This document shows positions 1 to 64,000 of a stretch of 64,000 bases of DNA, one piece after another. Position 1 is the stretch's first letter; every line of letters starts with the position of its first letter. The stretch comes from Deltaproteobacteria bacterium GWA2_38_16 (GTDB lineage: Bacteria; Bdellovibrionota; JACOXK01; 2-02-FULL-40-11). Below the pieces are notes generated by a model. The model did no database searches. It was not told the DNA's origin and saw nothing but the letters and a program-made list of their open reading frames with translations. The translations under genes were made by a program, and so were the position numbers. Where the stretch lies: contig MGPE01000006.1 in the NCBI GenBank assembly GCA_001797335.1, positions 215,473 to 279,472 of the forward strand, given 5' to 3'.

Positions 1-633
1 GCAATCCAAAAAAGACAACTGAGAAAAAATAAAAAGTTTATAGCAAAGGACGCCCAAGGTAGCCAACGCAATTCCCCCTACTGCCCCTTCTACCGTTTTA
101 TGCGGGCTTACGACCGGAGAAAGTTTATGCTGCCCCCAGCGTTTTCCAATAAAATATCCTCCCGTATCTGAAAGCCAGGGAATTAAAAAAACCAAAAATA
201 TCCAGTAGGTCCCCAATTCCAATTCTTTAACTTTTGGCCAAAAAGAAAACAAGAACCCAATATAAAAAACACCACTTAACGTTAATGACAGTTCTGAAAA
301 AAGCTGAGTTAAACTATCTGAAGAAGTTTGAGCTAAAAAAAGATAAAAAACAAACAACACTAAAAAAAGTACACTAATTCCCTCATATAAAAAAGAGGAC
401 CTAAAAATAATTAACGCTGCCAATAAAAAACCTACTGTAATCCCTAAAAATTTTTGGGCTCGTTTTTCAGGAAAGGTAAAAAGAGCAATAAAATATTCAA
501 TAAGCGCTCCAAAACAAGCCGCCAAAGCTAAAAGCGTCATCCCCCACTGCTCGCCATAAATCATGAGTGCTAAAATGGCACTGACCCCAATAACAGCAGT
601 AAAAGTTCGTGTTTTTAATCCATCAAAACTCAT
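1..633 (-). CDS. cdsA: Phosphatidate cytidylyltransferase (partial, 3' end off window)
   Basis: CdsA makes CDP-diacylglycerol from phosphatidate and CTP at the inner membrane, the branch point of phospholipid synthesis. The 211 visible codons are open from the ATG at 633 to the window edge. The N-terminal two thirds is a string of hydrophobic segments. Around residues 153-181 comes the family's polar signature, DTGGYFIGKRWG followed by SPHKTVEG, close to the usual SPKKTxEG. The start overlaps the end of uppS by 11 nt, so the two are probably translationally coupled. The C-terminus is missing only because the window ends. Confidence 0.93.
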   Translation of the reverse strand, partial: MSFDGLKTRTFTAVIGVSAILALMIYGEQWGMTLLALAACFGALIEYFIALFTFPEKRAQKFLGITVGFLLAALIIFRSSFLYEGISVLFLVLFVFYLFLAQTSSDSLTQLFSELSLTLSGVFYIGFLFSFWPKVKELELGTYWIFLVFLIPWLSDTGGYFIGKRWGQHKLSPVVSPHKTVEGAVGGIALATLGVLCYKLFIFSQLSFLDC

Positions 634-1360
634 CTAATTGCTCGTGTGTTAATCCAAAACGTCTTTCTCTATGCTGATAAGAACGTATGGCCTTTAAAAA
701 TTCTTCTTTATTAAAATCGGGCCAAAGTGTGTCTGTCACATATAATTCCGTATAAGCCATCTGCCATAATAAAAAATTACTAATCCTCATTTCTCCGCTG
801 GTCCGAATGAGAAGATCGGGATCTGGAAGATCTTTGGTATATAAATATTTTGAAAAAAGAGCTTGATCTATTTTTTCTGGAATACATTTTTTTTCTATGC
901 ACAATTTTGCTATTGTTTGAGTGGCCCGAAGAATTTCATTTCTCGAACCATAAGACACAGCAAAATTTAAAATCATCTCGGTATTCGTGGCAGAAAGTTC
1001 CATGGTTTTTTTAAGTTCTTCTAAAACAAATAAAGGAAGCCGTTCAATATCGCCCAACGTACAGAGCCGAATATTATTTTTCATGATATTGGGGCGCTCT
1101 TGAATAAGATACTCTTGCAATAGATGCATTAAGGCATCTACTTCCTCTTTGGGGCGACTCCAGTTTTCATCAGAAAAAGCATAAATGGTGATTACCTTTA
1201 TTCCCAATTCTTTGGCGAAAATAACGGTATCTTTGACATTGGCCGTTCCACGGACATGTCCTTCAATACGGTTTAAAGACCGGTTCTTTGCCCATCTGCC
1301 GTTTCCATCGGGGATAATTGCCACATGCACAGGCAACCCTGAAGGATCAATATCAGCCAT
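623..1360 (-). CDS. uppS: Isoprenyl transferase (undecaprenyl diphosphate synthase)
   Basis: Cis-prenyltransferase that elongates farnesyl diphosphate with isopentenyl diphosphate to the C55 lipid carrier for peptidoglycan and other glycans. At 245 aa it has the usual length. The catalytic Asp is D18 in IPDGNGRWA. The family motifs SYGSRNEI and LPDPDLLIRTSGEMRISNF, and the C-terminal WPDF, are all present. It overlaps frr by 8 nt and cdsA by 11 nt within the rpsB-to-cdsA operon. The window also holds uppP, which recycles its product. Confidence 0.97.
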   Translation of the reverse strand: MADIDPSGLPVHVAIIPDGNGRWAKNRSLNRIEGHVRGTANVKDTVIFAKELGIKVITIYAFSDENWSRPKEEVDALMHLLQEYLIQERPNIMKNNIRLCTLGDIERLPLFVLEELKKTMELSATNTEMILNFAVSYGSRNEILRATQTIAKLCIEKKCIPEKIDQALFSKYLYTKDLPDPDLLIRTSGEMRISNFLLWQMAYTELYVTDTLWPDFNKEEFLKAIRSYQHRERRFGLTHEQLDEF

Positions 1361-1889
1361 GTAAAATATCTTTTTCTTTGGTCACAAGGAGGGAATCTAT
1401 TTTTTGGATTTGCTCATCGGTCATCTTTTGGATTTGATTTTGAGATTTTCTTAAATCATCTTCGGGTAAATTTTCTTTTTTTAAATCATCATTGGCATCT
1501 CGGCGAATAAGCCGGATAGAAACCTTGCCGTCTTCCCCTACTTTTTTAACTAATTTTACAAGCTCTTTTCGGCGTTCTTCAGTTAACGGAGGAAGTTGAA
1601 TCCGAATAATTTTTCCATCGTTATTAGGTGTTAATCCCAAATCAGACATTTGAATGGCTTTTTCAATGGCTTGAATTTGTGAGGCATCCCAGGGTTGAAT
1701 AGTTAAAAGTCTTGCTTCAGGAGCAGAGATCGTAGCCATATTCTTTAAAGCCGTCATATTTCCATAATAATCTACCATTACGGTATCTAAAAGTGTGGGT
1801 GTGGCTCGGCCCGTTCTTAGTTTAGCCAACTCACTTTTTAGATTATCGAGTGTTTTTTGCATCTTTAATTGGATTTGATTCATGTCCAT
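1353..1889 (-). CDS. frr: Ribosome recycling factor
   Basis: RRF splits post-termination ribosomes with EF-G. The protein is 178 aa against about 185 in the family and is collinear throughout. Typical segments are LRTGRATPTLLD near the N-terminus, the PPLTEERRKELVK hinge and IRLIRRDANDDLKK. A second ATG two codons in (1883) is possible; both lie just after the pyrH stop. Its place directly after pyrH and before uppS is the standard bacterial order. Confidence 0.97.
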   Translation of the reverse strand: MDMNQIQLKMQKTLDNLKSELAKLRTGRATPTLLDTVMVDYYGNMTALKNMATISAPEARLLTIQPWDASQIQAIEKAIQMSDLGLTPNNDGKIIRIQLPPLTEERRKELVKLVKKVGEDGKVSIRLIRRDANDDLKKENLPEDDLRKSQNQIQKMTDEQIQKIDSLLVTKEKDILHG

Positions 1890-1892
1890 ATT

Positions 1893-2618
1893 TTATTTGC
1901 TTCCTACTAAAGTACCCAAGTCTTCCCCATACACCACTCGTTTAATATTCCCTACTTTAGACAAATTAAAAACAATAATTTTTAAATCATTATCCATGCA
2001 CAAAGAAATGGCCGTTGAATCCATCACAGAGAGCTTTTTTTGAAGAACTTCAATATAGGTTAAGTGATGAAACATTTTAGCCCCCTTTGTTTTTAAAGGA
2101 TCTTTGTCATAAACACCATCTACTCGGGTGGCTTTTAAAATAACCTCTGCCCCAATTTCCATTGCTCGAAGGGCAGCCGCTGTATCCGTAGTAAAATAAG
2201 GGTTTCCCGTACCTGCTGCAAAAATAACAATTCTATGTTTTTCTAAATGTCGAATGGCTCGTCTTCGAATATAGGTCTCGGCCAATTGCTGCATGCCAAT
2301 AGCCGTTAAGACACGTGTATACACTCCACATTTTTCAAGTTCATGCTGAAGGGCTAGGCTATTAATGGTGGTTGCCAACATTCCAATATAATCTGCAGAA
2401 GCCCGGTCCATTCCTTTGGAGCTTGCTTCTAGTCCTCGCCAAATGTTGCCACCTCCAATAACAATGGCTATTTCAACGCCTAAATCCCAAATTTCTTTAA
2501 TTTCTTTAGAGACTTTTTCAAGAATTTCTGAACTAATACCGCTTTCTTTTTCTCCACTTAAAGCTTCACCACTTAATTTTAAAAGAATGCGTTTATACTT
2601 AGGGTTAGTTTTCGTCAT
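1893..2618 (-). CDS. pyrH: UMP kinase
   Basis: Amino-acid-kinase-fold enzyme phosphorylating UMP to UDP, the first committed step from UMP to the other pyrimidine nucleotides. The ATG at 2618, 4 nt after the tsf stop, gives 241 aa starting [19 protein letters not shown], which matches the family start. An upstream in-frame GTG at 2648 would add ten unlikely residues inside tsf. The motifs [16 protein letters not shown] and [17 protein letters not shown] (the UMP-binding loop) are intact. Confidence 0.96.
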
Positions 2619-2622
2619 GAAT

Positions 2623-3231
2623 TTATGGTTTTTTTTCCAGACCCTCACCTAATTGAAATCGTGAAAATCGCCGGATAGTGCAATTTTCCCCAAATTTAGC
2701 AATCAGTTCTTTCAGTAAATCTTCAATGGTTTTATCAGGATCTTTCACAAAGGGTTGTTTTAATAAACAAGCCTCTTCATAATATTTTTGAATTTTTCCT
2801 TCAACAATTTTATCAATGACATTGGCAGGTTTTTTAGATTGTGCTGCCTGGTGTTTATAAATTTCTTTTTCTTTATCTAGCACATTTTGGGGGACCTCTT
2901 TTTCGCAAATGTAGAGCGGATTAGAAGCGGCCACTTGCATGGCAATGTCTTTTACAAAAGCTTGAAAATCTTTATTCTTCGCCACAAAATCTGTTTCGCA
3001 GTTTACTTCAATTAAAACCCCAATTTTCCCTTCTCCATGAATATACGCATGCACCAATCCTTCAGAGGTAATACGGCCAGATTTTTTAGCCGCATCGGCC
3101 ATTCCTTTTTTTCTCAAAAAATCAACCGCTTTATCAAAATCTCCCTGGCTTTCTTGGAGCGCCACTTTGCAATCCATCATGGGAGCTCCTGTTTTTTCTC
3201 TTAATTTTTTAACAGATTCAGCGGTAATCAT
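2623..3231 (-). CDS. tsf: Elongation factor Ts
   Basis: Guanine-nucleotide exchange factor for EF-Tu. It has the N-terminal UBA-like domain (residues 1-50, [19 protein letters not shown]), then the exchange motif [11 protein letters not shown] near residue 80. At 202 aa it is the short form found outside the gammaproteobacteria, with one core domain and a brief tail. It sits 9 nt downstream of rpsB and 4 nt before pyrH. Confidence 0.97.
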
Positions 3232-3240
3232 GTAAGATCC

Positions 3241-4101
3241 CTAGTCCTTCTCTTCTGGTTCTTCTTTATCTTGTGGAGGTGTATCTTTAGCTTTTTCTTC
3301 ATACTCTTTGGGATCTAAAATCACCACCGGTTCTTCGGGGATACTCAATTCATCCAACGCAGAAACAGTTTCAGTTTCTTCTTCGGGTTTTACACCTTGT
3401 TCTCGGAGTTTTAACTCAAATTCCTGTACTCCTTCTAAACAGGCTGTTGCAATTAAGGAAGAAAAAAGCCGAATGGCTTTAATGGCATCGTCATTACCAG
3501 GAATAACATAATCAATATCATCAGGATTACAGTTGGTATCTACAACTGCAACAACAGGAATTCCCATTTTTTTGGCTTCTTTTACAGCAATTTTTTCTTT
3601 TCCTGGATCTAAAATAAAGAGTGCACCAGGAAGTTTTTTCATGTCTCGAATCCCACTTAAGGTATTTAAAAGTTTTTGACGCTCTTTTTTAAGGGCCGCC
3701 ACTTCCTTTTTAGGAAGCGCTTCAAACAATCCCTTTTCTTCCATATCTTCAATTTTCTTTAGAGTATTAATTCCCATACGGATAGTTTTAAAATTGGTAA
3801 GTGTTCCTCCCAACCAACGATGAGTTACATAAAACATTTTTCCTCGGGTGGCTTCTTCCATGACAATTTTTTGAGCTTGCTTTTTAGTTCCTACAAACAG
3901 CACTTTTTGCCCATCGGAAGCTACCGATTTTACAAAATTACAGGCATTACGGCAAAAATCTACAGTTTTTTGAAGATCGATGATATGAATGTCATCTCGC
4001 ACATCAAAAATAAATGGCTTCATTTTTGGATTCCAACGACCCCGCTGATGACCAAAATGAACCCCGGCTTCTAAAAATTCTTTCATTGACAGTTCTGGCA
4101 T
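3241..4101 (-). CDS. rpsB: 30S ribosomal protein S2
   Basis: Small-subunit protein uS2. The N-terminus ([14 protein letters not shown]) and the [20 protein letters not shown] and [20 protein letters not shown] segments are typical. At 286 aa it exceeds the usual ~240-255 because of an acidic, low-complexity C-terminal tail rich in E, K and P (about residues 230-286). First gene of the tsf-pyrH-frr-uppS-cdsA run; the 89 nt before it probably hold the operon promoter, but no convincing -35/-10 pair was found there. Confidence 0.97.
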
Positions 4102-4190
4102 ATGATTATTCCTTTTCTAAAGTTAAAAAGTTTAAGCAAATCTTAGGCTTATTAACATAGACGTTGGTTTTATGGCAAGCAGAAAAGCAT

Positions 4191-5258
<1,068 letters not shown>

Positions 5259-5287
5259 TTACAAGTAAAAATTACCTAGATTCTCTG

Positions 5288-5355
5288 TCATTCCCGCGAA
5301 TACACAAGTTAAAAAGTCTTGGTGATGACCTGCCCCCGATGAAGCTCTGGAATGA
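5288..5355. repeat. Imperfect inverted repeat in the mreB upstream region
   Basis: The 183-nt gap between mreB and the divergent ATPase gene holds TCATTCC (5288-5294) facing GGAATGA (5349-5355), with GCG beside the left arm. It resembles a worn REP-type element. Nearer mreB is the palindrome TTTTACAAGTAAAA (5257-5270), a possible mreB operator. Neither has a second copy here that would prove it. Confidence 0.3.
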
Positions 5356-5371
5356 AATTTTGAGATTAATC

Positions 5372-5401
5372 TTGACTAAGACCCAAAAATAATGGTAATA
5401 T
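5372..5401 (+). promoter_or_regulatory. Promoter of the DUF4143 ATPase-RNA ligase operon
   Basis: TTGACT (5372-5377), an 18-nt spacer, then TAATAT (5396-5401). Only 7 nt separate the -10 box from the GTG at 5409, so transcription should start on or next to the start codon, giving a leaderless mRNA. Confidence 0.55.
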
Positions 5402-5408
5402 TTGGGCC

Positions 5409-6569
5409 GTGTTCCAAAGATTAGCTAACATATCGAAATCACAGTCTTTTTTTCTATTTGGCGCAAGGGGAGTTGGAAAATCAACCCTTTTAGATCATTT
5501 CTTTATGCCCACTGAGAGAGTTTTATTTGATTTACTAGATTTTGAACTCTCCAATGAATTAGCCAGTTATCCCAATAACCTCCTCAAACGACTTACTCCT
5601 CATCATGGAAAGACTCCTTGGGTGGTCATTGACGAAGTACAAAAAGTGCCCCAGCTATTGGATCTGGTTCATAAACTGATCAAAGAGAAAAGTTTTAAAT
5701 TTGCCCTTACGGGTTCTAGCGCAAGAAAACTAAAACGAGGATCTGCAAACCTTCTTGCAGGCAGAGCTTTTGTTTACCATTTGTTCCCTCTGACCGTTTC
5801 TGAACTGGAAGATCAATTTTCTTTGGATGACGCTCTAAAATATGGGACATTGCCTCAAATTTTCGAACTGGAAAGCAATTCAGATAAGGCAGGATTTTTA
5901 AAAGCATACACAGAAACGTATCTTAAAGAGGAAATTATTACCGAACAAATTGTTCGAAATCTACCTCCCTTTCGTCGTTTTCTCGATGTTGCCGCACAGA
6001 TGAATACTAAAGTCATTAATTACTCTAATATTGCTAAAGATATTTTATCAGATCCTAAAACTGTTAGCGGATATTATGACATTTTGGAGGATACATTGCT
6101 TGGAATACGTTTGCCCGCCTACCATACATCCATTCGAAAGCAGCAAAAAAAAGCATCGAAGTTTTATCTCTTTGATACCGGCATAGCACGCACATTGGCA
6201 GGGCAAGTGGACTATGATTTGATTCCAAAGAGTTTTGAATATGGACAATTGTTTGAAGGATTTATTATCAATGAATTATATCGTCGACTTACCTACATGA
6301 ACAAACAATTTAAGCTTTCATTTCTTCGTGTTCAAGAAGATATGGAAATTGATTTAATCATTGAACGCGGTAAAAGTGCACCCACACTGATTGAAATCAA
6401 ATCTGCTGATAAGGTGGATGAACGACATGCAAAGGGTTTATTGACATTGGGACGTGATTTCAAATCATCAAAACAGTATCTGATCTCCAACGACCCTCAT
6501 AAAAAACAATTTTCTCAAGTTCTGGCTCTCCCTTGGAAAGAAGCCATTGAACTTATTATTGGGGACTGA
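5409..6569 (+). CDS. AAA ATPase with DUF4143 domain
   Basis: A P-loop ATPase of the AAA_14/DUF4143 type. Walker A is GARGVGKST (residues 18-26) and Walker B is VVIDEVQ (72-78). DUF4143 follows from about 165 to 330, with its typical YSNIAKDI, TVSGYYDILEDT and KFYLFDTGIARTLAG segments, and a nuclease-like EIDLIIERG...LIEIKS stretch closes the protein. Functions in this family are poorly known; such genes are scattered and mobile. The GTG start is the first in the frame and lies 7 nt after a -10 box. The RNA ligase fusion follows 3 nt downstream, so the two are almost certainly co-translated. Confidence 0.9.
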   Translation: MFQRLANISKSQSFFLFGARGVGKSTLLDHFFMPTERVLFDLLDFELSNELASYPNNLLKRLTPHHGKTPWVVIDEVQKVPQLLDLVHKLIKEKSFKFALTGSSARKLKRGSANLLAGRAFVYHLFPLTVSELEDQFSLDDALKYGTLPQIFELESNSDKAGFLKAYTETYLKEEIITEQIVRNLPPFRRFLDVAAQMNTKVINYSNIAKDILSDPKTVSGYYDILEDTLLGIRLPAYHTSIRKQQKKASKFYLFDTGIARTLAGQVDYDLIPKSFEYGQLFEGFIINELYRRLTYMNKQFKLSFLRVQEDMEIDLIIERGKSAPTLIEIKSADKVDERHAKGLLTLGRDFKSSKQYLISNDPHKKQFSQVLALPWKEAIELIIGD

Positions 6570-6572
6570 CAA

Positions 6573-7643
6573 ATGATTTATGAAATCGTTCTTAAGGTTG
6601 AAAAAAAGGTAGCCGGTAAATTTGCAAAATGGCTTCCAGAACATATAAAACAAGTTTTGGAATCACCCGGATTTAAATTGGCGCGCGTGGCTCGCCCACA
6701 ATCTGAGACCGAAAGTGACCACTTAAAGTGGGTCGTTCAATATGACATTGCCTCTAAAGAATATTTTGAATCCTACCTTAATGAACGGGCCCCGCAGATG
6801 CGTGCTCAAGCTGAGCAAGAGTTTGGAAACGCTCTCATCGCTACGCGTTGTGTTTATGATCCAGTTCAAGTGATAGAAAAATCAATTCCAAAGTCCGATC
6901 TTCTCATGTCAGATTTTCCCAAAGTCTATTGTCCCTTTATTCGACAAACATTTAAGGTAGACTCAAACCAGTGGAAAAAACTGGGGCAAAAACTTCAGTT
7001 GAGAAACCCCGAAGTCTATCTAGCTGTCAATCGGATCAATCCTGGATTTGAATGGGTGTTTGAAGACAAAGATACCTTCGCAGTCGAGAAGCTCCATGGC
7101 ACAAATGTTAAGATCTTACTTGAAAATGGAAAAGTTTTAGCGATTCAAAATAGAAAAAATATCATTGATCCTCTTCTCATTGCAAAAGGGCAAAATTTTA
7201 TTCTCGAAGGAATTTTAAATTCAGCTGCAAAGGGGGTCGTTCCCATGGATGGTGAATATGCCGGCGAAGTCATTGGCCCCAAACTCCAGGGAAATCCTTA
7301 CAAATTGGAGACTCATGAATGGTACCCCTTTGATCTTTCCATCACAAACTTAAGATATCGATCTTTTGATGAACATGACCGTAATTACCAGAATTGGAGC
7401 GCATGGTTCAAAGACCATCTCTATTCACGCCTTTTTACCAAACGTGCGTCAAAAAAGGGATCTGATGAAAAAGTTTTTGCAGAAGGTGTCATATTTTATA
7501 ATTTAAAACGAAAATCAGAAAGCAAAACTTGGATGGCAAAACTTCGAAGGGATATGTTCCCATGGTATTATGAAGGCATAGACATTCAAAATTTTGACCC
7601 TGCAGGCAGAGATAAAATAGAAAATCAGGAACAATTTGATTGA
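6573..7643 (+). CDS. DUF4286-RNA ligase fusion protein
   Basis: Two parts. Residues 1-100 look like DUF4286, a small ferredoxin-like domain (MIYEIVLKVEKKV..., ESYLNERAPQMRAQAEQEFG). Residues about 115-330 form a nucleotidyltransferase of the RNA ligase superfamily: motif I EKLHGTN with the likely adenylated lysine K173, motif III DGEYAGEVIG (226-235), motif IV EGVIFYN (304-310) and motif V with K323 in KTWMAKLRRD. All the catalytic motifs are there, so it should be able to self-adenylate and join or repair RNA ends. The substrate is unknown. It is translationally linked to the DUF4143 ATPase. The DUF4286 assignment is by pattern memory and less certain than the ligase. Confidence 0.8.
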   Translation: MIYEIVLKVEKKVAGKFAKWLPEHIKQVLESPGFKLARVARPQSETESDHLKWVVQYDIASKEYFESYLNERAPQMRAQAEQEFGNALIATRCVYDPVQVIEKSIPKSDLLMSDFPKVYCPFIRQTFKVDSNQWKKLGQKLQLRNPEVYLAVNRINPGFEWVFEDKDTFAVEKLHGTNVKILLENGKVLAIQNRKNIIDPLLIAKGQNFILEGILNSAAKGVVPMDGEYAGEVIGPKLQGNPYKLETHEWYPFDLSITNLRYRSFDEHDRNYQNWSAWFKDHLYSRLFTKRASKKGSDEKVFAEGVIFYNLKRKSESKTWMAKLRRDMFPWYYEGIDIQNFDPAGRDKIENQEQFD

Positions 7644-7669
7644 TGCAATCCAAGAAGGAATCAATTTAG

Positions 7670-7697
7670 TTGACATATAATCAATTTTGATTATAAT
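7670..7697 (+). promoter_or_regulatory. Consensus promoter with a palindromic operator in the spacer
   Basis: Perfect -35 TTGACA (7670-7675) and -10 TATAAT (7692-7697), 16 nt apart. The spacer is filled by the perfect palindrome ATAATCAATTTTGATTAT (7677-7694), which also enters the -10 box. A protein bound there would block RNA polymerase. The expected start site is near 7704, leaving about 13 nt before the ATG at 7717 and no Shine-Dalgarno. The nearby wHTH-MNT protein is the obvious candidate repressor. Confidence 0.7.
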
Positions 7698-7716
7698 TGT
7701 AATCATAATTGACTAT

Positions 7717-8298
7717 ATGAAGTTTTTATCTATAATTACCAAATCAAAAACAAGAAAGAGGCTATTTATATTGTTTTTTTCTAATCCAGAAAAAAAATAT
7801 TATTTACATGAGATAGCACGACTTATTGAATGCCCAGCTCAAAATATTCGACGAGATCTTTTGCCTTTTGTAAAAGATGAGGTTTTTAAAATGGAACGGG
7901 TAGGAAATCTTACCTTTTATTACCTTAATCAAGATTATCCTCTATATGAGGAATTAAAAAGTATTATTACCAAAACAGTAGGGATAGAGGCCCTTTTTAA
8001 GGGTGTTTTAAAAAATATATCTAATATTCAGGCAGCTTTTATTTTTGGTTCTTTTGCTGCGGATAAAGAAAGAGGGTCATCTGACATAGATCTTTTTATT
8101 TTAGGTGGGCCGGATAAAGATAGCCTGATTAAAGCAATTTCTGAATTAGAAAAAGAAATACACAGGGAAATTAATTATGTTATATACTCAAAAAAAATAT
8201 TTCAAAAAAAGAAAAAAGAATATAATAGTTTTATTGAGTCTATTATAAAAAATAAAAAGATTTTTTTAATAGGAAAGGAATCTGATCTTGAAAGATAA
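7717..8298 (+). CDS. Winged-helix/minimal nucleotidyltransferase (MNT antitoxin-like)
   Basis: 193 aa from the ATG at 7717; the longer frame from 7687 would start upstream of the expected transcription start. Residues 1-80 look like a winged helix (YYLHEIARLIECPAQNIRRDL). Residues 105-150 are an MNT-type nucleotidyltransferase: GSFAADKERGSSDIDLFIL with the metal-binding D123 and D125. The downstream gene is a HEPN protein overlapping by 11 nt, so this is the antitoxin half of a HEPN-MNT module; in studied pairs the MNT protein inactivates HEPN by adenylylating a tyrosine. The added DNA-binding domain suggests it also represses its own promoter. Confidence 0.82.
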   Translation: MKFLSIITKSKTRKRLFILFFSNPEKKYYLHEIARLIECPAQNIRRDLLPFVKDEVFKMERVGNLTFYYLNQDYPLYEELKSIITKTVGIEALFKGVLKNISNIQAAFIFGSFAADKERGSSDIDLFILGGPDKDSLIKAISELEKEIHREINYVIYSKKIFQKKKKEYNSFIESIIKNKKIFLIGKESDLER

Positions 8299-8758
8299 AA
8301 TTTCTCAATGGCTTGAAAAGAGGGAAATTAAGGAAGAAAAAGTTCACCCTAAAGATATTTGTAAATTATTACATCGATCCCTAAAAGATATTAAAGCTGC
8401 AAAAGATAATTTAGATTCTAATGAGGAGCTTTCTTATATGGCTGCTTATTTGGCAGTATTAAGAGCGGGGAGAGCCCTAATGTTTGCATATGGATATCGT
8501 CCTTCGGGAAATGCGCATCATAAAATGACATTTGAATTTTCTGAAGTTGTTTTGGGAAAAAGCTTCTCTCTTCTTGTAAATAAAATTAATGATATGCGAA
8601 AAAGAAGAAATCAATTTACGTATGATGTAGAATATATTGATTCTATTTCAGAGGATGAATCTAAATCATCCATTTCAGATGCTAATGAGTTCATTAAGGC
8701 CATCATTAGTTTTATTAAAAACCGTTGGCCCTTAGAGAGTGAATATAAAAAAATATAA
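8288..8758 (+). CDS. HEPN-domain protein (toxin half of HEPN-MNT pair)
   Basis: 156 aa, all-helical, starting at a TTG (8288) with AAAGGA about 8 nt upstream and overlapping the MNT gene by 11 nt. HEPN toxins are metal-independent RNases that act as dimers. The active-site region reads RKRRNQFTYD (104-113): an R-x4-Y form in place of the classic R-x4-H-x-Y. The missing histidine leaves open whether it cuts RNA or is only a partner. The central YLAVLRAGRALMFAYGY helix pair is typical of the fold. Confidence 0.75.
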   Translation: MKDKISQWLEKREIKEEKVHPKDICKLLHRSLKDIKAAKDNLDSNEELSYMAAYLAVLRAGRALMFAYGYRPSGNAHHKMTFEFSEVVLGKSFSLLVNKINDMRKRRNQFTYDVEYIDSISEDESKSSISDANEFIKAIISFIKNRWPLESEYKKI

Positions 8759-8800
8759 TTAGAGAAAAATTGCAGTTTTACTTTGACTTTTTTTAAGAGA

Positions 8801-8828
8801 ACGATACTCTCTTTTGGAGGGTATCGTG
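8801..8828 (+). promoter_or_regulatory. Hairpin enclosing the ribosome-binding site and start of the kelch gene
   Basis: ACGATACTCTC (8801-8811) pairs with GGAGGGTATCGT ending at 8827 to give an 11-bp stem with one T-G wobble and a 5-nt loop. The Shine-Dalgarno GGAGG (8816-8820) is in the 3' arm and the GTG start (8826-8828) is its last part. No T-run follows, so it is not a terminator. It would hold translation off until unfolded. Confidence 0.55.
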
Positions 8829-9983
8829 AAAAAAATCGTTGTGTTCTTAGGTGTTTTTATTTTCTTGGGGCCAGCTGCATTTTCAGGAATTCAAACTTTT
8901 TCGATGATCCAAAAAAGAACGATGCATCGAAGTATTTTATTACCCGATGGAAACGTTCTCATCACAGGAGGAGTGAGCAGTTTAAAACCCATCCCCTGGC
9001 CACTCGCTCATGCAGAATTATTTTTAGCCCATGAAAAAAAATTTATTTCTCTTCCCTCTATGAGATCTTCCCACGTAGATCACACACTGACTTCTTTATC
9101 CAATGGCACTGTCATTATTGCAGGGGGGAATCTGAGCCCTGAAATTGAGTTCTATGACACTCAAGAAGGAAACTTTAAATCTCTTAGGTCCCTACAATCA
9201 CCCCGCGCAGGACATACTGCACATGTGGTAAACGATAGAGAACTTTTTTTAATAGGAGGCTATAAAGTTAAAATTGGGCCTTTGGAAAAACACCTAGAAC
9301 TCATCCCCATGCCACAAATTCAGCCTTTAGGATTTTATGATATTATCTCTCTTAACCACTGTGAAGTGTATGATCTTCTTTCACAAATTTCTTCTTTAAT
9401 CCCCTTACCCACCTGGCTTCCCAAAATATCTTTTCATCGATCCCTGCAACTTCCTTCTGGAAATATTTTAATTTTTGGAGGGATGAGCGCCTGGAATAAA
9501 GTGGTTGAATTAGACGTAGCTACAAGAACATTTTCAATACGGGGATATTTGACTACCGCCAGAGAAGATGTCGCCCTTCTTCCTTTAGATGACCATCGTA
9601 TTTTAATCAGTGGGGGGACGAATGATCACCAACAATCTTTAACCTCTTTAGAAATTTTTGATCTACATACCAATACGTCCCAACTCTTAGGAGCAGAGCT
9701 TCACACTCCCAGAGAAGATCACACCATGGTTGCTATCCAAGAGGGCTATGTTTTAGTAGCTGGAGGGGAAATAACAGGGAAAACCAATGACCAAGATATT
9801 ATTTTAAACAGTGCAGAACTCATTAATATTGAAAAACCAGAGGTTATTGATTTAAAAGATTTTTTCTCACCAGCAAGATCTGACCACGAAGCAACAGTTC
9901 TTAAAGACCACAGTATCCTTTTTACAGGCGGAGAAGCTCCGAACAACACTATTTTAGACACTGCTAATTTAGTGAGATTTTAG
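8826..9983 (+). CDS. Secreted kelch-repeat beta-propeller protein
   Basis: 385 aa from the GTG at 8826, chosen because GGAGG lies 5 nt upstream and a Sec signal peptide (MKKIVVFLGVFIFLGPAAFSG) follows at once. A TTG four codons earlier lacks both. At least seven kelch motifs occur at about 50-residue spacing, each a hydrophobic strand ending in a double glycine: NVLITGG, TVIIAGG, ELFLIGG, NILIFGG, RILISGG, YVLVAGG, SILFTGG. That suggests a six- or seven-bladed propeller in the periplasm or outside the cell. No catalytic residues are recognised. It converges with the AbiEii gene, 5 nt away. Confidence 0.85.
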   Translation: MKKIVVFLGVFIFLGPAAFSGIQTFSMIQKRTMHRSILLPDGNVLITGGVSSLKPIPWPLAHAELFLAHEKKFISLPSMRSSHVDHTLTSLSNGTVIIAGGNLSPEIEFYDTQEGNFKSLRSLQSPRAGHTAHVVNDRELFLIGGYKVKIGPLEKHLELIPMPQIQPLGFYDIISLNHCEVYDLLSQISSLIPLPTWLPKISFHRSLQLPSGNILIFGGMSAWNKVVELDVATRTFSIRGYLTTAREDVALLPLDDHRILISGGTNDHQQSLTSLEIFDLHTNTSQLLGAELHTPREDHTMVAIQEGYVLVAGGEITGKTNDQDIILNSAELINIEKPEVIDLKDFFSPARSDHEATVLKDHSILFTGGEAPNNTILDTANLVRF

Positions 9984-9988
9984 TAAAT

Positions 9989-10759
9989 CTAGTGGCGCCT
10001 TAGTTTTTTGATGGCCTTAATGAGATCTTTAAGAGGAGGAGTGGGTTGGTTTTCAAGATAGAACCTAAGGCTAGAAATAAGTTCTTTTTGAAAGCAAACC
10101 AATTTTTCATAAATATCCATAGCAGAAACCAGAGGGTCTAGGGAAAAATTGCAAGACTCTGGATTTAACTTGGTTCCGGAGAGGACTAAAAGTATTGCTT
10201 CGCCATTAACTCCGCCATCGATCTTTTGGCCTGCTTCAATAAGTTTTTGAAGATTTAAATCTGGATCTTGATCCAATAGCCACAGAAGATCATAAAGATC
10301 TTTTTCACCACAACGACTCACCAATGTAGATGCTTTCATCATCAATAGAGTTTGGGGTAAAACCACACAAATCCCATTAGGCAATGTTTCAAAATCACCC
10401 GTCTGCCCAATTTGAAAGAAGTGTTCATCACATACGATATCAATTGTAAAAGAATGATTTTTAAAAACACACACCGCTTTATAATATTGAAGCGTTTGAA
10501 ACTCATAGGTAAACTTTACGCCCAAAGATACCAGGGATTTGGCTGCAAGGACGGCTGCTTTTTGGGAATCCAGATCTTTTGTGAATAAATCTAAATCATC
10601 AGATCTTCGATGCCCTGCATAAAAACCCGATAAAGCCGTTCCTCCAACCAGAACAAGGCCTGGAATATGTTGCTTAAAAAAATACTCCAGACATTGATAT
10701 AAGGCAGCTGGTAAAGTCTTTTTTGCTAATTCAAGGTTTGGTCTTGCACTAAATGCCAT
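9989..10759 (-). CDS. AbiEii/DUF1814-type nucleotidyltransferase (toxin-like)
   Basis: 256 aa. The nucleotidyltransferase signature is VGGTALSGFYAGH...RRSDDLDLF, with D55 and D57 as likely metal ligands, and the family's second hallmark KDLYDLLWLL follows near residue 155. AbiEii proteins are the toxin component of type IV toxin-antitoxin and abortive-infection systems. The start overlaps the upstream HTH gene by 34 nt, so the two form one module. The partner is not a recognisable AbiEi, so the pair is a variant arrangement. Confidence 0.82.
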   Translation of the reverse strand: MAFSARPNLELAKKTLPAALYQCLEYFFKQHIPGLVLVGGTALSGFYAGHRRSDDLDLFTKDLDSQKAAVLAAKSLVSLGVKFTYEFQTLQYYKAVCVFKNHSFTIDIVCDEHFFQIGQTGDFETLPNGICVVLPQTLLMMKASTLVSRCGEKDLYDLLWLLDQDPDLNLQKLIEAGQKIDGGVNGEAILLVLSGTKLNPESCNFSLDPLVSAMDIYEKLVCFQKELISSLRFYLENQPTPPLKDLIKAIKKLRRH

Positions 10760-11235
10760 AATTGCTCACTTTGTTTTTGTCGAATAGGGGGTAAATATTT
10801 TTTGTATTTTGGGAAAAGAGTCCAAATACTTTTTCCCACCATATTTTTAGATTGAAATAAACCATACACTTCCACTAAACGACTTAACGCTCTAGGCTTA
10901 TGTTGCACCAAAGCAATCACAAAATCTTCCAAAGAGGGATAAAGATGATCCCACAGAAGAGAAGCCGTAAGAGATGTTTTCTGAGGGGTATCTTGGCTCA
11001 GAGGAAGAGAGGTCATCAAATCATCCACCTTTAAATGAAGAGCCAAGGCAAGCGATTGAAGATGCTTGCTTTGAACACTAATGGTTGTGTCATCTTTTTG
11101 GAACCCCTTTTTTTGAAACCCCCTTTTTTGAAACCATAGACAAACCGCCTGTTTTGAAACATGCGCCATTCTAGCAAGCTCAGACCGTGATAAATGGCGA
11201 AGCCTAGAAATAACCCTTAAAACATTTATATTCAC
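10726..11235 (-). CDS. HTH protein, putative antitoxin/repressor of the AbiEii-like gene
   Basis: 169 aa with an N-terminal XRE-like helix-turn-helix (SRSELARMAHVSKQAVCLWF, residues 16-35). The loop after the recognition helix contains three tandem copies of a five-residue unit (FQKRG, FQKKG, FQKDD), encoded by alternating T and C runs. The rest, about 75-169, is helical and not recognised. The GTG start lies 6 nt from a strong -10 box on the same strand, which implies leaderless translation. Overlap with the AbiEii-like gene suggests an antitoxin that also controls the operon. Confidence 0.7.
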   Translation of the reverse strand: MNINVLRVISRLRHLSRSELARMAHVSKQAVCLWFQKRGFQKKGFQKDDTTISVQSKHLQSLALALHLKVDDLMTSLPLSQDTPQKTSLTASLLWDHLYPSLEDFVIALVQHKPRALSRLVEVYGLFQSKNMVGKSIWTLFPKYKKYLPPIRQKQSEQLWHLVQDQTLN

Positions 11236-11241
11236 AATAAT

Positions 11242-11280
11242 ATTATACTTATTAACCTTAAAAAGTCAAGTTTAGTTGAC
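11242..11280 (-). promoter_or_regulatory. Promoter of the HTH-AbiEii operon
   Basis: Minus-strand TTGACT (11269-11264), 16-nt spacer, TATAAT (11247-11242); the GTG start is at 11235, so the transcript should begin at or beside it. A short dyad, GTCAA (11265-11269) facing TTGAC (11276-11280), overlaps the -35 box and could be the operator. Confidence 0.65.
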
Positions 11281-11326
11281 CGCTAATAACTATAGTGATG
11301 AAAAACGAAAGAGAAACCATATGGTA

Positions 11327-11376
11327 CATAAATACATATTTATGTTTTATTGTATTTATGTATTGACATAAATACA
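11327..11376 (+). promoter_or_regulatory. Four-half-site operator upstream of the RHH-MazF operon
   Basis: Two inverted repeats share one half-site. CATAAATACATATTTATG (11327-11344) is a perfect 8-2-8 palindrome. TGTATTTATG (11351-11360) and CATAAATACA (11367-11376) form a perfect 10-bp dyad around TATTGA. In all, CATAAATA occurs four times in alternating orientation. Ribbon-helix-helix antitoxins bind such repeated half-sites cooperatively. An AGGAG (11381-11385) follows before the ATG. Confidence 0.7.
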
Positions 11377-11397
11377 GCCAAGGAGTACCCTTAGATT

Positions 11398-11622
11398 ATG
11401 AAAAGAAAGAGTTTCAAGATAACCATAGATCTTATGGATCAAAATCTTTATGAGCTTTTAAAATTAGAGGCTGTTCGCCAACACTCTATGAAACAGGTGA
11501 TTCATAATGCTTTAAAGCTTTATTTTGAAGATCGCCTTGAAACATTCACGTTGGCCGAAGCAGCTAAAAAAGCATTTTCAGAGTGGGAAAATCCGCTAGA
11601 TTCTGACTATGACAAACTATAG
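11398..11622 (+). CDS. Ribbon-helix-helix antitoxin of a MazF/PemK-type pair
   Basis: 74 aa. The first 48 residues fit a ribbon-helix-helix DNA-binding domain: a basic strand (KRKSFKITIDL) then two helices (LYELLKLEAVRQ, MKQVIHNALKLYFED). The C-terminal tail, ending EWENPLDSDYDKL, is the sort of flexible segment that binds MazF. It overlaps the toxin gene by 14 nt and lies behind an array of four operator half-sites, so it probably represses its own operon. Confidence 0.83.
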   Translation: MKRKSFKITIDLMDQNLYELLKLEAVRQHSMKQVIHNALKLYFEDRLETFTLAEAAKKAFSEWENPLDSDYDKL

Positions 11623-11956
11623 TTTTCCTGATATTGTTTTGGTTCCATTTCCTTTTACAGATCAAATAACTATTAAAAAACGCCCTGTTCTTATTTTAAA
11701 TAGTTCAGATTTTTCAAATCGCACACCCCTCATTATTGCCAGCATGATCACAAGTTCTCTTACTCCACTGTGGCCCGGAGATTATATACTCAAAGAATGG
11801 GAAAAATGTGGGCTCTTACATCCTTCAAAAATTCGGTTGGGAAAAATCGTAACATTAGAAACAGACATTATCTTAAAAAAATTAGGCTCTCTCCCCTCTC
11901 CAGAAATATCAAAAATAAAAAAAATATTTAAAGATGTATTTTCTGCTATGGCTTAA
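11609..11956 (+). CDS. MazF/PemK-family endoribonuclease toxin
   Basis: 115 aa with the PemK-like N-terminus (DIVLVPFPFTD) and the KKRPVLIL strand containing the conserved arginine, followed by IIASMITSS, where the family has its catalytic Thr/Ser. Members cleave mRNA at short sequence motifs when the labile antitoxin is lost. It overlaps the RHH antitoxin gene. Length and motif order are normal, so the toxin looks intact. Confidence 0.87.
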   Translation: MTNYSFPDIVLVPFPFTDQITIKKRPVLILNSSDFSNRTPLIIASMITSSLTPLWPGDYILKEWEKCGLLHPSKIRLGKIVTLETDIILKKLGSLPSPEISKIKKIFKDVFSAMA

Positions 11957-11995
11957 CTATATTGAAATACACAAAGAATGGCTTTCATGTTTATT

Positions 11996-14869
11996 TTAAC
12001 GTTCAATCACATGTCGAATAAATTGAGAATGTACATCTTTTCCCACTTCATTTATCCAATCATCTTTTGTAAACATATTCGTTACAGTACTTGTATACGT
12101 AACAAACATCATGTCACTGTCTTCATAAGTATCAGTGGTTCCATAATGATACACATTGTAATGAAGCACATTATTATCTGAATTAATTACTCGTCCGAAT
12201 TGCCCTACTCCTTTAAGAATATCAATAAGTTCTTGTCGCCCTATGGACTTACCATAATGATAAAATCGTCCCCCTCCATTAGCAAAACTTAAAACCACAT
12301 TTCCCGTAATTTCAAAGGTCGAAGTAGATTTGCCATCTAAAGGCAATACAAAGGCAATTGGGATATTTTGAAATACATTATTTTTAAAAGATCGAATACC
12401 ATGATCACCCTCATAGATAAAAACCCCTGTCCCAGGACTATCAAAACAATTATTTAAAACCTCGATCTTTCCTCCATTAACATGGTCAATAGAAATTCCT
12501 CTTGGCATTGTACCAGTAAAAACATTGTTTTGAATTTTAATATTATGGCTATTTTCTCCTATTTGAATTCCTTGCCAAATACCCTGAGTTTGAAATGTAA
12601 ACCCATGAATAATAAGATTAGACATATTAATACCAAATCCTGCAGGACGATTGCCTCCAGGTCCATTAATTTTAGGAGAAAATGTGGGACGTGCTCGAAT
12701 AATTAAGGAGGCATTTTGGTCGGCTGTTGTTTTCTGAATAACATGATTTAAAACATAAGTCCCATTATCTTGAACTTCAATAATTCGAGGGCTCCTAAGA
12801 TTAGTTGGCACAGCATCAATAGCATTTTGGAGATCATTAAACCGTGTAGCACAGCCCGCAGGCATATCTTTTGCCACCAATAAAATATCAGGAGCATCTT
12901 CATTACATTGCTTTTCTGTATAAAGATGTGTTTCCCTCCCCGGCAAAAGAAGTTTTTCAAAGCCATCACATTGTGTAATAACACCGCCTCCGCCCCCGCT
13001 ACCTGCAGGAGGAGTTAATACAACACTAAATTCTCCATTGGCATTTCCCTGTCCAAGAACAGAATTTAAACGAACAATGGCCTCTGTACGCTTTGTAAGA
13101 TAGGGGGCCCTAATGACTACAGAAAGAGAGCCGTTAGCATCTGTTTGAATTTGTATTCCTTCTCGCATGAGATTCACATCTTGAAAAGAATCAATAAAAA
13201 TTGATCTTTCAGGACTATAAATATCAAACTGCTTTCCCGCTTCTACCGCTCGATTATTACCATCTTTTACAGGCTGACTTATAATAGTCATCGTGCTAAC
13301 ACCGTCTCCCACCAATGTATAAGATCCTTCAAAATCAATGCTACCACTCGGCATACCAGGTTGGCCTTGGGAGGGGGCTTTAGAAAATGGAAGGGCAAGT
13401 AGCGTTGTTTGCCCATCATTAGAAGTTACGGTCACCGTCGAAGTGCTATCAATAGTATCATTAACATTAGATTTAAGTTGAAATGACAGCATACTCTCAG
13501 CATTGGGTTTAATTTGAATTCCATCTTTAGAAGTATCTTGATCAGAGGTTAAAATAGTTCCCAAACTAGAGGCTATCGTAAAAAATATTCCTGACTGATC
13601 TGTAATCAAAACCCCTTCAGAATTAGTAATAGCGCTACTCGTAATAAGAGACTGGGTTTGCCCATCGGAAATAAGAGGCGAAGGAAAAGCAGATAAAGTA
13701 AAAGAAGAAAGAGCTCCTAAGCGGGTAGTAATTCGTGCCTGTGAATTTAAACTTCCACTGTTGGCTATCAACGTGAGAGTTCCTGTTTTTAGTGTTTTTA
13801 ATAAAAATAATTGCTGCCCTAAATTGGTTACCACCCCATCTGAAGCATTAAGCCCACTAAAGGTCACTGCACTCACCGGAACTTTAAATCCATCTAAATC
13901 TCGTCCAATGACTTTTATAAAAACAGACTCTCCCGTTAAAATATCTGCCCCAAAATAAGCTTCTTGAGGAGTGGCAAAACTTCTTACAAAATCAGAGGCC
14001 CCTTTTGAAATTCCATTGGTTGTGCGAGTAATAGCTTCTTGATCTTTCCCTTGGGAAGATCCATCGGAAACAGTAAGACGATCCACAAGCACACCCAAAG
14101 AATCTTCTAAAACAAGATCAGCATTATTTTTGGGAATCGCCTGTGCTAAATTTCGAATGACTAAAAATTCTCCTCCATTTAACTTTTCACCTTCTGATCC
14201 AATTTCATAGAGCACCTGTTCAGATAATTTAATTTTCCATCCTTGAACATTCATCATTTGATCTGTAGCATTATAAAGTTCCACCCATTGACTTTGATTG
14301 TCTTTAGGATCAATGATCACTTCATTTAAAACAACTTTTGGATCCCTATTAGCCAATAAAGGAAGCGTTACCGCTAATTGGATTTCTGACAATACCCCCG
14401 CTGTTTTAATTTGTACCTCTACAGGCTCTTGAAGTTTATTGCCCTCGATATCTATTACATCCGTTGTAATCTTAACCAAATAAACCATGCCTGATTCAAG
14501 AGGGGTCAAAGGGGTTACGGTAAAATCTTTACCACTGTTACCCAATTCTATTTTTCGATCTACTTCAGTATTGTTGGTTAAATTTAATAAAAGAATATTG
14601 CTGAGGGTGATGGTTTCAGGCTTTAATCCCTTAGTACTGATAAATAAAATATTCACCCGACTGGGCACCCGATAAATAGGCTTATTATCTAACACAGAAA
14701 TTTGGCTTACCGAATTAGGCAAGAAAGAAGATCCTGAGACGCTATCTTGAAATCCACTTAAAATCACCCCAAATGCCCCTGCCACAGGAGCTAAGCTTCC
14801 GCCCCCTTTCTCCCCTCCGCAGGAAAACAATAAAGGAAATAACCATAATAATAAATAAACTCTTTTCAT
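11996..14869 (-). CDS. Large lipoprotein with lamin-tail, Ig-like and beta-helix regions
   Basis: 957 aa. The lipobox LLFSC puts the lipidated Cys at residue 17. After a Gly-rich linker there is an Ig-like region (about 55-150), a lamin-tail domain (about 165-290: VVLNEVIIDP...WVELYNATDQ...VQGWKI), further Ig/invasin-like segments to about 620, a Gly-rich linker, then a right-handed beta-helix (about 690-880) with repeats such as NIKIQNNVFTG and KIEVLNNCFDS. It is a surface-exposed protein of unknown role; beta-helices of this kind often bind or cleave polysaccharide, but no catalytic residues are identified. A TATAAT lies at 14916-14911 on this strand. Confidence 0.78.
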   Translation of the reverse strand: MKRVYLLLWLFPLLFSCGGEKGGGSLAPVAGAFGVILSGFQDSVSGSSFLPNSVSQISVLDNKPIYRVPSRVNILFISTKGLKPETITLSNILLLNLTNNTEVDRKIELGNSGKDFTVTPLTPLESGMVYLVKITTDVIDIEGNKLQEPVEVQIKTAGVLSEIQLAVTLPLLANRDPKVVLNEVIIDPKDNQSQWVELYNATDQMMNVQGWKIKLSEQVLYEIGSEGEKLNGGEFLVIRNLAQAIPKNNADLVLEDSLGVLVDRLTVSDGSSQGKDQEAITRTTNGISKGASDFVRSFATPQEAYFGADILTGESVFIKVIGRDLDGFKVPVSAVTFSGLNASDGVVTNLGQQLFLLKTLKTGTLTLIANSGSLNSQARITTRLGALSSFTLSAFPSPLISDGQTQSLITSSAITNSEGVLITDQSGIFFTIASSLGTILTSDQDTSKDGIQIKPNAESMLSFQLKSNVNDTIDSTSTVTVTSNDGQTTLLALPFSKAPSQGQPGMPSGSIDFEGSYTLVGDGVSTMTIISQPVKDGNNRAVEAGKQFDIYSPERSIFIDSFQDVNLMREGIQIQTDANGSLSVVIRAPYLTKRTEAIVRLNSVLGQGNANGEFSVVLTPPAGSGGGGGVITQCDGFEKLLLPGRETHLYTEKQCNEDAPDILLVAKDMPAGCATRFNDLQNAIDAVPTNLRSPRIIEVQDNGTYVLNHVIQKTTADQNASLIIRARPTFSPKINGPGGNRPAGFGINMSNLIIHGFTFQTQGIWQGIQIGENSHNIKIQNNVFTGTMPRGISIDHVNGGKIEVLNNCFDSPGTGVFIYEGDHGIRSFKNNVFQNIPIAFVLPLDGKSTSTFEITGNVVLSFANGGGRFYHYGKSIGRQELIDILKGVGQFGRVINSDNNVLHYNVYHYGTTDTYEDSDMMFVTYTSTVTNMFTKDDWINEVGKDVHSQFIRHVIER

Positions 14870-14975
14870 CGCATACGTTCCACTATTAAAGAATTTTACT
14901 GATATTTTTAATTATACCCCAAAAACGCGTTCATAAAACAAAAAATTTTATCTTAGCAAAAGCTTTAATGATTTT

Positions 14976-17606
14976 TTAATGAAACAGCTTCTGCAGGTTT
15001 TGTTCGAGTTTTTGTTTTTTGGATTGAAGGTCAGAAAGACGATCTCGTTCTTTTTGAACAATGTCTTTGGGGGCGCGTTCAATAAAGGCTTCATTCGAAA
15101 GGCGGGTTTGAAGCCCGACCAAATCGGTATTAATTTTTTCTAGTTCTTTTTGAAGACGTTTTTTTTCTTCTTCCACATCCACTAGATCTGTGATGGGAAT
15201 AAAAACATCTAAAAATCCCAGGGCCCCTACCGCCATATTTTTAGCTTCCATCGCTTTTTCAGAAAAGTGAAGCTCTGAAAGTTTCGCTAATGTTTGAAGA
15301 GCCACTTCATTTCTCTTCAGTATCTCTAAGACCTTTGTATCTTTAGAGACAAGGGTTGCAGAAATAAGTTTTGAGGGAGAAACCGTATGCTCTCCTCTGA
15401 CATTTCGAATGTAAGAAATAATTTCTTTAAGCATTTCAATTTCTTTTGTGGCTTTTGGATGAATGTATTTTTTATTAAATTTTGGATAAGAAGCCATCAT
15501 GATACTTTCTTCTTCATGAATGGGTAAATGATGCCCCAGCTCTTCCGTTACAAAGGGAATAAAAGGATGCAAAAGTTTTAAAAGCTCTTTTAAAACAAAA
15601 ATTAATATTTGCTGAGCCTCTTTCTTTTGAGAAGGGTCTTTAAGAAGAGGCTTAATAAATTCCACATACCAGTCACAAAATTCATGCCAGGTAAAATGAT
15701 AGACCGTATTGGCGGCTTCATTGAGTTCATACCTTTCTAAATGATCATTTGTCTTTTTCACCGTCAAAAAAAATTGAGATAAAATCCAGGCATGGACAGG
15801 AGAAAGATGCTTAGGAAGATTTTTCTCAAGTTTAAAATCCGGTTCTACATTCATTAAAGCAAAACGCGTGGCATTCCATATTTTATTAATAAAATTTCTA
15901 TACCCTTCAATGCGATCTTCTGAAAGTTTGACATCTCGCCCTTGGGTTGCCAAAGCCGCTAAAGTAAATCTGAGCGCATCAGCCCCATATTCTGCAATCG
16001 TATCCAAAGGATCAATCACATTGCCTTTAGATTTACTCATCTTTTTTCCTTCGGTGTCTCGCACCATGGCATGAAGATAGACATATTTAAAAGGCGGCTT
16101 TTTCATAAAATGAATGCCCATCATCATCATCCGAGCCACCCAGAAAAATAAAATATCAAATCCCGTTTCCATAACAGTAGACGGGTAAAAAACTTTTAAA
16201 TCTGCGGTTTTTTGTGGCCAGCCGAGTGTTGAAAAAGGCCAAAGCGCTGAACTAAACCACGTATCTAAAACATCTGTATCTTGAGAGATATCGGTACTCT
16301 TACATTTTTGGCACTGGGTAGGATCTTTCACAGAAACGGTAATGTGTTGGCAATGCTTACAATACCACGCAGGGATTCGATGCCCCCACCAAATTTGGCG
16401 CGAAATACACCAATCTTTAATATTTTCCATCCAGTTAAAATAGGTTTTAGCCCAACCCGAAGGAATAATTTTTACGTTCCCTTTTCGAACGGCCTCGATA
16501 GCGGGTTTGGCCAGGGGCCTGGTTTTAACAAACCATTGAGTTGAAAGATGAGGCTCTAAAACTGTATCGCATTTCTCACAGTGTCCCAATAACACCGTAT
16601 AGTCTTCTTCTTTTTCTATGACTCCTTGGGCTATTAAATCCGCTAACACTTTCTTACGGGCAGCAAAGCGATCAAGTCCTTGATAGGGAAAAGCCTTTTC
16701 ATTTGTTTTTGCATTTTTATCGAAGATAGAAATAACTTCTAGTTGATGACGTTTCCCCACTTCAAAATCATTAAAATCATGTCCCGGCGTAATCTTTACA
16801 GCACCCGAACCAAATTTTGGATCGGCATAGAGGTCTGCAATAATAGGAATTTTTCGGGTTGTTAAAGGAAGACATACATATTTACCCACCCAAGACTTAT
16901 ACCGAGGGTCTTTGGGATGAACCGCTACGGCTGTATCTCCGAGCATGGTTTCAGGACGCGTCGTTGCAACGATAATAGTTCCACTGCCATCTTCCAGCGG
17001 ATATTTTAAATGCCAAATTTTTCCGGGTTTTTCAACTTGCTTTACTTCTAAATCTGACAGGGCCGATTCACACCGAGGGCACCAGTTAATAAGATAATCC
17101 CCTCGATAAATCAGCTTTTCTTGATAAAGACGGACAAAGACTTCTCTTACCGCATGAGATAAGGTTTCATCCATCGTAAAATGTTCTCGGGTCCAATCAC
17201 ACGAACTTCCAAAGCGTTTAATTTGCATGATAATGGTTCTTCCATACTGCTCTCTCCACTGCCATACCCGCTCAATAAATTTTTCTCTTCCAAAAGCATG
17301 CCGAGTAATTCCTTCTTTAAGTAGGGCTTTTTCTACGACGGTTTGAGTGGCAATGCCGGCATGATCCGAACCTGGAAGCCAGAGCGTATTAAACCCCGCC
17401 ATTCGTTTCCATCGAATCAGAACATCTTGAATAGTAGAAGTCAGGGCATGCCCCTGGTGAAGCGCTCCGGTGATATTGGGAGGAGGCATCATAATAACAA
17501 AAGGCTTTTTCTTGGATTTATTATTGGCTGTAAAATAGCCCCTTTTTTCCCAAAACTCGTACCACTTTTCTTCAATATCTTTGGGGTTATAATGCTCTAA
17601 AGTCAT
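14976..17606 (-). CDS. valS: Valyl-tRNA synthetase
   Basis: Class I synthetase charging tRNA-Val, 876 aa (family about 870-950). The HIGH motif appears as HQGH in PPNITGALHQGH, KMSKS is intact (KKMSKSKGNVIDP), the CP1 editing domain carries TTRPETMLGDTAVAVHP, and WWGHRIPAWYC and the zinc-binding Cys pairs are present. The C-terminal 70 residues form the usual coiled coil that clamps the tRNA. Monocistronic here. Confidence 0.98.
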   Translation of the reverse strand: MTLEHYNPKDIEEKWYEFWEKRGYFTANNKSKKKPFVIMMPPPNITGALHQGHALTSTIQDVLIRWKRMAGFNTLWLPGSDHAGIATQTVVEKALLKEGITRHAFGREKFIERVWQWREQYGRTIIMQIKRFGSSCDWTREHFTMDETLSHAVREVFVRLYQEKLIYRGDYLINWCPRCESALSDLEVKQVEKPGKIWHLKYPLEDGSGTIIVATTRPETMLGDTAVAVHPKDPRYKSWVGKYVCLPLTTRKIPIIADLYADPKFGSGAVKITPGHDFNDFEVGKRHQLEVISIFDKNAKTNEKAFPYQGLDRFAARKKVLADLIAQGVIEKEEDYTVLLGHCEKCDTVLEPHLSTQWFVKTRPLAKPAIEAVRKGNVKIIPSGWAKTYFNWMENIKDWCISRQIWWGHRIPAWYCKHCQHITVSVKDPTQCQKCKSTDISQDTDVLDTWFSSALWPFSTLGWPQKTADLKVFYPSTVMETGFDILFFWVARMMMMGIHFMKKPPFKYVYLHAMVRDTEGKKMSKSKGNVIDPLDTIAEYGADALRFTLAALATQGRDVKLSEDRIEGYRNFINKIWNATRFALMNVEPDFKLEKNLPKHLSPVHAWILSQFFLTVKKTNDHLERYELNEAANTVYHFTWHEFCDWYVEFIKPLLKDPSQKKEAQQILIFVLKELLKLLHPFIPFVTEELGHHLPIHEEESIMMASYPKFNKKYIHPKATKEIEMLKEIISYIRNVRGEHTVSPSKLISATLVSKDTKVLEILKRNEVALQTLAKLSELHFSEKAMEAKNMAVGALGFLDVFIPITDLVDVEEEKKRLQKELEKINTDLVGLQTRLSNEAFIERAPKDIVQKERDRLSDLQSKKQKLEQNLQKLFH

Positions 17607-17697
17607 AGAGCTTGCATCGTAGCAAAATCATGATTAAAAGCCAATATTTTGACGCTGAACAGTCACAAAGATGGCTTTTTAAAGCTTTCTTCCCAAT

Positions 17698-17726
17698 TTG
17701 ACAAAACGCGTTATGTGATATATAAG
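17698..17726 (+). promoter_or_regulatory. Promoter of the GGDEF-DUF2279 operon
   Basis: TTGACA (17698-17703), 17-nt spacer, TATAAG (17721-17726). It decides the start of the GGDEF gene: a TTG at 17649 lies upstream of the promoter, while the ATG at 17772 is about 40 nt after the expected start site. Confidence 0.7.
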
Positions 17727-17771
17727 TACATAGAATTATTTAAAATTTTGAACGTATCCCCGAGTAACTCC

Positions 17772-18692
17772 ATGGCACAAAAAGCGTTGGCACAAAATAT
17801 GCGTAAGAAAAAGAGTGTGAGTCATCACATCCTTTTAGTTGGACTAAAGACAACCCTTTCAAAAGTTGTTCAAAACGGATTACAAGAAGACGATTTTATT
17901 CTTCACGAGGAATTCGATCTTACGAAAGCCTTAAAAGCCATCGCCAGGCTTGATATTTCTTTGGTTGTCTTAGATCAAGATACCTATATCACCGAAGAAA
18001 GCTTAGAATTTTCTAAACGATGTACTTCCGTTATTAGTCATCCTTCCGTCATTTTGCTTACGGAAAATACGTCTATTGATCACCTGCGGCTTCTTTTTCA
18101 ACACAAAGTTCATGATTGTTTGATAAAACCTTTTAAAATGTCTGAGCTCTTTGATTCCATCAAACGAGGGCTCGAATATCGCCAAACCCATATTTATGGA
18201 GTGAAAGATGCCTTGACCGGTCTTTATAATCGATATGCATTTAAAGAAATTCTCCGTCAAGAAATCGAAAGAGCCCAGCGATATGATCGCCACTTGTCTC
18301 TTCTCATGATCGACATTGACCATTTTAAACGTGTTAACGACATGTTTGGTCACCTCATCGGAGACCATATCTTAGAAGAACTTTCCCGCGTTATTCAATC
18401 TGCTTTTAGAAAAACAGACACTATTGCTCGGTTTGGAGGAGAAGAGTTTTCCATTATTCTTCCAGAAACAACCGTTGGTCATGCCACATTGCTTGCTGAA
18501 CGGATTCGCAAAAAAATAGAAGGGCATGATTACTCTCGTTTTATTAAAAAAGAAAGACTTACGGTGAGTATTGGAATTTCAAATTATCACACGCCCGGCA
18601 GAAAAAGCGACATCACTCTTATCCACTCTGCCGACCAGGCTCTGTATACAGCTAAAAAAGAAGGACGCAATAAAGTTGTTCTTTCCCGCTAA
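17772..18692 (+). CDS. Diguanylate cyclase with degenerate receiver domain
   Basis: 306 aa from the ATG at 17772. Residues about 18-130 have a response-regulator fold with D68 and the conserved K119, but the paired acidic residues near the N-terminus are missing (ILLVGLKT), so the receiver may not bind Mg2+ normally. Residues 140-306 form a GGDEF domain with an intact GGEEF (222-226) and an RxxD product-inhibition site five residues before it (R213, D216). It should make c-di-GMP with feedback control. Two DUF2279 genes follow with overlapping ends. Confidence 0.88.
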   Translation: MAQKALAQNMRKKKSVSHHILLVGLKTTLSKVVQNGLQEDDFILHEEFDLTKALKAIARLDISLVVLDQDTYITEESLEFSKRCTSVISHPSVILLTENTSIDHLRLLFQHKVHDCLIKPFKMSELFDSIKRGLEYRQTHIYGVKDALTGLYNRYAFKEILRQEIERAQRYDRHLSLLMIDIDHFKRVNDMFGHLIGDHILEELSRVIQSAFRKTDTIARFGGEEFSIILPETTVGHATLLAERIRKKIEGHDYSRFIKKERLTVSIGISNYHTPGRKSDITLIHSADQALYTAKKEGRNKVVLSR

Positions 18693-19590
18693 AAAATCGG
18701 CATGTGTTGTTATTTCTTTTTATTTTCTTTTAACCATATCATTTCCTCTTTACGCTCAATCCAGCACTCCCCTTCCTTCAGAAACCATTAAAAAAAGTAT
18801 CCCCTACTCTCCGCTCGTAAAATGGACAGCCGTAGGCATTATACCCACTGTTATTTTAAGTTATGGATTTTTAGCATGGTGGAGACACGGTTTTACTAAA
18901 AAATTCTATTTTGATGATAAAGAAGGGTTTTTTGGAGCCAGCAGTTATTCTGGTGGTTCAGATAAAATAGGCCATTTATTTTCAACATATTATTTTTCAA
19001 AAATATTAAATGAATTTCTCTTGAGCTCAGGAGAAAGCAAAGAAAATTCTCTTTTATATAGCACATTAACTGTTGGGATACCTTTTACATTCATAGAAGT
19101 ATTAGATGGATTCATGCCATCATATGGGGCGGGATTATGGGACATGGTTTTTAATGCGGGGGGACTGGCTTTCAATTATGCAGAACAAAAATCTCCCCTA
19201 TTTAATCGCATGTTTAATTTAAGTCTATCCTACTGGCCCAGCGATCAATTTAAAAAAGAATTTAATGACCATTTAAACTTTTCAGAAGATTATAGTGGCA
19301 TGACTTATCATCTTGATTTTAATGTTATGCAATTATTTGATTTTGGAAAATTCAACTTATTAGGTCATCTACCCAACATAAGTGCTTCTTTTCACACAAA
19401 AGGATTTAGACCCAAGGAAGTATATCCCATGCTGGAATATTCTCTGGGATTGGGAATCGATGTGAGTTCATTAATGGATCGATATCCCTTCTGGAAAGAG
19501 GTTTTTTCGAGCATAAAAATTATCCCCATGCTCACTCTTTACAATAAAAAATATTATTATACGACTATCAATGGAGTAAGAAGATTATAA
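18676..19590 (+). CDS. DUF2279-like exported protein, copy 1
   Basis: 304 aa from a TTG at 18676, which has AAGGA upstream, overlaps the GGDEF stop by 17 nt, and begins a Sec signal peptide (MFFPAKKSACVVISFYFLL...YAQ). The core GGSDKIGHLFSTYYFSKI...EVLDGFMPSYGAGLWDMV matches the DUF2279 pattern (DKxGH and DGF...YG...D). It has another hydrophobic segment near residue 55 and probably sits in or at the envelope. Function is unknown. The next gene is a close paralogue, so the pair arose by tandem duplication. Co-transcription with a c-di-GMP synthase hints at envelope or surface control, which is inference. Confidence 0.75.
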   Translation: MFFPAKKSACVVISFYFLLTISFPLYAQSSTPLPSETIKKSIPYSPLVKWTAVGIIPTVILSYGFLAWWRHGFTKKFYFDDKEGFFGASSYSGGSDKIGHLFSTYYFSKILNEFLLSSGESKENSLLYSTLTVGIPFTFIEVLDGFMPSYGAGLWDMVFNAGGLAFNYAEQKSPLFNRMFNLSLSYWPSDQFKKEFNDHLNFSEDYSGMTYHLDFNVMQLFDFGKFNLLGHLPNISASFHTKGFRPKEVYPMLEYSLGLGIDVSSLMDRYPFWKEVFSSIKIIPMLTLYNKKYYYTTINGVRRL

Positions 19591-20489
19591 AATTTATAAA
19601 AAATATTTCATTTTATCTCTTCATCCTTTTTTTCTTTCTTAGCTTTCATAGCCCTCTTTTGGCACAAACAGAAACCACAGCCCTTAAAACTACTCCCTTT
19701 TTAAAATGGACAACGTTAAGTGCTATTCCCGTTGGTCTTTTGGGGCATGGATTTATTGCTTGGTGGCGTCATGGGCTATCCCCAAAATTTAGATTAGATG
19801 AAAAAGAAGGGTTTTTTGGAGCTAGCAGTTACTCTGGAGGATCTGACAAATTAGGCCACCTGTTTGCCAATTGCTTTATTTCAAAATTAACGACCGATGT
19901 TTTGATTTCCGCTGGTGAAAACAAAGACAATGCTCTTTTATATAGCTCACTAGTAACCGGCATATCGTATACTCTGGTAGAGGTATTTGATGGTTTTCTG
20001 CCCAGTTATGGGGCGGGGCTATGGGATATGGTTTTTGATGTTGGGGGTATTGCTTTGAATTTCGCTGAAAAAAAATACCCTACGTTTGATCAGCTCTTTA
20101 ATTTTAGTGCTTCTTATTGGCCAAGCCCAACTTTTATAGACCTACCCACTCACAATAATTTTTCAGAAGATTATAGCGGCATAACGTATTACGCTGATTT
20201 TAATTTCATGCGTCTTATGAATTTTGGAACCTTAAATACCCTGGCTCATTTACCACAATTTAGCCTTGCTTTTCACACCCAAGGGTTTAGTCCTCGTGAA
20301 CAACAGCTCACTACAGAATATTCTTTAGGGCTAGGCATAGATATGGTTCCTCTGATTGAACGGTGGTATAATCGCCCATACTTAAAAGATATTTTTTCAT
20401 CCATCAAAATTATTCCCATGTGGGCACTTTATACTAAAAAATATCACTATATTCGTGATGCCGAAGGCGGCAGGATTAGAAGATTATAG
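19584..20489 (+). CDS. DUF2279-like exported protein, copy 2 (apparent AUU start)
   Basis: 301 aa if it starts at ATT (19584). The frame opens after a stop at 19545, and the first ATG, GTG or TTG is a TTG at 19659, already past the signal peptide. GGAG (19573-19576) stands 7 nt before the ATT and the start overlaps the previous stop by 7 nt. The residues then encoded, IKFIKNISFYLFILFFFL...LLAQ, form a classic Sec signal ending where copy 1's does. The core GGSDKLGHLF...EVFDGFLPSYGAGLWDMV is nearly identical to copy 1. The TTG at 19659 would leave the protein without an export signal. Confidence 0.72.
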   Translation: MIKFIKNISFYLFILFFFLSFHSPLLAQTETTALKTTPFLKWTTLSAIPVGLLGHGFIAWWRHGLSPKFRLDEKEGFFGASSYSGGSDKLGHLFANCFISKLTTDVLISAGENKDNALLYSSLVTGISYTLVEVFDGFLPSYGAGLWDMVFDVGGIALNFAEKKYPTFDQLFNFSASYWPSPTFIDLPTHNNFSEDYSGITYYADFNFMRLMNFGTLNTLAHLPQFSLAFHTQGFSPREQQLTTEYSLGLGIDMVPLIERWYNRPYLKDIFSSIKIIPMWALYTKKYHYIRDAEGGRIRRL

Positions 20490-20496
20490 AGGATAG

Positions 20497-21810
20497 CTAT
20501 TGATGATCGGGTGGAATTTTGACATATGTTTCAATTTTAAAATCATCTATAGCTTCAACTTCGATAACAGGAACTCCATTTTCCTGATCCACAATTTTCC
20601 CTTTCACTCCTATTTCCTCTCCCATTAGAGATAATAATCTGGAGTGCTCTTGAGATCTTAAAATATATTTTGTTTGACCATTTTCTGTAATTTTATATCC
20701 TCCTTTTCGCCCTATAAAACGTCCCCTATCTTCTATCTTTCCAATGGTCACATATTTTCCTTTTTCATCTTCTGATTGAGGAAGTCTTTTCTCTTTCACT
20801 ACTTCATAAGCTTCATTGATATGAATCACAGGCTTAATTCCTTCTTTTTTAAGACCATCTTTTTCCCAAATGTATTTTGCTTGAAAGACAATATTTTTAC
20901 CCAATAATTTATTTAGATTATATTTCTGGCTTTGGATGGGAAATATTTTTTGCCCTTCATATTCTATATAATGAGAGGAGGTCTTACCTAAAAACATACC
21001 CTGGTCTTTTAGAGTTCCCATCCCCGATAGAAAAGGAACACCCAGTTCATTTTTGGCATTATCTAAATGATGAATATATTTATAAAGTTTATTATACCTA
21101 TTTAAATCAATATCAAAAAGTGCTGCTGTGGTTGGATAGCCACGCCATAAAAACTGCCCATCTTGATATTTAATATATTTTTTATGAGGGATATTAGGAT
21201 CATAAATTGTAAAAGTCATACTCTCATCATCCTCTATAAAAACACCATACACCATTACTGCATGATTAATTTCTTTCTTGGTATCAGATATATTGTTATC
21301 GATTTGCAATGTAATAGGCCTGCCTCTCCTAAGCTCTTCAATAAGAGTTTGTGCAATTTTTTTATTGCAGGCTGCATCGCACTGAAGGCCTTGAGACTCA
21401 CTTGTTTCAAAAAATAAAGGAGCACAGGTATTAAATTCATGAAAAAAATCTTTCAATAAACGATCTTGGGATGTTTCTAAAAATTTCTTAAGTATCTTCT
21501 GATGGTTTAAAGATAAATCTTTAATGGAACTCACTCCCCCTATAATCACGGGCACCCCTGAACAACTGGCACTTTCAAGTGCTTGGCTAAGTTCTTCGTC
21601 ATTCAGCGCAGGTAAGTTAGGGTTAAATTGTAAAAGTCCTTGAGCTTCTACAAAAGCAGACATGGCATAGCATTTTCCACCTCCGAAATTATCAAATGCA
21701 ATTTGATCTTCTTCAGGAATTCTGAGCGCTATGATTTCACTTGCAACTGCTTGGGAAAAATTGAGCCATAGAAGCATAACAATTATTTTTTGATAAAAAT
21801 GATTACTCAT
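20497..21810 (-). CDS. Secreted papain-like (C39-like) cysteine peptidase homologue
   Basis: 437 aa from the ATG at 21810, which starts a signal peptide ending QAVAS and overlaps the upstream protease gene by 8 nt. Residues about 40-215 contain GGGKCYAMSAF with a candidate nucleophile C47, then NHAVMVYG with H183 and TIYDPNIP with D204/N206: the Cys-His-Asp order of papain-like peptidases. About 260-435 holds two related beta-rich repeats (GTLKDQGMFLGKTSSHYIEY and IGKIEDRGRFIGRKGGYKIT). The family is not firmly identified. It forms a two-gene operon with a subtilase. Confidence 0.6.
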   Translation of the reverse strand: MSNHFYQKIIVMLLWLNFSQAVASEIIALRIPEEDQIAFDNFGGGKCYAMSAFVEAQGLLQFNPNLPALNDEELSQALESASCSGVPVIIGGVSSIKDLSLNHQKILKKFLETSQDRLLKDFFHEFNTCAPLFFETSESQGLQCDAACNKKIAQTLIEELRRGRPITLQIDNNISDTKKEINHAVMVYGVFIEDDESMTFTIYDPNIPHKKYIKYQDGQFLWRGYPTTAALFDIDLNRYNKLYKYIHHLDNAKNELGVPFLSGMGTLKDQGMFLGKTSSHYIEYEGQKIFPIQSQKYNLNKLLGKNIVFQAKYIWEKDGLKKEGIKPVIHINEAYEVVKEKRLPQSEDEKGKYVTIGKIEDRGRFIGRKGGYKITENGQTKYILRSQEHSRLLSLMGEEIGVKGKIVDQENGVPVIEVEAIDDFKIETYVKIPPDHQ

Positions 21811-24058
21811 ATTTTCTAATAGCTTGATCAATGTGTTGTCCAACCTGAGGATCGTTAATTAAAATTTTTAATGTTTTTAAAGAGTACACAATCGTATGTC
21901 TAAGATAGTCGGGAGCAGTTTTTAATTTTTGAATGAGCGGGCCAACGGCCCTTGGATCTCCAATAGATCCCAAAGCCTCCATTGCATAACTTTGCACCAA
22001 AATATCAGAATCATTGAGACCTCTCACTAAAGGCTCTACAGCTAAAACACCGATTTGTTTTGTGGCTGAAATCAGTTGAAAAGAAATATAAATTTTTCTA
22101 CTTCGAATCCCGTCTATAATAGGATTAAGAGCAGGTTGGCCAATAAGTCCCAACGCTTTCCCTAAACCCCTTATGGTTATTTCCTCTTCATCTGTTCTGT
22201 TTTGGTGATCTTGAAGGCTTTTTAATTTATCTAAAATAGGCTGAACGGCGATAGAACCCATATTCCCTAAAGCATCAATAGCTACTTCTTGAGTGCCATA
22301 GAGTTTATCATGGAGTGCTTCCATGAGATAAGGAATGGTTTGGGGATCTTTTAAATTTCCTAAAGAGGTTAACACAGTCTCTCTTACAGCGCTTTTTTCA
22401 TCGTTCACATGGTGGACCAGCGCTTGGATAACCTGGGGATTATTTTTAAATGTAGATAAAACCTTAGCCGTTATAGTCTGGAAATGGGAAGGGGAATTAT
22501 TGAATATTGAAATCAGTGTATTGGCAGCTTCCTCATCATCGGAAAAATTTCCTAAAGCTAAAATAGCCGCTATTTTTACATCTTCATCTTGTTCTCGATT
22601 AAAAATATCCATGAGTTCAGGAATAAATTTTTTCTCTTTTAAAAAACCTAAAGCCGAAACAGCTTTTTCTCTAACCTTTGGATCTGGATGAGTTATATTT
22701 TGATGAAGTTGATTTATAAATCGCTCCTGACTGATTTCATCTTTACAAAATAAGAGACCTGAAAGGGGAAGGTGGTGATATTCATAAAACTTACAAATTT
22801 CAGATGAATTTTCCGTTAAAAAATAATCCATAAATAATTTTTTGATACTCTCTTCATATTGATCACAATTTTTCGTTTGAGAAAGAGCATCATCAAATGT
22901 TTTTTGAGAGACAAGCTCATCTTTTTGTATTTCAGCATTAACTTTATCTCTCATTTTTTTTAAAATATGTGCACTATTGACAGGAACGGAAGGAATATTT
23001 AAGCGCCCTTCTCGAACATATCGGGCAGCCAAAAGGGCCTTAACCATATTAGGCATGCCCCATCCGGTTTGATGATCAAAACCCGTTGAATTTAAATCAA
23101 AACTTGAAGCTTTTAAAATATTTTTAATTTGTGGCGGAGTAAGATTAGGATTTACTTTTAGCATATTTAAAATAATGCCACTCACCACGGGAGCCGCACC
23201 ACTGGTACCACTAAACCTTCTTCCCTCTAGGGATAACATGTTATAGTCACTGGGTGCTGCAAAATCTGTAGATGCCCCTTGATTAGAAAAAATAGATGAT
23301 CCCAAATAAGGATTTAAAGAGGCAATAGATAAAAGATTATCTACATTAGAAGGATATAAATTTTCTTGGCCAAAGTCATTTCCTGCAGCCCACACCAACG
23401 TTACTTGGCTACTTTTAACTTTTTCCATGAGACGCTGTATTCTAAGCGTATTTGGAGACTTAAAATAAATCATGCTTAAGTTAATGACTCTAGCGTTGTG
23501 ATCTATGGCATCTTCAATGGCATCTGCTACATCCTCATCCCACATGCCATCCACGAGGGGTTCTTTGGCCGAATACACATACATTTGTGCATTTTTAGCT
23601 TCTCCCACAGAGCAGTGATCTTTTGAACACAAAATAGAAGCCACCTGAGTTCCATGACATATTTCTTCCTCATCTGCCCCTTTTTCACAGGTCACATCCA
23701 TTTGTTGAAATGCTTCTCTCTCTTTTGAAATGCCACTATCAATAACAGCTGTTTTAATGACTTCATCTTTTTCATCTGCTGTTAAAAGTGTATCTTTAAG
23801 CTGTGCTCCCACTCGCCACTGAGCCCAATAGGGTTCAAAAATATTTGCTTCTCCTTCAAAGAGGCCGGTCGCACAGGATCTCGGACTAAAGGCTGGATTA
23901 GGAATAAAACACTCATCTAAAGGAGGCGTCATTTGTAACTGATGTTGGACATTGTTAAACAGAAAAAGGGGTTTAAGCAGGCCAAAAGGAATATTTTGAG
24001 CATATCCTATACCCCCATATAATAACATGCCTAATAATATTAAAGCTCTATTCCTCAT
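21803..24058 (-). CDS. Subtilisin-like serine protease fused to HEAT repeats
   Basis: 751 aa with an N-terminal signal (MRNRALILLGMLLYGGIGYAQ). The S8 triad is D107 (AVIDSGI), H135 (CHGTQVAS) and S286 (FSGTSGAAP), with the oxyanion Asn at N227 (AAGNDFG). A cysteine-rich linker (about 400-450) leads to seven or more HEAT/PBS-type helical repeats (about 455-745), such as VREKAVSALGFLKEKKFIPEL and AVRETVLTSLGNLKDPQTIPYL. HEAT repeats bind other proteins and are rare on secreted subtilases. The co-encoded papain-like protein may be a partner or substrate. Confidence 0.85.
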   Translation of the reverse strand: MRNRALILLGMLLYGGIGYAQNIPFGLLKPLFLFNNVQHQLQMTPPLDECFIPNPAFSPRSCATGLFEGEANIFEPYWAQWRVGAQLKDTLLTADEKDEVIKTAVIDSGISKEREAFQQMDVTCEKGADEEEICHGTQVASILCSKDHCSVGEAKNAQMYVYSAKEPLVDGMWDEDVADAIEDAIDHNARVINLSMIYFKSPNTLRIQRLMEKVKSSQVTLVWAAGNDFGQENLYPSNVDNLLSIASLNPYLGSSIFSNQGASTDFAAPSDYNMLSLEGRRFSGTSGAAPVVSGIILNMLKVNPNLTPPQIKNILKASSFDLNSTGFDHQTGWGMPNMVKALLAARYVREGRLNIPSVPVNSAHILKKMRDKVNAEIQKDELVSQKTFDDALSQTKNCDQYEESIKKLFMDYFLTENSSEICKFYEYHHLPLSGLLFCKDEISQERFINQLHQNITHPDPKVREKAVSALGFLKEKKFIPELMDIFNREQDEDVKIAAILALGNFSDDEEAANTLISIFNNSPSHFQTITAKVLSTFKNNPQVIQALVHHVNDEKSAVRETVLTSLGNLKDPQTIPYLMEALHDKLYGTQEVAIDALGNMGSIAVQPILDKLKSLQDHQNRTDEEEITIRGLGKALGLIGQPALNPIIDGIRSRKIYISFQLISATKQIGVLAVEPLVRGLNDSDILVQSYAMEALGSIGDPRAVGPLIQKLKTAPDYLRHTIVYSLKTLKILINDPQVGQHIDQAIRKYE

Positions 24059-24067
24059 CTTTCTTCT

Positions 24068-24095
24068 TATCGGAATAATCCATCTGCCCCTTTAA
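24068..24095 (-). promoter_or_regulatory. Sigma-28-like promoter of the protease operon (tentative)
   Basis: On the minus strand TAAAGGGG (24095-24088) and TCCGATAA (24075-24068) are 12 nt apart, close to the flagellar sigma consensus TAAAGTTT/GCCGATAA. The protease start is 10 nt further at 24058. The same octamer recurs before Tad genes in this window. Confidence 0.4.
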
Positions 24096-24254
24096 GCTAA
24101 AAGCTTATATACGATATAGACGTAGACGGTTGTTTAAAAAATATACATTGTGAAAGAAAAATGAGAGCCCCTAAGCCTTTAATATTCCTTAACTTTAAAC
24201 TTATTTTAATGTGGTCTGTATGTTGCACTATTATAAAGCAAGAGGCCAATAACA

Positions 24255-25121
24255 ATGAAAAAAATATTTTTTTTACCCTTGTTTTTTATTTGTCTTTTAA
24301 CTTTTCAGAGCTTAGCACAGGAATCAAAAGAAGCATCCCCCCCACCTTCTGACCCAGAGCTTTTAAGACTTACCATAAAACCTAACTATGATTGTATCAG
24401 TGGGGCAGGCTGTTCTGGTTCTGTAGAAGAAACTGCAAAAACATTTGCCATTGTTAAAGCTAAAAAAGAAGCTAGTTCTGGTGGTCTTCAAGACAGCAGT
24501 GTTTATCTAGAAAAACATGAATGGAGCAATGGATTTTGGGATGGTGGAAAATATACTTTAAGCAATCATCCCACGGATATTGTAAAAACAGAAAGCAAAA
24601 CAGAACACATTATTACTTATCCTTCTTCTAGTGGCCAACTCACGATTAAATATACTTTGGGTGCATTTAATCCAGAAACAAGAACACAAGATTTTTCTAT
24701 TGAAAACATCGAGGGATTAAAATCTTATAAACAAGAAGGAAAGGTAACTCCAGATCCCATTTCATTTAACTGGAAAATCGTTCAAAAAGAAGATGGTTCT
24801 TTTAAAGTAGTCGATGCAGAAGATCCTTCTTTTGAAATTCACTCTATCATTCTTAAAATTGGCGCTTGGAAAACAGGAATACTCAGTGGAGATGGGGGCG
24901 CCACCCATTTAGAAATTAGCGGGACTAAAGAGACCATAAATGAAGAGGGGCAGACGATTCGAGCTTCTCACGTAAAAAGCCAACCTATTACTCATCATCT
25001 TAAAAAAGTAGAAACTGCTCCAAAAGAAGAAGGTTTGTGTGGCCTAAATCCATTACAAGATATTAAAAACTTAAGTAAATTTTCTACATCTGTTTTAGAT
25101 TTAACCACAAAATTTCTTTAA
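24255..25121 (+). CDS. Secreted protein of unknown function
   Basis: 288 aa with a clear Sec signal (MKKIFFLPLFFICLLTFQSLAQ). The mature part is polar with strand-like alternation and only a few cysteines (CISGAGC near residue 48, one near the C-terminus). No known domain is recognised. An ATG at 24255 has AAGAGG about 8 nt upstream. It is transcribed divergently from the protease operon across a 196-nt gap that holds AT-rich DNA and the tentative protease promoter. Confidence 0.6.
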   Translation: MKKIFFLPLFFICLLTFQSLAQESKEASPPPSDPELLRLTIKPNYDCISGAGCSGSVEETAKTFAIVKAKKEASSGGLQDSSVYLEKHEWSNGFWDGGKYTLSNHPTDIVKTESKTEHIITYPSSSGQLTIKYTLGAFNPETRTQDFSIENIEGLKSYKQEGKVTPDPISFNWKIVQKEDGSFKVVDAEDPSFEIHSIILKIGAWKTGILSGDGGATHLEISGTKETINEEGQTIRASHVKSQPITHHLKKVETAPKEEGLCGLNPLQDIKNLSKFSTSVLDLTTKFL

Positions 25122-25215
25122 CAATTCCCTAGCTCACCTAATATAAAAAGCACTGGATAATTACCTCAAATACCTGTAGAATGTTCTTAATTCCCCTTCC
25201 CATAAAGGTATCGAC

Positions 25216-27252
25216 ATGGACAAAATTACCATGCTCATCGTGGATGATGAGCAATATGTGTTGTCCGCTTTAAAAAGACTTTTTCATTCCCCTAAGTACG
25301 AAGTCTTTTGTGCTCAAGATCCTGCTAATGCCTTAGAATTACTTGAGAAAAATCCTCATATCGGAGTCATTGTTTGTGATCAAAAACTAGGGGAAAATGA
25401 AGGAACCGATTTTTTTGCCAAAACTAAAGCCACCCATCCCGATATTTCCCGGGTTCTTTTGACAGGCTACTTTAATTCCCAAATTGCCCAAAATTCTTTG
25501 CTTAAAGGGGAGGTCTATCGCTTTGTCACAAAACCCTGGAATGATGATGATCTGATGATGACGGTTGAAAACTCTTGGAAGCGCTATGAGCTTTTAAACC
25601 AAAACCGAAAACTGTTAAATCTTATTCGCAGTCAAAATGAGCATCTAAATCACCTTACTCTAAATCTTAAAAATGTGATTGAAAACCGAATTGAACGAAC
25701 GGTACAGTCTCAAAAAGCCATTCGGGCCAAAAAAATACAACTTCAAATTACTCATACCCTTATTAAACGTTTAAGTCGCTGTAAAAATTTAAAAGAAATT
25801 TTCAAAACCGTCCTTATTGAACTTAAAAAATTAATCCCCTTTGATACCGCCAGTATTGTGGTGCAACTAAACCCAAACCAATATTTGCTATTAAATCCAA
25901 AAACACAGGTATATCCCTTCTCTTTAAAAGATCATTCTCTGCTTCAACGTATGTTCCAAAATCCTCTTCCCACCATTTCAACAGAACATTCTTCTTACCC
26001 TTCGGAACTTATTTTTCCTCTCATGGATGAAAATCGTCCCACCCCGATTTGCATGGCTACATTAAGTCTTTTGAGTCACCAAGAGCATGCTTTCTCCGAA
26101 GAAGACATAAAACGCCTTTCAGACATTGCAAGCCCCATTGCCATTGCCATCGAGAAAATGAAACTTTTAGAAATTGTTGAACAAGGATCTCGTCAGTGGG
26201 AATCTACGTTCGACGCCATTAGTGATTTAGCAACCGTTATCGACAAAAATTTTAACCTCATTAAAGCCAATAGAGCCGTTGAAAAAATTACTCATGAAAA
26301 AGTAGAAAAAGTCATTGGGAAAAAATGTTATGAAGTGTTGGCCAATAGAAAAAGCCCCTGCAAAAATTGTCCTGCCTTAGAAAGTCTAAAAACACGCGCT
26401 TTGACCTCTGAAAATGAAATTAAAGATTTTAAAGACAAAGATTATTTTACATGGGCTTTTCCCATGTTAGATCCTAAAAAAGAGGTGAACTCTCTTGTTA
26501 TGTATTATCGGGACCACACAGAATCTTCCCAACTTTTCCGCCAACTGATTCAATCTGAAAAAATGGCTGCCATTGGACATCTGGCCAATTCTTTAGCCCA
26601 TGAACTTAATAACCCTTTGACAGGGATTACGGCCCTATCACAACTCCTCAGTAAAGAATTAGGCCCTCATAATACTTGGTATCCAGACATTCAAGAAATC
26701 GAAAAAGCATCCGTACGATGTAAAAATATTATTGAAAATCTCTTAAATTTTTCTGAAAAAACAAAATCAACCAAAAAATCTTCTGTCTCTCTTAATGAAA
26801 TTATTGAATCCACCCTTCCTCTTATTCAATACTCCTCTACGGCCAAACAAAATATTCGTATTCATAAACACTATGCCAAGGATTTACCTAAAATTAAGGC
26901 CAACACCAATGAACTCCAACAGGTATTTTTTAATTTACTCCTCAATGCCATTCAAGCCATGCCCCAAGGAGGCGTACTCGAAGTTAAAACTCAGTATTTA
27001 GTCGGAAAAGAAGCTCTTCAAATTACCATTACAGACACAGGGGTGGGCATTCCAAAACAAAATCTTTCTAAAATCTTCGACCCTTTTTATACCACCAAAG
27101 AAAAAACTTGTGGCACCGGTCTTGGACTTTCGGTAAGCTATGGCATTATTAAAAATTACGAGGGCGCCATCGGAGTTCAAAGCACTTTAAATAAAGGATC
27201 TACTTTTAAAGTTACTCTGCCTCTGATGACGACCAAGGAGAAAGTCCATTAA
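25216..27252 (+). CDS. Hybrid sensor: receiver-GAF-PAS-histidine kinase
   Basis: 678 aa, no membrane segments, so cytoplasmic. The N-terminal receiver (residues 4-125) has the DDE acidic pair and phospho-acceptor D55; a coiled-coil linker follows; a GAF-like domain (about 180-310), a PAS-like domain with a CxNC pair (about 325-435), then HisKA with H462 (SLAHELNNPLTGI) and HATPase (N box NLLLNAIQAMPQ, G1 DTGVGIP, F box FDPFYTT, G2 GTGLGLS). It likely passes phosphate to the single-domain response regulator two genes on. The stop overlaps the uppP start. Confidence 0.92.
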   Translation: MDKITMLIVDDEQYVLSALKRLFHSPKYEVFCAQDPANALELLEKNPHIGVIVCDQKLGENEGTDFFAKTKATHPDISRVLLTGYFNSQIAQNSLLKGEVYRFVTKPWNDDDLMMTVENSWKRYELLNQNRKLLNLIRSQNEHLNHLTLNLKNVIENRIERTVQSQKAIRAKKIQLQITHTLIKRLSRCKNLKEIFKTVLIELKKLIPFDTASIVVQLNPNQYLLLNPKTQVYPFSLKDHSLLQRMFQNPLPTISTEHSSYPSELIFPLMDENRPTPICMATLSLLSHQEHAFSEEDIKRLSDIASPIAIAIEKMKLLEIVEQGSRQWESTFDAISDLATVIDKNFNLIKANRAVEKITHEKVEKVIGKKCYEVLANRKSPCKNCPALESLKTRALTSENEIKDFKDKDYFTWAFPMLDPKKEVNSLVMYYRDHTESSQLFRQLIQSEKMAAIGHLANSLAHELNNPLTGITALSQLLSKELGPHNTWYPDIQEIEKASVRCKNIIENLLNFSEKTKSTKKSSVSLNEIIESTLPLIQYSSTAKQNIRIHKHYAKDLPKIKANTNELQQVFFNLLLNAIQAMPQGGVLEVKTQYLVGKEALQITITDTGVGIPKQNLSKIFDPFYTTKEKTCGTGLGLSVSYGIIKNYEGAIGVQSTLNKGSTFKVTLPLMTTKEKVH

Positions 27253-28024
27253 TTCTTTTGAAGCTGCTATCTTAGGAGCTATCCAGGGGCTCACTGAATT
27301 TTTACCCATCAGTAGCTCTGCCCACCTGATTATGGCCCAAGCTTTTTTAGGTCTGAAAGATCCAGAATTTTTATTCGATGTTATTATTCATCTGGGCACT
27401 CTCTTGGCCACTGTTCTTATCTTTTATAAAGAAATTATAAAACTTTTTACACATCCCAGAGCCATTCTCTTGATTATTGTTGCAGGTATTCCAACCGCCA
27501 TCATGGGATTTGTGCTGGTAGATTACATGGAAAAATATTTTTGGTCGATGAAGGAAGCCTGTATTGAGCTTATTATGACGGGATTTATTCTATGGTTTAC
27601 CCAATATGCTCCCTCTAAAAAAATAGAACTAGAAGAAACCCTTTTTTCAAATATCACTATCCCCAAGGCCTTCTTGATTGGCATTGCCCAAGGAATTTCT
27701 ATTTTTCCTGGCATTTCACGTTCTGGGCTTACTATTGCCACGGCACTTTTCTTAAAAACAGGCAGACGAGATGCTGCCGTTTTTTCTTTTCTGCTTTCTA
27801 TCCCCTCTATTATAGGAGCTGTAGGACTTAAGCTTTTAAAAACCCCCCTTACTCATTTCCATCCCCTTCATTTTGGAATTGGGTTTACGACTTCCCTTCT
27901 TTTAGGAACTATTTCTCTTCTTTTTCTAATTAAACTTGTGCTGGAAGGAAAATTTTATAAATTTAGCTATTATTGTTGGATCGTGGGCAGTGCTGCACTC
28001 ATTGCTTCTTATTATTTTTTATGA
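27248..28024 (+). CDS. uppP: Undecaprenyl-diphosphatase, apparent AUU start
   Basis: Recycles undecaprenyl diphosphate to the monophosphate carrier at the membrane. The family N-terminus (FEAxxLGxxQGLTEFLPISSS) is encoded from just after 27248, yet the frame has no ATG, GTG or TTG between its upstream stop (27227) and the ATG at 27332, which would remove the catalytic EFLPISSSAHL. ATT at 27248 has AAGGAG (27235-27240) exactly 7 nt upstream and yields 258 aa, the family length. The second motif PGISRSGLTI is intact. It overlaps the kinase stop by 5 nt and the regulator start by 4 nt. Confidence 0.93.
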   Translation: MNSFEAAILGAIQGLTEFLPISSSAHLIMAQAFLGLKDPEFLFDVIIHLGTLLATVLIFYKEIIKLFTHPRAILLIIVAGIPTAIMGFVLVDYMEKYFWSMKEACIELIMTGFILWFTQYAPSKKIELEETLFSNITIPKAFLIGIAQGISIFPGISRSGLTIATALFLKTGRRDAAVFSFLLSIPSIIGAVGLKLLKTPLTHFHPLHFGIGFTTSLLLGTISLLFLIKLVLEGKFYKFSYYCWIVGSAALIASYYFL

Positions 28025-28386
28025 ACCCTTCGCATATTCTTATTATTGATGATGAACACATTATTACTCGGGCTTTAAGTCGTGCTTTTCAAAGAGAAGG
28101 ATTTCAGGTTTCTACTGCTTCCGATGGAGAAGCAGGTCTTAAAAAAATCTTGAGTGAAAAACCAGAACTCATTCTTTTAGATATTATTATGCCTAAAATG
28201 TCTGGACTAGAAGTCTTAGAACACATTCGAACACAACAAATCACCACTCCTGTGGTCCTCATGACAGCTTATGGAGATACTAAAACTGAAACCACGGCTA
28301 AAGAACTGGGAATTTCGGCCTATCTCACAAAGCCCTTTAACAATATTGAAGATATTATTGCCCTTGTCCACCGATTGACCTCTTAG
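28021..28386 (+). CDS. Single-domain response regulator (CheY-like)
   Basis: 121 aa, receiver only. The DDE acidic cluster is near residues 10-12, the phospho-acceptor is in LLDIIMPKMSG (about D54), T is in LMTAYG and the lysine in LTKPF. There is no output domain, so it acts by binding other proteins or in a relay. The ATGA overlap with uppP puts it in the kinase-uppP operon; the hybrid kinase is its likely partner. Confidence 0.92.
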   Translation: MNPSHILIIDDEHIITRALSRAFQREGFQVSTASDGEAGLKKILSEKPELILLDIIMPKMSGLEVLEHIRTQQITTPVVLMTAYGDTKTETTAKELGISAYLTKPFNNIEDIIALVHRLTS

Positions 28387-28422
28387 GGAAACTACATTAT
28401 CCTATCTTATTTGAAATTTTAG

Positions 28423-28501
28423 AATAAAGAGATATTAATTTCTGTATGGGCCCCTCCGCCCGGTGTAGATCCTCCCACACAAAAATTAATATCTCTTTAT
28501 T
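28423..28501. ncRNA. Symmetrical three-stem element with CCTCC loops, candidate small RNA
   Basis: The 135-nt gap before uvrA contains a perfect 19-bp inverted repeat: AATAAAGAGATATTAATTT (28423-28441) and its complement at 28483-28501. The 41-nt centre folds into two small hairpins, GGGC/GCCC around CCCTCC and GTGT/ACAC around AGATCCTCCC. Both loops carry CCUCC, complementary to Shine-Dalgarno sequences. Read from the other strand the loops show GGAGG. Strand, promoter and ends are not established. It could instead be a terminator or a miniature mobile element. Confidence 0.45.
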
Positions 28502-28521
28502 TATCAAAAAAAGACTGAAAT

Positions 28522-31266
28522 ATGGAAAAACAGTTTCTTATCATACAGGGATTGCGCCAGAATAATCTTAAAAATCTAGACCTCAATATCCCTCATGGAG
28601 AGCTCACGGTTATTACCGGTCCCTCTGGATCTGGAAAATCATCCCTGGCGTTTGACACCATTTTTGCTGAAGGGCAAAGACTCTACATTGAATCCCTGTC
28701 TACCTATGCACGCCAATTTTTGGAACGCGTCCAACGCCCCAATGTTGATTTAATTAAAAATATTTCTCCCACCATTGCCATTGAACAAAAAAATTCTGTT
28801 AAAAATTCCAGATCAACCGTGGGAACGTCTACTGAAATTTATGATTATTTAAGACTTTTATTTTCAAAAATCGGAAAAATTGAATGCCCCCGCTGCACCA
28901 TTCCTATTAAAAAAGATACAGTTTCTTCTATGGTTGATTTTGTGCTGAAGCATTTATCAGGACAAAAAATTCTTATTTTAGCCCCTTTTTCTTTAGCCCA
29001 GATTCAAAAAGAACCTTTCATTAAATACCTTTTAAAAAAGGGATTCACTCGCATACTTTTAAATAATAAAATTTGTGATTTAAATTCTGAAATTTCTATT
29101 GATAAAGAAAAAGAATTGCTCATCGTTCTAGATCGCCTCATCGTCAAACCTGACATTAAAGCAGAACTGACCGATTCTTTAGAAATTACATATCAAGAAG
29201 CCAAAGGGCGCGCCTCAATTCAAGATGAAAAAGGGGCCTTCCATAAATTTTCTCTAAGACTTTGCTGCAGCCAATGTGATTTAAAATTTCCAGACATTCT
29301 TCCTTCTTTTTTCTCCTTTAATAACCCTTATGGGGCTTGTTCTCACTGTCACGGTTTTGGAAATAATCTATTAATTGATGAAGAGCTTGTGGTCCCCAAT
29401 AACACCGTTAGCCTTGAGCAGGGCGCTATTGATCCTTGGACAAAACCTTCTTTAAAAAGATGGCACAAGCGCCTCCTAGAATTTTGCCAAAAAGAAAAAA
29501 TTTCTATTGAAACCCCTTATAAAGATTTGGATTCCAAAGATCGAGAGAAGATCTTTAAAGGCACAAAAGGATTTAAAGGCGTTTTAGGATTTTTTAAACA
29601 GCTTGAAAAAAAGAAATATAAAATGTCGGTTCGGGTCTTTTTAAGTCGCTATAAAAGTGCTTTCACTTGCCCCATCTGCCAAGGAAAACGCTTAAGAGAA
29701 GAAACTAATTTTGTTAAAGTTCAGGGAAAAACCATTGCAGAACTTTTGTCTTTAACCGTTGAAAAATCTAAAAAATTTTTTGACTCTCTTGCGCTTTCTT
29801 CTTACGAGGCCGAAGTTTCAAAAGAAATTTTAAGACAATTAATAGCCCGCCTTACTTTTTTAAGCAAAGTAGGATTAGATTATCTAACGTTGGATCGCCT
29901 AACCAAAACCCTTTCAGGGGGAGAGGCTCAACGCATTAATGTCGCCAATCAATTAGGCGCAGCACTCATGAAAACAACCTATGTTCTTGATGAGCCTAGC
30001 ATTGGCCTTCATCCAAGAGACAATAAGCGGCTTGTCTCTCTTTTAAAAAATCTACGAGATTTGGGAAATACCGTCATTGTAGTTGAACATGAGCCCGATA
30101 TTATTCGAAACGCAGATTATATTATAGAACTAGGCCCGAAAGGAGGAGAAGCCGGCGGAGAACTCATGTATCAAGGAAGTTTTTCTCAGTTTTTAAAACA
30201 AAATACCCTTACCTCTTCTTATCTCACTCAAAAAGAAGCCATTGCCATTCCCAATCAACGACGAAAAGGCAAGGGACACACCTTAAAACTATTGGGGGTT
30301 ACTCACCACAACTTAAAATCGGTCGATCTTATTCTTCCCCTTCATCAGTTTGTCTGCATTACCGGCGTTTCTGGATCTGGAAAAAGTTCCTTAATTCATG
30401 ACACGCTTTACAATGCCTTGGCCAGAATTTTAAAAATTGAAAATAATAAAATTGGCCGATTTAAAACAATTTCTGGTTTTAATCACATTCAAAGCCTTCG
30501 TCTTTTGGATCAAGAACCCATTGGAAAAAGCTCACGATCTAATCCCATTACTTATATGAAAGGGTATGATGAAATTCGAAAACTCTTTGCTCAAATTCCA
30601 GAAAGTAAAAAAATGGGCCTTATGGCTTCTTCTTTTTCTTTTAATATGAAAGGGGGACGGTGCGAACATTGCGAAGGAAGTGGATTTCAAAAATTAGAAA
30701 TGCATTTTTTAGCAGACCTTTATTTAACCTGCGACTATTGCATCGGGAAAAAATTTAAAAAAGAAATTTTAAGCATCAAATTCAAAAATAAAAATATTGA
30801 TGACGTCTTATCCTTAACGATTGATGAAGCTTCTACATTCTTTATTACCCATCCTCACCTTCGACAAAAACTTAAAATTTTACAAGAAGTTGGGTTAGGA
30901 TATTTAAAACTGGGACAACCTGCGCCCACTCTTTCTGGTGGAGAAGCTCAACGTCTTAAAATTGCCAAAGAACTTTCTTTTGAAACCAAAGAGGGTCTTT
31001 ATATTTTAGATGAACCCACAACAGGGCTTCATCCAGATGATATTAAAAAATTACTCAGTGTTTTAAATCGTCTGGTTGATCAAGGAAATACAGTTGTTGT
31101 CATCGAACACAATTTAGATGTCATTAAAACCGCAGATCACATTATTGACCTTGGCCCTGAAGGGGGCGATCGAGGGGGTCAAATCATTGCCACAGGCACT
31201 CCCGAAGAACTTATCCACATCCCCCATTCTCACACCGGCCAATATCTTAAAAAGGTACTTACTTAA
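28522..31266 (+). CDS. uvrA: Excinuclease ABC subunit A
   Basis: DNA damage sensor of nucleotide excision repair, 914 aa (family about 940). Two ABC modules: Walker A sites GPSGSGKSS (near residue 32) and GVSGSGKSS (near 618), each with an LSGGEAQR signature and a DEP(S/T) Walker B. Zinc-finger cysteine pairs are present (CPRC, CSQC/CSHC, CPIC, CEHC/CDYC). A complete, standard gene. Confidence 0.98.
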   Translation: MEKQFLIIQGLRQNNLKNLDLNIPHGELTVITGPSGSGKSSLAFDTIFAEGQRLYIESLSTYARQFLERVQRPNVDLIKNISPTIAIEQKNSVKNSRSTVGTSTEIYDYLRLLFSKIGKIECPRCTIPIKKDTVSSMVDFVLKHLSGQKILILAPFSLAQIQKEPFIKYLLKKGFTRILLNNKICDLNSEISIDKEKELLIVLDRLIVKPDIKAELTDSLEITYQEAKGRASIQDEKGAFHKFSLRLCCSQCDLKFPDILPSFFSFNNPYGACSHCHGFGNNLLIDEELVVPNNTVSLEQGAIDPWTKPSLKRWHKRLLEFCQKEKISIETPYKDLDSKDREKIFKGTKGFKGVLGFFKQLEKKKYKMSVRVFLSRYKSAFTCPICQGKRLREETNFVKVQGKTIAELLSLTVEKSKKFFDSLALSSYEAEVSKEILRQLIARLTFLSKVGLDYLTLDRLTKTLSGGEAQRINVANQLGAALMKTTYVLDEPSIGLHPRDNKRLVSLLKNLRDLGNTVIVVEHEPDIIRNADYIIELGPKGGEAGGELMYQGSFSQFLKQNTLTSSYLTQKEAIAIPNQRRKGKGHTLKLLGVTHHNLKSVDLILPLHQFVCITGVSGSGKSSLIHDTLYNALARILKIENNKIGRFKTISGFNHIQSLRLLDQEPIGKSSRSNPITYMKGYDEIRKLFAQIPESKKMGLMASSFSFNMKGGRCEHCEGSGFQKLEMHFLADLYLTCDYCIGKKFKKEILSIKFKNKNIDDVLSLTIDEASTFFITHPHLRQKLKILQEVGLGYLKLGQPAPTLSGGEAQRLKIAKELSFETKEGLYILDEPTTGLHPDDIKKLLSVLNRLVDQGNTVVVIEHNLDVIKTADHIIDLGPEGGDRGGQIIATGTPEELIHIPHSHTGQYLKKVLT

Positions 31267-31760
31267 TCGCATTCATCCTTAGCTTTTTTATTTTTATTAA
31301 TGATAAATTGCTTTTCTTTTGTTTTTTCCTTCACAATGATTTCTATTGCTTCTTTCTGCCTTATTTCCCCTTCTTCAAGAGCAAAGTAAAGCTCTTGCTC
31401 CAATTGCCTGCGGGTAGCTTTCACTAGCACATGCTCTGGCCAAAGATTAATATCAGAGTTGCTTCCACCGATAGAGAGGGGAATAAAATGATCTATCGTA
31501 TATCTGTGCCTGCAATCAGACGGAATCTTGTATTCATCATAAATTTTTTCCCGCCTATCCGAACTGACATTACGTTGACAATAGGGGATATTTTCTTGAT
31601 ACTTATACGTTACAAAATCAGGATCCTGTATTGTGCAAAGATCTCCCTGTGTCCAGTTCGGATCAGGAATTAAAGGAAACGAAAGAGCGAGGTTTGTACT
31701 TAAGAAAAAACCCACAACAAGAGAGGCTCTTACGACACTAACGACTATCTTATTTTTCAT
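31263..31760 (-). CDS. Secreted HNH-type endonuclease-like protein
   Basis: 165 aa with a Sec signal (about residues 1-28, ending LALSFP). The centre, CRHRYTIDHFIPLSIGGSN, followed by INLWPEH, fits the HNH/beta-beta-alpha-metal nuclease pattern (DH as the metal/base pair, N and H downstream). Export suggests attack on extracellular DNA or nutrient release. AGGAGG precedes the ATG. The stop overlaps uvrA's stop convergently by 4 nt. Confidence 0.7.
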   Translation of the reverse strand: MKNKIVVSVVRASLVVGFFLSTNLALSFPLIPDPNWTQGDLCTIQDPDFVTYKYQENIPYCQRNVSSDRREKIYDEYKIPSDCRHRYTIDHFIPLSIGGSNSDINLWPEHVLVKATRRQLEQELYFALEEGEIRQKEAIEIIVKEKTKEKQFIINKNKKAKDECD

Positions 31761-31801
31761 TACTCCTCCTTAGTAAGCCATTTAGGGTGACTTGTAGAAA
31801 C

Positions 31802-31963
31802 GCCGAACCATATTTTCGGCCTATAATTAAGAGTTACTCTATAACCCTAATATAATTAGAATTAACCTGTCAAGAATTTGGATTAAATTTTAGGAAAGAT
31901 AAGATTTAAGCAATTCTTAAAAGCAGATAACTGGATTCCGTCGGAATGGACGGTTTTCCGTCC
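31802..31963. other. 265-nt intergenic region with several dyads
   Basis: Between the HNH gene and the DUF4258 gene are four short dyads: GCCGAA/TTCGGC (31802-31820), AGAGTTACTCT (31830-31840), ATTCC/GGAAT (31935-31947) and GGACGGTTTTCCGTCC (31948-31963). The last is followed by GCATTTTT and could be a weak terminator, or with its neighbour an activator site upstream of the sigma-54-like promoter. No gene is seen in the gap. Confidence 0.4.
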
Positions 31964-31993
31964 GCATTTTTCGCCATTTGAGCTCAAAACCCC

Positions 31994-32009
31994 TGGCACA
32001 TGCTTTGCA
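31994..32009 (+). promoter_or_regulatory. Sigma-54-like promoter for the DUF4258/YgiT pair
   Basis: TGGCAC (31994-31999), five bases, TTGCA (32005-32009): a match to the -24/-12 consensus with the required 10 nt between GG and GC. The expected start site, near 32020, is 6 nt before the ATG. No competing sigma-70 boxes stand out. Confidence 0.55.
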
Positions 32010-32025
32010 TATACATTTTTCTCAA

Positions 32026-32343
32026 ATGCAATTTGGCCTATATAAAATTAAACGTTTAATATTGAAGGGGAATTATAAATTTACAGATAAAGCCGAAACA
32101 GAAATGTACGCTACTAATATCACACGAACGGACGTCTTAGAAGCAATTGTAAACGCATTCAGCATTGATAAAATCATGAAATCAATAAGTCCTGGGAAGA
32201 CACACAGAGGTGAAAAAGTGTATGTAATCAAAGGAGTTACATACGACAACATTCCCATTTATACTAAGGGGGCAATCAAACAATTTAATGGAAGGGATAT
32301 TCTTTATATTTTGATTTCTGCTAAGAGAGAAGGTATATTGTAA
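32026..32343 (+). CDS. DUF4258 protein, putative toxin
   Basis: 105 aa from the ATG at 32026 (an earlier TTG at 31978 lies upstream of the promoter). The FTDKAETEMYATNITRTDVLEAI segment is the DUF4258 pattern, related in fold to MqsR/RelE-type mRNA interferases, and ends in KQFNGRDILYILIS. It is followed 4 nt later by a YgiT-type zinc-finger gene, the usual partner. The pair is read as a type II toxin-antitoxin module. Confidence 0.75.
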   Translation: MQFGLYKIKRLILKGNYKFTDKAETEMYATNITRTDVLEAIVNAFSIDKIMKSISPGKTHRGEKVYVIKGVTYDNIPIYTKGAIKQFNGRDILYILISAKREGIL

Positions 32344-32347
32344 TTAT

Positions 32348-32572
32348 ATGGCTAAACAACCCATTAAATTAATCCAGTGCCCCATGTGTGACAGCACAAA
32401 CATAAAATATATCGTTGAAGATCGCACCTATAAAAAGAATGGAAAAAAGATTATTGTTCCAGCCGTTCCTCGTGAAAAATGCTTTTCTTGTGGAGAACAA
32501 TTTTTTGACCAAAATTCATTTGAGATCATTGAAGCCTTCTTTGAAAACACTAAAAAAACTGCGACAGGTTGA
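32348..32572 (+). CDS. YgiT/MqsA-type zinc-finger protein, putative antitoxin
   Basis: 74 aa with CPMC near the N-terminus and CFSCGE near residue 44, the Cys4 zinc site of the MqsA N-terminal domain. The C-terminal HTH of full MqsA is absent, so it can bind the toxin but probably not operator DNA. That may explain why regulation seems to be placed on an activator-dependent promoter instead. Confidence 0.8.
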   Translation: MAKQPIKLIQCPMCDSTNIKYIVEDRTYKKNGKKIIVPAVPREKCFSCGEQFFDQNSFEIIEAFFENTKKTATG

Positions 32573-32613
32573 TCTTTACCTTTCAACATATTAAGCGACT
32601 AATCCAACGCAGT

Positions 32614-33606
32614 TTAATTATGATTTTGGGAAATATATGTAGTAATTTTTTTAACTTCTTCGATGACGGAGGGGGTGAAACGACCCCCTATCCAAAAAAG
32701 ATTTTTAAGGGTTGTTTTTTCCATTTCTTGAGGATCCGTTACCTCTAAAGGAAAAAGTTGGTCAATAACTCCTATCTGCTCCCACTCTACTTGATTAAAA
32801 AACTGAGGCCATGCTTTTTGAATAAATCGTTTTCCAGCTCTTATTTTTTTTGCCACTTCCTCTGCATCCACCAGTTCTTCTTCTTTTAAAAAGAAAAGCC
32901 ATTGGGAAATTTGTTTTGTACCTTCTATTAAGGTGCTATCCACATTCGAAGGAAAAAATCCAACCCCATTACTATCTAAAGAAAATAAAATATTTTGGTA
33001 ATCACACACTTTTTCTTTTAAAATAAAATTAAGCTTTACCGCAGAAACCATTTTTTGTTTTCGGATCTTTTTTAAAAATCGAGGATGAAAATAATCCGTT
33101 CCCAGCATATGAGTTAACCCAGTAAAAGGAATAGCCGCCACAACCGCTTTGGCTTGCCACCCTTCTTTTCCACTTATTATTTTTTGAATGGTGTGATCTT
33201 GGATGGCACATTCTAAAATAGGAGTTGAAAGCTTAATCTCTACCGAAGAAAAACCAGCATTTAAAGAGGTAAAAACTTTTTCTATGCCTCCCCGAGGAAA
33301 AATAAAATCTTTAAAAAAGAAATATTTTTGCTCTGGACTTATTTCTTCTGGACTCACAGACACCCAATTCATTTTTCGAAGAGCAAGGGGTTCTTGATTA
33401 AAAATTTCAATATATGAAAGATCTAAGCTCAAGGTTTTAGAAAGTTCAGGCGTTAGAAGATTAAAACCATAATCTAATCTACTTTTTCCGCCCAGTTTAG
33501 GATCTGCTTCGCACAGTAAAATAGAATATTTTTCTTTAGAAAGGAGAAACGCTGCCAGCTGTCCTGACAACCCGCCTCCTATAATAGCAACGTCATAGAG
33601 TGACAT
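32614..33606 (-). CDS. FAD-dependent oxidoreductase (amine oxidase/desaturase-like)
   Basis: 330 aa. A Rossmann dinucleotide-binding motif opens the protein (VAIIGGGLSGQLAAFLL, residues 7-23), followed by the acidic ribose-binding residue in LCEADPKLGGKSR. The C-terminal FWIGGRFTPSVIEEV resembles the FAD-binding end of protoporphyrinogen oxidase and phytoene desaturase relatives. Substrate unknown. It is shorter than typical members (about 450 aa). Followed 22 nt upstream on the same strand by a small membrane protein gene. Confidence 0.78.
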   Translation of the reverse strand: MSLYDVAIIGGGLSGQLAAFLLSKEKYSILLCEADPKLGGKSRLDYGFNLLTPELSKTLSLDLSYIEIFNQEPLALRKMNWVSVSPEEISPEQKYFFFKDFIFPRGGIEKVFTSLNAGFSSVEIKLSTPILECAIQDHTIQKIISGKEGWQAKAVVAAIPFTGLTHMLGTDYFHPRFLKKIRKQKMVSAVKLNFILKEKVCDYQNILFSLDSNGVGFFPSNVDSTLIEGTKQISQWLFFLKEEELVDAEEVAKKIRAGKRFIQKAWPQFFNQVEWEQIGVIDQLFPLEVTDPQEMEKTTLKNLFWIGGRFTPSVIEEVKKITTYISQNHN

Positions 33607-33628
33607 GATTTATCTTATATCAGGAAAT

Positions 33629-33970
33629 TTAAAATAAACGAAAAGAAATAATGAGCATGAAGAAATAATTCAAAGCCCCTCCCACCGCAGAAATAAGAAG
33701 GGCAGAGGAATCTAAAATCTTAATCGCTGTCTCTACAGAATAATGATACACAGCCATAAGCATTCCACTAAATCCAAAAGGCATTAAAATAAAAACAGAT
33801 AGATTGGCTAAATTTTTTTGATTTAATTTCACCCCTAAGACTTCCTGAGAAGCCAAGCCTTGAATCCCTTCTTGCAGCCATAAATGATAGCCACAAATCG
33901 CAAAAACAAGAAGCGATCCAATGACAATAATTCCTAATGAAATCAATGTAATAAGTCTTTTTTTAGCCAT
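33629..33970 (-). CDS. Small membrane protein of unknown function
   Basis: 113 aa with three predicted membrane helices at about residues 7-27, 56-78 and 86-110. No domain is recognised. Probably in one transcript with the FAD oxidoreductase. A TATAAT lies about 30 nt upstream on the minus strand (14 nt before an AGTGGAACG stretch shared with the region upstream of the large lipoprotein). Confidence 0.6.
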   Translation of the reverse strand: MAKKRLITLISLGIIVIGSLLVFAICGYHLWLQEGIQGLASQEVLGVKLNQKNLANLSVFILMPFGFSGMLMAVYHYSVETAIKILDSSALLISAVGGALNYFFMLIISFRLF

Positions 33971-34014
33971 AATAAACGTTCCACTTACTTTTAATTATAC
34001 CATGTAGTCTGCCA

Positions 34015-34043
34015 TTGACAAGAAAGCCTAAAATCCCTATATA
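34015..34043 (+). promoter_or_regulatory. Promoter of the htpX operon, near-leaderless
   Basis: TTGACA (34015-34020), 17-nt spacer, TATATA (34038-34043). The ATG is at 34054, so the leader should be about 4 nt long with no room for a Shine-Dalgarno. Confidence 0.7.
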
Positions 34044-34053
34044 TAAGAGCATT

Positions 34054-34905
34054 ATGTCAAATCATTTTAAAACAACGATTCTTTTAACGCTGCTTTCTGT
34101 TTTATTTATTTTCATTGGTCGCGCTTTAGGTGGACAACAAGGGATGGTCTTTGCCTTTCTTTTTGCCCTGGCCATGAATATTGGCTCCTACTGGTTTTCA
34201 GATAAAATTGTTCTGGCACTTTATCGAGCAAAACCCCTTGAAGAAGGACATGATATTCATTCCTTAGTCAGAGAACTGGCCCAAAGAGCCAAAATGCCCA
34301 GCCCAAAAGTGTATTGGATAAATTCTTATTCTCCCAATGCGTTTGCTACGGGACGAAATCCCACTCACGGGACCGTGGTTGTTTCTGAAGGACTTCTTCG
34401 CATTTTAAATACCGAAGAACTCAAAGGGGTTTTAGCCCATGAGATGAGTCATATTAAAAATCGAGATACGCTCATTAGCGCTATTGCCGCAAGCATTGCT
34501 TCTGCTTTAGTAATGCTCGCCAATATGGCCAAATGGGCAGCTATTTTTGGGGGCATGAGACGAAATAACGACGAAAGACAGGGTGGTGGTCTTGAACTCT
34601 TAGCCATGGCTATTGTTGCTCCCTTGGCTGCAACGCTCATTCAAATGGCCATCTCCAGATCAAGAGAATTCCAAGCAGATGCCTCAGGGGCTCAAATGGC
34701 TGGTGGTCCCTATGGTCTTATTTCTGCTCTTCAAAAAATAGCAAAGGGAGCTCAACAAATGCCCATGGAACACGCCACCCCTGCCACTTCTCATTTATTT
34801 ATTATTAATCCTTTATCCGGCGGGACTTTATTGCAACTTTTTAGTACGCACCCTGCTTTAGAACAACGTATTGAACGGCTTAGAAATTATAGACAATATG
34901 TCTGA
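34054..34905 (+). CDS. htpX: Membrane metalloprotease HtpX
   Basis: Zinc protease of the inner membrane that removes damaged membrane proteins under envelope stress. 283 aa from the ATG at 34054; the longer frame from 34015 starts inside the promoter. The HEMSH zinc site (H129) lies between hydrophobic helices, with the third ligand in [11 protein letters not shown]. Membrane helices occur near 7-40 and 140-200. The DUF1844 gene overlaps its end. Confidence 0.95.
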
Positions 34906-35167
34906 TCTCGAACATCCTAGAACAATTGATTTTTCAACCTTCATTTTTTCTTTGGGTTCTGCGGCCCTTATTCATTTAGGAGTCACTGCAAATCCTATGA
35001 ATAATAAAATTGAAAAAAATTTAGAAGAAGCCAAACAAAACATAGATCTTTTGTCTTTGCTTCAAGAAAAAACCAAAGGCAATTTAACAACAGATGAAGA
35101 AAAATTGATTCATAATTTATTACATTCTTTGCGAATGCGTTATGTAGAGGAGACTCAAAAATCATGA
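34898..35167 (+). CDS. DUF1844 protein
   Basis: 89 aa. [35 protein letters not shown] and LRMRYVE are the DUF1844 pattern, seen mainly in Deltaproteobacteria and relatives. Function unknown. The ATG at 34898 overlaps htpX by 8 nt, and the ATGA at its end overlaps degP. Confidence 0.9.
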
Positions 35168-36699
35168 AAAAAATTCTTATTATTACTTTTATTTTTTTAA
35201 TGGGAGCTCTGGCTTCCTTTGCATATCTTTATCATAAAGGAAATTTAACTCCGCTCATCGCTAAATCTCCCATCTGGACTGAAAATGCCCCTCTCATTAC
35301 TTCCCCCACTTCTAACGGATCTACGAATGTTGAAATTTTTGTAAACATCGCTGAGAAATTAAGACCAACGGTAGTTAACATTCACACCACTCAAACCATT
35401 AAAGGAGGCGGCATATCCCCTTTTCAGGGATTTGAAGATGATGAATTTTTTAGACGATTTTTTGATGACTTTTTTGGACAAAGAGGCATGCCCAAAAGTA
35501 AACCCAAAGATTTTAAACAACAAAATTTAGGATCTGGATTTATTATTAGTCGCGATGGCTACATTATTACCAATAATCATGTCATTGAAAAAGCCGATGA
35601 AATTAAAGTAAAGCTCACCGAAGAATCTAAAGAAAGCTATACGGCTAAACTCATTGGAACCGATGCCAGAACCGACATTGCTCTTATTAAAATTGACCCC
35701 AAAGGAAAAGAATTACCCGTGGCTCCTTTGGGCGATTCTGATAAATTGAGAGTTGGCGAATGGGTAGCTGCCATTGGTCATCCTTTCGGTTATGGGCACA
35801 CGGTTTCTCACGGTATTGTGAGTGCTAAAGAACGTCTTTTTGGAGATGGTGTCACGCATCCTTATAATGATTATATTCAAACCGATGCATCTATTAATCT
35901 GGGCAATAGCGGAGGACCTCTCATTAATATCCAAGGAGAAGTCATTGGGATTAACGTTGCTACCGATGCCAGAGCCCAAGGTATTATTGGATTTGCAATC
36001 CCTATTAATGTCGCTAAAAATATTATTCCGCAATTATCGGAAAAAGGGCATGCCATTCGAGGATTTATTGGAATTCAGTTTCATGAACTAACCAGTGATC
36101 TTGCAAAACAATTTAAACTTAAAAAAGATCAAGAAGGCGTAGTGGTTGCTGAAATCATTAAGGGAGAACCGGCAGATTTAGCAGGCCTTAAGGTTTATGA
36201 TGTCATTATCGAATTCAATGGAAAAAAAGTTAAAAGCGGACGAGACCTTCTTCAAGAAGTAGGTAAAGCTCCCGTTGGAAAACCTGCCTCTCTTAAAATT
36301 CTTCGGGAGGGAGAAGAAAAAATACTTACCCTCACCCCTGTTGAACGAAAAGATGAGTTAGAGCGAAAAACAAAGAAAGAAAAATCAAAAAAAGGGGAAG
36401 AAAAAGAAGAAAAAATTAAGCTTGGGATTCAAGTAGATGACCTTAAAAACTACCCTGGCATTTTAGAAAAACTAGAAGTGGGAATAATGGGCGTTGTCAT
36501 TACAGATATAGAAGAAGAAAGTCCTGCAGGACGAGCCAGCCTTGAAAAAGGAGATATTATTACCGAGATCGACAAACAAAAGGTAACTTCTGTTTCTCAA
36601 TTTATGGATATTGTTTCTACCCTTAAAAAGAAACATTCTTATCTTTTTAGAGTTATTCAGCAAGGAGCCATTAAGCTCGTCGTTATTAAAGTTGAATAA
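35164..36699 (+). CDS. degP: Periplasmic serine protease DegP/HtrA
   Basis: 511 aa. N-terminal signal or anchor (about 4-22), trypsin-like domain with H139, D171 and S249 (GNSGGPL), then two PDZ domains (about 300-380 and 410-500). It degrades or refolds misfolded envelope proteins. A charged Lys/Glu linker separates the PDZ domains. Adjacent to htpX, another quality-control protease, so the operon reads as an envelope-stress unit. degQ is equally possible by sequence. Confidence 0.93.
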   Translation: MKKILIITFIFLMGALASFAYLYHKGNLTPLIAKSPIWTENAPLITSPTSNGSTNVEIFVNIAEKLRPTVVNIHTTQTIKGGGISPFQGFEDDEFFRRFFDDFFGQRGMPKSKPKDFKQQNLGSGFIISRDGYIITNNHVIEKADEIKVKLTEESKESYTAKLIGTDARTDIALIKIDPKGKELPVAPLGDSDKLRVGEWVAAIGHPFGYGHTVSHGIVSAKERLFGDGVTHPYNDYIQTDASINLGNSGGPLINIQGEVIGINVATDARAQGIIGFAIPINVAKNIIPQLSEKGHAIRGFIGIQFHELTSDLAKQFKLKKDQEGVVVAEIIKGEPADLAGLKVYDVIIEFNGKKVKSGRDLLQEVGKAPVGKPASLKILREGEEKILTLTPVERKDELERKTKKEKSKKGEEKEEKIKLGIQVDDLKNYPGILEKLEVGIMGVVITDIEEESPAGRASLEKGDIITEIDKQKVTSVSQFMDIVSTLKKKHSYLFRVIQQGAIKLVVIKVE

Positions 36700-37570
36700 A
36701 AAGAAATTCCAAGTTTTTTCTCCTGCAAAAATTAATCTTTTTTTGCATATTGGCAAAAAAAGAAAAGATCATTTTCACACTATTTCTAGCCTCATGTTTC
36801 CTTTAAAAACAACAGGAGACATCCTCACATTTAAGCCGATTTTATCTCCAAATATAAATGTAAGCCTCACTCTTTCTAAAAAAATACAAACTCCCCTCTT
36901 TAAAAAATTGATCCCCTCTTCTAAAAACAATTTGGTTTGGAAAGCCGCTCATCTTTTTTATAAAACAACGCATCTTAAACCAGCTATCGCTATTCATATT
37001 GAAAAAAATATTCCCTTTGGAGCGGGATTGGGAGGAGGAAGCTCTAATGCTGCCGCAACGCTTCTGACTTTAAATCGTTTATACAAATATCCCCTTTCAC
37101 TCAAAAAACTTCATGCACTGAGTACTCAATTGGGTTCAGATGTTTCTTTTTTTCTGTATCAAAAATCCGCTTTTGTCAGTGGAAAAGGAGATAAAATCAA
37201 ACTTACTTTACTTAAATTAAAACACTGGATTCTCCTGTTAAATCCTAGGTTTACCATTTCTACTCCCTGGGCATATCAACGATGGGATGAACTGACTTCT
37301 TCGCTAGAGACTCCAGCCTTTCGGCCTTCGTTGACAAAAAAAAGTAGGAATGCTAAAAATTATTGGAAAAATGACTTTGAAAAAGTTGTTTTTCCTGCTT
37401 ATCCTATTTTGGAAAAAGCAAAAGAAATATTACTAAAAGCAGGGGCACATACCGCTAGACTCACGGGAAGCGGCTCTTCATTATATGGAGTATTTAAAAG
37501 TTTTAAGAGTGCACAAAAAGCAGCAAAAGAATTTAAACACTGGATATATTGGATTGAAAGGGGGCCGTAA
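36692..37570 (+). CDS. ispE: 4-diphosphocytidyl-2-C-methyl-D-erythritol kinase
   Basis: GHMP kinase of the MEP isoprenoid pathway, 292 aa from a TTG at 36692 that overlaps the degP stop by 8 nt. The family start FSPAKINLFLHIGKKR follows, so no upstream start is needed. The ATP-binding loop PFGAGLGGGSSNAAA and the C-terminal LTGSGSSLYGVF are intact. It supplies the isoprenoid precursors used by uppS. Confidence 0.94.
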   Translation: MNKKKFQVFSPAKINLFLHIGKKRKDHFHTISSLMFPLKTTGDILTFKPILSPNINVSLTLSKKIQTPLFKKLIPSSKNNLVWKAAHLFYKTTHLKPAIAIHIEKNIPFGAGLGGGSSNAAATLLTLNRLYKYPLSLKKLHALSTQLGSDVSFFLYQKSAFVSGKGDKIKLTLLKLKHWILLLNPRFTISTPWAYQRWDELTSSLETPAFRPSLTKKSRNAKNYWKNDFEKVVFPAYPILEKAKEILLKAGAHTARLTGSGSSLYGVFKSFKSAQKAAKEFKHWIYWIERGP

Positions 37571-37572
37571 AT

Positions 37573-37899
37573 ATGGAAATTACTGAAGTTCGGGTTTTTC
37601 CCGTTGATGAAGAAAAACTAAAAGCATACGTTACGATCACCATTGATAACTGCTTTGTCATCCGAGATTTAAAAGTTATTAATGGCACAAAGGGACTTTT
37701 TGTTGCCATGCCGAGCAAGAAGTGCAAAGATGGCTCTTTTAAAGATACCGCTCATCCCCTCGATAACCAAACACGAGATGTCATTGAGTCAAAAGTGTTA
37801 GCTGAATACCAAAAAAGCATTAAAGAAGGAAAAGGATTCAAAGACTCAAAAAAATCAAAGGAACCTGAACCTGAGGAAAAAGAAAAAGTACAAGAATAG
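37573..37899 (+). CDS. spoVG: Septation/regulatory protein SpoVG
   Basis: 108 aa. The SpoVG core EVRVFPVDEEKLKAYVTITIDNCFVI...FVAMPSKK and HPLDNQTRDVIESKVL is complete; a Lys/Glu tail extends it. SpoVG binds nucleic acid. It sits 2 nt after ispE and before a tRNA gene, an order seen in other Deltaproteobacteria. Confidence 0.95.
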   Translation: MEITEVRVFPVDEEKLKAYVTITIDNCFVIRDLKVINGTKGLFVAMPSKKCKDGSFKDTAHPLDNQTRDVIESKVLAEYQKSIKEGKGFKDSKKSKEPEPEEKEKVQE

Positions 37900-37917
37900 T
37901 TGCACATAAAGCTTTAT

Positions 37918-37992
37918 TGGGGCGTCGACAAGCGGTAAGTCACAAGGCTTTGGACCTTGCACTCGCAGGTTCGAATCCTGCCGCCCCAGCCA
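37918..37992 (+). tRNA. tRNA-Gln (anticodon TTG)
   Basis: Cloverleaf of 75 nt with encoded CCA. Acceptor stem TGGGGCG/CGCCCCA (37918-37924 with 37982-37988), discriminator G; anticodon stem CAAGG/CCTTG around CTTTGGA with TTG at 37950-37952; T-arm GCAGGTTCGAATCCTGC. Lies 18 nt after spoVG and 24 nt before prs. Confidence 0.96.
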
Positions 37993-38016
37993 AAATTAAG
38001 TTGAGCCAAAATTTCT

Positions 38017-38967
38017 ATGAGTACAAAAGAATTAAAAATATTTTCTGGGAATTCCAATCCAGCACTTTCTCAAGAAATAAGCCATTATTTAGAGATCCCC
38101 TTGGGAAAATGTGAAGTTAAATGTTTTAGCGATGGGGAAATTTTTGTTCAAATTGAAGAGTCTGTAAGAGGCCATGAGGTATTTGTTATTCAGTCCACCT
38201 GTCCACCGGTTAATTCTAATCTCATGGAACTTTTAATCATGATCGATGCCTTAAAACGTGCTTCTGCAAGCAGCATTACTGCTGTCATCCCCTACTATGG
38301 CTATGCCCGCCAAGATAGAAAAGTGGCTCCGAGAACTCCTATTTCTTCTAAATTGGTGGCCGATCTTTTGACGGCCAGTGGAGCCAGTCGTGTCATCAGC
38401 ATGGATCTCCATGCTGGACAAATTCAGGGATTTTTTAATATTCCTTTTGATCACCTCTACTCTTCTCCTGTTATGATTAATCACTTAAGAGAAAAATTAG
38501 GAGAAGGAGATCACTTAGTCATTGTCTCCTCAGATACAGGGGGAGTGGAAAGAGCCAGAGCCTACGCTAAAAGACTAAACGCCTCTCTTGCCATTGTGGA
38601 TAAAAGACGCCTTGGCCCCAACCAAGCTAAAGCCATGAATCTCATTGGAGAAGTCCAAGGAAAAACAACGGTTATTGTTGATGATATGATTGATACCGCC
38701 GGGACACTCACCGAAGCAGGACTTCTTCTCCTTGACAAAGGTGCAGCTCATGTGTTTGCTTGTGCCACTCATGCAGTGTTTTCAGGGCCTGCCTATGAAA
38801 GATTAGTTAAGGTAGGGTTTGAAGAAATAATCGTTTCAAATTCCATTCCCCTAAAGGATGAATTTAGAACGAATAAAAAAATAAAAGTTTTATCGGTGGC
38901 TCCTCTATTGGGAGAAGCCATTAAGCGTGTACATAACCAAGACTCTGTAAGTAGTCTTTTTATTTAA
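38017..38967 (+). CDS. prs: Ribose-phosphate pyrophosphokinase
   Basis: Makes PRPP from ribose 5-phosphate and ATP. 316 aa, collinear with the family. Catalytic flexible loop PYYGYARQDRK, metal site DLHAGQIQGFF, PRPP loop VIVDDMIDTAGTL. Standard length and no odd residues. First of prs-rplY-pth. Confidence 0.98.
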   Translation: MSTKELKIFSGNSNPALSQEISHYLEIPLGKCEVKCFSDGEIFVQIEESVRGHEVFVIQSTCPPVNSNLMELLIMIDALKRASASSITAVIPYYGYARQDRKVAPRTPISSKLVADLLTASGASRVISMDLHAGQIQGFFNIPFDHLYSSPVMINHLREKLGEGDHLVIVSSDTGGVERARAYAKRLNASLAIVDKRRLGPNQAKAMNLIGEVQGKTTVIVDDMIDTAGTLTEAGLLLLDKGAAHVFACATHAVFSGPAYERLVKVGFEEIIVSNSIPLKDEFRTNKKIKVLSVAPLLGEAIKRVHNQDSVSSLFI

Positions 38968-38979
38968 AGTGAGGGTAAT

Positions 38980-39717
38980 ATGGCTCAAGTAGAATTAAAA
39001 GTAACCGCAAGAGAAGAACTTGGAAAAGGATCTTCTCGAAAAACACGAAAAATAGGAGCTATTCCTTGTGTTGTTTATGGCAAAGGTAAAAAGAATTTTC
39101 ATCTCACTTTAAATCCAGATTCTTTAAAAAAAGCTTTAAAAATAGGAGGAGGAGTTAATACACTCTTAACTTTATTAGAAGAAGGATCTAAGCAGTTTGG
39201 TAAAAAAACAGTTATCGTTAAAGAAATTTTTAAAAATCCCTTAAATTCACATTATACACATGTTGATTTTTATGAACTAGATCTCAAAAAAACAGTGACT
39301 GTAAAAGTTCCATTGCATTTCGTAGGAAAAGCCGAAGGCCTTACCCAAGGAGGGATTGTACAACCCATTATGAGAGAAATAGAGGTCAAATGCCTACCTC
39401 ATGAAATTCCCTCTTTTATTGATGTTGATGTTACTGCTCTTAAGGTAGGAGATTCACTCCATCTTTCTAATTTAAAAACGTCGTCTCAAGGAAAAGGATA
39501 TGAAATCGTTTTTACTTCGGATGAAACTGTGGTCACCGTTGCTATACCCAAAGAAGAAGTCGTAGAAGCTCCAAAAGCAGAAGCAGCTGCTGCTGCACCA
39601 GGGGCAACACCTTCTGAAGGTAAAGAAGGAGCTGCTGCTCCTGAAGGGGCTCAACCTAAAGCAGGTACTGCTGCTCCCGAAGGTGCGCCCAAGAAAAAAG
39701 AGGAAGGGAAAAAATAA
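38980..39717 (+). CDS. rplY: 50S ribosomal protein L25 (general stress form, CTC)
   Basis: 245 aa, the two-domain CTC form. N-terminal 5S rRNA-binding domain (about 1-95, GKGSSRKTRKIGAIPCVVYG) then the C-terminal domain (about 96-185). A low-complexity tail rich in Ala, Gly, Pro and Lys (about 190-245) is extra. Directly precedes pth as in many bacteria. Confidence 0.94.
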   Translation: MAQVELKVTAREELGKGSSRKTRKIGAIPCVVYGKGKKNFHLTLNPDSLKKALKIGGGVNTLLTLLEEGSKQFGKKTVIVKEIFKNPLNSHYTHVDFYELDLKKTVTVKVPLHFVGKAEGLTQGGIVQPIMREIEVKCLPHEIPSFIDVDVTALKVGDSLHLSNLKTSSQGKGYEIVFTSDETVVTVAIPKEEVVEAPKAEAAAAAPGATPSEGKEGAAAPEGAQPKAGTAAPEGAPKKKEEGKK

Positions 39718-39720
39718 TTC

Positions 39721-40281
39721 TTGTTTTTGATTACCGGCTTAGGGAATCCTGGAAAGCAGTACCAAGACACTAGACACAATGCTGGATTTTTAGCCCTAGA
39801 TCACATTGCCCACCATCATCACCTTAAAATTTCTTCTAAAAAATTTAATTCTTCCTATTTAGAAACCAATTTATGGGAAAACAAAGTCATTCTTCTAAAA
39901 CCACAAACCTACATGAATTTAAGTGGCCAAGCGATTTTGGCTTTCTGCCAATATTATAAAATTCCTTCTCACCACGTTATTGTTATCCACGATGACATCG
40001 ATCTCCCTTTTTCAGAGGTTCGCACTAAAACCAAGGGCGGACATGCAGGGCATAATGGCCTAAAATCTATCATGGAATGTTTAGAAACCGATATATTCAA
40101 AAGAATTCGTATTGGAATTGGCCGACCACCAACCACTATTCAAAATAAAGAAGACGATATTTCTAATTATGTTTTATCCCCATTTAACTCTGAACAAAAA
40201 AAGGGACTCCCTACCCTTTTTGAAACGGTCTCTCAACATCTTGAAAAAATGCTTGCTGAATTAAATTCCCCCGTGATATAG
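39721..40281 (+). CDS. pth: Peptidyl-tRNA hydrolase
   Basis: Releases tRNA from drop-off peptidyl-tRNA. 186 aa from a TTG, 3 nt after rplY; MFLITGLGNPGKQYQDTRHNAGF aligns with the family N-terminus and contains the catalytic His of RHNAGF. KPQTYMNLSGQ, HDDIDLP and GGHAGHNGLKS are intact. Confidence 0.95.
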   Translation: MFLITGLGNPGKQYQDTRHNAGFLALDHIAHHHHLKISSKKFNSSYLETNLWENKVILLKPQTYMNLSGQAILAFCQYYKIPSHHVIVIHDDIDLPFSEVRTKTKGGHAGHNGLKSIMECLETDIFKRIRIGIGRPPTTIQNKEDDISNYVLSPFNSEQKKGLPTLFETVSQHLEKMLAELNSPVI

Positions 40282-40312
40282 CATTTCTCAATTAATTAAC
40301 CATTCATTCCTT

Positions 40313-40334
40313 GCTCTTTGTTGTTTCAAAGGGC
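40313..40334 (+). promoter_or_regulatory. Leader hairpin upstream of rpsF
   Basis: GCTCTTTG (40313-40320) and CAAAGGGC (40327-40334) make an 8-bp stem with one T-G wobble around TTGTTT, 24 nt before rpsF. rpsF leaders in many bacteria bind the S6-S18 pair, but the CCG loop signature is not seen here, so autoregulation is only possible. Confidence 0.35.
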
Positions 40335-40357
40335 TTGATTAACCAAAAGGAGATAAT

Positions 40358-40645
40358 ATGGTCACGTACGAAACTATCTACATTGCGGATCCTAACTTAG
40401 CTGAAAATAAAGTTGGCGAAATCAATACTAAAGTTACCGAAATTATTAAACGTTTCGATGGCAAGGTAAATAATCTAGACGATTGGGGCAATCGAAAATT
40501 AGGATATAAAATCAACAAACAAACAATAGGTCATTATATCTATATCAACTATTCAGCCAAACCAGGAGTGGTATCTGAATTAGAAAGAACACTACAACTT
40601 CGAGACGATGTTTTAAAACAAATGACGATTCGAGTAGTTCAATAA
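40358..40645 (+). CDS. rpsF: 30S ribosomal protein S6
   Basis: 95 aa, complete bS6 fold: the YETIYIADPN strand, VNNLDDWGNRKLGYKINKQTIGHY and the C-terminal LRDDVLKQMTIRV. AAAGGAG precedes the ATG. Leads the rpsF-rpsR-DUF2232-rplI-dnaB run. Confidence 0.97.
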   Translation: MVTYETIYIADPNLAENKVGEINTKVTEIIKRFDGKVNNLDDWGNRKLGYKINKQTIGHYIYINYSAKPGVVSELERTLQLRDDVLKQMTIRVVQ

Positions 40646-40666
40646 TTTTTAAAAAGGAGAACAAAA

Positions 40667-40903
40667 ATGCTAAAAGAAGATAATAGAAAAAGAAGAAAAA
40701 AAAGTTGTCGTTTCTGTGCAGATACCTCTATTGTTGTGGATTATAAAAACCAAGAGTTGCTTGAAAATTTTGTTACCGAAAATGCTAAAATTGTTCCCAG
40801 TCGAATTTCAGGCGCTTGTGCTTTTCACCAACGTGCATTAACCACCGCCATTAAGCGCGCACGCCAAATTGCCATACTTCCTTATACGATTTGTGAAGTT
40901 TAA
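40667..40903 (+). CDS. rpsR: 30S ribosomal protein S18
   Basis: 78 aa. KSCRFCAD opens the core and KIVPSRISGACAFHQRALTTAIKRARQIAILPY completes it. The N-terminal two Cys (C-x2-C) mark the zinc-type variant. Partner of S6 on the ribosome. Confidence 0.97.
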   Translation: MLKEDNRKRRKKSCRFCADTSIVVDYKNQELLENFVTENAKIVPSRISGACAFHQRALTTAIKRARQIAILPYTICEV

Positions 40904-40913
40904 TAAAAAACAA

Positions 40914-41870
40914 ATGCCTAAAGACTATAAAAATTTCTTTAAAAGACTTTCAGAGCCTCTCCTTCTTCCCTTACTTTCAGTGGTTTTGTTTCAAAGTTAT
41001 ATTTTTATTTTCTTAGCCCCCGTTCCTCTTATTTATGGCCATTTTCGTTACGGACGTATTTTGGGGTTTATTTTTTTAATCACTTCTTTGCTTTTAATGG
41101 GCCTTCTGGAAACATCCCCTCTCATCCCCCTCTTTTTTCTCTTGTTTGTTATTTTAATTGCTTTTGTATTCTCTGAAATTTCCAAGAAAAAACTTCCCAT
41201 TGAAAATTTACTAATTAGATCTATTGGCGTTTTATTGATTTGTTATACAGGAATTTTATTTTTTATTTCTAAGGGCCATCCATATGAATATGTTCTCAAT
41301 GTAGGGAATCAATATGTCAGTTCCCTGCCTCACATTTTAGAAAATAAAAATGTACCCGCCAACCTCACACAGTGGAAAGAATCTTTAATAGAACTTTCTA
41401 AAAATGCTGCTCCTTTTACAGCTCGTTTTATACAAGAAAAATTAGTGGCTTATATTATTTGTGGGCTTCTTTTAACCTTGTGGCTAACTATTGTTATTTT
41501 AAAAAATTTACATATTTCTGTTACTTCTAACGATTTAAGCCAATGGAAAGCTCCGGATCATTTGGTGTGGGCTTTTATTGCCACTTTTCTTTTTTCAGAA
41601 TTAACCATTCCAGTCCTCACTCCCATTTCTAAAAACATTTTAACCATTCTTTTTGTTATTTATTTTTTGCAAGGTCTTTCTATTGCCACTTTTTATTTTT
41701 CCTACAAAAAATATTCCCGCATTCAAAAAAGTGTGGGCTATATTCTGCTCTCTGTATTTCCTTTTTTAACAACCTGTTTTGGATTTTTTGATCTTTGGAT
41801 TAATTTTAGAAGTCACATGGGGAAACCCACTAGAAAAACCGTATGGAATAATTCAAGGAAGGAAGGTTAA
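40914..41870 (+). CDS. DUF2232 membrane protein
   Basis: 318 aa from the ATG at 40914, just after rpsR; the frame is also open upstream inside rpsR. Seven to eight hydrophobic helices, a pattern shared with YybS/DUF2232. The position between rpsR and rplI is the conserved one for this family in Deltaproteobacteria. Role unknown; transport-type fold likely. Confidence 0.85.
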   Translation: MPKDYKNFFKRLSEPLLLPLLSVVLFQSYIFIFLAPVPLIYGHFRYGRILGFIFLITSLLLMGLLETSPLIPLFFLLFVILIAFVFSEISKKKLPIENLLIRSIGVLLICYTGILFFISKGHPYEYVLNVGNQYVSSLPHILENKNVPANLTQWKESLIELSKNAAPFTARFIQEKLVAYIICGLLLTLWLTIVILKNLHISVTSNDLSQWKAPDHLVWAFIATFLFSELTIPVLTPISKNILTILFVIYFLQGLSIATFYFSYKKYSRIQKSVGYILLSVFPFLTTCFGFFDLWINFRSHMGKPTRKTVWNNSRKEG

Positions 41871-41871
41871 T

Positions 41872-42321
41872 ATGAAAGTAATATTGAAAGAAGAAATACA
41901 AAAATTAGGCCAACCTGGCGATGTGGTAAATGTCGCAGATGGATTTGCTAGAAATTATTTATTTCCCCAAAAAAAAGCACTTCCAGCAACAGAACAAAAT
42001 ATTAAAAATATCGAACATCATAAAAAAGTGCTCCTTAAAAAGGCTTCTGAGAGAAAAGTTTCTGTTGAGGAGTTGGCTCAAAAACTATCTCAATTTAATT
42101 GCACGATTCAAAAGAAGGCGGGGAAAAATAATAAACTCTTTGGATCGGTAACAAGCCAAGACATCTATCAAGAATTGCAAAAAAATGGATTTTCTTCTAT
42201 TGATCGACGAACGATTTCACTTCCAGAACCTATTAAAACCGTTGGCGATTTCCAAGTATCCATAAAATTACATCCGGAGGTAACGACCACTCTTACCGTG
42301 ACAGTCAAAGCTCTTTCATAA
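41872..42321 (+). CDS. rplI: 50S ribosomal protein L9
   Basis: 149 aa from the ATG at 41872 (GGAAGG 6 nt upstream), overlapping nothing but starting right after DUF2232. MKVILKEEIQKLGQPGDVVNVADGFARNYLFP is the L9 N-domain, followed by the long helix and C-domain (NKLFGSVTSQDI). Confidence 0.97.
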   Translation: MKVILKEEIQKLGQPGDVVNVADGFARNYLFPQKKALPATEQNIKNIEHHKKVLLKKASERKVSVEELAQKLSQFNCTIQKKAGKNNKLFGSVTSQDIYQELQKNGFSSIDRRTISLPEPIKTVGDFQVSIKLHPEVTTTLTVTVKALS

Positions 42322-42325
42322 TTTT

Positions 42326-43669
42326 ATGACGGCTAATGACATCCATAAACTTCCGCCTCAAAATATTGAAGCAGAGCAATCTGTACTGGGTGGCATTTTA
42401 CTTGAAAATGAATCCCTCTATAAAGCCTTAGAAACACTGACTGAAGAAGATTTTTATAAACCTTCCCATCAAAAAATCTTTAAAGCCTTAATAACTCTTT
42501 CTGAAAAAGGAGAACCGGCAGATCTTATTACCCTGACAGAAGAACTTAAAAACCAAGGTTTTTTAAATGAAGTCGGTGGAAGTAGTTATCTGGCTTCTTT
42601 GATTAATAATGTTCCTACCGCAGCCAATGTTCCCTATTATGCAAAAATTATTCGTGAAAAAGCTATTTTAAGACGCCTCATTCATGTTTCAACCGATATT
42701 ATTTCTAAAGGCTATCAGGATAATCCCAATCTAGACGAATTTTTAGATTCTGCAGAAAAATCTATTTTTGAAGTTTCCAATAAACGATTTAAAGGGGGCT
42801 TTACCCCCATCCGAGAAGTAGTAAAATCCGGATTTAAAATTATTGAGCACCTCTATGAGAAAAAAGAAACCATTACAGGAATCCCTACGGGCTTTGAAGA
42901 ACTGGATCGACTTACTTCCGGCTTTCAACCTTCTGACCTTATTATTATTGCAGGCCGTCCCTCTATGGGAAAAACGAGTCTTGTTTTAAATATGGTTCAA
43001 CACACCTCTATTCAAGCAAAAGTACCCGTAGCTATTTTTTCTCTTGAAATGTCTAAAGAACAGTTAGTCATGCGCATGCTCACAGCCATTGCCAAAGTAG
43101 ACTCTGCCAGACTTCGCATTGGCCGCCTCACAGATCACGACTGGCCAAAACTTACCAAAGCAGCAGGACAACTTTCCGAAGCACCTATTTTTATCGATGA
43201 TTCCCCTATGCTTTCTGTTCTTGAAATCAGGGCTAAATGCAGACGGCTTAAAGTAGAACACAAATTAGGGGCCATTGTTGTTGACTACTTGCAACTCATG
43301 CGAAGTCATTCCTTTACAGAATCCAGAGAAAAAGAAATTTCTGAAATTTCACGAGGATTAAAGGCTCTGGCGAAAGAGCTTTCCGTCCCTGTCATTGCTC
43401 TTTCTCAGCTTAACCGTGCTGTTGAAAACAGAAATGACAAACGCCCCCAAATGGCCGACCTTCGTGAATCGGGAGCCATTGAACAAGATGCAGATGTGAT
43501 TGGGTTTATTTATCGAGATGAAGTGTATAATAAAGATAGCGAATGGAAAGGCACGGCAGAATTTATTATTTCTAAACAACGAAGTGGCCCTACGGGTCTT
43601 GTTCGGATGGCCTTTTTATCTCAATACGCCACTTTCGAAAATCTCGCCGCCCCACCCACGAACTCATAA
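42326..43669 (+). CDS. dnaB: Replicative DNA helicase
   Basis: 447 aa hexameric helicase of the replication fork. N-domain (PPQNIEAEQSVLGGIL), linker, RecA-like domain with Walker A GRPSMGKTS and Walker B IVVDYLQLM, plus ALSQLNRAVENR and the arginine finger region. No intein. Final gene of the ribosomal run. Confidence 0.98.
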   Translation: MTANDIHKLPPQNIEAEQSVLGGILLENESLYKALETLTEEDFYKPSHQKIFKALITLSEKGEPADLITLTEELKNQGFLNEVGGSSYLASLINNVPTAANVPYYAKIIREKAILRRLIHVSTDIISKGYQDNPNLDEFLDSAEKSIFEVSNKRFKGGFTPIREVVKSGFKIIEHLYEKKETITGIPTGFEELDRLTSGFQPSDLIIIAGRPSMGKTSLVLNMVQHTSIQAKVPVAIFSLEMSKEQLVMRMLTAIAKVDSARLRIGRLTDHDWPKLTKAAGQLSEAPIFIDDSPMLSVLEIRAKCRRLKVEHKLGAIVVDYLQLMRSHSFTESREKEISEISRGLKALAKELSVPVIALSQLNRAVENRNDKRPQMADLRESGAIEQDADVIGFIYRDEVYNKDSEWKGTAEFIISKQRSGPTGLVRMAFLSQYATFENLAAPPTNS

Positions 43670-43701
43670 AGTGGCATTAGAATTGCTTTATATCTAAAAA
43701 C

Positions 43702-44964
43702 ATGAAGATTCGAAGGTTCGTAGTGCTTGGAATGTGCCAAATTTTGGCACTGGTGTTTAATTTTGCAACAGGGGTAGGGGCCGCTGAGTCCGTCACTTCT
43801 GAACAATACCACATGAGAGTAACGCACACAGATAACATCTGGACCTACCGATCATATGGAAACGATGCCCTTTTAAAAGAAGAAAAAGATTTAAATCAAG
43901 ATGGGCAAATTGATTACACATCAGAAATCATTCGAATTAAAAATGTCACCATTGAAACTTTTGATGAAAACTTTGATGGCAAAATTGACAAGATTACTTT
44001 TTACTACCAAAAGCGCCGATATATTTTAACCGATGACAATAGAGATAAAGTCTTTGATCATCTTTTAATTACAGACGATCTGAATACTCCGATTGCCACA
44101 AAACTTATTGCTGAGATTCCTCAAGAAATTTCCCCTGGTCTTCTAGTACGCCTTTTAGAAAGACATTCTCTCGATGAGGAGAAACTCTATGTTCTCTCTG
44201 AAAACATACAAAAACATTCAGAGCTTCAATGGATGCTTAATAAAATCCGAAGGGAAGCTCCTCAAGATGTTTCACGATGGGAAGAACTTTTTAATAAAAC
44301 CCGCGAATATTTAGATCTCCCTTTAAATGACTCGCTCCCTTTAGTATTTAAATTTTTAGAACCGCAGCCTATTCAAAATTCTATCCAAGGACAAGCGGTG
44401 GTAAAATATCTTCATTATTTTTATGTCGACCCCACCATTTTTAAAGATATTGATGTGTGGCTTTCTACCATTGATCATGAAATGATTCACGCCATTCAAA
44501 ATAAAAGAATTTTTGAATCTCTTAATAAAAATCCAAACGTCAAATGGGGTGATTTCACACAGTACGTGGATGACGCTATCAATAAAGTAGATCGAGGATG
44601 GTGGTACAGAACCTTTCAATGCCCTATTTCAAAAGAGTTTGATCAAGAGTATAGAGATTTTTCCCTTTCTTCCCATGCCTTGGCAGAACTGGAGGCCTAT
44701 ATCCACATCACGAAACGAGGTGAGTATCACAATCTTTTATATAGCCATCATCAATATACGTTTTCAGACCAAGTTTTTGCCAGAGCTTATCTAGAAACAG
44801 TCCGAGGAGATAATGCACCTCTCCCCTCTTTATTTGACCACCTCAGAAAAGGACTTCAAAGTATGCCTTTTAATTTACGAAATCTTCCTCAAGACAAACT
44901 TGAAAAAGTAAAACAGCATGTGCAGGAACAAGAATTTAAGTTTCGAGAAAAAATAGGCAAATAA
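43702..44964 (+). CDS. Secreted protein with EF-hand-like repeats and HEMIH zinc site
   Basis: 420 aa with a signal peptide (about 1-27). Residues 60-135 carry DLNQDGQIDYTSE and DENFDGKIDK, two DxNxDGxID calcium loops, and DDNRDKVFD, a degenerate third. The C-terminal half holds STIDHEMIHAIQ with H259, E260 and H263 as an HExxH zinc site, and ELEAY (E329/E331) may provide the third ligand as in gluzincins. It is probably a secreted metallopeptidase, which is inference. No family is recognised by name. Confidence 0.62.
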   Translation: MKIRRFVVLGMCQILALVFNFATGVGAAESVTSEQYHMRVTHTDNIWTYRSYGNDALLKEEKDLNQDGQIDYTSEIIRIKNVTIETFDENFDGKIDKITFYYQKRRYILTDDNRDKVFDHLLITDDLNTPIATKLIAEIPQEISPGLLVRLLERHSLDEEKLYVLSENIQKHSELQWMLNKIRREAPQDVSRWEELFNKTREYLDLPLNDSLPLVFKFLEPQPIQNSIQGQAVVKYLHYFYVDPTIFKDIDVWLSTIDHEMIHAIQNKRIFESLNKNPNVKWGDFTQYVDDAINKVDRGWWYRTFQCPISKEFDQEYRDFSLSSHALAELEAYIHITKRGEYHNLLYSHHQYTFSDQVFARAYLETVRGDNAPLPSLFDHLRKGLQSMPFNLRNLPQDKLEKVKQHVQEQEFKFREKIGK

Positions 44965-45000
44965 TTGCTTTTTTAGCGAAGTAAGATATATCCCTAATTC

Positions 45001-46389
45001 ATGAACTATGTTTCTCTTCATCCTCTGCTAACAGCGGATCAGTGGTTTACACCCCTTGCCAAAGAACCTTATAGTTTCTTTCTGGATAGCTCTCAAGGCG
45101 GGCGTTATTCTTTTTTGGGAGCATACCCTTATAAAATTGCTCGCACACTTTTAGAAGTTGAAGAAGAGCTTAACTCTCTTTCCGCTTTAGATATCATAGT
45201 TCCTTCTGCCTTAGGTGAGATCCCATTTTTGGGAGGAGCAGTGGGATTTTTAAGTTACGATGCCGTTCGAGAGTGGGAACCTCATTTAGGTTCTTCCAAG
45301 AAAGAACCTTTTCAAATCCCAAACATTTGTTTTGGATTTTATGACACTTTTTTTGTGATCGATCATGCTCAGAAAAAAACATTTCTCATTTCTTTAGAAC
45401 TAACTCCTCAAAGTAAAGAAATATTCGAAATTTTCAAAGACATAGAGTGTTCTTCCGACACGCTATCAAATTTCCCAGCGGGAAATTTGCGCTGCCGCTC
45501 GGGCTCGCTCTCTTGCTTCGCAAGAACCATGCCCGCTCACCCTGCGCGAGCATCTTCAGAACATTCTATGTCTTCAAAAATTGCAAGTAACTTATCCTTT
45601 AAATCGTATTGCTCTATGATTAAGAAAGCCCAGCACTATATCGAACAAGGTGAAATTTATCAGGTAAATCTCTCTCAATGTTTTTCTGCTCCTCTTCAAC
45701 AAGATCCATTCTTAATTTATCAAAAATTAAGAACCCTAAATCCCGCCCCCTTTTCTGCATATTTTAATTTCGGTGGAGGAGAAATTTTATGCTCTTCTCC
45801 CGAACGGTTTATCTCTGTCACCCAAGAAGGTCTTATTCAAACAGAACCCATTAAAGGAACCGTAAAACGAGGAAAAACAGAAAAGGAAGATCAAAAGTTT
45901 AAAACTTTCTTATTGGAAAGTGAAAAAAACAGAGCTGAACTCATGATGATTGTCGATCTTGAGCGGAATGATCTTGGGAAAATTTGTCAGTTTGGATCCA
46001 TCCATGTTCCCACACTCTATGAACTCAGAACCTATGCAACCGTTCATCATTTGGTTTCCGTAATCCGAGGGAAACTAAAAACCAATTCTTTTTCGGAAAT
46101 TATTAAAGCCACCTTTCCTGGGGGATCCATTACCGGAGCCCCTAAACTTCGAGCCATGCAAATTATTGATGAACTCGAACCCCACAATCGCGGAATTTAC
46201 ACAGGATCGATAGGATATATAGATTATCGTAGACAAATAGATCTAAATATTGCTATTCGTACTCTTATACACCAAAATGGGAATTTTTATTTTCCCATGG
46301 GTGGAGGAATCGTTTGTGATTCGACGCCTCTAAATGAATATGAGGAAACATTTCATAAAGGGCAGGCGTTGATATCCGCAGTATCATAA
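45001..46389 (+). CDS. pabB: Aminodeoxychorismate/anthranilate synthase component I
   Basis: 462 aa. N-domain to about residue 145, chorismate-utilising domain about 200-462 with SPERFISV, EPIKGTVKRG, ELMMIVDLERNDLGK and GSITGAPKLRAMQIIDELE. The PIKGT form with Lys favours PabB (folate, p-aminobenzoate) over TrpE. Between the domains lies a 46-residue Ser/Arg/Ala-rich insertion (codons at 45437-45574) made by a palindromic DNA element that keeps the frame. No amidotransferase partner is adjacent. Confidence 0.88.
   Translation: MNYVSLHPLLTADQWFTPLAKEPYSFFLDSSQGGRYSFLGAYPYKIARTLLEVEEELNSLSALDIIVPSALGEIPFLGGAVGFLSYDAVREWEPHLGSSKKEPFQIPNICFGFYDTFFVIDHAQKKTFLISLELTPQSKEIFEIFKDIECSSDTLSNFPAGNLRCRSGSLSCFARTMPAHPARASSEHSMSSKIASNLSFKSYCSMIKKAQHYIEQGEIYQVNLSQCFSAPLQQDPFLIYQKLRTLNPAPFSAYFNFGGGEILCSSPERFISVTQEGLIQTEPIKGTVKRGKTEKEDQKFKTFLLESEKNRAELMMIVDLERNDLGKICQFGSIHVPTLYELRTYATVHHLVSVIRGKLKTNSFSEIIKATFPGGSITGAPKLRAMQIIDELEPHNRGIYTGSIGYIDYRRQIDLNIAIRTLIHQNGNFYFPMGGGIVCDSTPLNEYEETFHKGQALISAVS
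45437..45574. repeat. Palindromic element inserted in frame within pabB
   Basis: 138 bp with 17-nt terminal inverted repeats (AAGACATAGAGTGTTCT at 45437-45453; its complement with one G-T pair at 45558-45574). Inside are a perfect 9-bp hairpin (45468-45488) and a 6-bp one, TCTTGC/GCAAGA (45511-45525). The centre is GC-rich, unlike its surroundings. 138 is a multiple of three and it falls in the interdomain linker. The layout recalls Rickettsia palindromic elements. Confidence 0.7.
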
Positions 46390-46421
46390 AAGCAGTCTAC
46401 ACTTACAAAGGAGACTTTCAC

Positions 46422-46616
46422 ATGGGCAAGGAACTCTTTGACGAAGTTGTACGGCTAAGCGGATTACCCGAAGATATTATTTCAAAAGAACTCACCCGCA
46501 TTCTTAAAAAAAGTGGCATTCCCCCTCAAAAAGTTACAGAACCCGTCTTACGGAAAGCCATGGCTTCTTATTTAAGAGAAATAGTTTCGGAAAATTTAAG
46601 AGAAGAAAGTCGTTAA
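46422..46616 (+). CDS. Small protein of unknown function
   Basis: 64 aa. Helical and charged (VVRLSGLPEDIISKELTRILKKSG, then LRKAMASYLREIV). AAAGGAG lies 7 nt before the ATG, supporting translation. No domain recognised; there is a 3-nt gap to the convergent Fis-like gene. Confidence 0.6.
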   Translation: MGKELFDEVVRLSGLPEDIISKELTRILKKSGIPPQKVTEPVLRKAMASYLREIVSENLREESR

Positions 46617-46619
46617 CGT

Positions 46620-46958
46620 TTATTCAACGTAAGGCTTTTTGACCCGAATTTTTAAGTAATTAATTTTTTTGCGTAAGGTATTGCGATTAATCCCTAGCAT
46701 TTGAGCTGCTCGGACTTGATTCCCACGGGTTTTTCTCAATACCAATTGAATCAATGGACGTTCAACCCGTTCTAAAATAATAGGGTAGAGATCATTCACA
46801 TCATACCCTTGTATTTGATCAATAAATGACTCTAATTTGGAATGGACCAAATCTTCTAACGGAAAATCTTTAAATAACGTTTTATTTAATACTGGATTTG
46901 ACCTATTTAGGGTATCGGTCCTTTCGTTTGTAGATGATGTGACTACTTGTTCTACCAT
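46620..46958 (-). CDS. Fis-family DNA-binding regulator
   Basis: 112 aa. The C-terminal 50 residues are the Fis-type HTH ([31 protein letters not shown]), also found at the C-terminus of NtrC-type activators. The N-terminal 60 residues are not recognised. Nucleoid-associated or sigma-54-linked roles are both possible. A strong AAGGAGG precedes the ATG. Confidence 0.85.
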
Positions 46959-47001
46959 ATTAAAAAACCTCCTTACGAAAACTTACCTGAAAACGTGGGG
47001 C

Positions 47002-47029
47002 ATCCTAACATAGAATTTTTAAGATTCAA
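47002..47029 (-). promoter_or_regulatory. Promoter of the Fis-like gene
   Basis: Minus strand TTGAAT (47029-47024), 16-nt spacer, TAGGAT (47007-47002). It lies 43 nt before the start codon and is divergent from the mltD promoter. Confidence 0.5.
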
Positions 47030-47051
47030 GTCTTAAATTTTTATACAAAAA

Positions 47052-47081
47052 TTGACAAATCTATCCTTAATCCGCTATTCT
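47052..47081 (+). promoter_or_regulatory. Promoter of the MltD-like gene, near-leaderless
   Basis: TTGACA (47052-47057), 18-nt spacer, TATTCT (47076-47081). The ATG is at 47091, so the leader should be only a few nucleotides. Confidence 0.6.
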
Positions 47082-47090
47082 AGAAGGTAC

Positions 47091-48197
47091 ATGAAGAACC
47101 ATTATCGTGTAGTGGCTCTTTTTTTATTTTTGATCGCCCTAGGTGGATGTGCAACTAGTGGAAATTACAAAGAAAAAGACCAATCCTTAGCTGAAGATAC
47201 CTTTAAACCTCTCTCTTCTCCAGAATTTAATATCCCTATTGTCATTAATAAAGAGGTAGAAGCCTTTATACGCTACTTTCAAACCTCCAACCGTCGTCAT
47301 TTTGTCCGCTGGCTTGAAAGATCTGAGCGCTATATCCCCATGATGCAAGAAATTTTAGCTCAAAACAATTTACCCACTGATCTTGTCTACATGGCGATGA
47401 TTGAAAGCGGCTTTAATACATCGGCATATTCCAGGGCAAGAGCTGTTGGCCCCTGGCAATTTATTAAGGGTACAGCTTCCAGATATGGGCTTAAAATCAA
47501 TTGGTGGGTAGATGAAAGAAGAGATCCTACTAAGTCAACCCTGGCTGCTTCTATGTATTTAAAAGATCTGTATGACATGTTTGATTCATGGTTATTAGCG
47601 GCCGCAGGATATAATGCGGGAGAAAATAAAATTAAAAGAGCTATTGTAAAACACAACACTGAAGATTTTTGGGAAATGACCAATCATCGCTATTTAAGAA
47701 AAGAAACCAAACAATACATTCCAAAGCTCATTGCCGCTGCACTGATCGCTAAAAACCCTCCCAAGTATGGGTTTACTAATTTAGAGTATCAAGACCCTTT
47801 AGAGTTTGAAACCATTACAGTTACCGAGCCCACAGATTTAAGAACACTAGCTCAAATGTTAGTCTCCCCTTATGAAGATATAAAGATATTAAATCCAGAA
47901 CTTTTAAGATGGTGTACTCCACCGGACACTCCTGAATATACCCTTCGTATCCCTAAGGGGAAAAAAGAAGTGTTTGAGGCAAAGGCTCTTGAAGGAGAGC
48001 CCCAATCTAAGGAAAAAACAATTTTCCATTCCCATAAAATTAAACAAGGGGATACGTTATATCAGATTGCTCGTACGTATGGAATTCAGGTAAGCCCCAT
48101 TATTGAGATGAATAAATTAAAATCTACGCACACGCTTCGTCCCGGCCAATTTTTGATTATTCCTGTAAAGGCTAAATCTTCCGACCAACAAACATAG
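47091..48197 (+). CDS. mltD: Lytic transglycosylase lipoprotein with LysM (MltD-like)
   Basis: 368 aa from the ATG at 47091. Lipobox LGGC follows the signal (MKNHYRVVALFLFLIALGGC). SLT domain about 95-250: MIESGFN with the catalytic Glu, AVGPWQFI, ASMYLKDLYD and AAAGYNAGENKI. A single LysM is near the C-terminus (IKQGDTLYQIARTYGI...LRPGQFLIIP) to hold peptidoglycan. E. coli MltD has two LysM; one here is common. Cleaves glycan strands in the periplasm. Confidence 0.93.
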   Translation: MKNHYRVVALFLFLIALGGCATSGNYKEKDQSLAEDTFKPLSSPEFNIPIVINKEVEAFIRYFQTSNRRHFVRWLERSERYIPMMQEILAQNNLPTDLVYMAMIESGFNTSAYSRARAVGPWQFIKGTASRYGLKINWWVDERRDPTKSTLAASMYLKDLYDMFDSWLLAAAGYNAGENKIKRAIVKHNTEDFWEMTNHRYLRKETKQYIPKLIAAALIAKNPPKYGFTNLEYQDPLEFETITVTEPTDLRTLAQMLVSPYEDIKILNPELLRWCTPPDTPEYTLRIPKGKKEVFEAKALEGEPQSKEKTIFHSHKIKQGDTLYQIARTYGIQVSPIIEMNKLKSTHTLRPGQFLIIPVKAKSSDQQT

Positions 48198-48222
48198 ATT
48201 CTTCGCTTTGCTCAGAATGACT
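48196..48222. repeat. Small hairpin repeat, copy A
   Basis: ATTCT, TC, GC, TTT, GC, TC, AGAAT: an outer 5-bp arm, a TC/TC bulge, then an inner stem. A second copy near 58568 has the same outer frame but a longer inner stem (GGGCC/GGCCC), so the structure rather than the sequence is conserved. REP-like. Confidence 0.55.
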
Positions 48223-48223
48223 T

Positions 48224-48448
48224 AAAAAAAATAGGAGCGGTGATAGCGGGGAAAAAATCACACCTAACATCTACTACTACTCCCGTCTTTTTTTTACTCC
48301 TTAAGACAGGGTAACTATCGTGATACTTTCCTCTCTATTGATATTAGACTTTTTTCACCTTTTAAGTCCCTTTGGACCTTTGATTTGCTGTTAGGCACAA
48401 GTCCTAAACAGACATCTTATCAGGAAAAAAGCCCGTTATCATCGTCCT
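48224..48448 (-). ncRNA. Candidate structured non-coding RNA of about 215 nt
   Basis: The gap between mltD and the convergent subtilase has a minus-strand promoter (TTGCTT 48484-48479, 17 nt, TATAAT 48461-48456), an expected start near 48448, a long closing stem joining both ends (GGTGATAGCGGG at 48239-48250 with CCCGTTATCATC at 48432-48443), and an eight-T run (48231-48224) after the stem. Inside are hairpins CTGTT-AGG/CCTAAACAG (48388-48411), GTCC/GGAC (48366-48377) and CCCGTCTT/AAGACAGGG (48282-48311). Two closing-stem pairs are wobbles only on the plus strand and mismatches on the minus, which argues the other way. Not a known family by eye; 6S RNA or a CsrA-binding RNA are alternatives. 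Confidence 0.5.
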
Positions 48449-48455
48449 ACTTAGA

Positions 48456-48484
48456 ATTATATTACGGAAGCGTACTATAAGCAA
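48456..48484 (-). promoter_or_regulatory. Promoter of the candidate ncRNA
   Basis: TTGCTT (48484-48479) and a perfect TATAAT (48461-48456), spacing 17. The -35 box is inside the end of the subtilase gene. The start site would fall at the foot of the closing stem. Confidence 0.5.
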
Positions 48485-50126
48485 ATTTATCAATATCAAA
48501 TCCATATCGATTGACTTGATCATCTGATTCAAAATGAATGGTGGCCGTATCCCCTCGGATAATAAACGTCCAAAAAGATTTCATCTTTCCATCCATTTGA
48601 TCTGCGGCATTGCCTTCACTATCTGTAACTTTCACAAAATCATATCCTTCTTCCGTATCAAATTTCTTAAAGTGAATTTTAAGATAGGTGGCACCTTCTT
48701 GATGGATTTCCCAACTTTTTTGGGTATTGGGAAGATAATCATGAGGTGTTGATAACTTATAACTGACGTTTTTCCACCCTCCGGGATCTTTGGGTGTTTT
48801 CTTGGGAGGAATAATATCACACAACACATTATAGGCATTCACTCTTCCCTGAGCGATAATTTTTCGTCGGAAAGAAAGAATTTCATCTGAAGTTTCCACC
48901 AAACGCGTTCTAACTTCTTCAGGTGTTAAATCAGGTTCCAAAGATAGAAGAAGCGCACAGACACCACTGACATGAGGAGTGGCCATCGAAGTTCCGCTAT
49001 AAGATTGATATTCATTCTTGAGCACGGAACTTAAAATATTATCCCCAGGGGCTGCTACATGGACCGTCTTTACGCCAAAATTAGAAAATTTAGCCAGTTG
49101 ATCTTTATTATTGGTCGCTGCCACTGAAATAACATTAGAAATATCATAGCTTGAAGGATAGTGTTTAGACGTATCGTTATTTTCGCTATCATTTCCTGCT
49201 GCAGCTGCAAAAACCACATTTTTGTTATTAGCGGCTGCAATGGCATCGGCCATGGTTTGAGAAAATCCTCCTCCTCCCCAGCTATTATTTAACACACGCG
49301 CTCCCATTTGGACGGCATAGTCAATAGCTGAAACCGCATCGGCCAATTCTCCAGAGCCAAATGAATTTAAAAATTTTACAGCCATAAGCCTTACTCCGGG
49401 AGCTACGCCGATAACTCCAATACTGTTATTTCCGACGGCCGCAATGGTACCTGACACATGGGTCCCATGGCCGTTATCATCTTTAGGGTCATTGTTTTTT
49501 TCTGAAAAATTCCACCCATAAATATCATCAATAAAACCATTGCCATCATCATCTAGTTTATTGTCGGCAATTTCATTGGGATTCATCCACATGTTTTGGG
49601 TAATATCTTGATGGGTATAATCAATCCCTGTATCAATAACAGCCACAATAACATTTTTATCTCCTGTCGTTTTCTCCCAGGCTTCTAGAGCATCAATATC
49701 AGCATCTACAATCCCTTCCTGACCGGTAGAATCTTTTTGCCCTGTATTATATAAACTCCACTCTTCGTTAAACAAAGGATCATTAGGGAGGGGAGGTTCT
49801 CCATCGACAGTGTAGATAAAATTGGGCTCTGCATATTCAACCATAGGGTGAGACCGATAATAAGTCAGAGCTTCTGTCACATCGGCTTTAGAAATCCGAA
49901 TATGTTCTAGGCCAAAGGAAGTGTGATACCGTTTCATCACCTGTGCCCCTGTAAGTTCATAAAGATTGGCTTTTGCTAGAGGGTAGGCAAGCATCGCCTC
50001 ACTTTTAAATTTTACTAAAATTTCACCGGGTTTATAGTAAACACCGTGATGAGTTTTTATTTTGGCAACCGCGGTACTACCAAAAACGACAAGACTACAC
50101 ACAAGGAATGCAAGTGCTCTTCCCAT
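48462..50126 (-). CDS. Secreted subtilisin-family protease with CUB-like C-terminal domain
   Basis: 554 aa with a signal peptide (about 1-21) and an inhibitor-like prodomain (30-110). The catalytic triad is D165 (VIDTG), H220 (NGHGTHVSGT) and S380 (YSGTSMATPH). A calcium-loop-like DDDGNGFIDD lies at 192-201. The last 90 residues (about 465-554: YDFVKVTDSEG, ATIHFESDDQVNRYGFDI) fit a CUB-type beta-sandwich. Exported and probably active outside the cell. Confidence 0.9.
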   Translation of the reverse strand: MGRALAFLVCSLVVFGSTAVAKIKTHHGVYYKPGEILVKFKSEAMLAYPLAKANLYELTGAQVMKRYHTSFGLEHIRISKADVTEALTYYRSHPMVEYAEPNFIYTVDGEPPLPNDPLFNEEWSLYNTGQKDSTGQEGIVDADIDALEAWEKTTGDKNVIVAVIDTGIDYTHQDITQNMWMNPNEIADNKLDDDGNGFIDDIYGWNFSEKNNDPKDDNGHGTHVSGTIAAVGNNSIGVIGVAPGVRLMAVKFLNSFGSGELADAVSAIDYAVQMGARVLNNSWGGGGFSQTMADAIAAANNKNVVFAAAAGNDSENNDTSKHYPSSYDISNVISVAATNNKDQLAKFSNFGVKTVHVAAPGDNILSSVLKNEYQSYSGTSMATPHVSGVCALLLSLEPDLTPEEVRTRLVETSDEILSFRRKIIAQGRVNAYNVLCDIIPPKKTPKDPGGWKNVSYKLSTPHDYLPNTQKSWEIHQEGATYLKIHFKKFDTEEGYDFVKVTDSEGNAADQMDGKMKSFWTFIIRGDTATIHFESDDQVNRYGFDIDKFAYSTLP

Positions 50127-50236
50127 TGAGGTCTCCTTTTTTGGGTACTTCGGATTGTTTGTAAGGCGTGCAGTTATAAGAATAGCAAAACCACTGATTT
50201 AAAGGCAAGAAAAATTATATCTTCTCCATAATCTTC

Positions 50237-50324
50237 CGGGTCCTGTCATCGAAGGACGCTCTCCATCGTTCGTCCTCACTTCGTTCCGGTCGCGTCGATG
50301 GAGCCTCTCCTTCGATGCCACCCG
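50237..50324. repeat. GC-rich inverted repeat next to meaB
   Basis: Arms at 50247-50268 and 50296-50317 pair over 18 of 22 positions (CATCGAAGGA and CTCCATCG), widened by CGGGT/ACCCG (50237-50241 with 50320-50324). It ends 1 nt from the meaB stop. No T-run for a standard terminator. Another palindromic element of the same GC-rich style is in pabB. Confidence 0.5.
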
Positions 50325-50325
50325 C

Positions 50326-51252
50326 CTAGTCTATAGAGCTCTTATTTTTGTTAATGACTTCTAAAGCAGCTGAGTACGGGTCTTTGCTCCCCTCTTCTAC
50401 CTCAGAAAAAAGTTTTTTTAGGAATTTGTCCGTATGGGATGCTAATTTTAGCTTTTTTTCATATTCATTGGTCACAATTTCCAAAAATTCCCCCCTGCGC
50501 TCTGCTTTTCTCTTAAGTTCAAGTTCTTTATTATTTTTCTTTAAAGATTCTGAATGCTCTTTGATCTTTTCCCAAAGCTCTTGAGTTCCCACATCTTTAA
50601 TGGCCTGGGTTTGAAGAATAGGAATAGAGGTCATTTCAGAAAGTTGTCGTTTAAGCTCGCTACTGTCTGGACGGTCTGATTTATTGACCACAAAAATATT
50701 GGCAATTTCTAAAAGCCCAGCCTTCATGGTTTGAATCGTATCCCCAGATTCTGGGACTAAAACCACAACTGTAGTCTGGGCAATCTCCATAATACTCAGT
50801 TCTGTTTGACCCACCCCCACCGTCTCAACAATAATAATATCAAATCCAAAGGCATCAAAGAGTCGAACAATTTCTTTGGTTGCTCGAGATAACCCTCCGT
50901 GAGATCCCCGTGAACCCACACTTCGAATAAAGACAGAGGAATCCCCAGCATGAGATTGCATGCGAATGCGATCTCCCAATACGGCTCCTCCACTAAAGGG
51001 GCTAGAGGGATCAATCGCTAAAATAGCTACTTGTTTTTTTTGATGCCGAAAAAGTTTAATGAGTTGATCAATAAGCGTACTTTTACCTGCCCCCGGAGGG
51101 CCTGTAATTCCAATAATCTGAGCTTTCCCTGTTTTTCTATAAATCTTGGGCATGAGTTCAAAAATAAAAGGAGATTGATTTTCAATAAGCGTAATTAAAC
51201 GGGTTAATGCACGCTTATCCCCTTTAAACATCTTTTGAACCAAGTTCATCAT
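50326..51252 (-). CDS. meaB: Methylmalonyl-CoA mutase-associated GTPase MeaB
   Basis: 308 aa G3E-family GTPase, a chaperone protecting and loading methylmalonyl-CoA mutase. P-loop GITGPPGAGKST, the FIRSVGSRGSHGG switch, IIVETVGVGQTE and the NKSD specificity motif (VNKSDR). Usually beside mutase genes, but none is in this window; the mutase may be elsewhere. Confidence 0.94.
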   Translation of the reverse strand: MMNLVQKMFKGDKRALTRLITLIENQSPFIFELMPKIYRKTGKAQIIGITGPPGAGKSTLIDQLIKLFRHQKKQVAILAIDPSSPFSGGAVLGDRIRMQSHAGDSSVFIRSVGSRGSHGGLSRATKEIVRLFDAFGFDIIIVETVGVGQTELSIMEIAQTTVVVLVPESGDTIQTMKAGLLEIANIFVVNKSDRPDSSELKRQLSEMTSIPILQTQAIKDVGTQELWEKIKEHSESLKKNNKELELKRKAERRGEFLEIVTNEYEKKLKLASHTDKFLKKLFSEVEEGSKDPYSAALEVINKNKSSID

Positions 51253-51275
51253 GACTCATATTTTGTACCATAATT

Positions 51276-51283
51276 TCCGATAA
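51276..51283 (+). promoter_or_regulatory. CCGATAA box before the unknown secreted gene
   Basis: TCCGATAA, 12 nt after TCATATTT, in the short gap to the divergent meaB gene. It resembles the boxes before tadC and flp, but the -35 part is weak. Confidence 0.3.
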
Positions 51284-51301
51284 GTGTAAAAAGGAGGCGT
51301 T

Positions 51302-52000
51302 ATGAAAAATAGAGTTTTTATCGTTTTATTTTTTACTGCTTTTTGTTTTGTAAATGTATCCCTGGCAGCAGAAGTTGTTTACCGATGCTGGAGTTATAAT
51401 GCAGGGGGATTTTCCAGTATACGCGCCATGCGGTGTACCAATCCCGCCCTCACCCTTTTTCCCAGCGGACAATATCAACTGGGAAGCGAAAAAGGTACCT
51501 ATAAAATAAAAAATGGAAAACTTATCCTTTCCGAATCTAAAATCAGAGGTGAAGGAAAGTTTCTAGAAAACGACAACCAAATTCAATTTGAATATGATTA
51601 TAAGGGTGCCCATCATACCCTGACTTATCTTCTCCAAAGAGGATCTTTAAGTGAGCTTAAGGAACCTTCTTCTAATCGAGAGGTGGCGAGTATCACTCCT
51701 TCTTATATTACCAAAGTAGAATTGATTTTAGATTTTTCGGGACAAACAAAATCCTTAGGCTGGATTAATGCTGTAAAGCTTGTTCCCCAAGGAGAAGGTG
51801 ATTCTGCAGAATCCATTGCCTATCAAGACAATGAAGACAGAAGTAAAATTATCTCTGTCTTTCACGAAAAGGTAAAATCTGGAGCTATTTATACCATTTA
51901 CGTAAGCTCTGGGTTTGACACCAAAGCCATTGGAACCATTGATTTAAGAGATGCCAAGGGGACGATCAAAAAAGTCATTCCCGCCCGAGCCTCATGGTAG
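51302..52000 (+). CDS. Secreted protein of unknown function near the Tad locus
   Basis: 232 aa with a Sec signal (about 1-22, ending SLAA). AAGGAGG precedes the ATG. The mature part is beta-rich; TLFPSGQYQLGSEKGTYKIKNGKL suggests a lipocalin- or META-like antiparallel sheet, with YITKVELILDFSGQTKSLGWINAVKL in the second half. Not recognised. It precedes tadC by 60 nt and may share regulation with it. Confidence 0.55.
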   Translation: MKNRVFIVLFFTAFCFVNVSLAAEVVYRCWSYNAGGFSSIRAMRCTNPALTLFPSGQYQLGSEKGTYKIKNGKLILSESKIRGEGKFLENDNQIQFEYDYKGAHHTLTYLLQRGSLSELKEPSSNREVASITPSYITKVELILDFSGQTKSLGWINAVKLVPQGEGDSAESIAYQDNEDRSKIISVFHEKVKSGAIYTIYVSSGFDTKAIGTIDLRDAKGTIKKVIPARASW

Positions 52001-52012
52001 GCTAGCAACAGC

Positions 52013-52040
52013 TCAAGGTTCCCCAAAAAGTAGCCGATAA
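52013..52040 (+). promoter_or_regulatory. Sigma-28-like promoter before tadC
   Basis: TCAAGGTT (52013-52020) and GCCGATAA (52033-52040) with 12 nt between. The latter is a perfect match to the flagellar-sigma -10 octamer. tadC starts 20 nt downstream. Confidence 0.45.
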
Positions 52041-52060
52041 GAAGACGTAGGAAAAGTAAA

Positions 52061-52978
52061 ATGTTAATATTGGCTTACATACTGATTGGGGTGAGTATTT
52101 ATATCCTGGTCTATGAATTTTTTAAGTTTGGGGGGCCTCCTAAGAAAGAAAAAGAAGATGCCACCAAAGCCCCTCCTCTCACACCCACATCACAGTCTTT
52201 AATTTTACGGCTTTCGATGCCCATTATCCGGACCTATCTTTTGCCTTCTGTGGTAAACCTTAAAATTGATAACTTCCGAAAAGAAAAAAAACGGGTTATT
52301 GCCTCCGCAGGAATGGTAGATGAAATTACACCCGATGAACTTTTTTCTTTTAAAATCCTTCTCATCGTTTCTCTTCCTCTCATTGCCATTATTTACAATC
52401 TTTCTTTAAGGGTGGTAAATCCTCTTATTTTAATGCTCGTTTTTGGCTCGATTGGATATGTTTTCCCAGACCTTTGGCTTAAAAATCTTATCCAAACACG
52501 GCAAAATAAAATTCGAAAGGCCATCCCCTTTGTGGTTGATCTTTTAAGTCTCTGTACCGAAGCTGGCCTTGATTTTATGGGGGCTATTCAGCGTGTGGTG
52601 GAAAAAGCTAAAAAAAGCCCATTAATCGACGAGCTTCAATATGTTCTTCAGGAATTAAAACTAGGAACTACTCGAGCTCAATCTTTACGAAACATGGCTG
52701 ACCGTATTGATATGACTGAAATTTCTTCTTTGGTCGCTGTACTGGTTACTGCAGATCAAATGGGGGCCAGTATTAGTAACGTCTTAAAAGAGCAGTCTGC
52801 CCAAATTCGAAGTGAACGATTTATTCGAGCAGAAAAAGAAGGGGCTAAAGCCTCTCAAAAAATATTATTTCCACTCATCCTTTTTATTGTTCCGGCTGTG
52901 TTTATTGTAGTTCTGGGCCCCATTGTGGCACGCCTCATTCAACAAGCTTTTAGTGGTGGGGGAGGAGGATTTTTCTAA
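52061..52978 (+). CDS. tadC: TadC-like inner-membrane pilus assembly protein
   Basis: 305 aa of the type II secretion F superfamily. Membrane helices at about 2-18, 100-135 and 270-298; cytoplasmic core PFVVDLLSLCTEAGLDFMGAIQRV and LVAVLVTADQMGASISNVLKEQS is the TadC pattern. TadB, normally its neighbour, is not beside it and presumably lies past the right edge. It ends 1 nt into the DUF192 gene. Confidence 0.88.
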   Translation: MLILAYILIGVSIYILVYEFFKFGGPPKKEKEDATKAPPLTPTSQSLILRLSMPIIRTYLLPSVVNLKIDNFRKEKKRVIASAGMVDEITPDELFSFKILLIVSLPLIAIIYNLSLRVVNPLILMLVFGSIGYVFPDLWLKNLIQTRQNKIRKAIPFVVDLLSLCTEAGLDFMGAIQRVVEKAKKSPLIDELQYVLQELKLGTTRAQSLRNMADRIDMTEISSLVAVLVTADQMGASISNVLKEQSAQIRSERFIRAEKEGAKASQKILFPLILFIVPAVFIVVLGPIVARLIQQAFSGGGGGFF

Positions 52979-53313
52979 TGTCTATTTTAAAAAACAATAC
53001 ACTTCTCACCCAGAAAGATACGCATGCTCAAACTTTTTATGCCAGATTCAAGGGACTTTTGGGAAAAAACTCTTTTACCTCGGGAGAGGCTCTTATTTTG
53101 ACACCTTGTAAATCTATTCATACTTTTTTTATGAAATTCCCCATTGATGCTATTTTTATTAATGCACAGGGAGAAATTTTAGCCCTTTATCCCGATTTAA
53201 AACCCAATCGCCTCACCAAATTTTATTGTCATGCCAAAAGCGTGATTGAAGTTCCCATTGGTACTATTCAAAAATGGAATCTCAAAGTAGGAGAATCTCT
53301 ATGTATAAATTAA
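52978..53313 (+). CDS. DUF192 protein
   Basis: 111 aa. RFKGLLGKNSFTSGEALILTPCKSIHTFFMKFPIDAIF is the DUF192 signature; the C-terminus VIEVPIGTIQKW is also typical. No signal peptide is seen. Frequently found beside tad genes, role unknown. It overlaps tadC by 1 nt and the FHA gene by 13 nt. Confidence 0.88.
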   Translation: MSILKNNTLLTQKDTHAQTFYARFKGLLGKNSFTSGEALILTPCKSIHTFFMKFPIDAIFINAQGEILALYPDLKPNRLTKFYCHAKSVIEVPIGTIQKWNLKVGESLCIN

Positions 53314-54836
53314 AAATCCTTCAGGGATTAGAAGAACCTAAAGAATTTATTCTAGATGAAGGAACTCATATTTTAGGACGGGGGACAGAATGTAATATTG
53401 TGATTCCTTCTTCAGTTGTTTCCAAAAAACATGCCATCATTACAGTAAATCACCATAAAGTAATGATTGAAGATTTGGAAAGTAAAAATGGCACCTTTGT
53501 AAACGGCATCATGGTTCAAAAGAAAGAGTTAAAACTAGGAGATCGCATTTCATTCCAAAATATTGTTTTAGAACTCACTCCCACAATAGACATGTCTCGT
53601 AATATATCTGGGGCCACTTCAAAGATATCTCCTCTCTTTGAACCTCCTCCACCTTCATCTCAAAAACCTTCTTTATTCCAACAACTCATGAACCCCCTTT
53701 TTAGCAGTGCCGTTCAGGTAATTGATTGGAAATATCTCACCCTCTTTTTATTTCTAGGTTTTATTCTTTTTAATTTTTCAATCACCCTTCCACAATTATT
53801 AGACACCTTTCATGAAAAATTACAGCTAGAAGCCATTAAAAGGGGAGAATTTATTGTAAAACAAATTTCGGCTCAAAATCAAAAAAATATAACCCTAAAA
53901 AATGACCTCTTGGTAGCCGATACCTTAGCCATATCTACAGATCTTGCTCAACAAGAAGATAGAATTTTACTCTTAAATATTATTGATCCTAAAACAAAAA
54001 AAATTATTGCCCCTCCGGAACGACTCGAACAATCCATTGATACTAAAGCCGCCTTTTTACGAGGGTCAGAAGCCAAAAAATTGGCTCTTGAAAAAATAAA
54101 TAATAACCAAATTCTTATTTCTCAACCCATATATCTTTATTCTTCTACTCAAGATCGGGATGTAGTGGGAGCTGTGGTTCAGGCTGTCTTTAACCTAGAA
54201 GGCATTGGAATGTCTGCCAGTGAAAAAAATGGGATTTTGGTAAAATTTTTAATTTTTTCAATGGTTTTGGGAATTATCTTCTATTTTCTTCTCCAACAAT
54301 TTACTTCTGCTGCTATTAGAAAAATCTATACTGAAATTGAAGCTGCATCTAAAAAAGGGTTTCAACATTTAGAACTTAAAACCAAATTTGAAGAAATTAA
54401 CCAAATTATTCATAGCATTAATAAAACATTTAAAAAAACCAGAGATCTTATGTCAAAACTTTCCCAAGAAGAATTGGGAAAAGAATCTCTCGTCCTTGAA
54501 AATACCGATGAAATTTTAAACAACCTTCTTCGCGTCTTACCGGATGGGCTCGTGGTGTTAAATAACAACTACCACATTATCCGGATGAATCCTGTCTTTC
54601 AAAAAATGGCCAATTTAAGAAACACCGATCTTTTAAATAAAAATATTTTAGATCTTATTCAGGAAGAAACGCTTCTTAAAAATATTACTCATGGATTGGG
54701 GCAAGCTTCTTTTGGCATGAGTACCAGCGAAGACATTGAGTGGGGAGATCATAAATTTCATTTGTCTGTCTCAGCTACAAAAAATCCTAATAATGAAATC
54801 GATTTTTATATTATTGATGTAAGGCAGGTAGAATAA
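53301..54836 (+). CDS. FHA-transmembrane sensor-PAS protein
   Basis: 511 aa from the ATG at 53301. FHA domain (residues 1-100: GRGTECNIVI, SKKHAII, SKNGTFVNG) faces the cytoplasm; a helix (about 150-170), an extracytoplasmic region (about 175-315), a second helix (about 320-340), a HAMP-like linker, and a PAS domain (about 400-500, LPDGLVVLNNNYHIIRMNPVF). Both FHA and PAS are intracellular, yet there is no kinase or cyclase output, so it may tether phospho-Thr partners in response to a signal. Confidence 0.8.
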   Translation: MYKLKILQGLEEPKEFILDEGTHILGRGTECNIVIPSSVVSKKHAIITVNHHKVMIEDLESKNGTFVNGIMVQKKELKLGDRISFQNIVLELTPTIDMSRNISGATSKISPLFEPPPPSSQKPSLFQQLMNPLFSSAVQVIDWKYLTLFLFLGFILFNFSITLPQLLDTFHEKLQLEAIKRGEFIVKQISAQNQKNITLKNDLLVADTLAISTDLAQQEDRILLLNIIDPKTKKIIAPPERLEQSIDTKAAFLRGSEAKKLALEKINNNQILISQPIYLYSSTQDRDVVGAVVQAVFNLEGIGMSASEKNGILVKFLIFSMVLGIIFYFLLQQFTSAAIRKIYTEIEAASKKGFQHLELKTKFEEINQIIHSINKTFKKTRDLMSKLSQEELGKESLVLENTDEILNNLLRVLPDGLVVLNNNYHIIRMNPVFQKMANLRNTDLLNKNILDLIQEETLLKNITHGLGQASFGMSTSEDIEWGDHKFHLSVSATKNPNNEIDFYIIDVRQVE

Positions 54837-54838
54837 TC

Positions 54839-55804
54839 ATGAATGGATGTTTACGCATATTAACAGGAGAGCATCAGGGGGGATTTTATCCTTTGGCTTC
54901 TCATACGGTTACTCTAGGACGCGCGCCTGATAATGATATCGTTTTAGACGACAAAGGCATTTCTCGTCATCATGCCCAAATTACGTATGAAAATAAGTGC
55001 TATTTTATTATCGACCTCAATACCCCCAATGGAACCTATGTCAATAAACGCCGGGTTTTAAATCAGCCCTTAAAAGAAGGCGATATTATTCAACTGGGGC
55101 ATTGCTCTTTTCAATTTTCATTAAAAGAAGTGTCACAAGACACTCATCTTGAAAAAAAAGGCGAGGCTTCTCCCCCTCAATCAGAAACCATTACCCGAAC
55201 TGAACCCCCTAAAAAAACTTCCTCTCTAAGACCACTTCTTTATGGAATGGGAATTTTGTGTTTGGGGCTTTTAACATGGGTGATGATGCAACCTACCGAT
55301 AAAAAAGAAAATGCTTCTAAAAAAGTAGAAGAAGAAAATAATCGAACAACGGCTTCTGAAAATGGCCCAAAAACTGCCAAAGATCTTCCTGAACTTAGTC
55401 GTGAAGCGTATTCCTTAAACCGTGAAAAGGCCAATCAATTCTATTTATCTGGCTATAGAGAATTACTCTCACACAATTATATTCGAGCCTTAGATGATTT
55501 TAAAGCAGCTTTAGAGCTGTATCCTGACCACCAACTTGCTAAAATTTATTTAAATAAAACCGAAGAGTCTATTACAGGAGAAGTGAATAATAATTATAAG
55601 TCTGCGATTAATTATTTTAATAGCAGTCAATATGAATTGTCCGTTCATCATTTTAAGGTGGTCATGGACTTATTAAAATACAGAAAACCGCCGCCAGGAT
55701 TTTGTGCCGTTCGGGCGGAGAAAAAAGAGGCATCTCCCAATCCAGATTTTGAAAAATATTGTGATGCCGTACAAAAAATTGAACAGGCGCAAGCACTAAA
55801 ATGA
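54839..55804 (+). CDS. FHA-TM-TPR protein
   Basis: 321 aa. FHA domain (1-100: LGRAPDNDIVLD, ISRHHAQI, TPNGTYVN), a polar linker, one membrane helix (about 135-152), and a periplasmic TPR-like region (about 200-300: SHNYIRALDDFKAALELYPDH). It overlaps the next FHA gene by 4 nt and resembles it, suggesting duplication. Confidence 0.82.
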   Translation: MNGCLRILTGEHQGGFYPLASHTVTLGRAPDNDIVLDDKGISRHHAQITYENKCYFIIDLNTPNGTYVNKRRVLNQPLKEGDIIQLGHCSFQFSLKEVSQDTHLEKKGEASPPQSETITRTEPPKKTSSLRPLLYGMGILCLGLLTWVMMQPTDKKENASKKVEEENNRTTASENGPKTAKDLPELSREAYSLNREKANQFYLSGYRELLSHNYIRALDDFKAALELYPDHQLAKIYLNKTEESITGEVNNNYKSAINYFNSSQYELSVHHFKVVMDLLKYRKPPPGFCAVRAEKKEASPNPDFEKYCDAVQKIEQAQALK

Positions 55805-57768
55805 ATATAAAACTGACATTTAAAAAAATGGACCAAATCTTAAAGGTGGTAACGATAACACCGGCAGAGTCCCCTTTTCGCATGGGTCGAGGGAAAGATA
55901 ACGAGTTCATGATTGAAGAACCTCATATTTCCAGACATCACGCTCAAATCGAATTTAAAGAGGGCAAATGGTTTTTATTAAAAATGACCAAAACAGGAAA
56001 ACTAATTTACGATGGGAAAAATATTGAAAAACAAGAACTTACTTTACCCACTTCATTTGAAATTCCTCCGTACGCGTTTACCGTAGAAGTAGCCCAAGAA
56101 GAAAAAATAGAAGTATCTATTTCCAAAAAAACAGAACTAAAGTCAGAGCCAAGGACAGAACCAAGTACAGAAATAGACGAAAAAGAAATATTTACTCCTA
56201 CTTCCCAATCGTTTCCTCTCACGCTTGAAGAAAACGAAGATAAAATAAAAGAAGAAACCAAAATCACTTCCCACATTCAAGCCAAAATCATTATCTTAAA
56301 GGGAACCAGCACTTACCAAAGCTATGACCTTTTAGGAAAAGAAATTACGCTGGGTCGAGACAATGCTTGTGATATTGCACTGGACGATCCTAAAATTTCT
56401 CGTGAACATGCAAAAATTTTCTTAAAAGGAAATACCTATTATTTAAAAGATTGCGGAAGTACCAATGGCACATTTTTAAATCACCATCCCATAACAGCAG
56501 AAACTCCCATCACAAGTTCTGACCAGATTCAGCTGGGAGATTGCATTCTTCAATTTGCTGTGTGTGATGAAAATCTCTACGCCCTAGCCTCTCGTTCAAG
56601 CGCCTTAAGTCCAGATGCCACACAATCTGGAATTTATCCTCCCAGTTGGGAGGCCCAAGTTCCTTCTTATTCAAAACCTCCTCAATCTTTTTTAAAACGA
56701 TTTAGAATATTTTTTGCGTTAGGCACCATTGGCCTCCTCATCATTGCTTACTTTGGTATGGAACCGGCTAAGCCTCCTCCTACTCGACAAACCGCCCAGG
56801 AACTTCCCACCAAAGTAACGCCTCCCACAGAAGCTCCTGATGAGCTTTCAAAATTAAGCCAAGTGGATCAAGAATACATATTGGCCAAACTTAAAGAAGC
56901 CAAGGATTTTTATAAAAACAGAAGTTATAGAAAAGCTCAACTTGCTCTTCAAGAAGCTTTAAAAATTGCTCCTCAATACAAAGCAGCTTTGGATTTAAAT
57001 ACGGTTATTCAAGAAACCCTCGAAAAACAATCCCAGGAAAATCAAAAACAAGAGGCCGTATTAGAAGAAAAAAAATTAGAAGAAGATGTTAAATATCATT
57101 TATCAGTTGCCTTGGATTATTTTAATCGCCAACAGTGGGATAAGGCTATTCAAGAATATGATAAAATTTTGGAATTAAAACCCGAGCATGAAGAAGCTCA
57201 AGCAAAAAGGCAAATAGCTCAAGATAAATTAGAACAAAAAACTCAAAAAAAAGAAGTTCTTCCTCCGCCCGTATCTGCTCAAAAGCAAAATAATAAAAAA
57301 GCAGAAACCCTTTTAGCCCAGGGGTCCACCCTGTCTCAACAAAATAAACCTCTACAAGCCTTAGAAATGTGGAGAAAGGTGTTAAAACTAGAAGGCATTG
57401 ATCCTCAATATTACGTAAAAGCTGAACAATTTATTAATTTTACGAAAGATCAACTCCAAAAAAAATATAGCCCTCTCTTAACTGAGGTCAGCGTTCTCAT
57501 CGAGTCAAAAGATCATTTAAAAGCCAAAGAAATTTTAGAAACAATTTTAAAAGAATACCCTTCTCATCCCGAAGCCCAAGCCCTTTTAGATAAAGTCTTA
57601 TTTTCTCTTCATGGAATAGCCAAACAACAATATACAGAAGCTATTATCGATGAAAATATTGGCCGGATTGATTCTGCTAGAGAAAAATTTAAATGGATTA
57701 TTGAACGTATTCCTGCATCCGACGAATATCACAGAAAAGCACAAAACAAATTAAAAAAATATGAATAA
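55801..57768 (+). CDS. Double-FHA-TM-TPR protein
   Basis: 655 aa. FHA1 (1-100) has lost the Asn-Gly of its phospho-Thr loop (TKTGKLIYDG); FHA2 (about 160-255) is complete (LGRDNACDIALD, ISREHAKI, STNGTFLN). A membrane helix lies at about 302-320. The rest is TPR-rich (about 350-640) with a coiled-coil KQEAVLEEKKLEED stretch. It probably links a phosphorylation signal in the cytoplasm to periplasmic pilus proteins. It overlaps the PP2C start by 8 nt. Confidence 0.82.
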   Translation: MNIKLTFKKMDQILKVVTITPAESPFRMGRGKDNEFMIEEPHISRHHAQIEFKEGKWFLLKMTKTGKLIYDGKNIEKQELTLPTSFEIPPYAFTVEVAQEEKIEVSISKKTELKSEPRTEPSTEIDEKEIFTPTSQSFPLTLEENEDKIKEETKITSHIQAKIIILKGTSTYQSYDLLGKEITLGRDNACDIALDDPKISREHAKIFLKGNTYYLKDCGSTNGTFLNHHPITAETPITSSDQIQLGDCILQFAVCDENLYALASRSSALSPDATQSGIYPPSWEAQVPSYSKPPQSFLKRFRIFFALGTIGLLIIAYFGMEPAKPPPTRQTAQELPTKVTPPTEAPDELSKLSQVDQEYILAKLKEAKDFYKNRSYRKAQLALQEALKIAPQYKAALDLNTVIQETLEKQSQENQKQEAVLEEKKLEEDVKYHLSVALDYFNRQQWDKAIQEYDKILELKPEHEEAQAKRQIAQDKLEQKTQKKEVLPPPVSAQKQNNKKAETLLAQGSTLSQQNKPLQALEMWRKVLKLEGIDPQYYVKAEQFINFTKDQLQKKYSPLLTEVSVLIESKDHLKAKEILETILKEYPSHPEAQALLDKVLFSLHGIAKQQYTEAIIDENIGRIDSAREKFKWIIERIPASDEYHRKAQNKLKKYE

Positions 57769-58507
57769 ATCCACCTTGAAACACAGTGTAGACACTCATG
57801 CCAATACACTTTCCAATGTTAATGAAGATAATCACATTATCGATCCTGAAATTGGAATTTATGCTATCAGCGATGGGATGGGAGGAGCAGGATTGGGAAC
57901 ACTCGCCAGCCAACTGGCCATTACCCTTCTCCCTCAATTCCTTCATGCTACTTCCTTGGGGACAGAAACCACCTGGCCATTTGAAAAAAAAGAAGGCCTT
58001 TCTTTAGAACAAAATTTTTTACGGATGGTGTTTCTCCAAATTCATGCAAAAATCATCGACCGAGCCAAGCATGAAGAACACCTGGGAGAAATGGGATGTT
58101 CTCTGATTTCTGCTATGGTCTTTGAAAATAAAGTCATTGTCATGAGTATTGGAAATTGTCGGGCTTATGTATATCAAAAAAATCATTTAATTCAGCTCAC
58201 AGAAGATCGTTCCTTGGCCTATTATAAAAAATGGCTCCCCTTAAAACCTGAACATAATCTTGCCTTAAATTTTTTAGGAAAAGATGCCCCTTTAGATATT
58301 GATAGCACTTCAGAAAAAATAACAAAAAGTGGAGATCTCTTCATTTTGCTCTCCAGTGGCATCATGAGCAGTTTATCAAATGATCAGATTCTTGAAATAG
58401 TTCAAAAAAATTCAAGTAATATCAATAGCTTATCTAAAAACTTCATTAGTCTGTCCAGTCAAAAAAATCCTCATGTAGACCATACTGCTCTTATTTTAAC
58501 CATTTAA
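57761..58507 (+). CDS. PP2C-like phosphatase, degenerate metal site
   Basis: 248 aa PP2C fold. NED (21-23) and DGMGG (38-42) are present. GDSR of the family is GNCR here, and SDG is SSG (in ILLSSGIMSS), so two of the metal-coordinating aspartates are missing; the final D of VDHT is kept. It could be inactive or weak, working as a binding partner for the FHA proteins. Overlaps the preceding gene by 8 nt. Confidence 0.82.
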   Translation: MNKSTLKHSVDTHANTLSNVNEDNHIIDPEIGIYAISDGMGGAGLGTLASQLAITLLPQFLHATSLGTETTWPFEKKEGLSLEQNFLRMVFLQIHAKIIDRAKHEEHLGEMGCSLISAMVFENKVIVMSIGNCRAYVYQKNHLIQLTEDRSLAYYKKWLPLKPEHNLALNFLGKDAPLDIDSTSEKITKSGDLFILLSSGIMSSLSNDQILEIVQKNSSNINSLSKNFISLSSQKNPHVDHTALILTI

Positions 58508-58518
58508 TTTGTAACTTA

Positions 58519-58546
58519 TTGATATTTTTAGATAATCAGTTATACT
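58519..58546 (+). promoter_or_regulatory. Sigma-70-type promoter upstream of the pilin genes
   Basis: TTGATA (58519-58524), 16-nt spacer, TATACT (58541-58546). It gives a leader of roughly 110 nt containing hairpin repeat copy B and the GCCGATAA box. Confidence 0.45.
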
Positions 58547-58567
58547 TAATAGAGTAAAGGACGTAAG

Positions 58568-58600
58568 AGATTCTTCGGGCCTTTGGCCCTCAGAATGACA
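58568..58600. repeat. Small hairpin repeat, copy B
   Basis: ATTCT, TC, GGGCC, TTT, GGCCC, TC, AGAAT. The same outer arms and TC/TC bulge as copy A (48196-48222), with a five-pair inner stem. A T-run follows at 58604-58609, so it might act as an attenuator between the PP2C and pilin genes. Confidence 0.6.
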
Positions 58601-58613
58601 GCTAATTTTTTAT

Positions 58614-58641
58614 TTATCTTTTTTAAGAAGGTTGCCGATAA
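58614..58641 (+). promoter_or_regulatory. Sigma-28-like box before the Flp pilin gene
   Basis: GCCGATAA at 58634-58641, 12 nt after TTATCTTT (58614-58621). Identical -10 octamer and spacing to the tadC site; the -35 half is weak. The pilin ATG is 22 nt further. Confidence 0.35.
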
Positions 58642-58663
58642 ATAGGTATGAAAGGAGACCCGT

Positions 58664-58837
58664 ATGTTTAAACTACTGAAAGACAAAAAAGGACAAAATA
58701 CCTTGGAGTATGTATTGATGCTTGGCTTTGTTGCCGCCATCATTGTGCTCTTTTTTACGGTATTTAAAGGGCGTTTTAACACCATTGTACAAGCCGTTGG
58801 CGATAAAATTAATAGCGCCATTGGCCAAATGCAATGA
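58664..58837 (+). CDS. flp: Flp-type major pilin
   Basis: 57 aa. KKGQNTLEYVLMLGF shows the type IVb prepilin site: cleavage after G, E at +5 and Y at +6, then a hydrophobic helix (about 17-35). AAAGGAG precedes the ATG. The mature pilin is about 48 residues, typical for Flp. Likely the major subunit since it is first and best fits the Flp pattern. Confidence 0.9.
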   Translation: MFKLLKDKKGQNTLEYVLMLGFVAAIIVLFFTVFKGRFNTIVQAVGDKINSAIGQMQ

Positions 58838-58873
58838 TGAAGATGCAATAACACGCCTAAGAAGGCTTTTGGT

Positions 58874-59059
58874 ATGTACAAACGAAATCACAAGACTAAA
58901 GGACAAGCCATTGTTGAGTACTTACTCCTCTTGTCGTTTGTCGTACTCATTATGCTTAAAGTGGGAAGCTTCATTCAAAATTCTTTTAAAAAAGGAGCTC
59001 CCATTTTAAAAGAGGTGGTCATTGAACAAAATTTGGAAACGGGCGTTGGGTTTAAATAA
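58874..59059 (+). CDS. Second Flp/TadE-class pilin-like protein
   Basis: 61 aa. KGQAIVEYLLLLSFVVLIML has the same G-x4-E-Y processing motif, then a short tail. A second small pilin or pseudopilin. The end overlaps the next gene, whose TTG at 59022 is inside it. Confidence 0.8.
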   Translation: MYKRNHKTKGQAIVEYLLLLSFVVLIMLKVGSFIQNSFKKGAPILKEVVIEQNLETGVGFK

Positions 59060-59465
59060 TCGGGGACAAACATTAACAGAGTTTTTGTTTGTCCTCGTCA
59101 TACTCGTGTTTTTAGTGCTGGCGCATATTCAATTTTCTCTGACCTATGTGGTTTCAAGTTTTATTCGCTACACTACGTTTATGGCTGCTCGAAGTGAGAG
59201 TGTGGAAGTAGGCTCCAGCATGCCTTACGTAGAAGCGATGGTGGGAACCCCGGGTGCCAGTAAATTAAGCCCAGTCGCGCATATCCTGGACCAAGCACAA
59301 ATGACCGCTTCTCAGAAAAATCAATTTAGTCTGCCCTATGAAGTTTTAAGTTATGTACCTCTGTTTGGGCCTAGAACAGAAGGCGTTTTAAACTTAAAAA
59401 GTGAGTCACCTATTTCATATGAACCGGTAGCTCAACCGCTGGGAGAGTTTTTTGACAATGAATAA
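59022..59465 (+). CDS. TadE-like minor pilin
   Basis: 147 aa from a TTG at 59022 with GAGGTG 5 nt upstream. NRGQTLTEFLFVLVILVFLVL is a TadE-type prepilin site. The longer C-terminal part is probably exposed in the pilus. It overlaps the previous pilin by 38 nt and the next by 8 nt. Confidence 0.82.
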   Translation: MNKIWKRALGLNNRGQTLTEFLFVLVILVFLVLAHIQFSLTYVVSSFIRYTTFMAARSESVEVGSSMPYVEAMVGTPGASKLSPVAHILDQAQMTASQKNQFSLPYEVLSYVPLFGPRTEGVLNLKSESPISYEPVAQPLGEFFDNE

Positions 59466-59781
59466 AAAAATAAATTCCAAAGGACAAGCCGTCATGGAAC
59501 TCATGGTGATACTTCCTGTACTCTTTTTTCTCATGATTTTTACGTTTCAGATTTTTAAGGCTTTGAACAAGGCTCATCGCACCCAAGAAGAGGCGCGACA
59601 AACCATCATGACAACCATTAATCACAGAGCCAATGGAGGCCAAGGAATGTTGCCCCGTGAAACGGTGGAATTAGGAACAGATCGCATTCAAACCCAAGGG
59701 CTTCCTATTTTAGGGGGCGATCAAAAAAATGAAGGAGGCATTCCCATTCGCATGGGAATGTGTAGAAACGAAGGATGTTAA
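59458..59781 (+). CDS. TadE/TadF-like minor pilin
   Basis: 107 aa from the ATG at 59458. SKGQAVMELMVILPVLFFLMIF: processing after G, E at +5. The tail contains two cysteines at the C-terminus (MCRNEGC), which could form a disulfide. It completes a run of four pilin-like genes between the PP2C and CpaB genes. Confidence 0.8.
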   Translation: MNKKINSKGQAVMELMVILPVLFFLMIFTFQIFKALNKAHRTQEEARQTIMTTINHRANGGQGMLPRETVELGTDRIQTQGLPILGGDQKNEGGIPIRMGMCRNEGC

Positions 59782-59802
59782 AGGTAATGGGGGTATAAAA
59801 CA

Positions 59803-60669
59803 ATGGGGAATCCAAGAGCAGTACTCATATCGTTAATCATGGCGTTTTTGGCAGTCCTTCTCATTTGGTTTTATGTAAAACAAAAAGAAGAAACTACGTT
59901 GGGGCTGGCCACTCCTAAAAAAGTCGTGGTAGCAAACCAAGATATTGCGGAGCTTACCACTCTTGATGAAACCATGCTTCGTATTGATTCTGTTCCTCAA
60001 ACCTATATTCAACCAGGCACTTATAGTGAAGCAAAAGATGTGGTGGGTTTAATTACAACGGTCCCCATTAAAAAAGGAGAGCAAATTTTACAAAATAAAG
60101 TTCTTTTTGAAGAAACCCAAACAAAACTTTCAACACGCGTCAGTAAAGGGAAAAGAGCCATTACGGTTCCTGTCACAGACATTCATGGAGCTGGAAGACT
60201 CGTTAAGCCAGGCGATAGAGTTGATATTTTATCTTCCATTGATTATGGCCAAGGAGATAGAGAACAGCGAGAAGTTAAAACCGTTTTACAAGATGTGCTG
60301 GTGATTGCCACGGGAAGAAATATTATTGCCTCTATTCCTACAGAAATTACCAAAGACCCTATTTCGGGAAAAGAAGTGAAACGAGATTTAAGAAAAGATA
60401 CTCGATATACGACAGCCACTTTGGAAGTAACGCTTGAAGAAGCACAAGGAGTTGTATTTTTACTAACCTCTGGTGAAGGAAGTATCTTTTTAGCCCTTCG
60501 AAATCCAGATGATCGTTCAATTGAAAAGCTCTACACCACGGATGCTGATAAAGTGTTGGGAGAAAGAAGCTCCAAGGGAGTTCGTCAAAAAATGGAAGAA
60601 GGCATTAAGGGCCGACGAGAACCCCGTTGGCTAGAATTTAGAGGGACAGATGTTACACCAGTTTACTAA
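59803..60669 (+). CDS. cpaB: CpaB/RcpC-like Flp pilus assembly protein
   Basis: 288 aa. An N-terminal membrane helix (about 6-25), then an SAF/CpaB domain with VVVANQDIAELTTLDETMLRI and VPIKKGEQIL, followed by the RcpC-like half (KRAITVPVTDIHGAGRLVKPGDRVDIL). Periplasmic side of the secretin channel. Overlaps the cpaC start by 20 nt. Confidence 0.9.
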   Translation: MGNPRAVLISLIMAFLAVLLIWFYVKQKEETTLGLATPKKVVVANQDIAELTTLDETMLRIDSVPQTYIQPGTYSEAKDVVGLITTVPIKKGEQILQNKVLFEETQTKLSTRVSKGKRAITVPVTDIHGAGRLVKPGDRVDILSSIDYGQGDREQREVKTVLQDVLVIATGRNIIASIPTEITKDPISGKEVKRDLRKDTRYTTATLEVTLEEAQGVVFLLTSGEGSIFLALRNPDDRSIEKLYTTDADKVLGERSSKGVRQKMEEGIKGRREPRWLEFRGTDVTPVY

Positions 60670-62155
60670 AAGTTTTTTTATTCTTATATTTCTAGGAGGA
60701 ATAGCTTACGCTCAAGCACCTCAAGAAAAACCCGACCAAACTATTTCTAAAACACTTATCTCAGGGGTAACGGAAACTATTAACCTAGAATTCATGCCAG
60801 GCAATATTGTGGTTGGCAATAAAGGGGTGTGCGATTTTGTGGCCCTTCGAGAGCAAAAACAATTGGTATTGGTCCCCAAACAAAAAGGACAAACGTCGCT
60901 TACTATTTTAGATACTCAAGGAAGAAGTAAACTGGGAATTAAAATTTCTGTTATTGAAAGTGACAGGGCTAAAATTGCCAAAGAACTTCAAGAACTTTTA
61001 GGCGATCTAGAAGGTATTAATATTCGAATCCTAGGCAAAAAAGTTTTAATCGATGGTGAAATTCTTCTCCCCAAAGATTTAGCCAGAATCATTACTGTGG
61101 CCAATCAATACTCTAAAGATGAAGTCGGCATTATCGCAAGCTTAAGTCCTATGGCTCAAAAAATTATCGCCGATAAAATTCAAGAAGATGTACACAAAAT
61201 GGGGTTTAAAGAAGTCAGAGTGAGAGCGGTTAACCAACGATTTATTATTGAAGGAGAAGTCCCTAGAGGTCCTGAAGGTCCCTCTTTTGATAGAAATTCA
61301 GTTATTGTTATTGAAACTGCAAAAACCTATGTCCCTGATATTTTTAAATCTGAGGCTGAAAAACAAATTCAACAACCTGAGGGTGGCCCCCCTATTGTGG
61401 TGAATCTCTTAACCATTAAACCTAAACCTGCTGCTGAACCTGAAAAACTCATTCGATTGGTAGTCCATTATGTAGAACTTAATAAAGACTATGCTAAAAA
61501 CTTTGCGTTTAATTGGACGCCCGGTATTGCCGATACATCTCAAATAGAATTAAAACAGGGACAACTCACTACAACGGTAACAGGAACCATATCCAGCCTT
61601 ATTCCTAAACTGAACTCAGCCAAAAGTCATGGCCATGCCCGAATTTTGGAATCGAGCTCTCTTATTGTTCAAGACAAAGAAAATGGCTTCTTTCAAAGCG
61701 TCACAGAAGTTCCTATTTCAACGATCACCCTTTCCGGGGGAGCTTCTCAACAATCCATCCAATTTAAAGATATTGGTTTAACGATGGATGTCACTCCAAC
61801 GGTAGTGGGTGAATCCAACAACATTAAACTCGTTACTAAATTTATTTTAAGTACCATTGTGAGCGTGAGCGAACAGGGAGCTCCCTCCGTTGCCAAACAC
61901 GAATTAAAGACCACCTTAATAGTTGCTTCTGAACAAAGTGCCGTTATTGGCGGGATCGTGTTTAACAATATGCTCACTAACTACAATAAACTTCCGGCAA
62001 GCATTGCCCAAAATCAAAATATTTTATTTAATCTCTATCGGTCTAAATCGTTTCAAAATGCAAAAAGCCAATTTGTTGTTTTTATTACTCCTCAAATCTT
62101 AAAATCTGCATCGGAAGGAGTAGAAGACATTAAGAGGAAATTTAAAATCAAATGA
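60650..62155 (+). CDS. cpaC: CpaC/RcpA-type pilus secretin
   Basis: 501 aa with a signal peptide (about 1-22). A pilus-assembly N-domain (about 35-105), BON-like repeats, then the secretin core with IKFKDIGLTMDVTPTVVG-like strands (SIQFKDIGLTMDVTPTV) and VFITPQIL at the end. Forms the outer-membrane pore for the Tad pilus. Overlaps the next gene by 4 nt. Confidence 0.92.
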   Translation: MLHQFTKSFFILIFLGGIAYAQAPQEKPDQTISKTLISGVTETINLEFMPGNIVVGNKGVCDFVALREQKQLVLVPKQKGQTSLTILDTQGRSKLGIKISVIESDRAKIAKELQELLGDLEGINIRILGKKVLIDGEILLPKDLARIITVANQYSKDEVGIIASLSPMAQKIIADKIQEDVHKMGFKEVRVRAVNQRFIIEGEVPRGPEGPSFDRNSVIVIETAKTYVPDIFKSEAEKQIQQPEGGPPIVVNLLTIKPKPAAEPEKLIRLVVHYVELNKDYAKNFAFNWTPGIADTSQIELKQGQLTTTVTGTISSLIPKLNSAKSHGHARILESSSLIVQDKENGFFQSVTEVPISTITLSGGASQQSIQFKDIGLTMDVTPTVVGESNNIKLVTKFILSTIVSVSEQGAPSVAKHELKTTLIVASEQSAVIGGIVFNNMLTNYNKLPASIAQNQNILFNLYRSKSFQNAKSQFVVFITPQILKSASEGVEDIKRKFKIK

Positions 62156-64000
62156 GTACCATTATTCCGTTTCATATTATTGCTATTAGTGGCATTCAAG
62201 GCAGCGGGAAATCCATGCTCATGAGAAATCTTTTTGAAACGTTTAAACTTGAAAAAGAAAACGTCTGCTTAACCACCGCTGAAAAATTTGACAGTACTTC
62301 TATCGATGATTATTCTTTAATCCTTGTAGACTGCGGTGATGTGACTACAGATGCTGCTAAAAAAATATTTCAAAAAGCTTCTGCCATTTTTGTTCCCACC
62401 GAATGTGAAGTAACCAAACTCAATCTCACACGAAAGCACTTAGAAAATATTTACGCTTTAATCCCTAAAGACCTAGTGTATGTTATTTTAAATCGCTATC
62501 ATCCAGAACACAAAATTGACCCTTCCCTTTTAAAGAAACAATTGGGATGCAATATTATGGGGGCAGTCGTGGAAGATCCCATTGTTGAAGCGTGTGAAAA
62601 AATAAATACCGCTTTTGTGGTCACTCACCCTAAAAGTTTAGCCTCTCAATACCTTTTTCAACTCACTAAAATTATTCGATCTAAAAAGATTTTAGAAAAA
62701 GGAAAGCTTCTTCAAAAGACAAGAATAGAGACTGCTGGGAAAATTATCCCTTTAAAAGCCACTGGCACCGATGCATCGGTTGTCACCCAGGTTCGACCCC
62801 AAATGTTTAGCCGTTTTTCTGAGGAAGAACTTCCCAAAGACAAACGCACACTTCTTAAAATTAAAGTCTTAAAGCAGCTTACCTCTGAGTTAAATTTAAA
62901 AAAACTAGATACAGAAACAGGAAACGATCCTAAAAAAATGGCTGTCCTTCGGGAAAAAACAAGACAAGCCGCTTTATCCATTATGGAACGAGAAAATATC
63001 ACAGTAGGTGATAAAACAGAAACCGACCTTTTTATTAAAGAAATTTTGGATGAAGCCTTGGCCCTAGGGCCTTTAGAAATTCTTATTGCAGACTCTTCTA
63101 TTACAGAGATTATGGTCAATCGAAAAGATCAAATTTTTATTGAAAAAAATGGGAAAATTCAGCTTGCTCCCATGAGTTTTACCAGCAATGCCCAACTTTT
63201 AGGAATTATCGAGCGCATCGTAGCTCCTTTGGGACGTCGGATTGATGAAAAAACACCCTATTGTGATGCTCGTCTTCCCGACGGATCTCGGGTTCACGCT
63301 ATTATTCCTCCCCTTGCCCTAGAAGGCCCTGTTTTAACGATTCGAAAATTTTCTAAAAAACCGCTAATTATTGCTGATTTAATCCGTTATGGTTCTTTAA
63401 CAGAAGACATTGCAGATTTTTTAAGAGCGGCTATTGAAGCGCGCTTGAATTGCGTAGTCTCTGGGGGAACCGGTACTGGGAAAACAACCCTTCTCAATGT
63501 TCTTTCTTCTTTTATCCCTGAGCGAGAGCGTATTATTACGGTAGAAGATTCTGCTGAATTAAGACTGACCCAACCTCACGTCTTGAGACTTGAAGCTAGA
63601 CCTCCCAATATTGAAGGAACGGGAGCGGTCACTATTCGGGATTTAGTTAGAAATACCCTTCGGATGAGACCCGATCGAATTGTGGTAGGAGAATGTCGAG
63701 ATGGAGCAGCCCTAGATATGCTCCAAGCAATGAACACAGGTCATGATGGCTCCTTAACCACGGTCCATGCCAATAACCCCAGAGATTGCCTTTCCAGACT
63801 TGAAACTCTGGTCATGATGGCAGGAATGGATTTACCCTCTCGCGCTATCCGAGAACAAATTGCTTCTGCTGTACATCTTATTGTTCAGCAAACCCGTTTT
63901 TCGGATGGCTCTAGAAAAATAACCCACATTACGGAAATCACTGGTATGGAAAAAGAAGTAATTTGTTCTCAAGACATTATTGTTTTTAAACAAAAGGGTG
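62152..64000 (+). CDS. cpaF: CpaE-like/CpaF fusion ATPase (partial, 3' end off window)
   Basis: 616 codons visible, open in one frame from the ATG at 62152. Residues 1-190 are a P-loop region of the MinD/CpaE kind (ISGIQGSGKSMLM, SLILVDCGD) that normally is a separate localisation protein. From about 235 comes CpaF: N-domain, then the type II/IV secretion ATPase with Walker A GGTGTGKTT (about 440), ITVEDSAEL, the Asp box VVGECRDG and the His box TVHANNP. Powers pilus extrusion. The window ends before its stop codon. The stop of cpaC overlaps its start (ATGA). Confidence 0.9.
   Translation, partial: MSTIIPFHIIAISGIQGSGKSMLMRNLFETFKLEKENVCLTTAEKFDSTSIDDYSLILVDCGDVTTDAAKKIFQKASAIFVPTECEVTKLNLTRKHLENIYALIPKDLVYVILNRYHPEHKIDPSLLKKQLGCNIMGAVVEDPIVEACEKINTAFVVTHPKSLASQYLFQLTKIIRSKKILEKGKLLQKTRIETAGKIIPLKATGTDASVVTQVRPQMFSRFSEEELPKDKRTLLKIKVLKQLTSELNLKKLDTETGNDPKKMAVLREKTRQAALSIMERENITVGDKTETDLFIKEILDEALALGPLEILIADSSITEIMVNRKDQIFIEKNGKIQLAPMSFTSNAQLLGIIERIVAPLGRRIDEKTPYCDARLPDGSRVHAIIPPLALEGPVLTIRKFSKKPLIIADLIRYGSLTEDIADFLRAAIEARLNCVVSGGTGTGKTTLLNVLSSFIPERERIITVEDSAELRLTQPHVLRLEARPPNIEGTGAVTIRDLVRNTLRMRPDRIVVGECRDGAALDMLQAMNTGHDGSLTTVHANNPRDCLSRLETLVMMAGMDLPSRAIREQIASAVHLIVQQTRFSDGSRKITHITEITGMEKEVICSQDIIVFKQKG

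Follow-up and report, generated by a model that had tools for sequence, protein, structure and literature searches.

Can a DUF4143 ATPase and an RNA ligase that are encoded three nucleotides apart be regarded as one RNA repair or defence module, and what would the ligase be for? The question is raised by a locus in the window, i.e., the whole stretch of 64,000 nucleotides of Deltaproteobacteria bacterium GWA2_38_16 that was analysed, in which an ATPase gene is followed by a gene joining a DUF4286 domain to an RNA ligase (Table 1). The first-pass annotation had read the pair as an ATPase-coupled RNA-repair module. We think that an RNA-repair role of the ligase is supported, on the grounds of its fold, its motifs and the phage tRNA arrays in which relatives are found, whereas the coupling to the ATPase does not.

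Table 1. Positions of the gene pair, its domains and motifs, and the toxin-antitoxin genes that follow it in the window
Feature	Position	Strand	Details and basis
AAA ATPase with DUF4143	5409..6569	+	386 aa, GTG start
Fusion gene, DUF4286 + RNA ligase	6573..7643	+	356 aa, ATG start; single open frame, Pfam
DUF4286 domain, residues 1-104 (Pfam match 1-92)	6573..6884	+	Pfam 1.3e-17
RNA ligase domain, residues 112-356	6906..7640	+	Alignments, AlphaFold model, fold matches
Motif I K173 (EKLHGTN), predicted adenylylation site	7089..7091	+	Invariant, 52 relatives
Motif Ia R194, predicted ribose contact	7152..7154	+	Nearly invariant, 52 relatives; role by analogy (PMC11494293)
Motif III E232 in GEVIGPKLQGNP	7266..7268	+	Invariant, 52 relatives
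Motif IV E304 (AEGVIFY)	7482..7484	+	Invariant, 52 relatives
Motif V K323 (AKLRRDM)	7539..7541	+	Invariant, 52 relatives
MNT nucleotidyltransferase + HEPN pair, type VII toxin-antitoxin-like, directly downstream of ligase	7687..8758	+	Pfam Polbeta 1.3e-11, HEPN 1.4e-7; PADLOC candidates PDC-M05A/B
AbiEii-type nucleotidyltransferase + upstream HTH-like gene, possible partner	9989..11235	-	Pfam AbiEii 1.3e-11; HTH gene weak matches only
Small antitoxin-like gene + PemK/MazF-like toxin	11398..11956	+	Pfam PemK 6.3e-13; small gene without match

The two genes and their domains

The arrangement of the pair had been read correctly from the letters alone: both genes lie on the same strand and the ATPase gene stops 3 nt ahead of the ligase gene (6569/6573). 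The fusion protein matches DUF4286 (PF14114) over residues 1-92 with 64.3 bits (cut-off 25.8, E 1.3e-17), in agreement with the DUF4286-like stretch of about 100 N-terminal residues proposed earlier, and RNA_ligase (PF09414) over residues 171-314 with 30.2 bits (cut-off 27, E 6.1e-7); the ligase domain alone scores 31.2 bits against the latter. The ATPase gene product matches DUF4143 (E 9.6e-32) and AAA_14 (E 2.8e-24). Since the DUF4286, RNA_ligase and ATPase-domain matches all exceed the curated Pfam cut-offs, they are well beyond chance.

Besides these Pfam matches, the ATPase presents a Walker A motif (GARGVGKS) and a Walker B motif (VIDE), as is proper of the DUF4143/AAA_14 ATPases, and in PADLOC it is matched by a candidate family only, PDC-S01 (5e-62). 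Its C-terminus carries a feature that was missing from the first-pass annotation, an intact PD-(D/E)XK-like signature (E283, E313-x-D315, E329-x-K331) that is invariant in an alignment of seven sequences. In the model of the ATPase (pLDDT 85) residues 278-360 are ordered as a helix, three strands, a helix and a strand, which fits an alpha-beta3-alpha-beta core; the VIA-align result for the protein spans residues 1-270 only, with the nuclease-like part lying outside it. The signature, together with the expected order of helices and strands, suggests that the ATPase may be a nuclease as well.

The ligase half was judged by the presence of motifs I (KxDG or KxHG), Ia, III, IV and V with their catalytic residues, which identify an ATP-dependent RNA ligase, and all of them are found. 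The earlier description of a complete RNA ligase with motif I K173 and motifs III, IV and V is thereby confirmed. Across 52 relatives, K173, E232, E304 and K323 do not vary. The AlphaFold model reaches a pLDDT of about 90-98 over most of residues 111-350 and about 97 in the core. RNA ligases occupy the top ranks of the fold search made with it, as is expected for the nucleotidyltransferase fold, and the ligase domain passes the check on a nucleotide pocket that had been proposed along with the module. The best Foldseek match is RLIG1 of Yasminevirus (9c6l/9c6m, E 2.7e-6; Z 11.0, 2.9 A over 164 residues). NgrRnl (Z 11.2), T4 Rnl2 (Z 11.0) and TbREL1 (Z 10.4) score similarly, and archaeal Rnl3 (5d1o, Z 8.2) scores below RLIG1, NgrRnl and Rnl2. 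Within a library of viral structures, the top matches came from Cellulophaga phage phi10:1 and Yasminevirus proteins.

The DUF4286 half retains Y3, E4, H24, G33, Y57, Y68, A73, F84 and R92, all invariant in 13 sequences. Residues 1-110 of the fusion protein were modelled without homologues in the alignment, mostly with a pLDDT of 46-68. Among 368 genomes searched in the same phylum, some 40 besides that of the window have DUF4286, usually encoded on its own with a length of about 100 aa. The ligase lacks the domain in all nine complete copies of other genomes; the copy of a tenth genome, a sister from the same family with 86% identity, breaks off at residue 211, where its contig (JAHFEZ010000053.1) ends. 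The fusion was found in none of the more than 90 related ligase loci besides the window gene, and a search for DUF4286 relatives in phages gave no match. The only other confirmed ligase fusion in the cellular set bears a glyoxalase-type domain in front and belongs to a distant relative (L040:6671-7954/L117), likewise in a single genome. The DUF4286-ligase fusion is real and unusual, and it has so far been seen once.

The open-access literature offered nothing useful on the function of DUF4286 or DUF4143. A fused domain often works together with its neighbour, and for this reason the fusion gives a functional lead on DUF4286, the first one in this analysis; our guess is that the domain could serve for pairing of the ligase or for recognition and positioning of the substrate. 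Where DUF4286 is encoded alone (L045, L048, L049, L054 and similar loci), its recurrent neighbours are a long gene, identified in L045 and L048 as the glycine dehydrogenase gene gcvP, and a gene for a coiled-coil-like product of about 180-195 aa; this neighbourhood is conserved.

Relatives of the ligase and their genomic neighbours

When genomes were scanned with the full-length protein alone, nothing was found; detecting relatives required an alignment of the ligase half. Within the 368 genomes of the phylum, the ligase half (residue ~105 to the end) is present in 10 others, with 55-67% identity in nine of them and 86% in the tenth. Scanning the genomes of 84,980 species with the ligase-half alignment yielded 92 loci. 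Most of these show 50-69% identity, and most belong to uncultured lineages. The ligase is usually encoded on its own, with a length of about 250 aa. In a tree of 52 sequences, built as a quick tree with many weak forks, the window protein falls within a 34-row clade covering 17 labelled phylum-level groups. The phylum labels change 25 times on this tree, compared with a mean of 25.7 when shuffled, which amounts to no phylum signal and suggests that the ligase family was spread by gene transfer among bacterial phyla.

Relatives are also found on 32 viral contigs, eight of which carry ligases 52-63% identical to that of the window, and some of the neighbours of viral ligases match phage structural families. 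In three of these eight contigs (L138, L139 and L141) a tRNA gene is found at a distance of 20, 20 and 7 nt from the ligase gene, respectively, in records that hold 20-27 tRNAs; random placement yielded three contigs so close to tRNA genes in 0 of 200,000 trials, to be read with the caution that the phages behind the three arrays may not be wholly independent of each other. A CCA-adding enzyme and RlaP, an RNA-repair nucleotidyltransferase, are encoded just upstream of the ligase in L141, with an HD protein just downstream, and in L138 another RNA ligase and a metallophosphoesterase are encoded near the ligase. Jumbo phages counter host tRNA cleavage with RNA-repair sets of this sort (PMC7824862). 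In the more distant viral relatives (L155-L166), the next gene downstream is often metallophosphoesterase-like (164-195 aa), as it is in two sister bacterial loci (L064:6774-7355, L095:3792-4373); it is a candidate end-healing partner. No linkage to tRNA genes was found for the bacterial copies, that of the window included.

The window gene lies in a gap between mreB and valS (5234-14976) that contains the ATPase, the ligase, three toxin-antitoxin modules, a kelch-type gene and the gene of a 957-aa protein. In related genomes the interval between mreB and valS is short; it is either without any recognised gene or occupied by a kelch-type gene or by a relative of the 957-aa protein. Contents that differ in this way between genomes point to a variable spot that gathers accessory genes in this family of bacteria. 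Further along the window (18571-20489) there are two adjacent, similar genes for predicted membrane or outer-membrane proteins of 339 and 276 aa, which probably arose by tandem duplication. The three toxin-antitoxin modules announced by the first-pass annotation were all recovered with Pfam and PADLOC (MNT/HEPN, AbiEii and PemK). To its view that several of them would cut RNA we add the correction that AbiEii-type toxins are nucleotidyltransferases and do not cut RNA.

MNT-type nucleotidyltransferase genes, one of which adjoins the ligase in the window, make up 4 of 99 immediate neighbours of bacterial ligases (L085, L097, L105 and L108), and in L097 they flank the ligase on both sides. Their density near ligases is about 1 per 41-55 kb, against 1 per 250 kb in the window genome, a rough comparison with an unmatched baseline. 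A gene that would regularly accompany the ligase in bacteria was also looked for, and the idea was rejected: beyond MNT and the one metallophosphoesterase pair (L064/L095), no family recurs.

Proposed function and alternative readings

We consider it fairly probable that the window encodes a minimal ATP-dependent ligase that has been widely transferred and likely re-joins tRNAs, that its DUF4286 domain was gained once, and that the ATPase is not its dedicated partner. The occurrence of close relatives across many phyla and in phage tRNA arrays leads us to infer that the ligase probably re-joins broken tRNAs. It would act on 5'-phosphate/3'-hydroxyl breaks, most likely in tRNA or similar structured RNAs, that ribotoxins or anticodon nucleases would have introduced. 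AMP from ATP would be loaded onto K173 and then handed on to the RNA, at the 5'-phosphate of the break, which attack by the 3'-OH would close. DUF4286, a free protein elsewhere, has been joined in frame to the ligase N-terminus in this lineage, and the upstream ATPase and predicted nuclease may share a transcript with the ligase.

Cleavage by HEPN and MazF/PemK toxins yields ends with a 2',3'-cyclic phosphate and a 5'-OH, which a classical ligase cannot seal unaided; cyclic-phosphate ends from toxins of this type would have to be healed before the ligase could seal them. It also speaks against our reading that no end-healing kinase or phosphatase adjoins the ligase, cmk being the genome's best kinase match, and that the window genome has no RlaP. 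The absence of RtcB speaks in its favour. In a genome without RtcB, RlaP or a recognised dedicated end-healing kinase, the ligase may be the main RNA-sealing enzyme.

That the two genes act together, with the AAA ATPase/PD-(D/E)XK protein sensing or cutting and the ligase repairing or modifying RNA in defence, is a reading that we find quite unlikely, even if the strand and the 3-nt gap speak for it and the ATPase resembles the candidate defence family PDC-S01. Only one of the other DUF4143 genes in the genome has a same-strand gene 40 nt or less downstream, and this rarity of close spacing means that the pair may be co-transcribed here, which would be unusual. The two-gene order, however, recurs in none of the related loci, and the module fails the co-occurrence check that had been proposed along with it: the order is seen in none of the nine complete relatives of the same phylum (the tenth being cut by the contig end) and is absent from the wider set of more than 90 related ligase loci. 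A DUF4143 ATPase does occur within 6 kb of the ligase in about 8 of roughly 70 related loci, but order, strand and distance differ in all of them, and about 4-5 such neighbours are predicted by chance in the 613 kb examined. This expectation derives from the 14 DUF4143 ATPases of the 2.0-Mb genome, an unusually high number (most relatives of similar size have 9-20), so that some ATPase near a ligase is to be expected by chance. Moreover, ftsK is the neighbour of the ligase in the sister genome with 86% identity; in the window genome ftsK is located on another contig, with no ligase adjoining. A conserved ATPase-ligase operon was rejected on account of the neighbourhoods of relatives and this base rate. 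The ATPase is rather a separate, very common accessory gene and probably not a dedicated partner of the ligase.

The fusion itself could be incidental, the ligase and DUF4286 not cooperating, or a working ligase being made from the internal start M112. This residue aligns with the start positions of stand-alone homologues, the fusion is seen once, and the glyoxalase-type fusion of the same ligase in a distant relative (L040/L117) implies that such fusions may be casual. We nevertheless judge an incidental fusion unlikely, as the invariant residues of DUF4286 are kept, the reading frame is intact and no obvious ribosome-binding site precedes M112. Very unlikely, in our opinion, is a ligase that makes or processes RNA instead of repairing damage, e.g., by circularisation as described for archaeal Rnl3 (PMC12153264). 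A weak resemblance to TIGR01209/PAB1020 favours such a role, but RLIG1, NgrRnl and Rnl2 match the fold better than Rnl3 does, and neither the phage context of tRNA arrays and RlaP/CCA genes nor the patchy, transferred distribution agrees with it.

A tRNA-rejoining ligase thus remains the reading that we prefer. RLIG1 is an animal ligase, a compact tRNA-repair-type enzyme recently found in humans. A bolder extension, which we regard as rather doubtful, is that the family constitutes its transferred prokaryotic counterpart, repairing tRNAs in phages and damage by toxin-antitoxin systems or anticodon nucleases in bacteria, with DUF4286 as a new recognition or pairing domain. If our preferred reading is right, phage tRNA arrays and many bacterial phyla without cultured members contain a compact tRNA-repair-type ligase of the RLIG1 kind, providing a directly testable case of cell and phage survival against RNA-cutting toxins. 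A mobile family of tRNA-repair-type ligases common to phages and many bacterial phyla is new and better supported than the two-gene module.

Relation to known ligase systems

As for the upstream gene, it is a clear member of the DUF4143/AAA_14 (PDC-S01) group, whose members are very common and stand beside unrelated genes. The sets of T4 Pnkp-Rnl1 and jumbo phages (ligase, RlaP, CCA enzyme and tRNAs) resemble those in which the near viral relatives of the ligase sit, whereas the window gene is apart from tRNAs and repair partners.

Rnl3 is an archaeal ligase linked to the HARP RNase P. The window protein matches its model (TIGR01209) weakly, with 21.5 bits against a cut-off of 136.9, and the fold score is lower, as noted above; near the window gene no HARP-like gene was noticed. 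With Rnl2/PF09414 (T4 Rnl2, TbREL1, NgrRnl) the likeness is greater, since the window ligase passes the curated Pfam cut-off and gives Z values of about 10-11, but it has neither an OB domain nor the Rnl2 C-terminal domain, and it obtains 14.3 bits against the NCBIfam Rnl2 model (TIGR02307), for which the cut-off is 197.

RLIG1/C12orf29 (PF17720) shares with the window ligase the minimal architecture of a nucleotidyltransferase only and provides its best Foldseek matches. Stretches around YL..N..NPG and GPK-Q-NP-L-H are common to the two, and 20 of 52 members of the window ligase's family match PF17720 weakly (best E 9e-6). The relatives that were scored singly lie under the 25-bit cut-off (best 22.0 bits), and the window protein gives no match at E up to 1. 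A PF17720 scan of 290 genomes of the phylum returned no matches, but the control genomes were silent too, which makes this negative uninformative. The window protein differs also in carrying DUF4286. The published RLIG1 study (PMC11494293), in which homologues of Yasminevirus, of a phage and of a bacterium were cloned, reports the joining of tRNA halves in vitro by several homologues of bacterial or viral origin. Given that PF09414 is passed and the cut-offs of Rnl2, Rnl3 and RLIG1 are not, we think that the window encodes an RLIG1-like or Rnl2-like minimal ligase that stands outside those named families.

Follow-up and report, generated by a model that had tools for sequence, protein, structure and literature searches.

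The stretch of DNA analysed here, a window of 64,000 nucleotides, comes from an uncultured groundwater-type bacterium whose 2.0-Mb assembly comprises 19 contigs. Two convergent genes, recognized as open reading frames and by synteny in four genomes, flank the region of interest: one encodes an MltD-like LysM transglycosylase (47052..48197, plus strand), and the other a subtilisin-like protease, or subtilase (48462..50126, minus strand). Comparison of four such loci identifies a structured non-coding RNA gene of ~225 nt between them, which runs on the minus strand from about 48448 to 48224 (RNA position i = 48449 - i), downstream of the subtilase gene.

A gap of 7 nt separates the -10 box TATAAT (48456..48461, minus strand), which is invariant in the four genomes, from the conserved 5' end. 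At 17-nt spacing is a -35-like TTGCTT (48479..48484, minus strand), which agrees weakly with the consensus and is unlisted by the promoter scanner. In two relatives (G001 and G005), TTGTAT at a spacing of 16 takes its place, and in G003 a TGG immediately 5' of TATAAT makes an extended -10. At the other end, a terminator run of eight T residues (48224..48231, minus strand) follows the closing stem of the RNA, and a T-run is found behind this stem in all four genomes. The minus-strand alignment thus reads as an invariant TATAAT, AGGACG....TAACGNGCTTTTTTCC, a variable middle, YTTTTTTCCYCGCT...ACCGCYC, and the T-run; the first Y of the alignment motif is A in the source genome (G000). Because the invariant TATAAT precedes AGGACG, at the conserved 5' end, and the T-run trails the conserved 3' end, we assign the RNA to the minus strand, from which it is presumably transcribed. 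An earlier sequence-only reading had noted the TATAAT with 17-nt spacing and the eight-T run, both of which are present on the minus strand. It had left the orientation open on the basis of the G-U pattern of the stem, an argument that the comparative data supersede.

Homologues were identified in four species-level genomes (G000, G001, G003 and G005), two of them close relatives, that represent three genera of one family. The relatives are metagenome-assembled genomes labelled "Deltaproteobacteria", one of them from groundwater. In a DNA search of 97 relatives, two family members gave matches to both ends of the element and none to its middle; in each, the matches adjoin an mltD-like gene. 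The homologue in the third relative, G001, was taken from the sequence at its mltD locus. Across the four loci, the ends of the RNA are conserved and the middle is fast-changing. The order mltD > < RNA < subtilase < MeaB is common to all four genomes, with G003 having additional genes in the interval from subtilase to MeaB. The gene fis, and tadC past MeaB, are present where contigs extend, and pabB is present in G000 and G005. The MltD and MeaB proteins are 60-84% identical among the four genomes. In the family member G002, neither the RNA nor the subtilase adjoins mltD.

A covariance model of the RNA, R1, scores 171-235 bits in the four genomes (173.9 bits for the element in the window) and at most 28 bits elsewhere among 290 genomes of the phylum, in which it finds no further copy. 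Among the genomes searched, the gene is thus confined to this family, in which four of six genomes carry it. The best of the weak R1 matches in other families (<=28 bits) were inspected and carry neither the U6CC nor the stem motifs described below. A pattern scan of genome contigs returned the same three relatives and one match in Spirochaetia, which was set aside, as it has no TATAAT and no R1 score. The RNA is absent from all 28 viral contigs bearing the short motif. In the source genome, the element is present in a single copy.

No family in Rfam 15 covers the element, and the only matches in the window at or above the gathering score are a tRNA and a purine riboswitch. A permissive Rfam search gave two sub-threshold snoRNA matches over the element (E 0.78 and 1.1), which we regard as chance. 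The original description of an undescribed structured RNA is therefore borne out, with promoter, stem, and terminator conserved in four genomes, and the homologues make up a new, conserved family of RNAs that is not in Rfam 15 and is specific to one lineage. The further claim that it is not a cis riboswitch agrees with the arrangement of the locus: the T-run faces the 3' end of the convergent mltD gene in all four genomes, and the RNA is not in the 5' leader of a gene. A small peptide was also considered and rejected; a frame that opens at RNA position 7 does not persist in G003 and is short in G005, and no reading frame is conserved across the four homologues.

Membership of the Csr family had been suggested as well, and here the search was negative, in that the Rfam models for CsrB/C, RsmY/Z, and PrrB do not match the element and CsrA (PF02599) is absent from all six family genomes. 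Hfq (PF17209) and TROVE (PF05731) are likewise absent from all six, and controls were positive for each of the three proteins. As in CsrB/RsmZ sponges, one hairpin loop of this RNA has a GGA, in three genomes; unlike those sponges, each RNA has only 2-6 GGA in a family in which CsrA was not found. Because CsrA, TROVE, and Hfq were not found in the family, we reject CsrB-type, Y-RNA, and Hfq-dependent readings, which removes the commonest modes of sRNA action.

In comparison with dinucleotide shuffles, the element folds unusually well on the plus strand (z = -3.96, 0 of 200 shuffles as good) and on the minus strand (z = -2.51, 2 of 200). Alifold and pair counts define a closing stem, P1, whose 5' strand AGGACGAUGAUAACGGG (48432..48448, minus strand) pairs with a 3' strand at 48235..48250 (minus strand). 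P1 spans 17 positions with 13 standard pairs. In the four genomes, 98% of its cells are paired, and three of the 13 pairs are altered on both sides with pairing retained. When the strands are shifted by 1-3 columns, no compensatory changes are seen, and 12 of 500 shuffles attain the observed values. Because only four sequences are available, the covariation in P1 is supportive rather than overwhelming. The closing stem of about 12 bp and the internal hairpins seen in the single sequence are present, and the covariation proposed as a check is found at three pairs of P1.

Just within P1, the sequence U6CC occurs twice per RNA in all four genomes, once on each strand. The 5' pyrimidine tract, C-UUUUUU-C (48424..48431, minus strand), is invariant and is the predicted Watson-Crick strand of a second helix, P2. 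Its partner is the purine tract G-AAAAAA-G (48349..48356, minus strand), and exactly one exact G-A6-G lies between the two U6CC tracts in each of the four RNAs. The U6-A6 pairing is predicted in all four with p 0.6-1.0. The 3' pyrimidine tract, A/C-UUUUUU-C (48251..48258, minus strand), abuts P1 and is a candidate either for a Hoogsteen third strand or for a strand of another helix, P3. The base 5' of U6CC is C, except for an A at the 3' tract of G000. With the interior shuffled, GA6G is expected by chance in 1-4% of cases per sequence, the four sequences being related and hence not independent. Because P2 never varies, it gives no covariation support, and its pairing is a prediction of the folding model. 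In searches with a triple-motif pattern, whose gap limits miss the G003 copy, exact C-U6-C copies occur only in this RNA; other matches begin with T7 and are about as frequent as those of a backwards control.

The 3' U6CC is invariant, and its register in the four genomes fits one C.G-C triple, adjacent to the stem, and six U.A-U triples. An eighth triple would be C.G-C in three genomes and A.G-C in the source genome. The candidate third strand would run parallel, and no spare base separates it from the stem. Two U-rich strands joined to a stem and an A tract in U.A-U register, the arrangement that characterizes ENE-type elements, are found in all four genomes. Direct attachment to P1 is also described for the Hoogsteen strand of MALAT1 (PMC11411715), and ENE triplexes require U-rich loops with flanking G-C pairs (PMC12501189). 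The RNA shares with the MALAT1 and PAN ENEs two U-rich strands that flank a stem, one A-rich tract, G-C pairs beside the U tracts, and a third strand attached straight to P1. However, those ENEs are eukaryotic and viral stability elements, whereas this RNA is bacterial and short, has an internal A tract instead of a 3' tail, offers its third strand an alternative Watson-Crick partner, and has no sequence relation to them.

That alternative partner is an upstream GGAAAG-like stretch, with which the 3' U6 would form P3. There is about an even chance that the tracts form an ordinary three-way junction of P1, P2, and P3, with no triple helix and with the 3' U6CC paired solely to these purines. In G000 and G005, most positions of P3 are predicted to pair with p 0.76-0.99, and the distal part of this helix varies between genomes yet pairs. 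However, the 3' U6CC is invariant while its predicted partner changes, which favours an extra constraint on the tract, and half of the 3' tract is partnerless in G003. Energetically, the P1+P2 fold lies 7.3 kcal/mol above the unconstrained minimum in the source genome and 0.3-1.3 kcal/mol above it in the other three. If the 3' tract is to be available for a triplex, an extra 1.8-7.4 kcal/mol must be paid, with the energy of the triplex itself not counted. On these models, a triple helix, either constant or as one of two states, is a serious possibility that we rate somewhat below even.

Two states had been proposed earlier on other grounds, namely that TGTTAGG can pair with an upstream or a downstream partner. 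This element and both partners lie on the plus strand and occur in this genome only; because TGTTAGG is not conserved, that form of the switch is unsupported. The conserved alternatives are instead the pairing of A6 with either U6 and of the 3' U6 with GGAAAG.

We consider it probable that the locus is a stand-alone sRNA gene with a P1/P2 core, in which the 3' U6CC serves as a triplex strand, as part of P3, or as both in alternation, and whose product acts in trans via a protein partner. A dedicated minus-strand promoter of the sigma-70 type would drive the RNA, whose closing stem and U-run would themselves end the transcript. It could then form a sealed rod in which P1 is stacked on P2, made by the 5' U6 and A6, with two variable arms extending from this core. 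The 3' U6CC would lie as a U.A-U third strand on P2, pair with GGAAAG in P3, or alternate between the two. From such an arrangement of core and 3' tract it would follow that the 3' end is shielded and that the RNA offers a rigid or two-state platform, and the fast-changing arms may bear the partner contacts. Its most likely mode of function is action in trans through a putative protein partner rather than Hfq- or CsrA-dependent regulation. The U6/A6/U6 core is its most testable novel element. To our knowledge, such triples are known in bacteria only within riboswitches, and with this RNA it can be tested whether ENE-like triple helices are also used by stand-alone RNAs of bacteria.

The distribution of 6S RNA makes a second question testable, namely what takes over where 6S RNA is lost. 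A 6S match was obtained in 33 of 39 genomes searched with Rfam, 28 of them above the cut-off. Neither Rfam nor a clade-specific model, based on 12 6S sequences of the same phylum, detects 6S in the four genomes that carry the new RNA. The reverse holds for G002, the sole family member with 6S (118.6 bits), in which the new RNA is absent; in G004 (71% complete), neither was detected. The possibility, raised earlier, that the element is itself a 6S RNA does not hold: it has no match to Rfam 6S (RF00013) at E<=5, and with filters off its best overlap with the clade-specific model scores 5.8 bits, a background level, where the 6S of G002 scores 118.6. The new RNA is like 6S in size, in the closing stem that joins its ends, in being a stand-alone gene, and in the complementary occurrence of the two within the family. 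Unlike 6S, it has the U6/A6/U6 tracts and not the conserved motifs of the aligned 6S RNAs.

In many actinobacteria, Ms1 is an RNA polymerase-binding RNA that stands in for 6S (PMC4191392, PMC9130861). The new RNA is, like Ms1, a structured RNA in a 6S-less lineage, and it might be an unrelated polymerase-binding replacement of the same kind. We know of no sequence relation between Ms1 and the new RNA. Exclusive occurrence and the Ms1 precedent speak for replacement, as does a tree of MltD and MeaB in which G002 is sister to G003 with support 99. The exclusion is thus not one split, and one event per RNA is insufficient to explain it. However, the informative genomes number five, no 6S-like score was obtained, and both RNAs probably coexisted in the family ancestor. 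Given so small a sample, in which the G003 and G005 genomes are incomplete, we regard a role in replacing 6S as a weak lead only, and an improbable one. Slightly less probable still is the fuller proposal of a stand-alone RNA built around an ENE/MALAT1-like U.A-U major-groove triplex, possibly switching with a third arm, that substitutes for the lost 6S.

The 6S gene of G002 (C54:2832-3010) has a gene for an S41-type peptidase on one side and, on the other, a response-regulator gene followed by birA. The G000 genome differs in that nadC separates the response regulator from birA, with no 6S found there, and 6S is absent from the corresponding BirA locus in the other genomes examined. With no Hfq or CsrA in any of the six family genomes (G000-G005) and 6S in one, the known global RNA regulators look much reduced in this family.

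Instead of being a gene in its own right, the element could also belong to the subtilase mRNA, as its structured 3' UTR and terminator, since it lies on the same strand and begins 14 nt past the subtilase stop codon, and G002 has neither of the two beside mltD. We judge this unlikely: the TATAAT right behind the subtilase gene is invariant, a conserved 225-nt fold is unneeded for ordinary terminators, and in G006, from the sister family, mltD adjoins the subtilase with just a short simple terminator hairpin between them. A mobile or repeat-derived element, such as an inverted repeat or an integron attC-like site, is very improbable, because despite imperfect inverted repeats at the ends and the resemblance of ACCTAAC and GTTAGGC to attC boxes, it has a single genomic copy, one and the same locus in all relatives, and attC-like boxes that are not conserved.

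Immediately past the terminator of the RNA, at 48196-48222, is a dispersed repeat, ATTCTTCGCTTTGCTCAGAATGAC and variants, that occurs in 28 further genomic places. At least one copy forms part of the reading frame of a gene, CoaX (...PEILRYAQNDKSK...), and CoaX of G003 holds another copy, reminiscent of Rickettsia palindromic elements. Elsewhere in the window, the purine riboswitch aptamer (31751-31848, minus strand) scores 53.7 bits in Rfam and extends across the start codon of an ORF at 31263-31760 (minus strand). The product of this ORF is small and probably secreted, and one of its motifs (RHRYTIDHFIPLSIGGSNSDINLWPEH) resembles that of HNH nucleases; purine riboswitches do not usually accompany such a gene.
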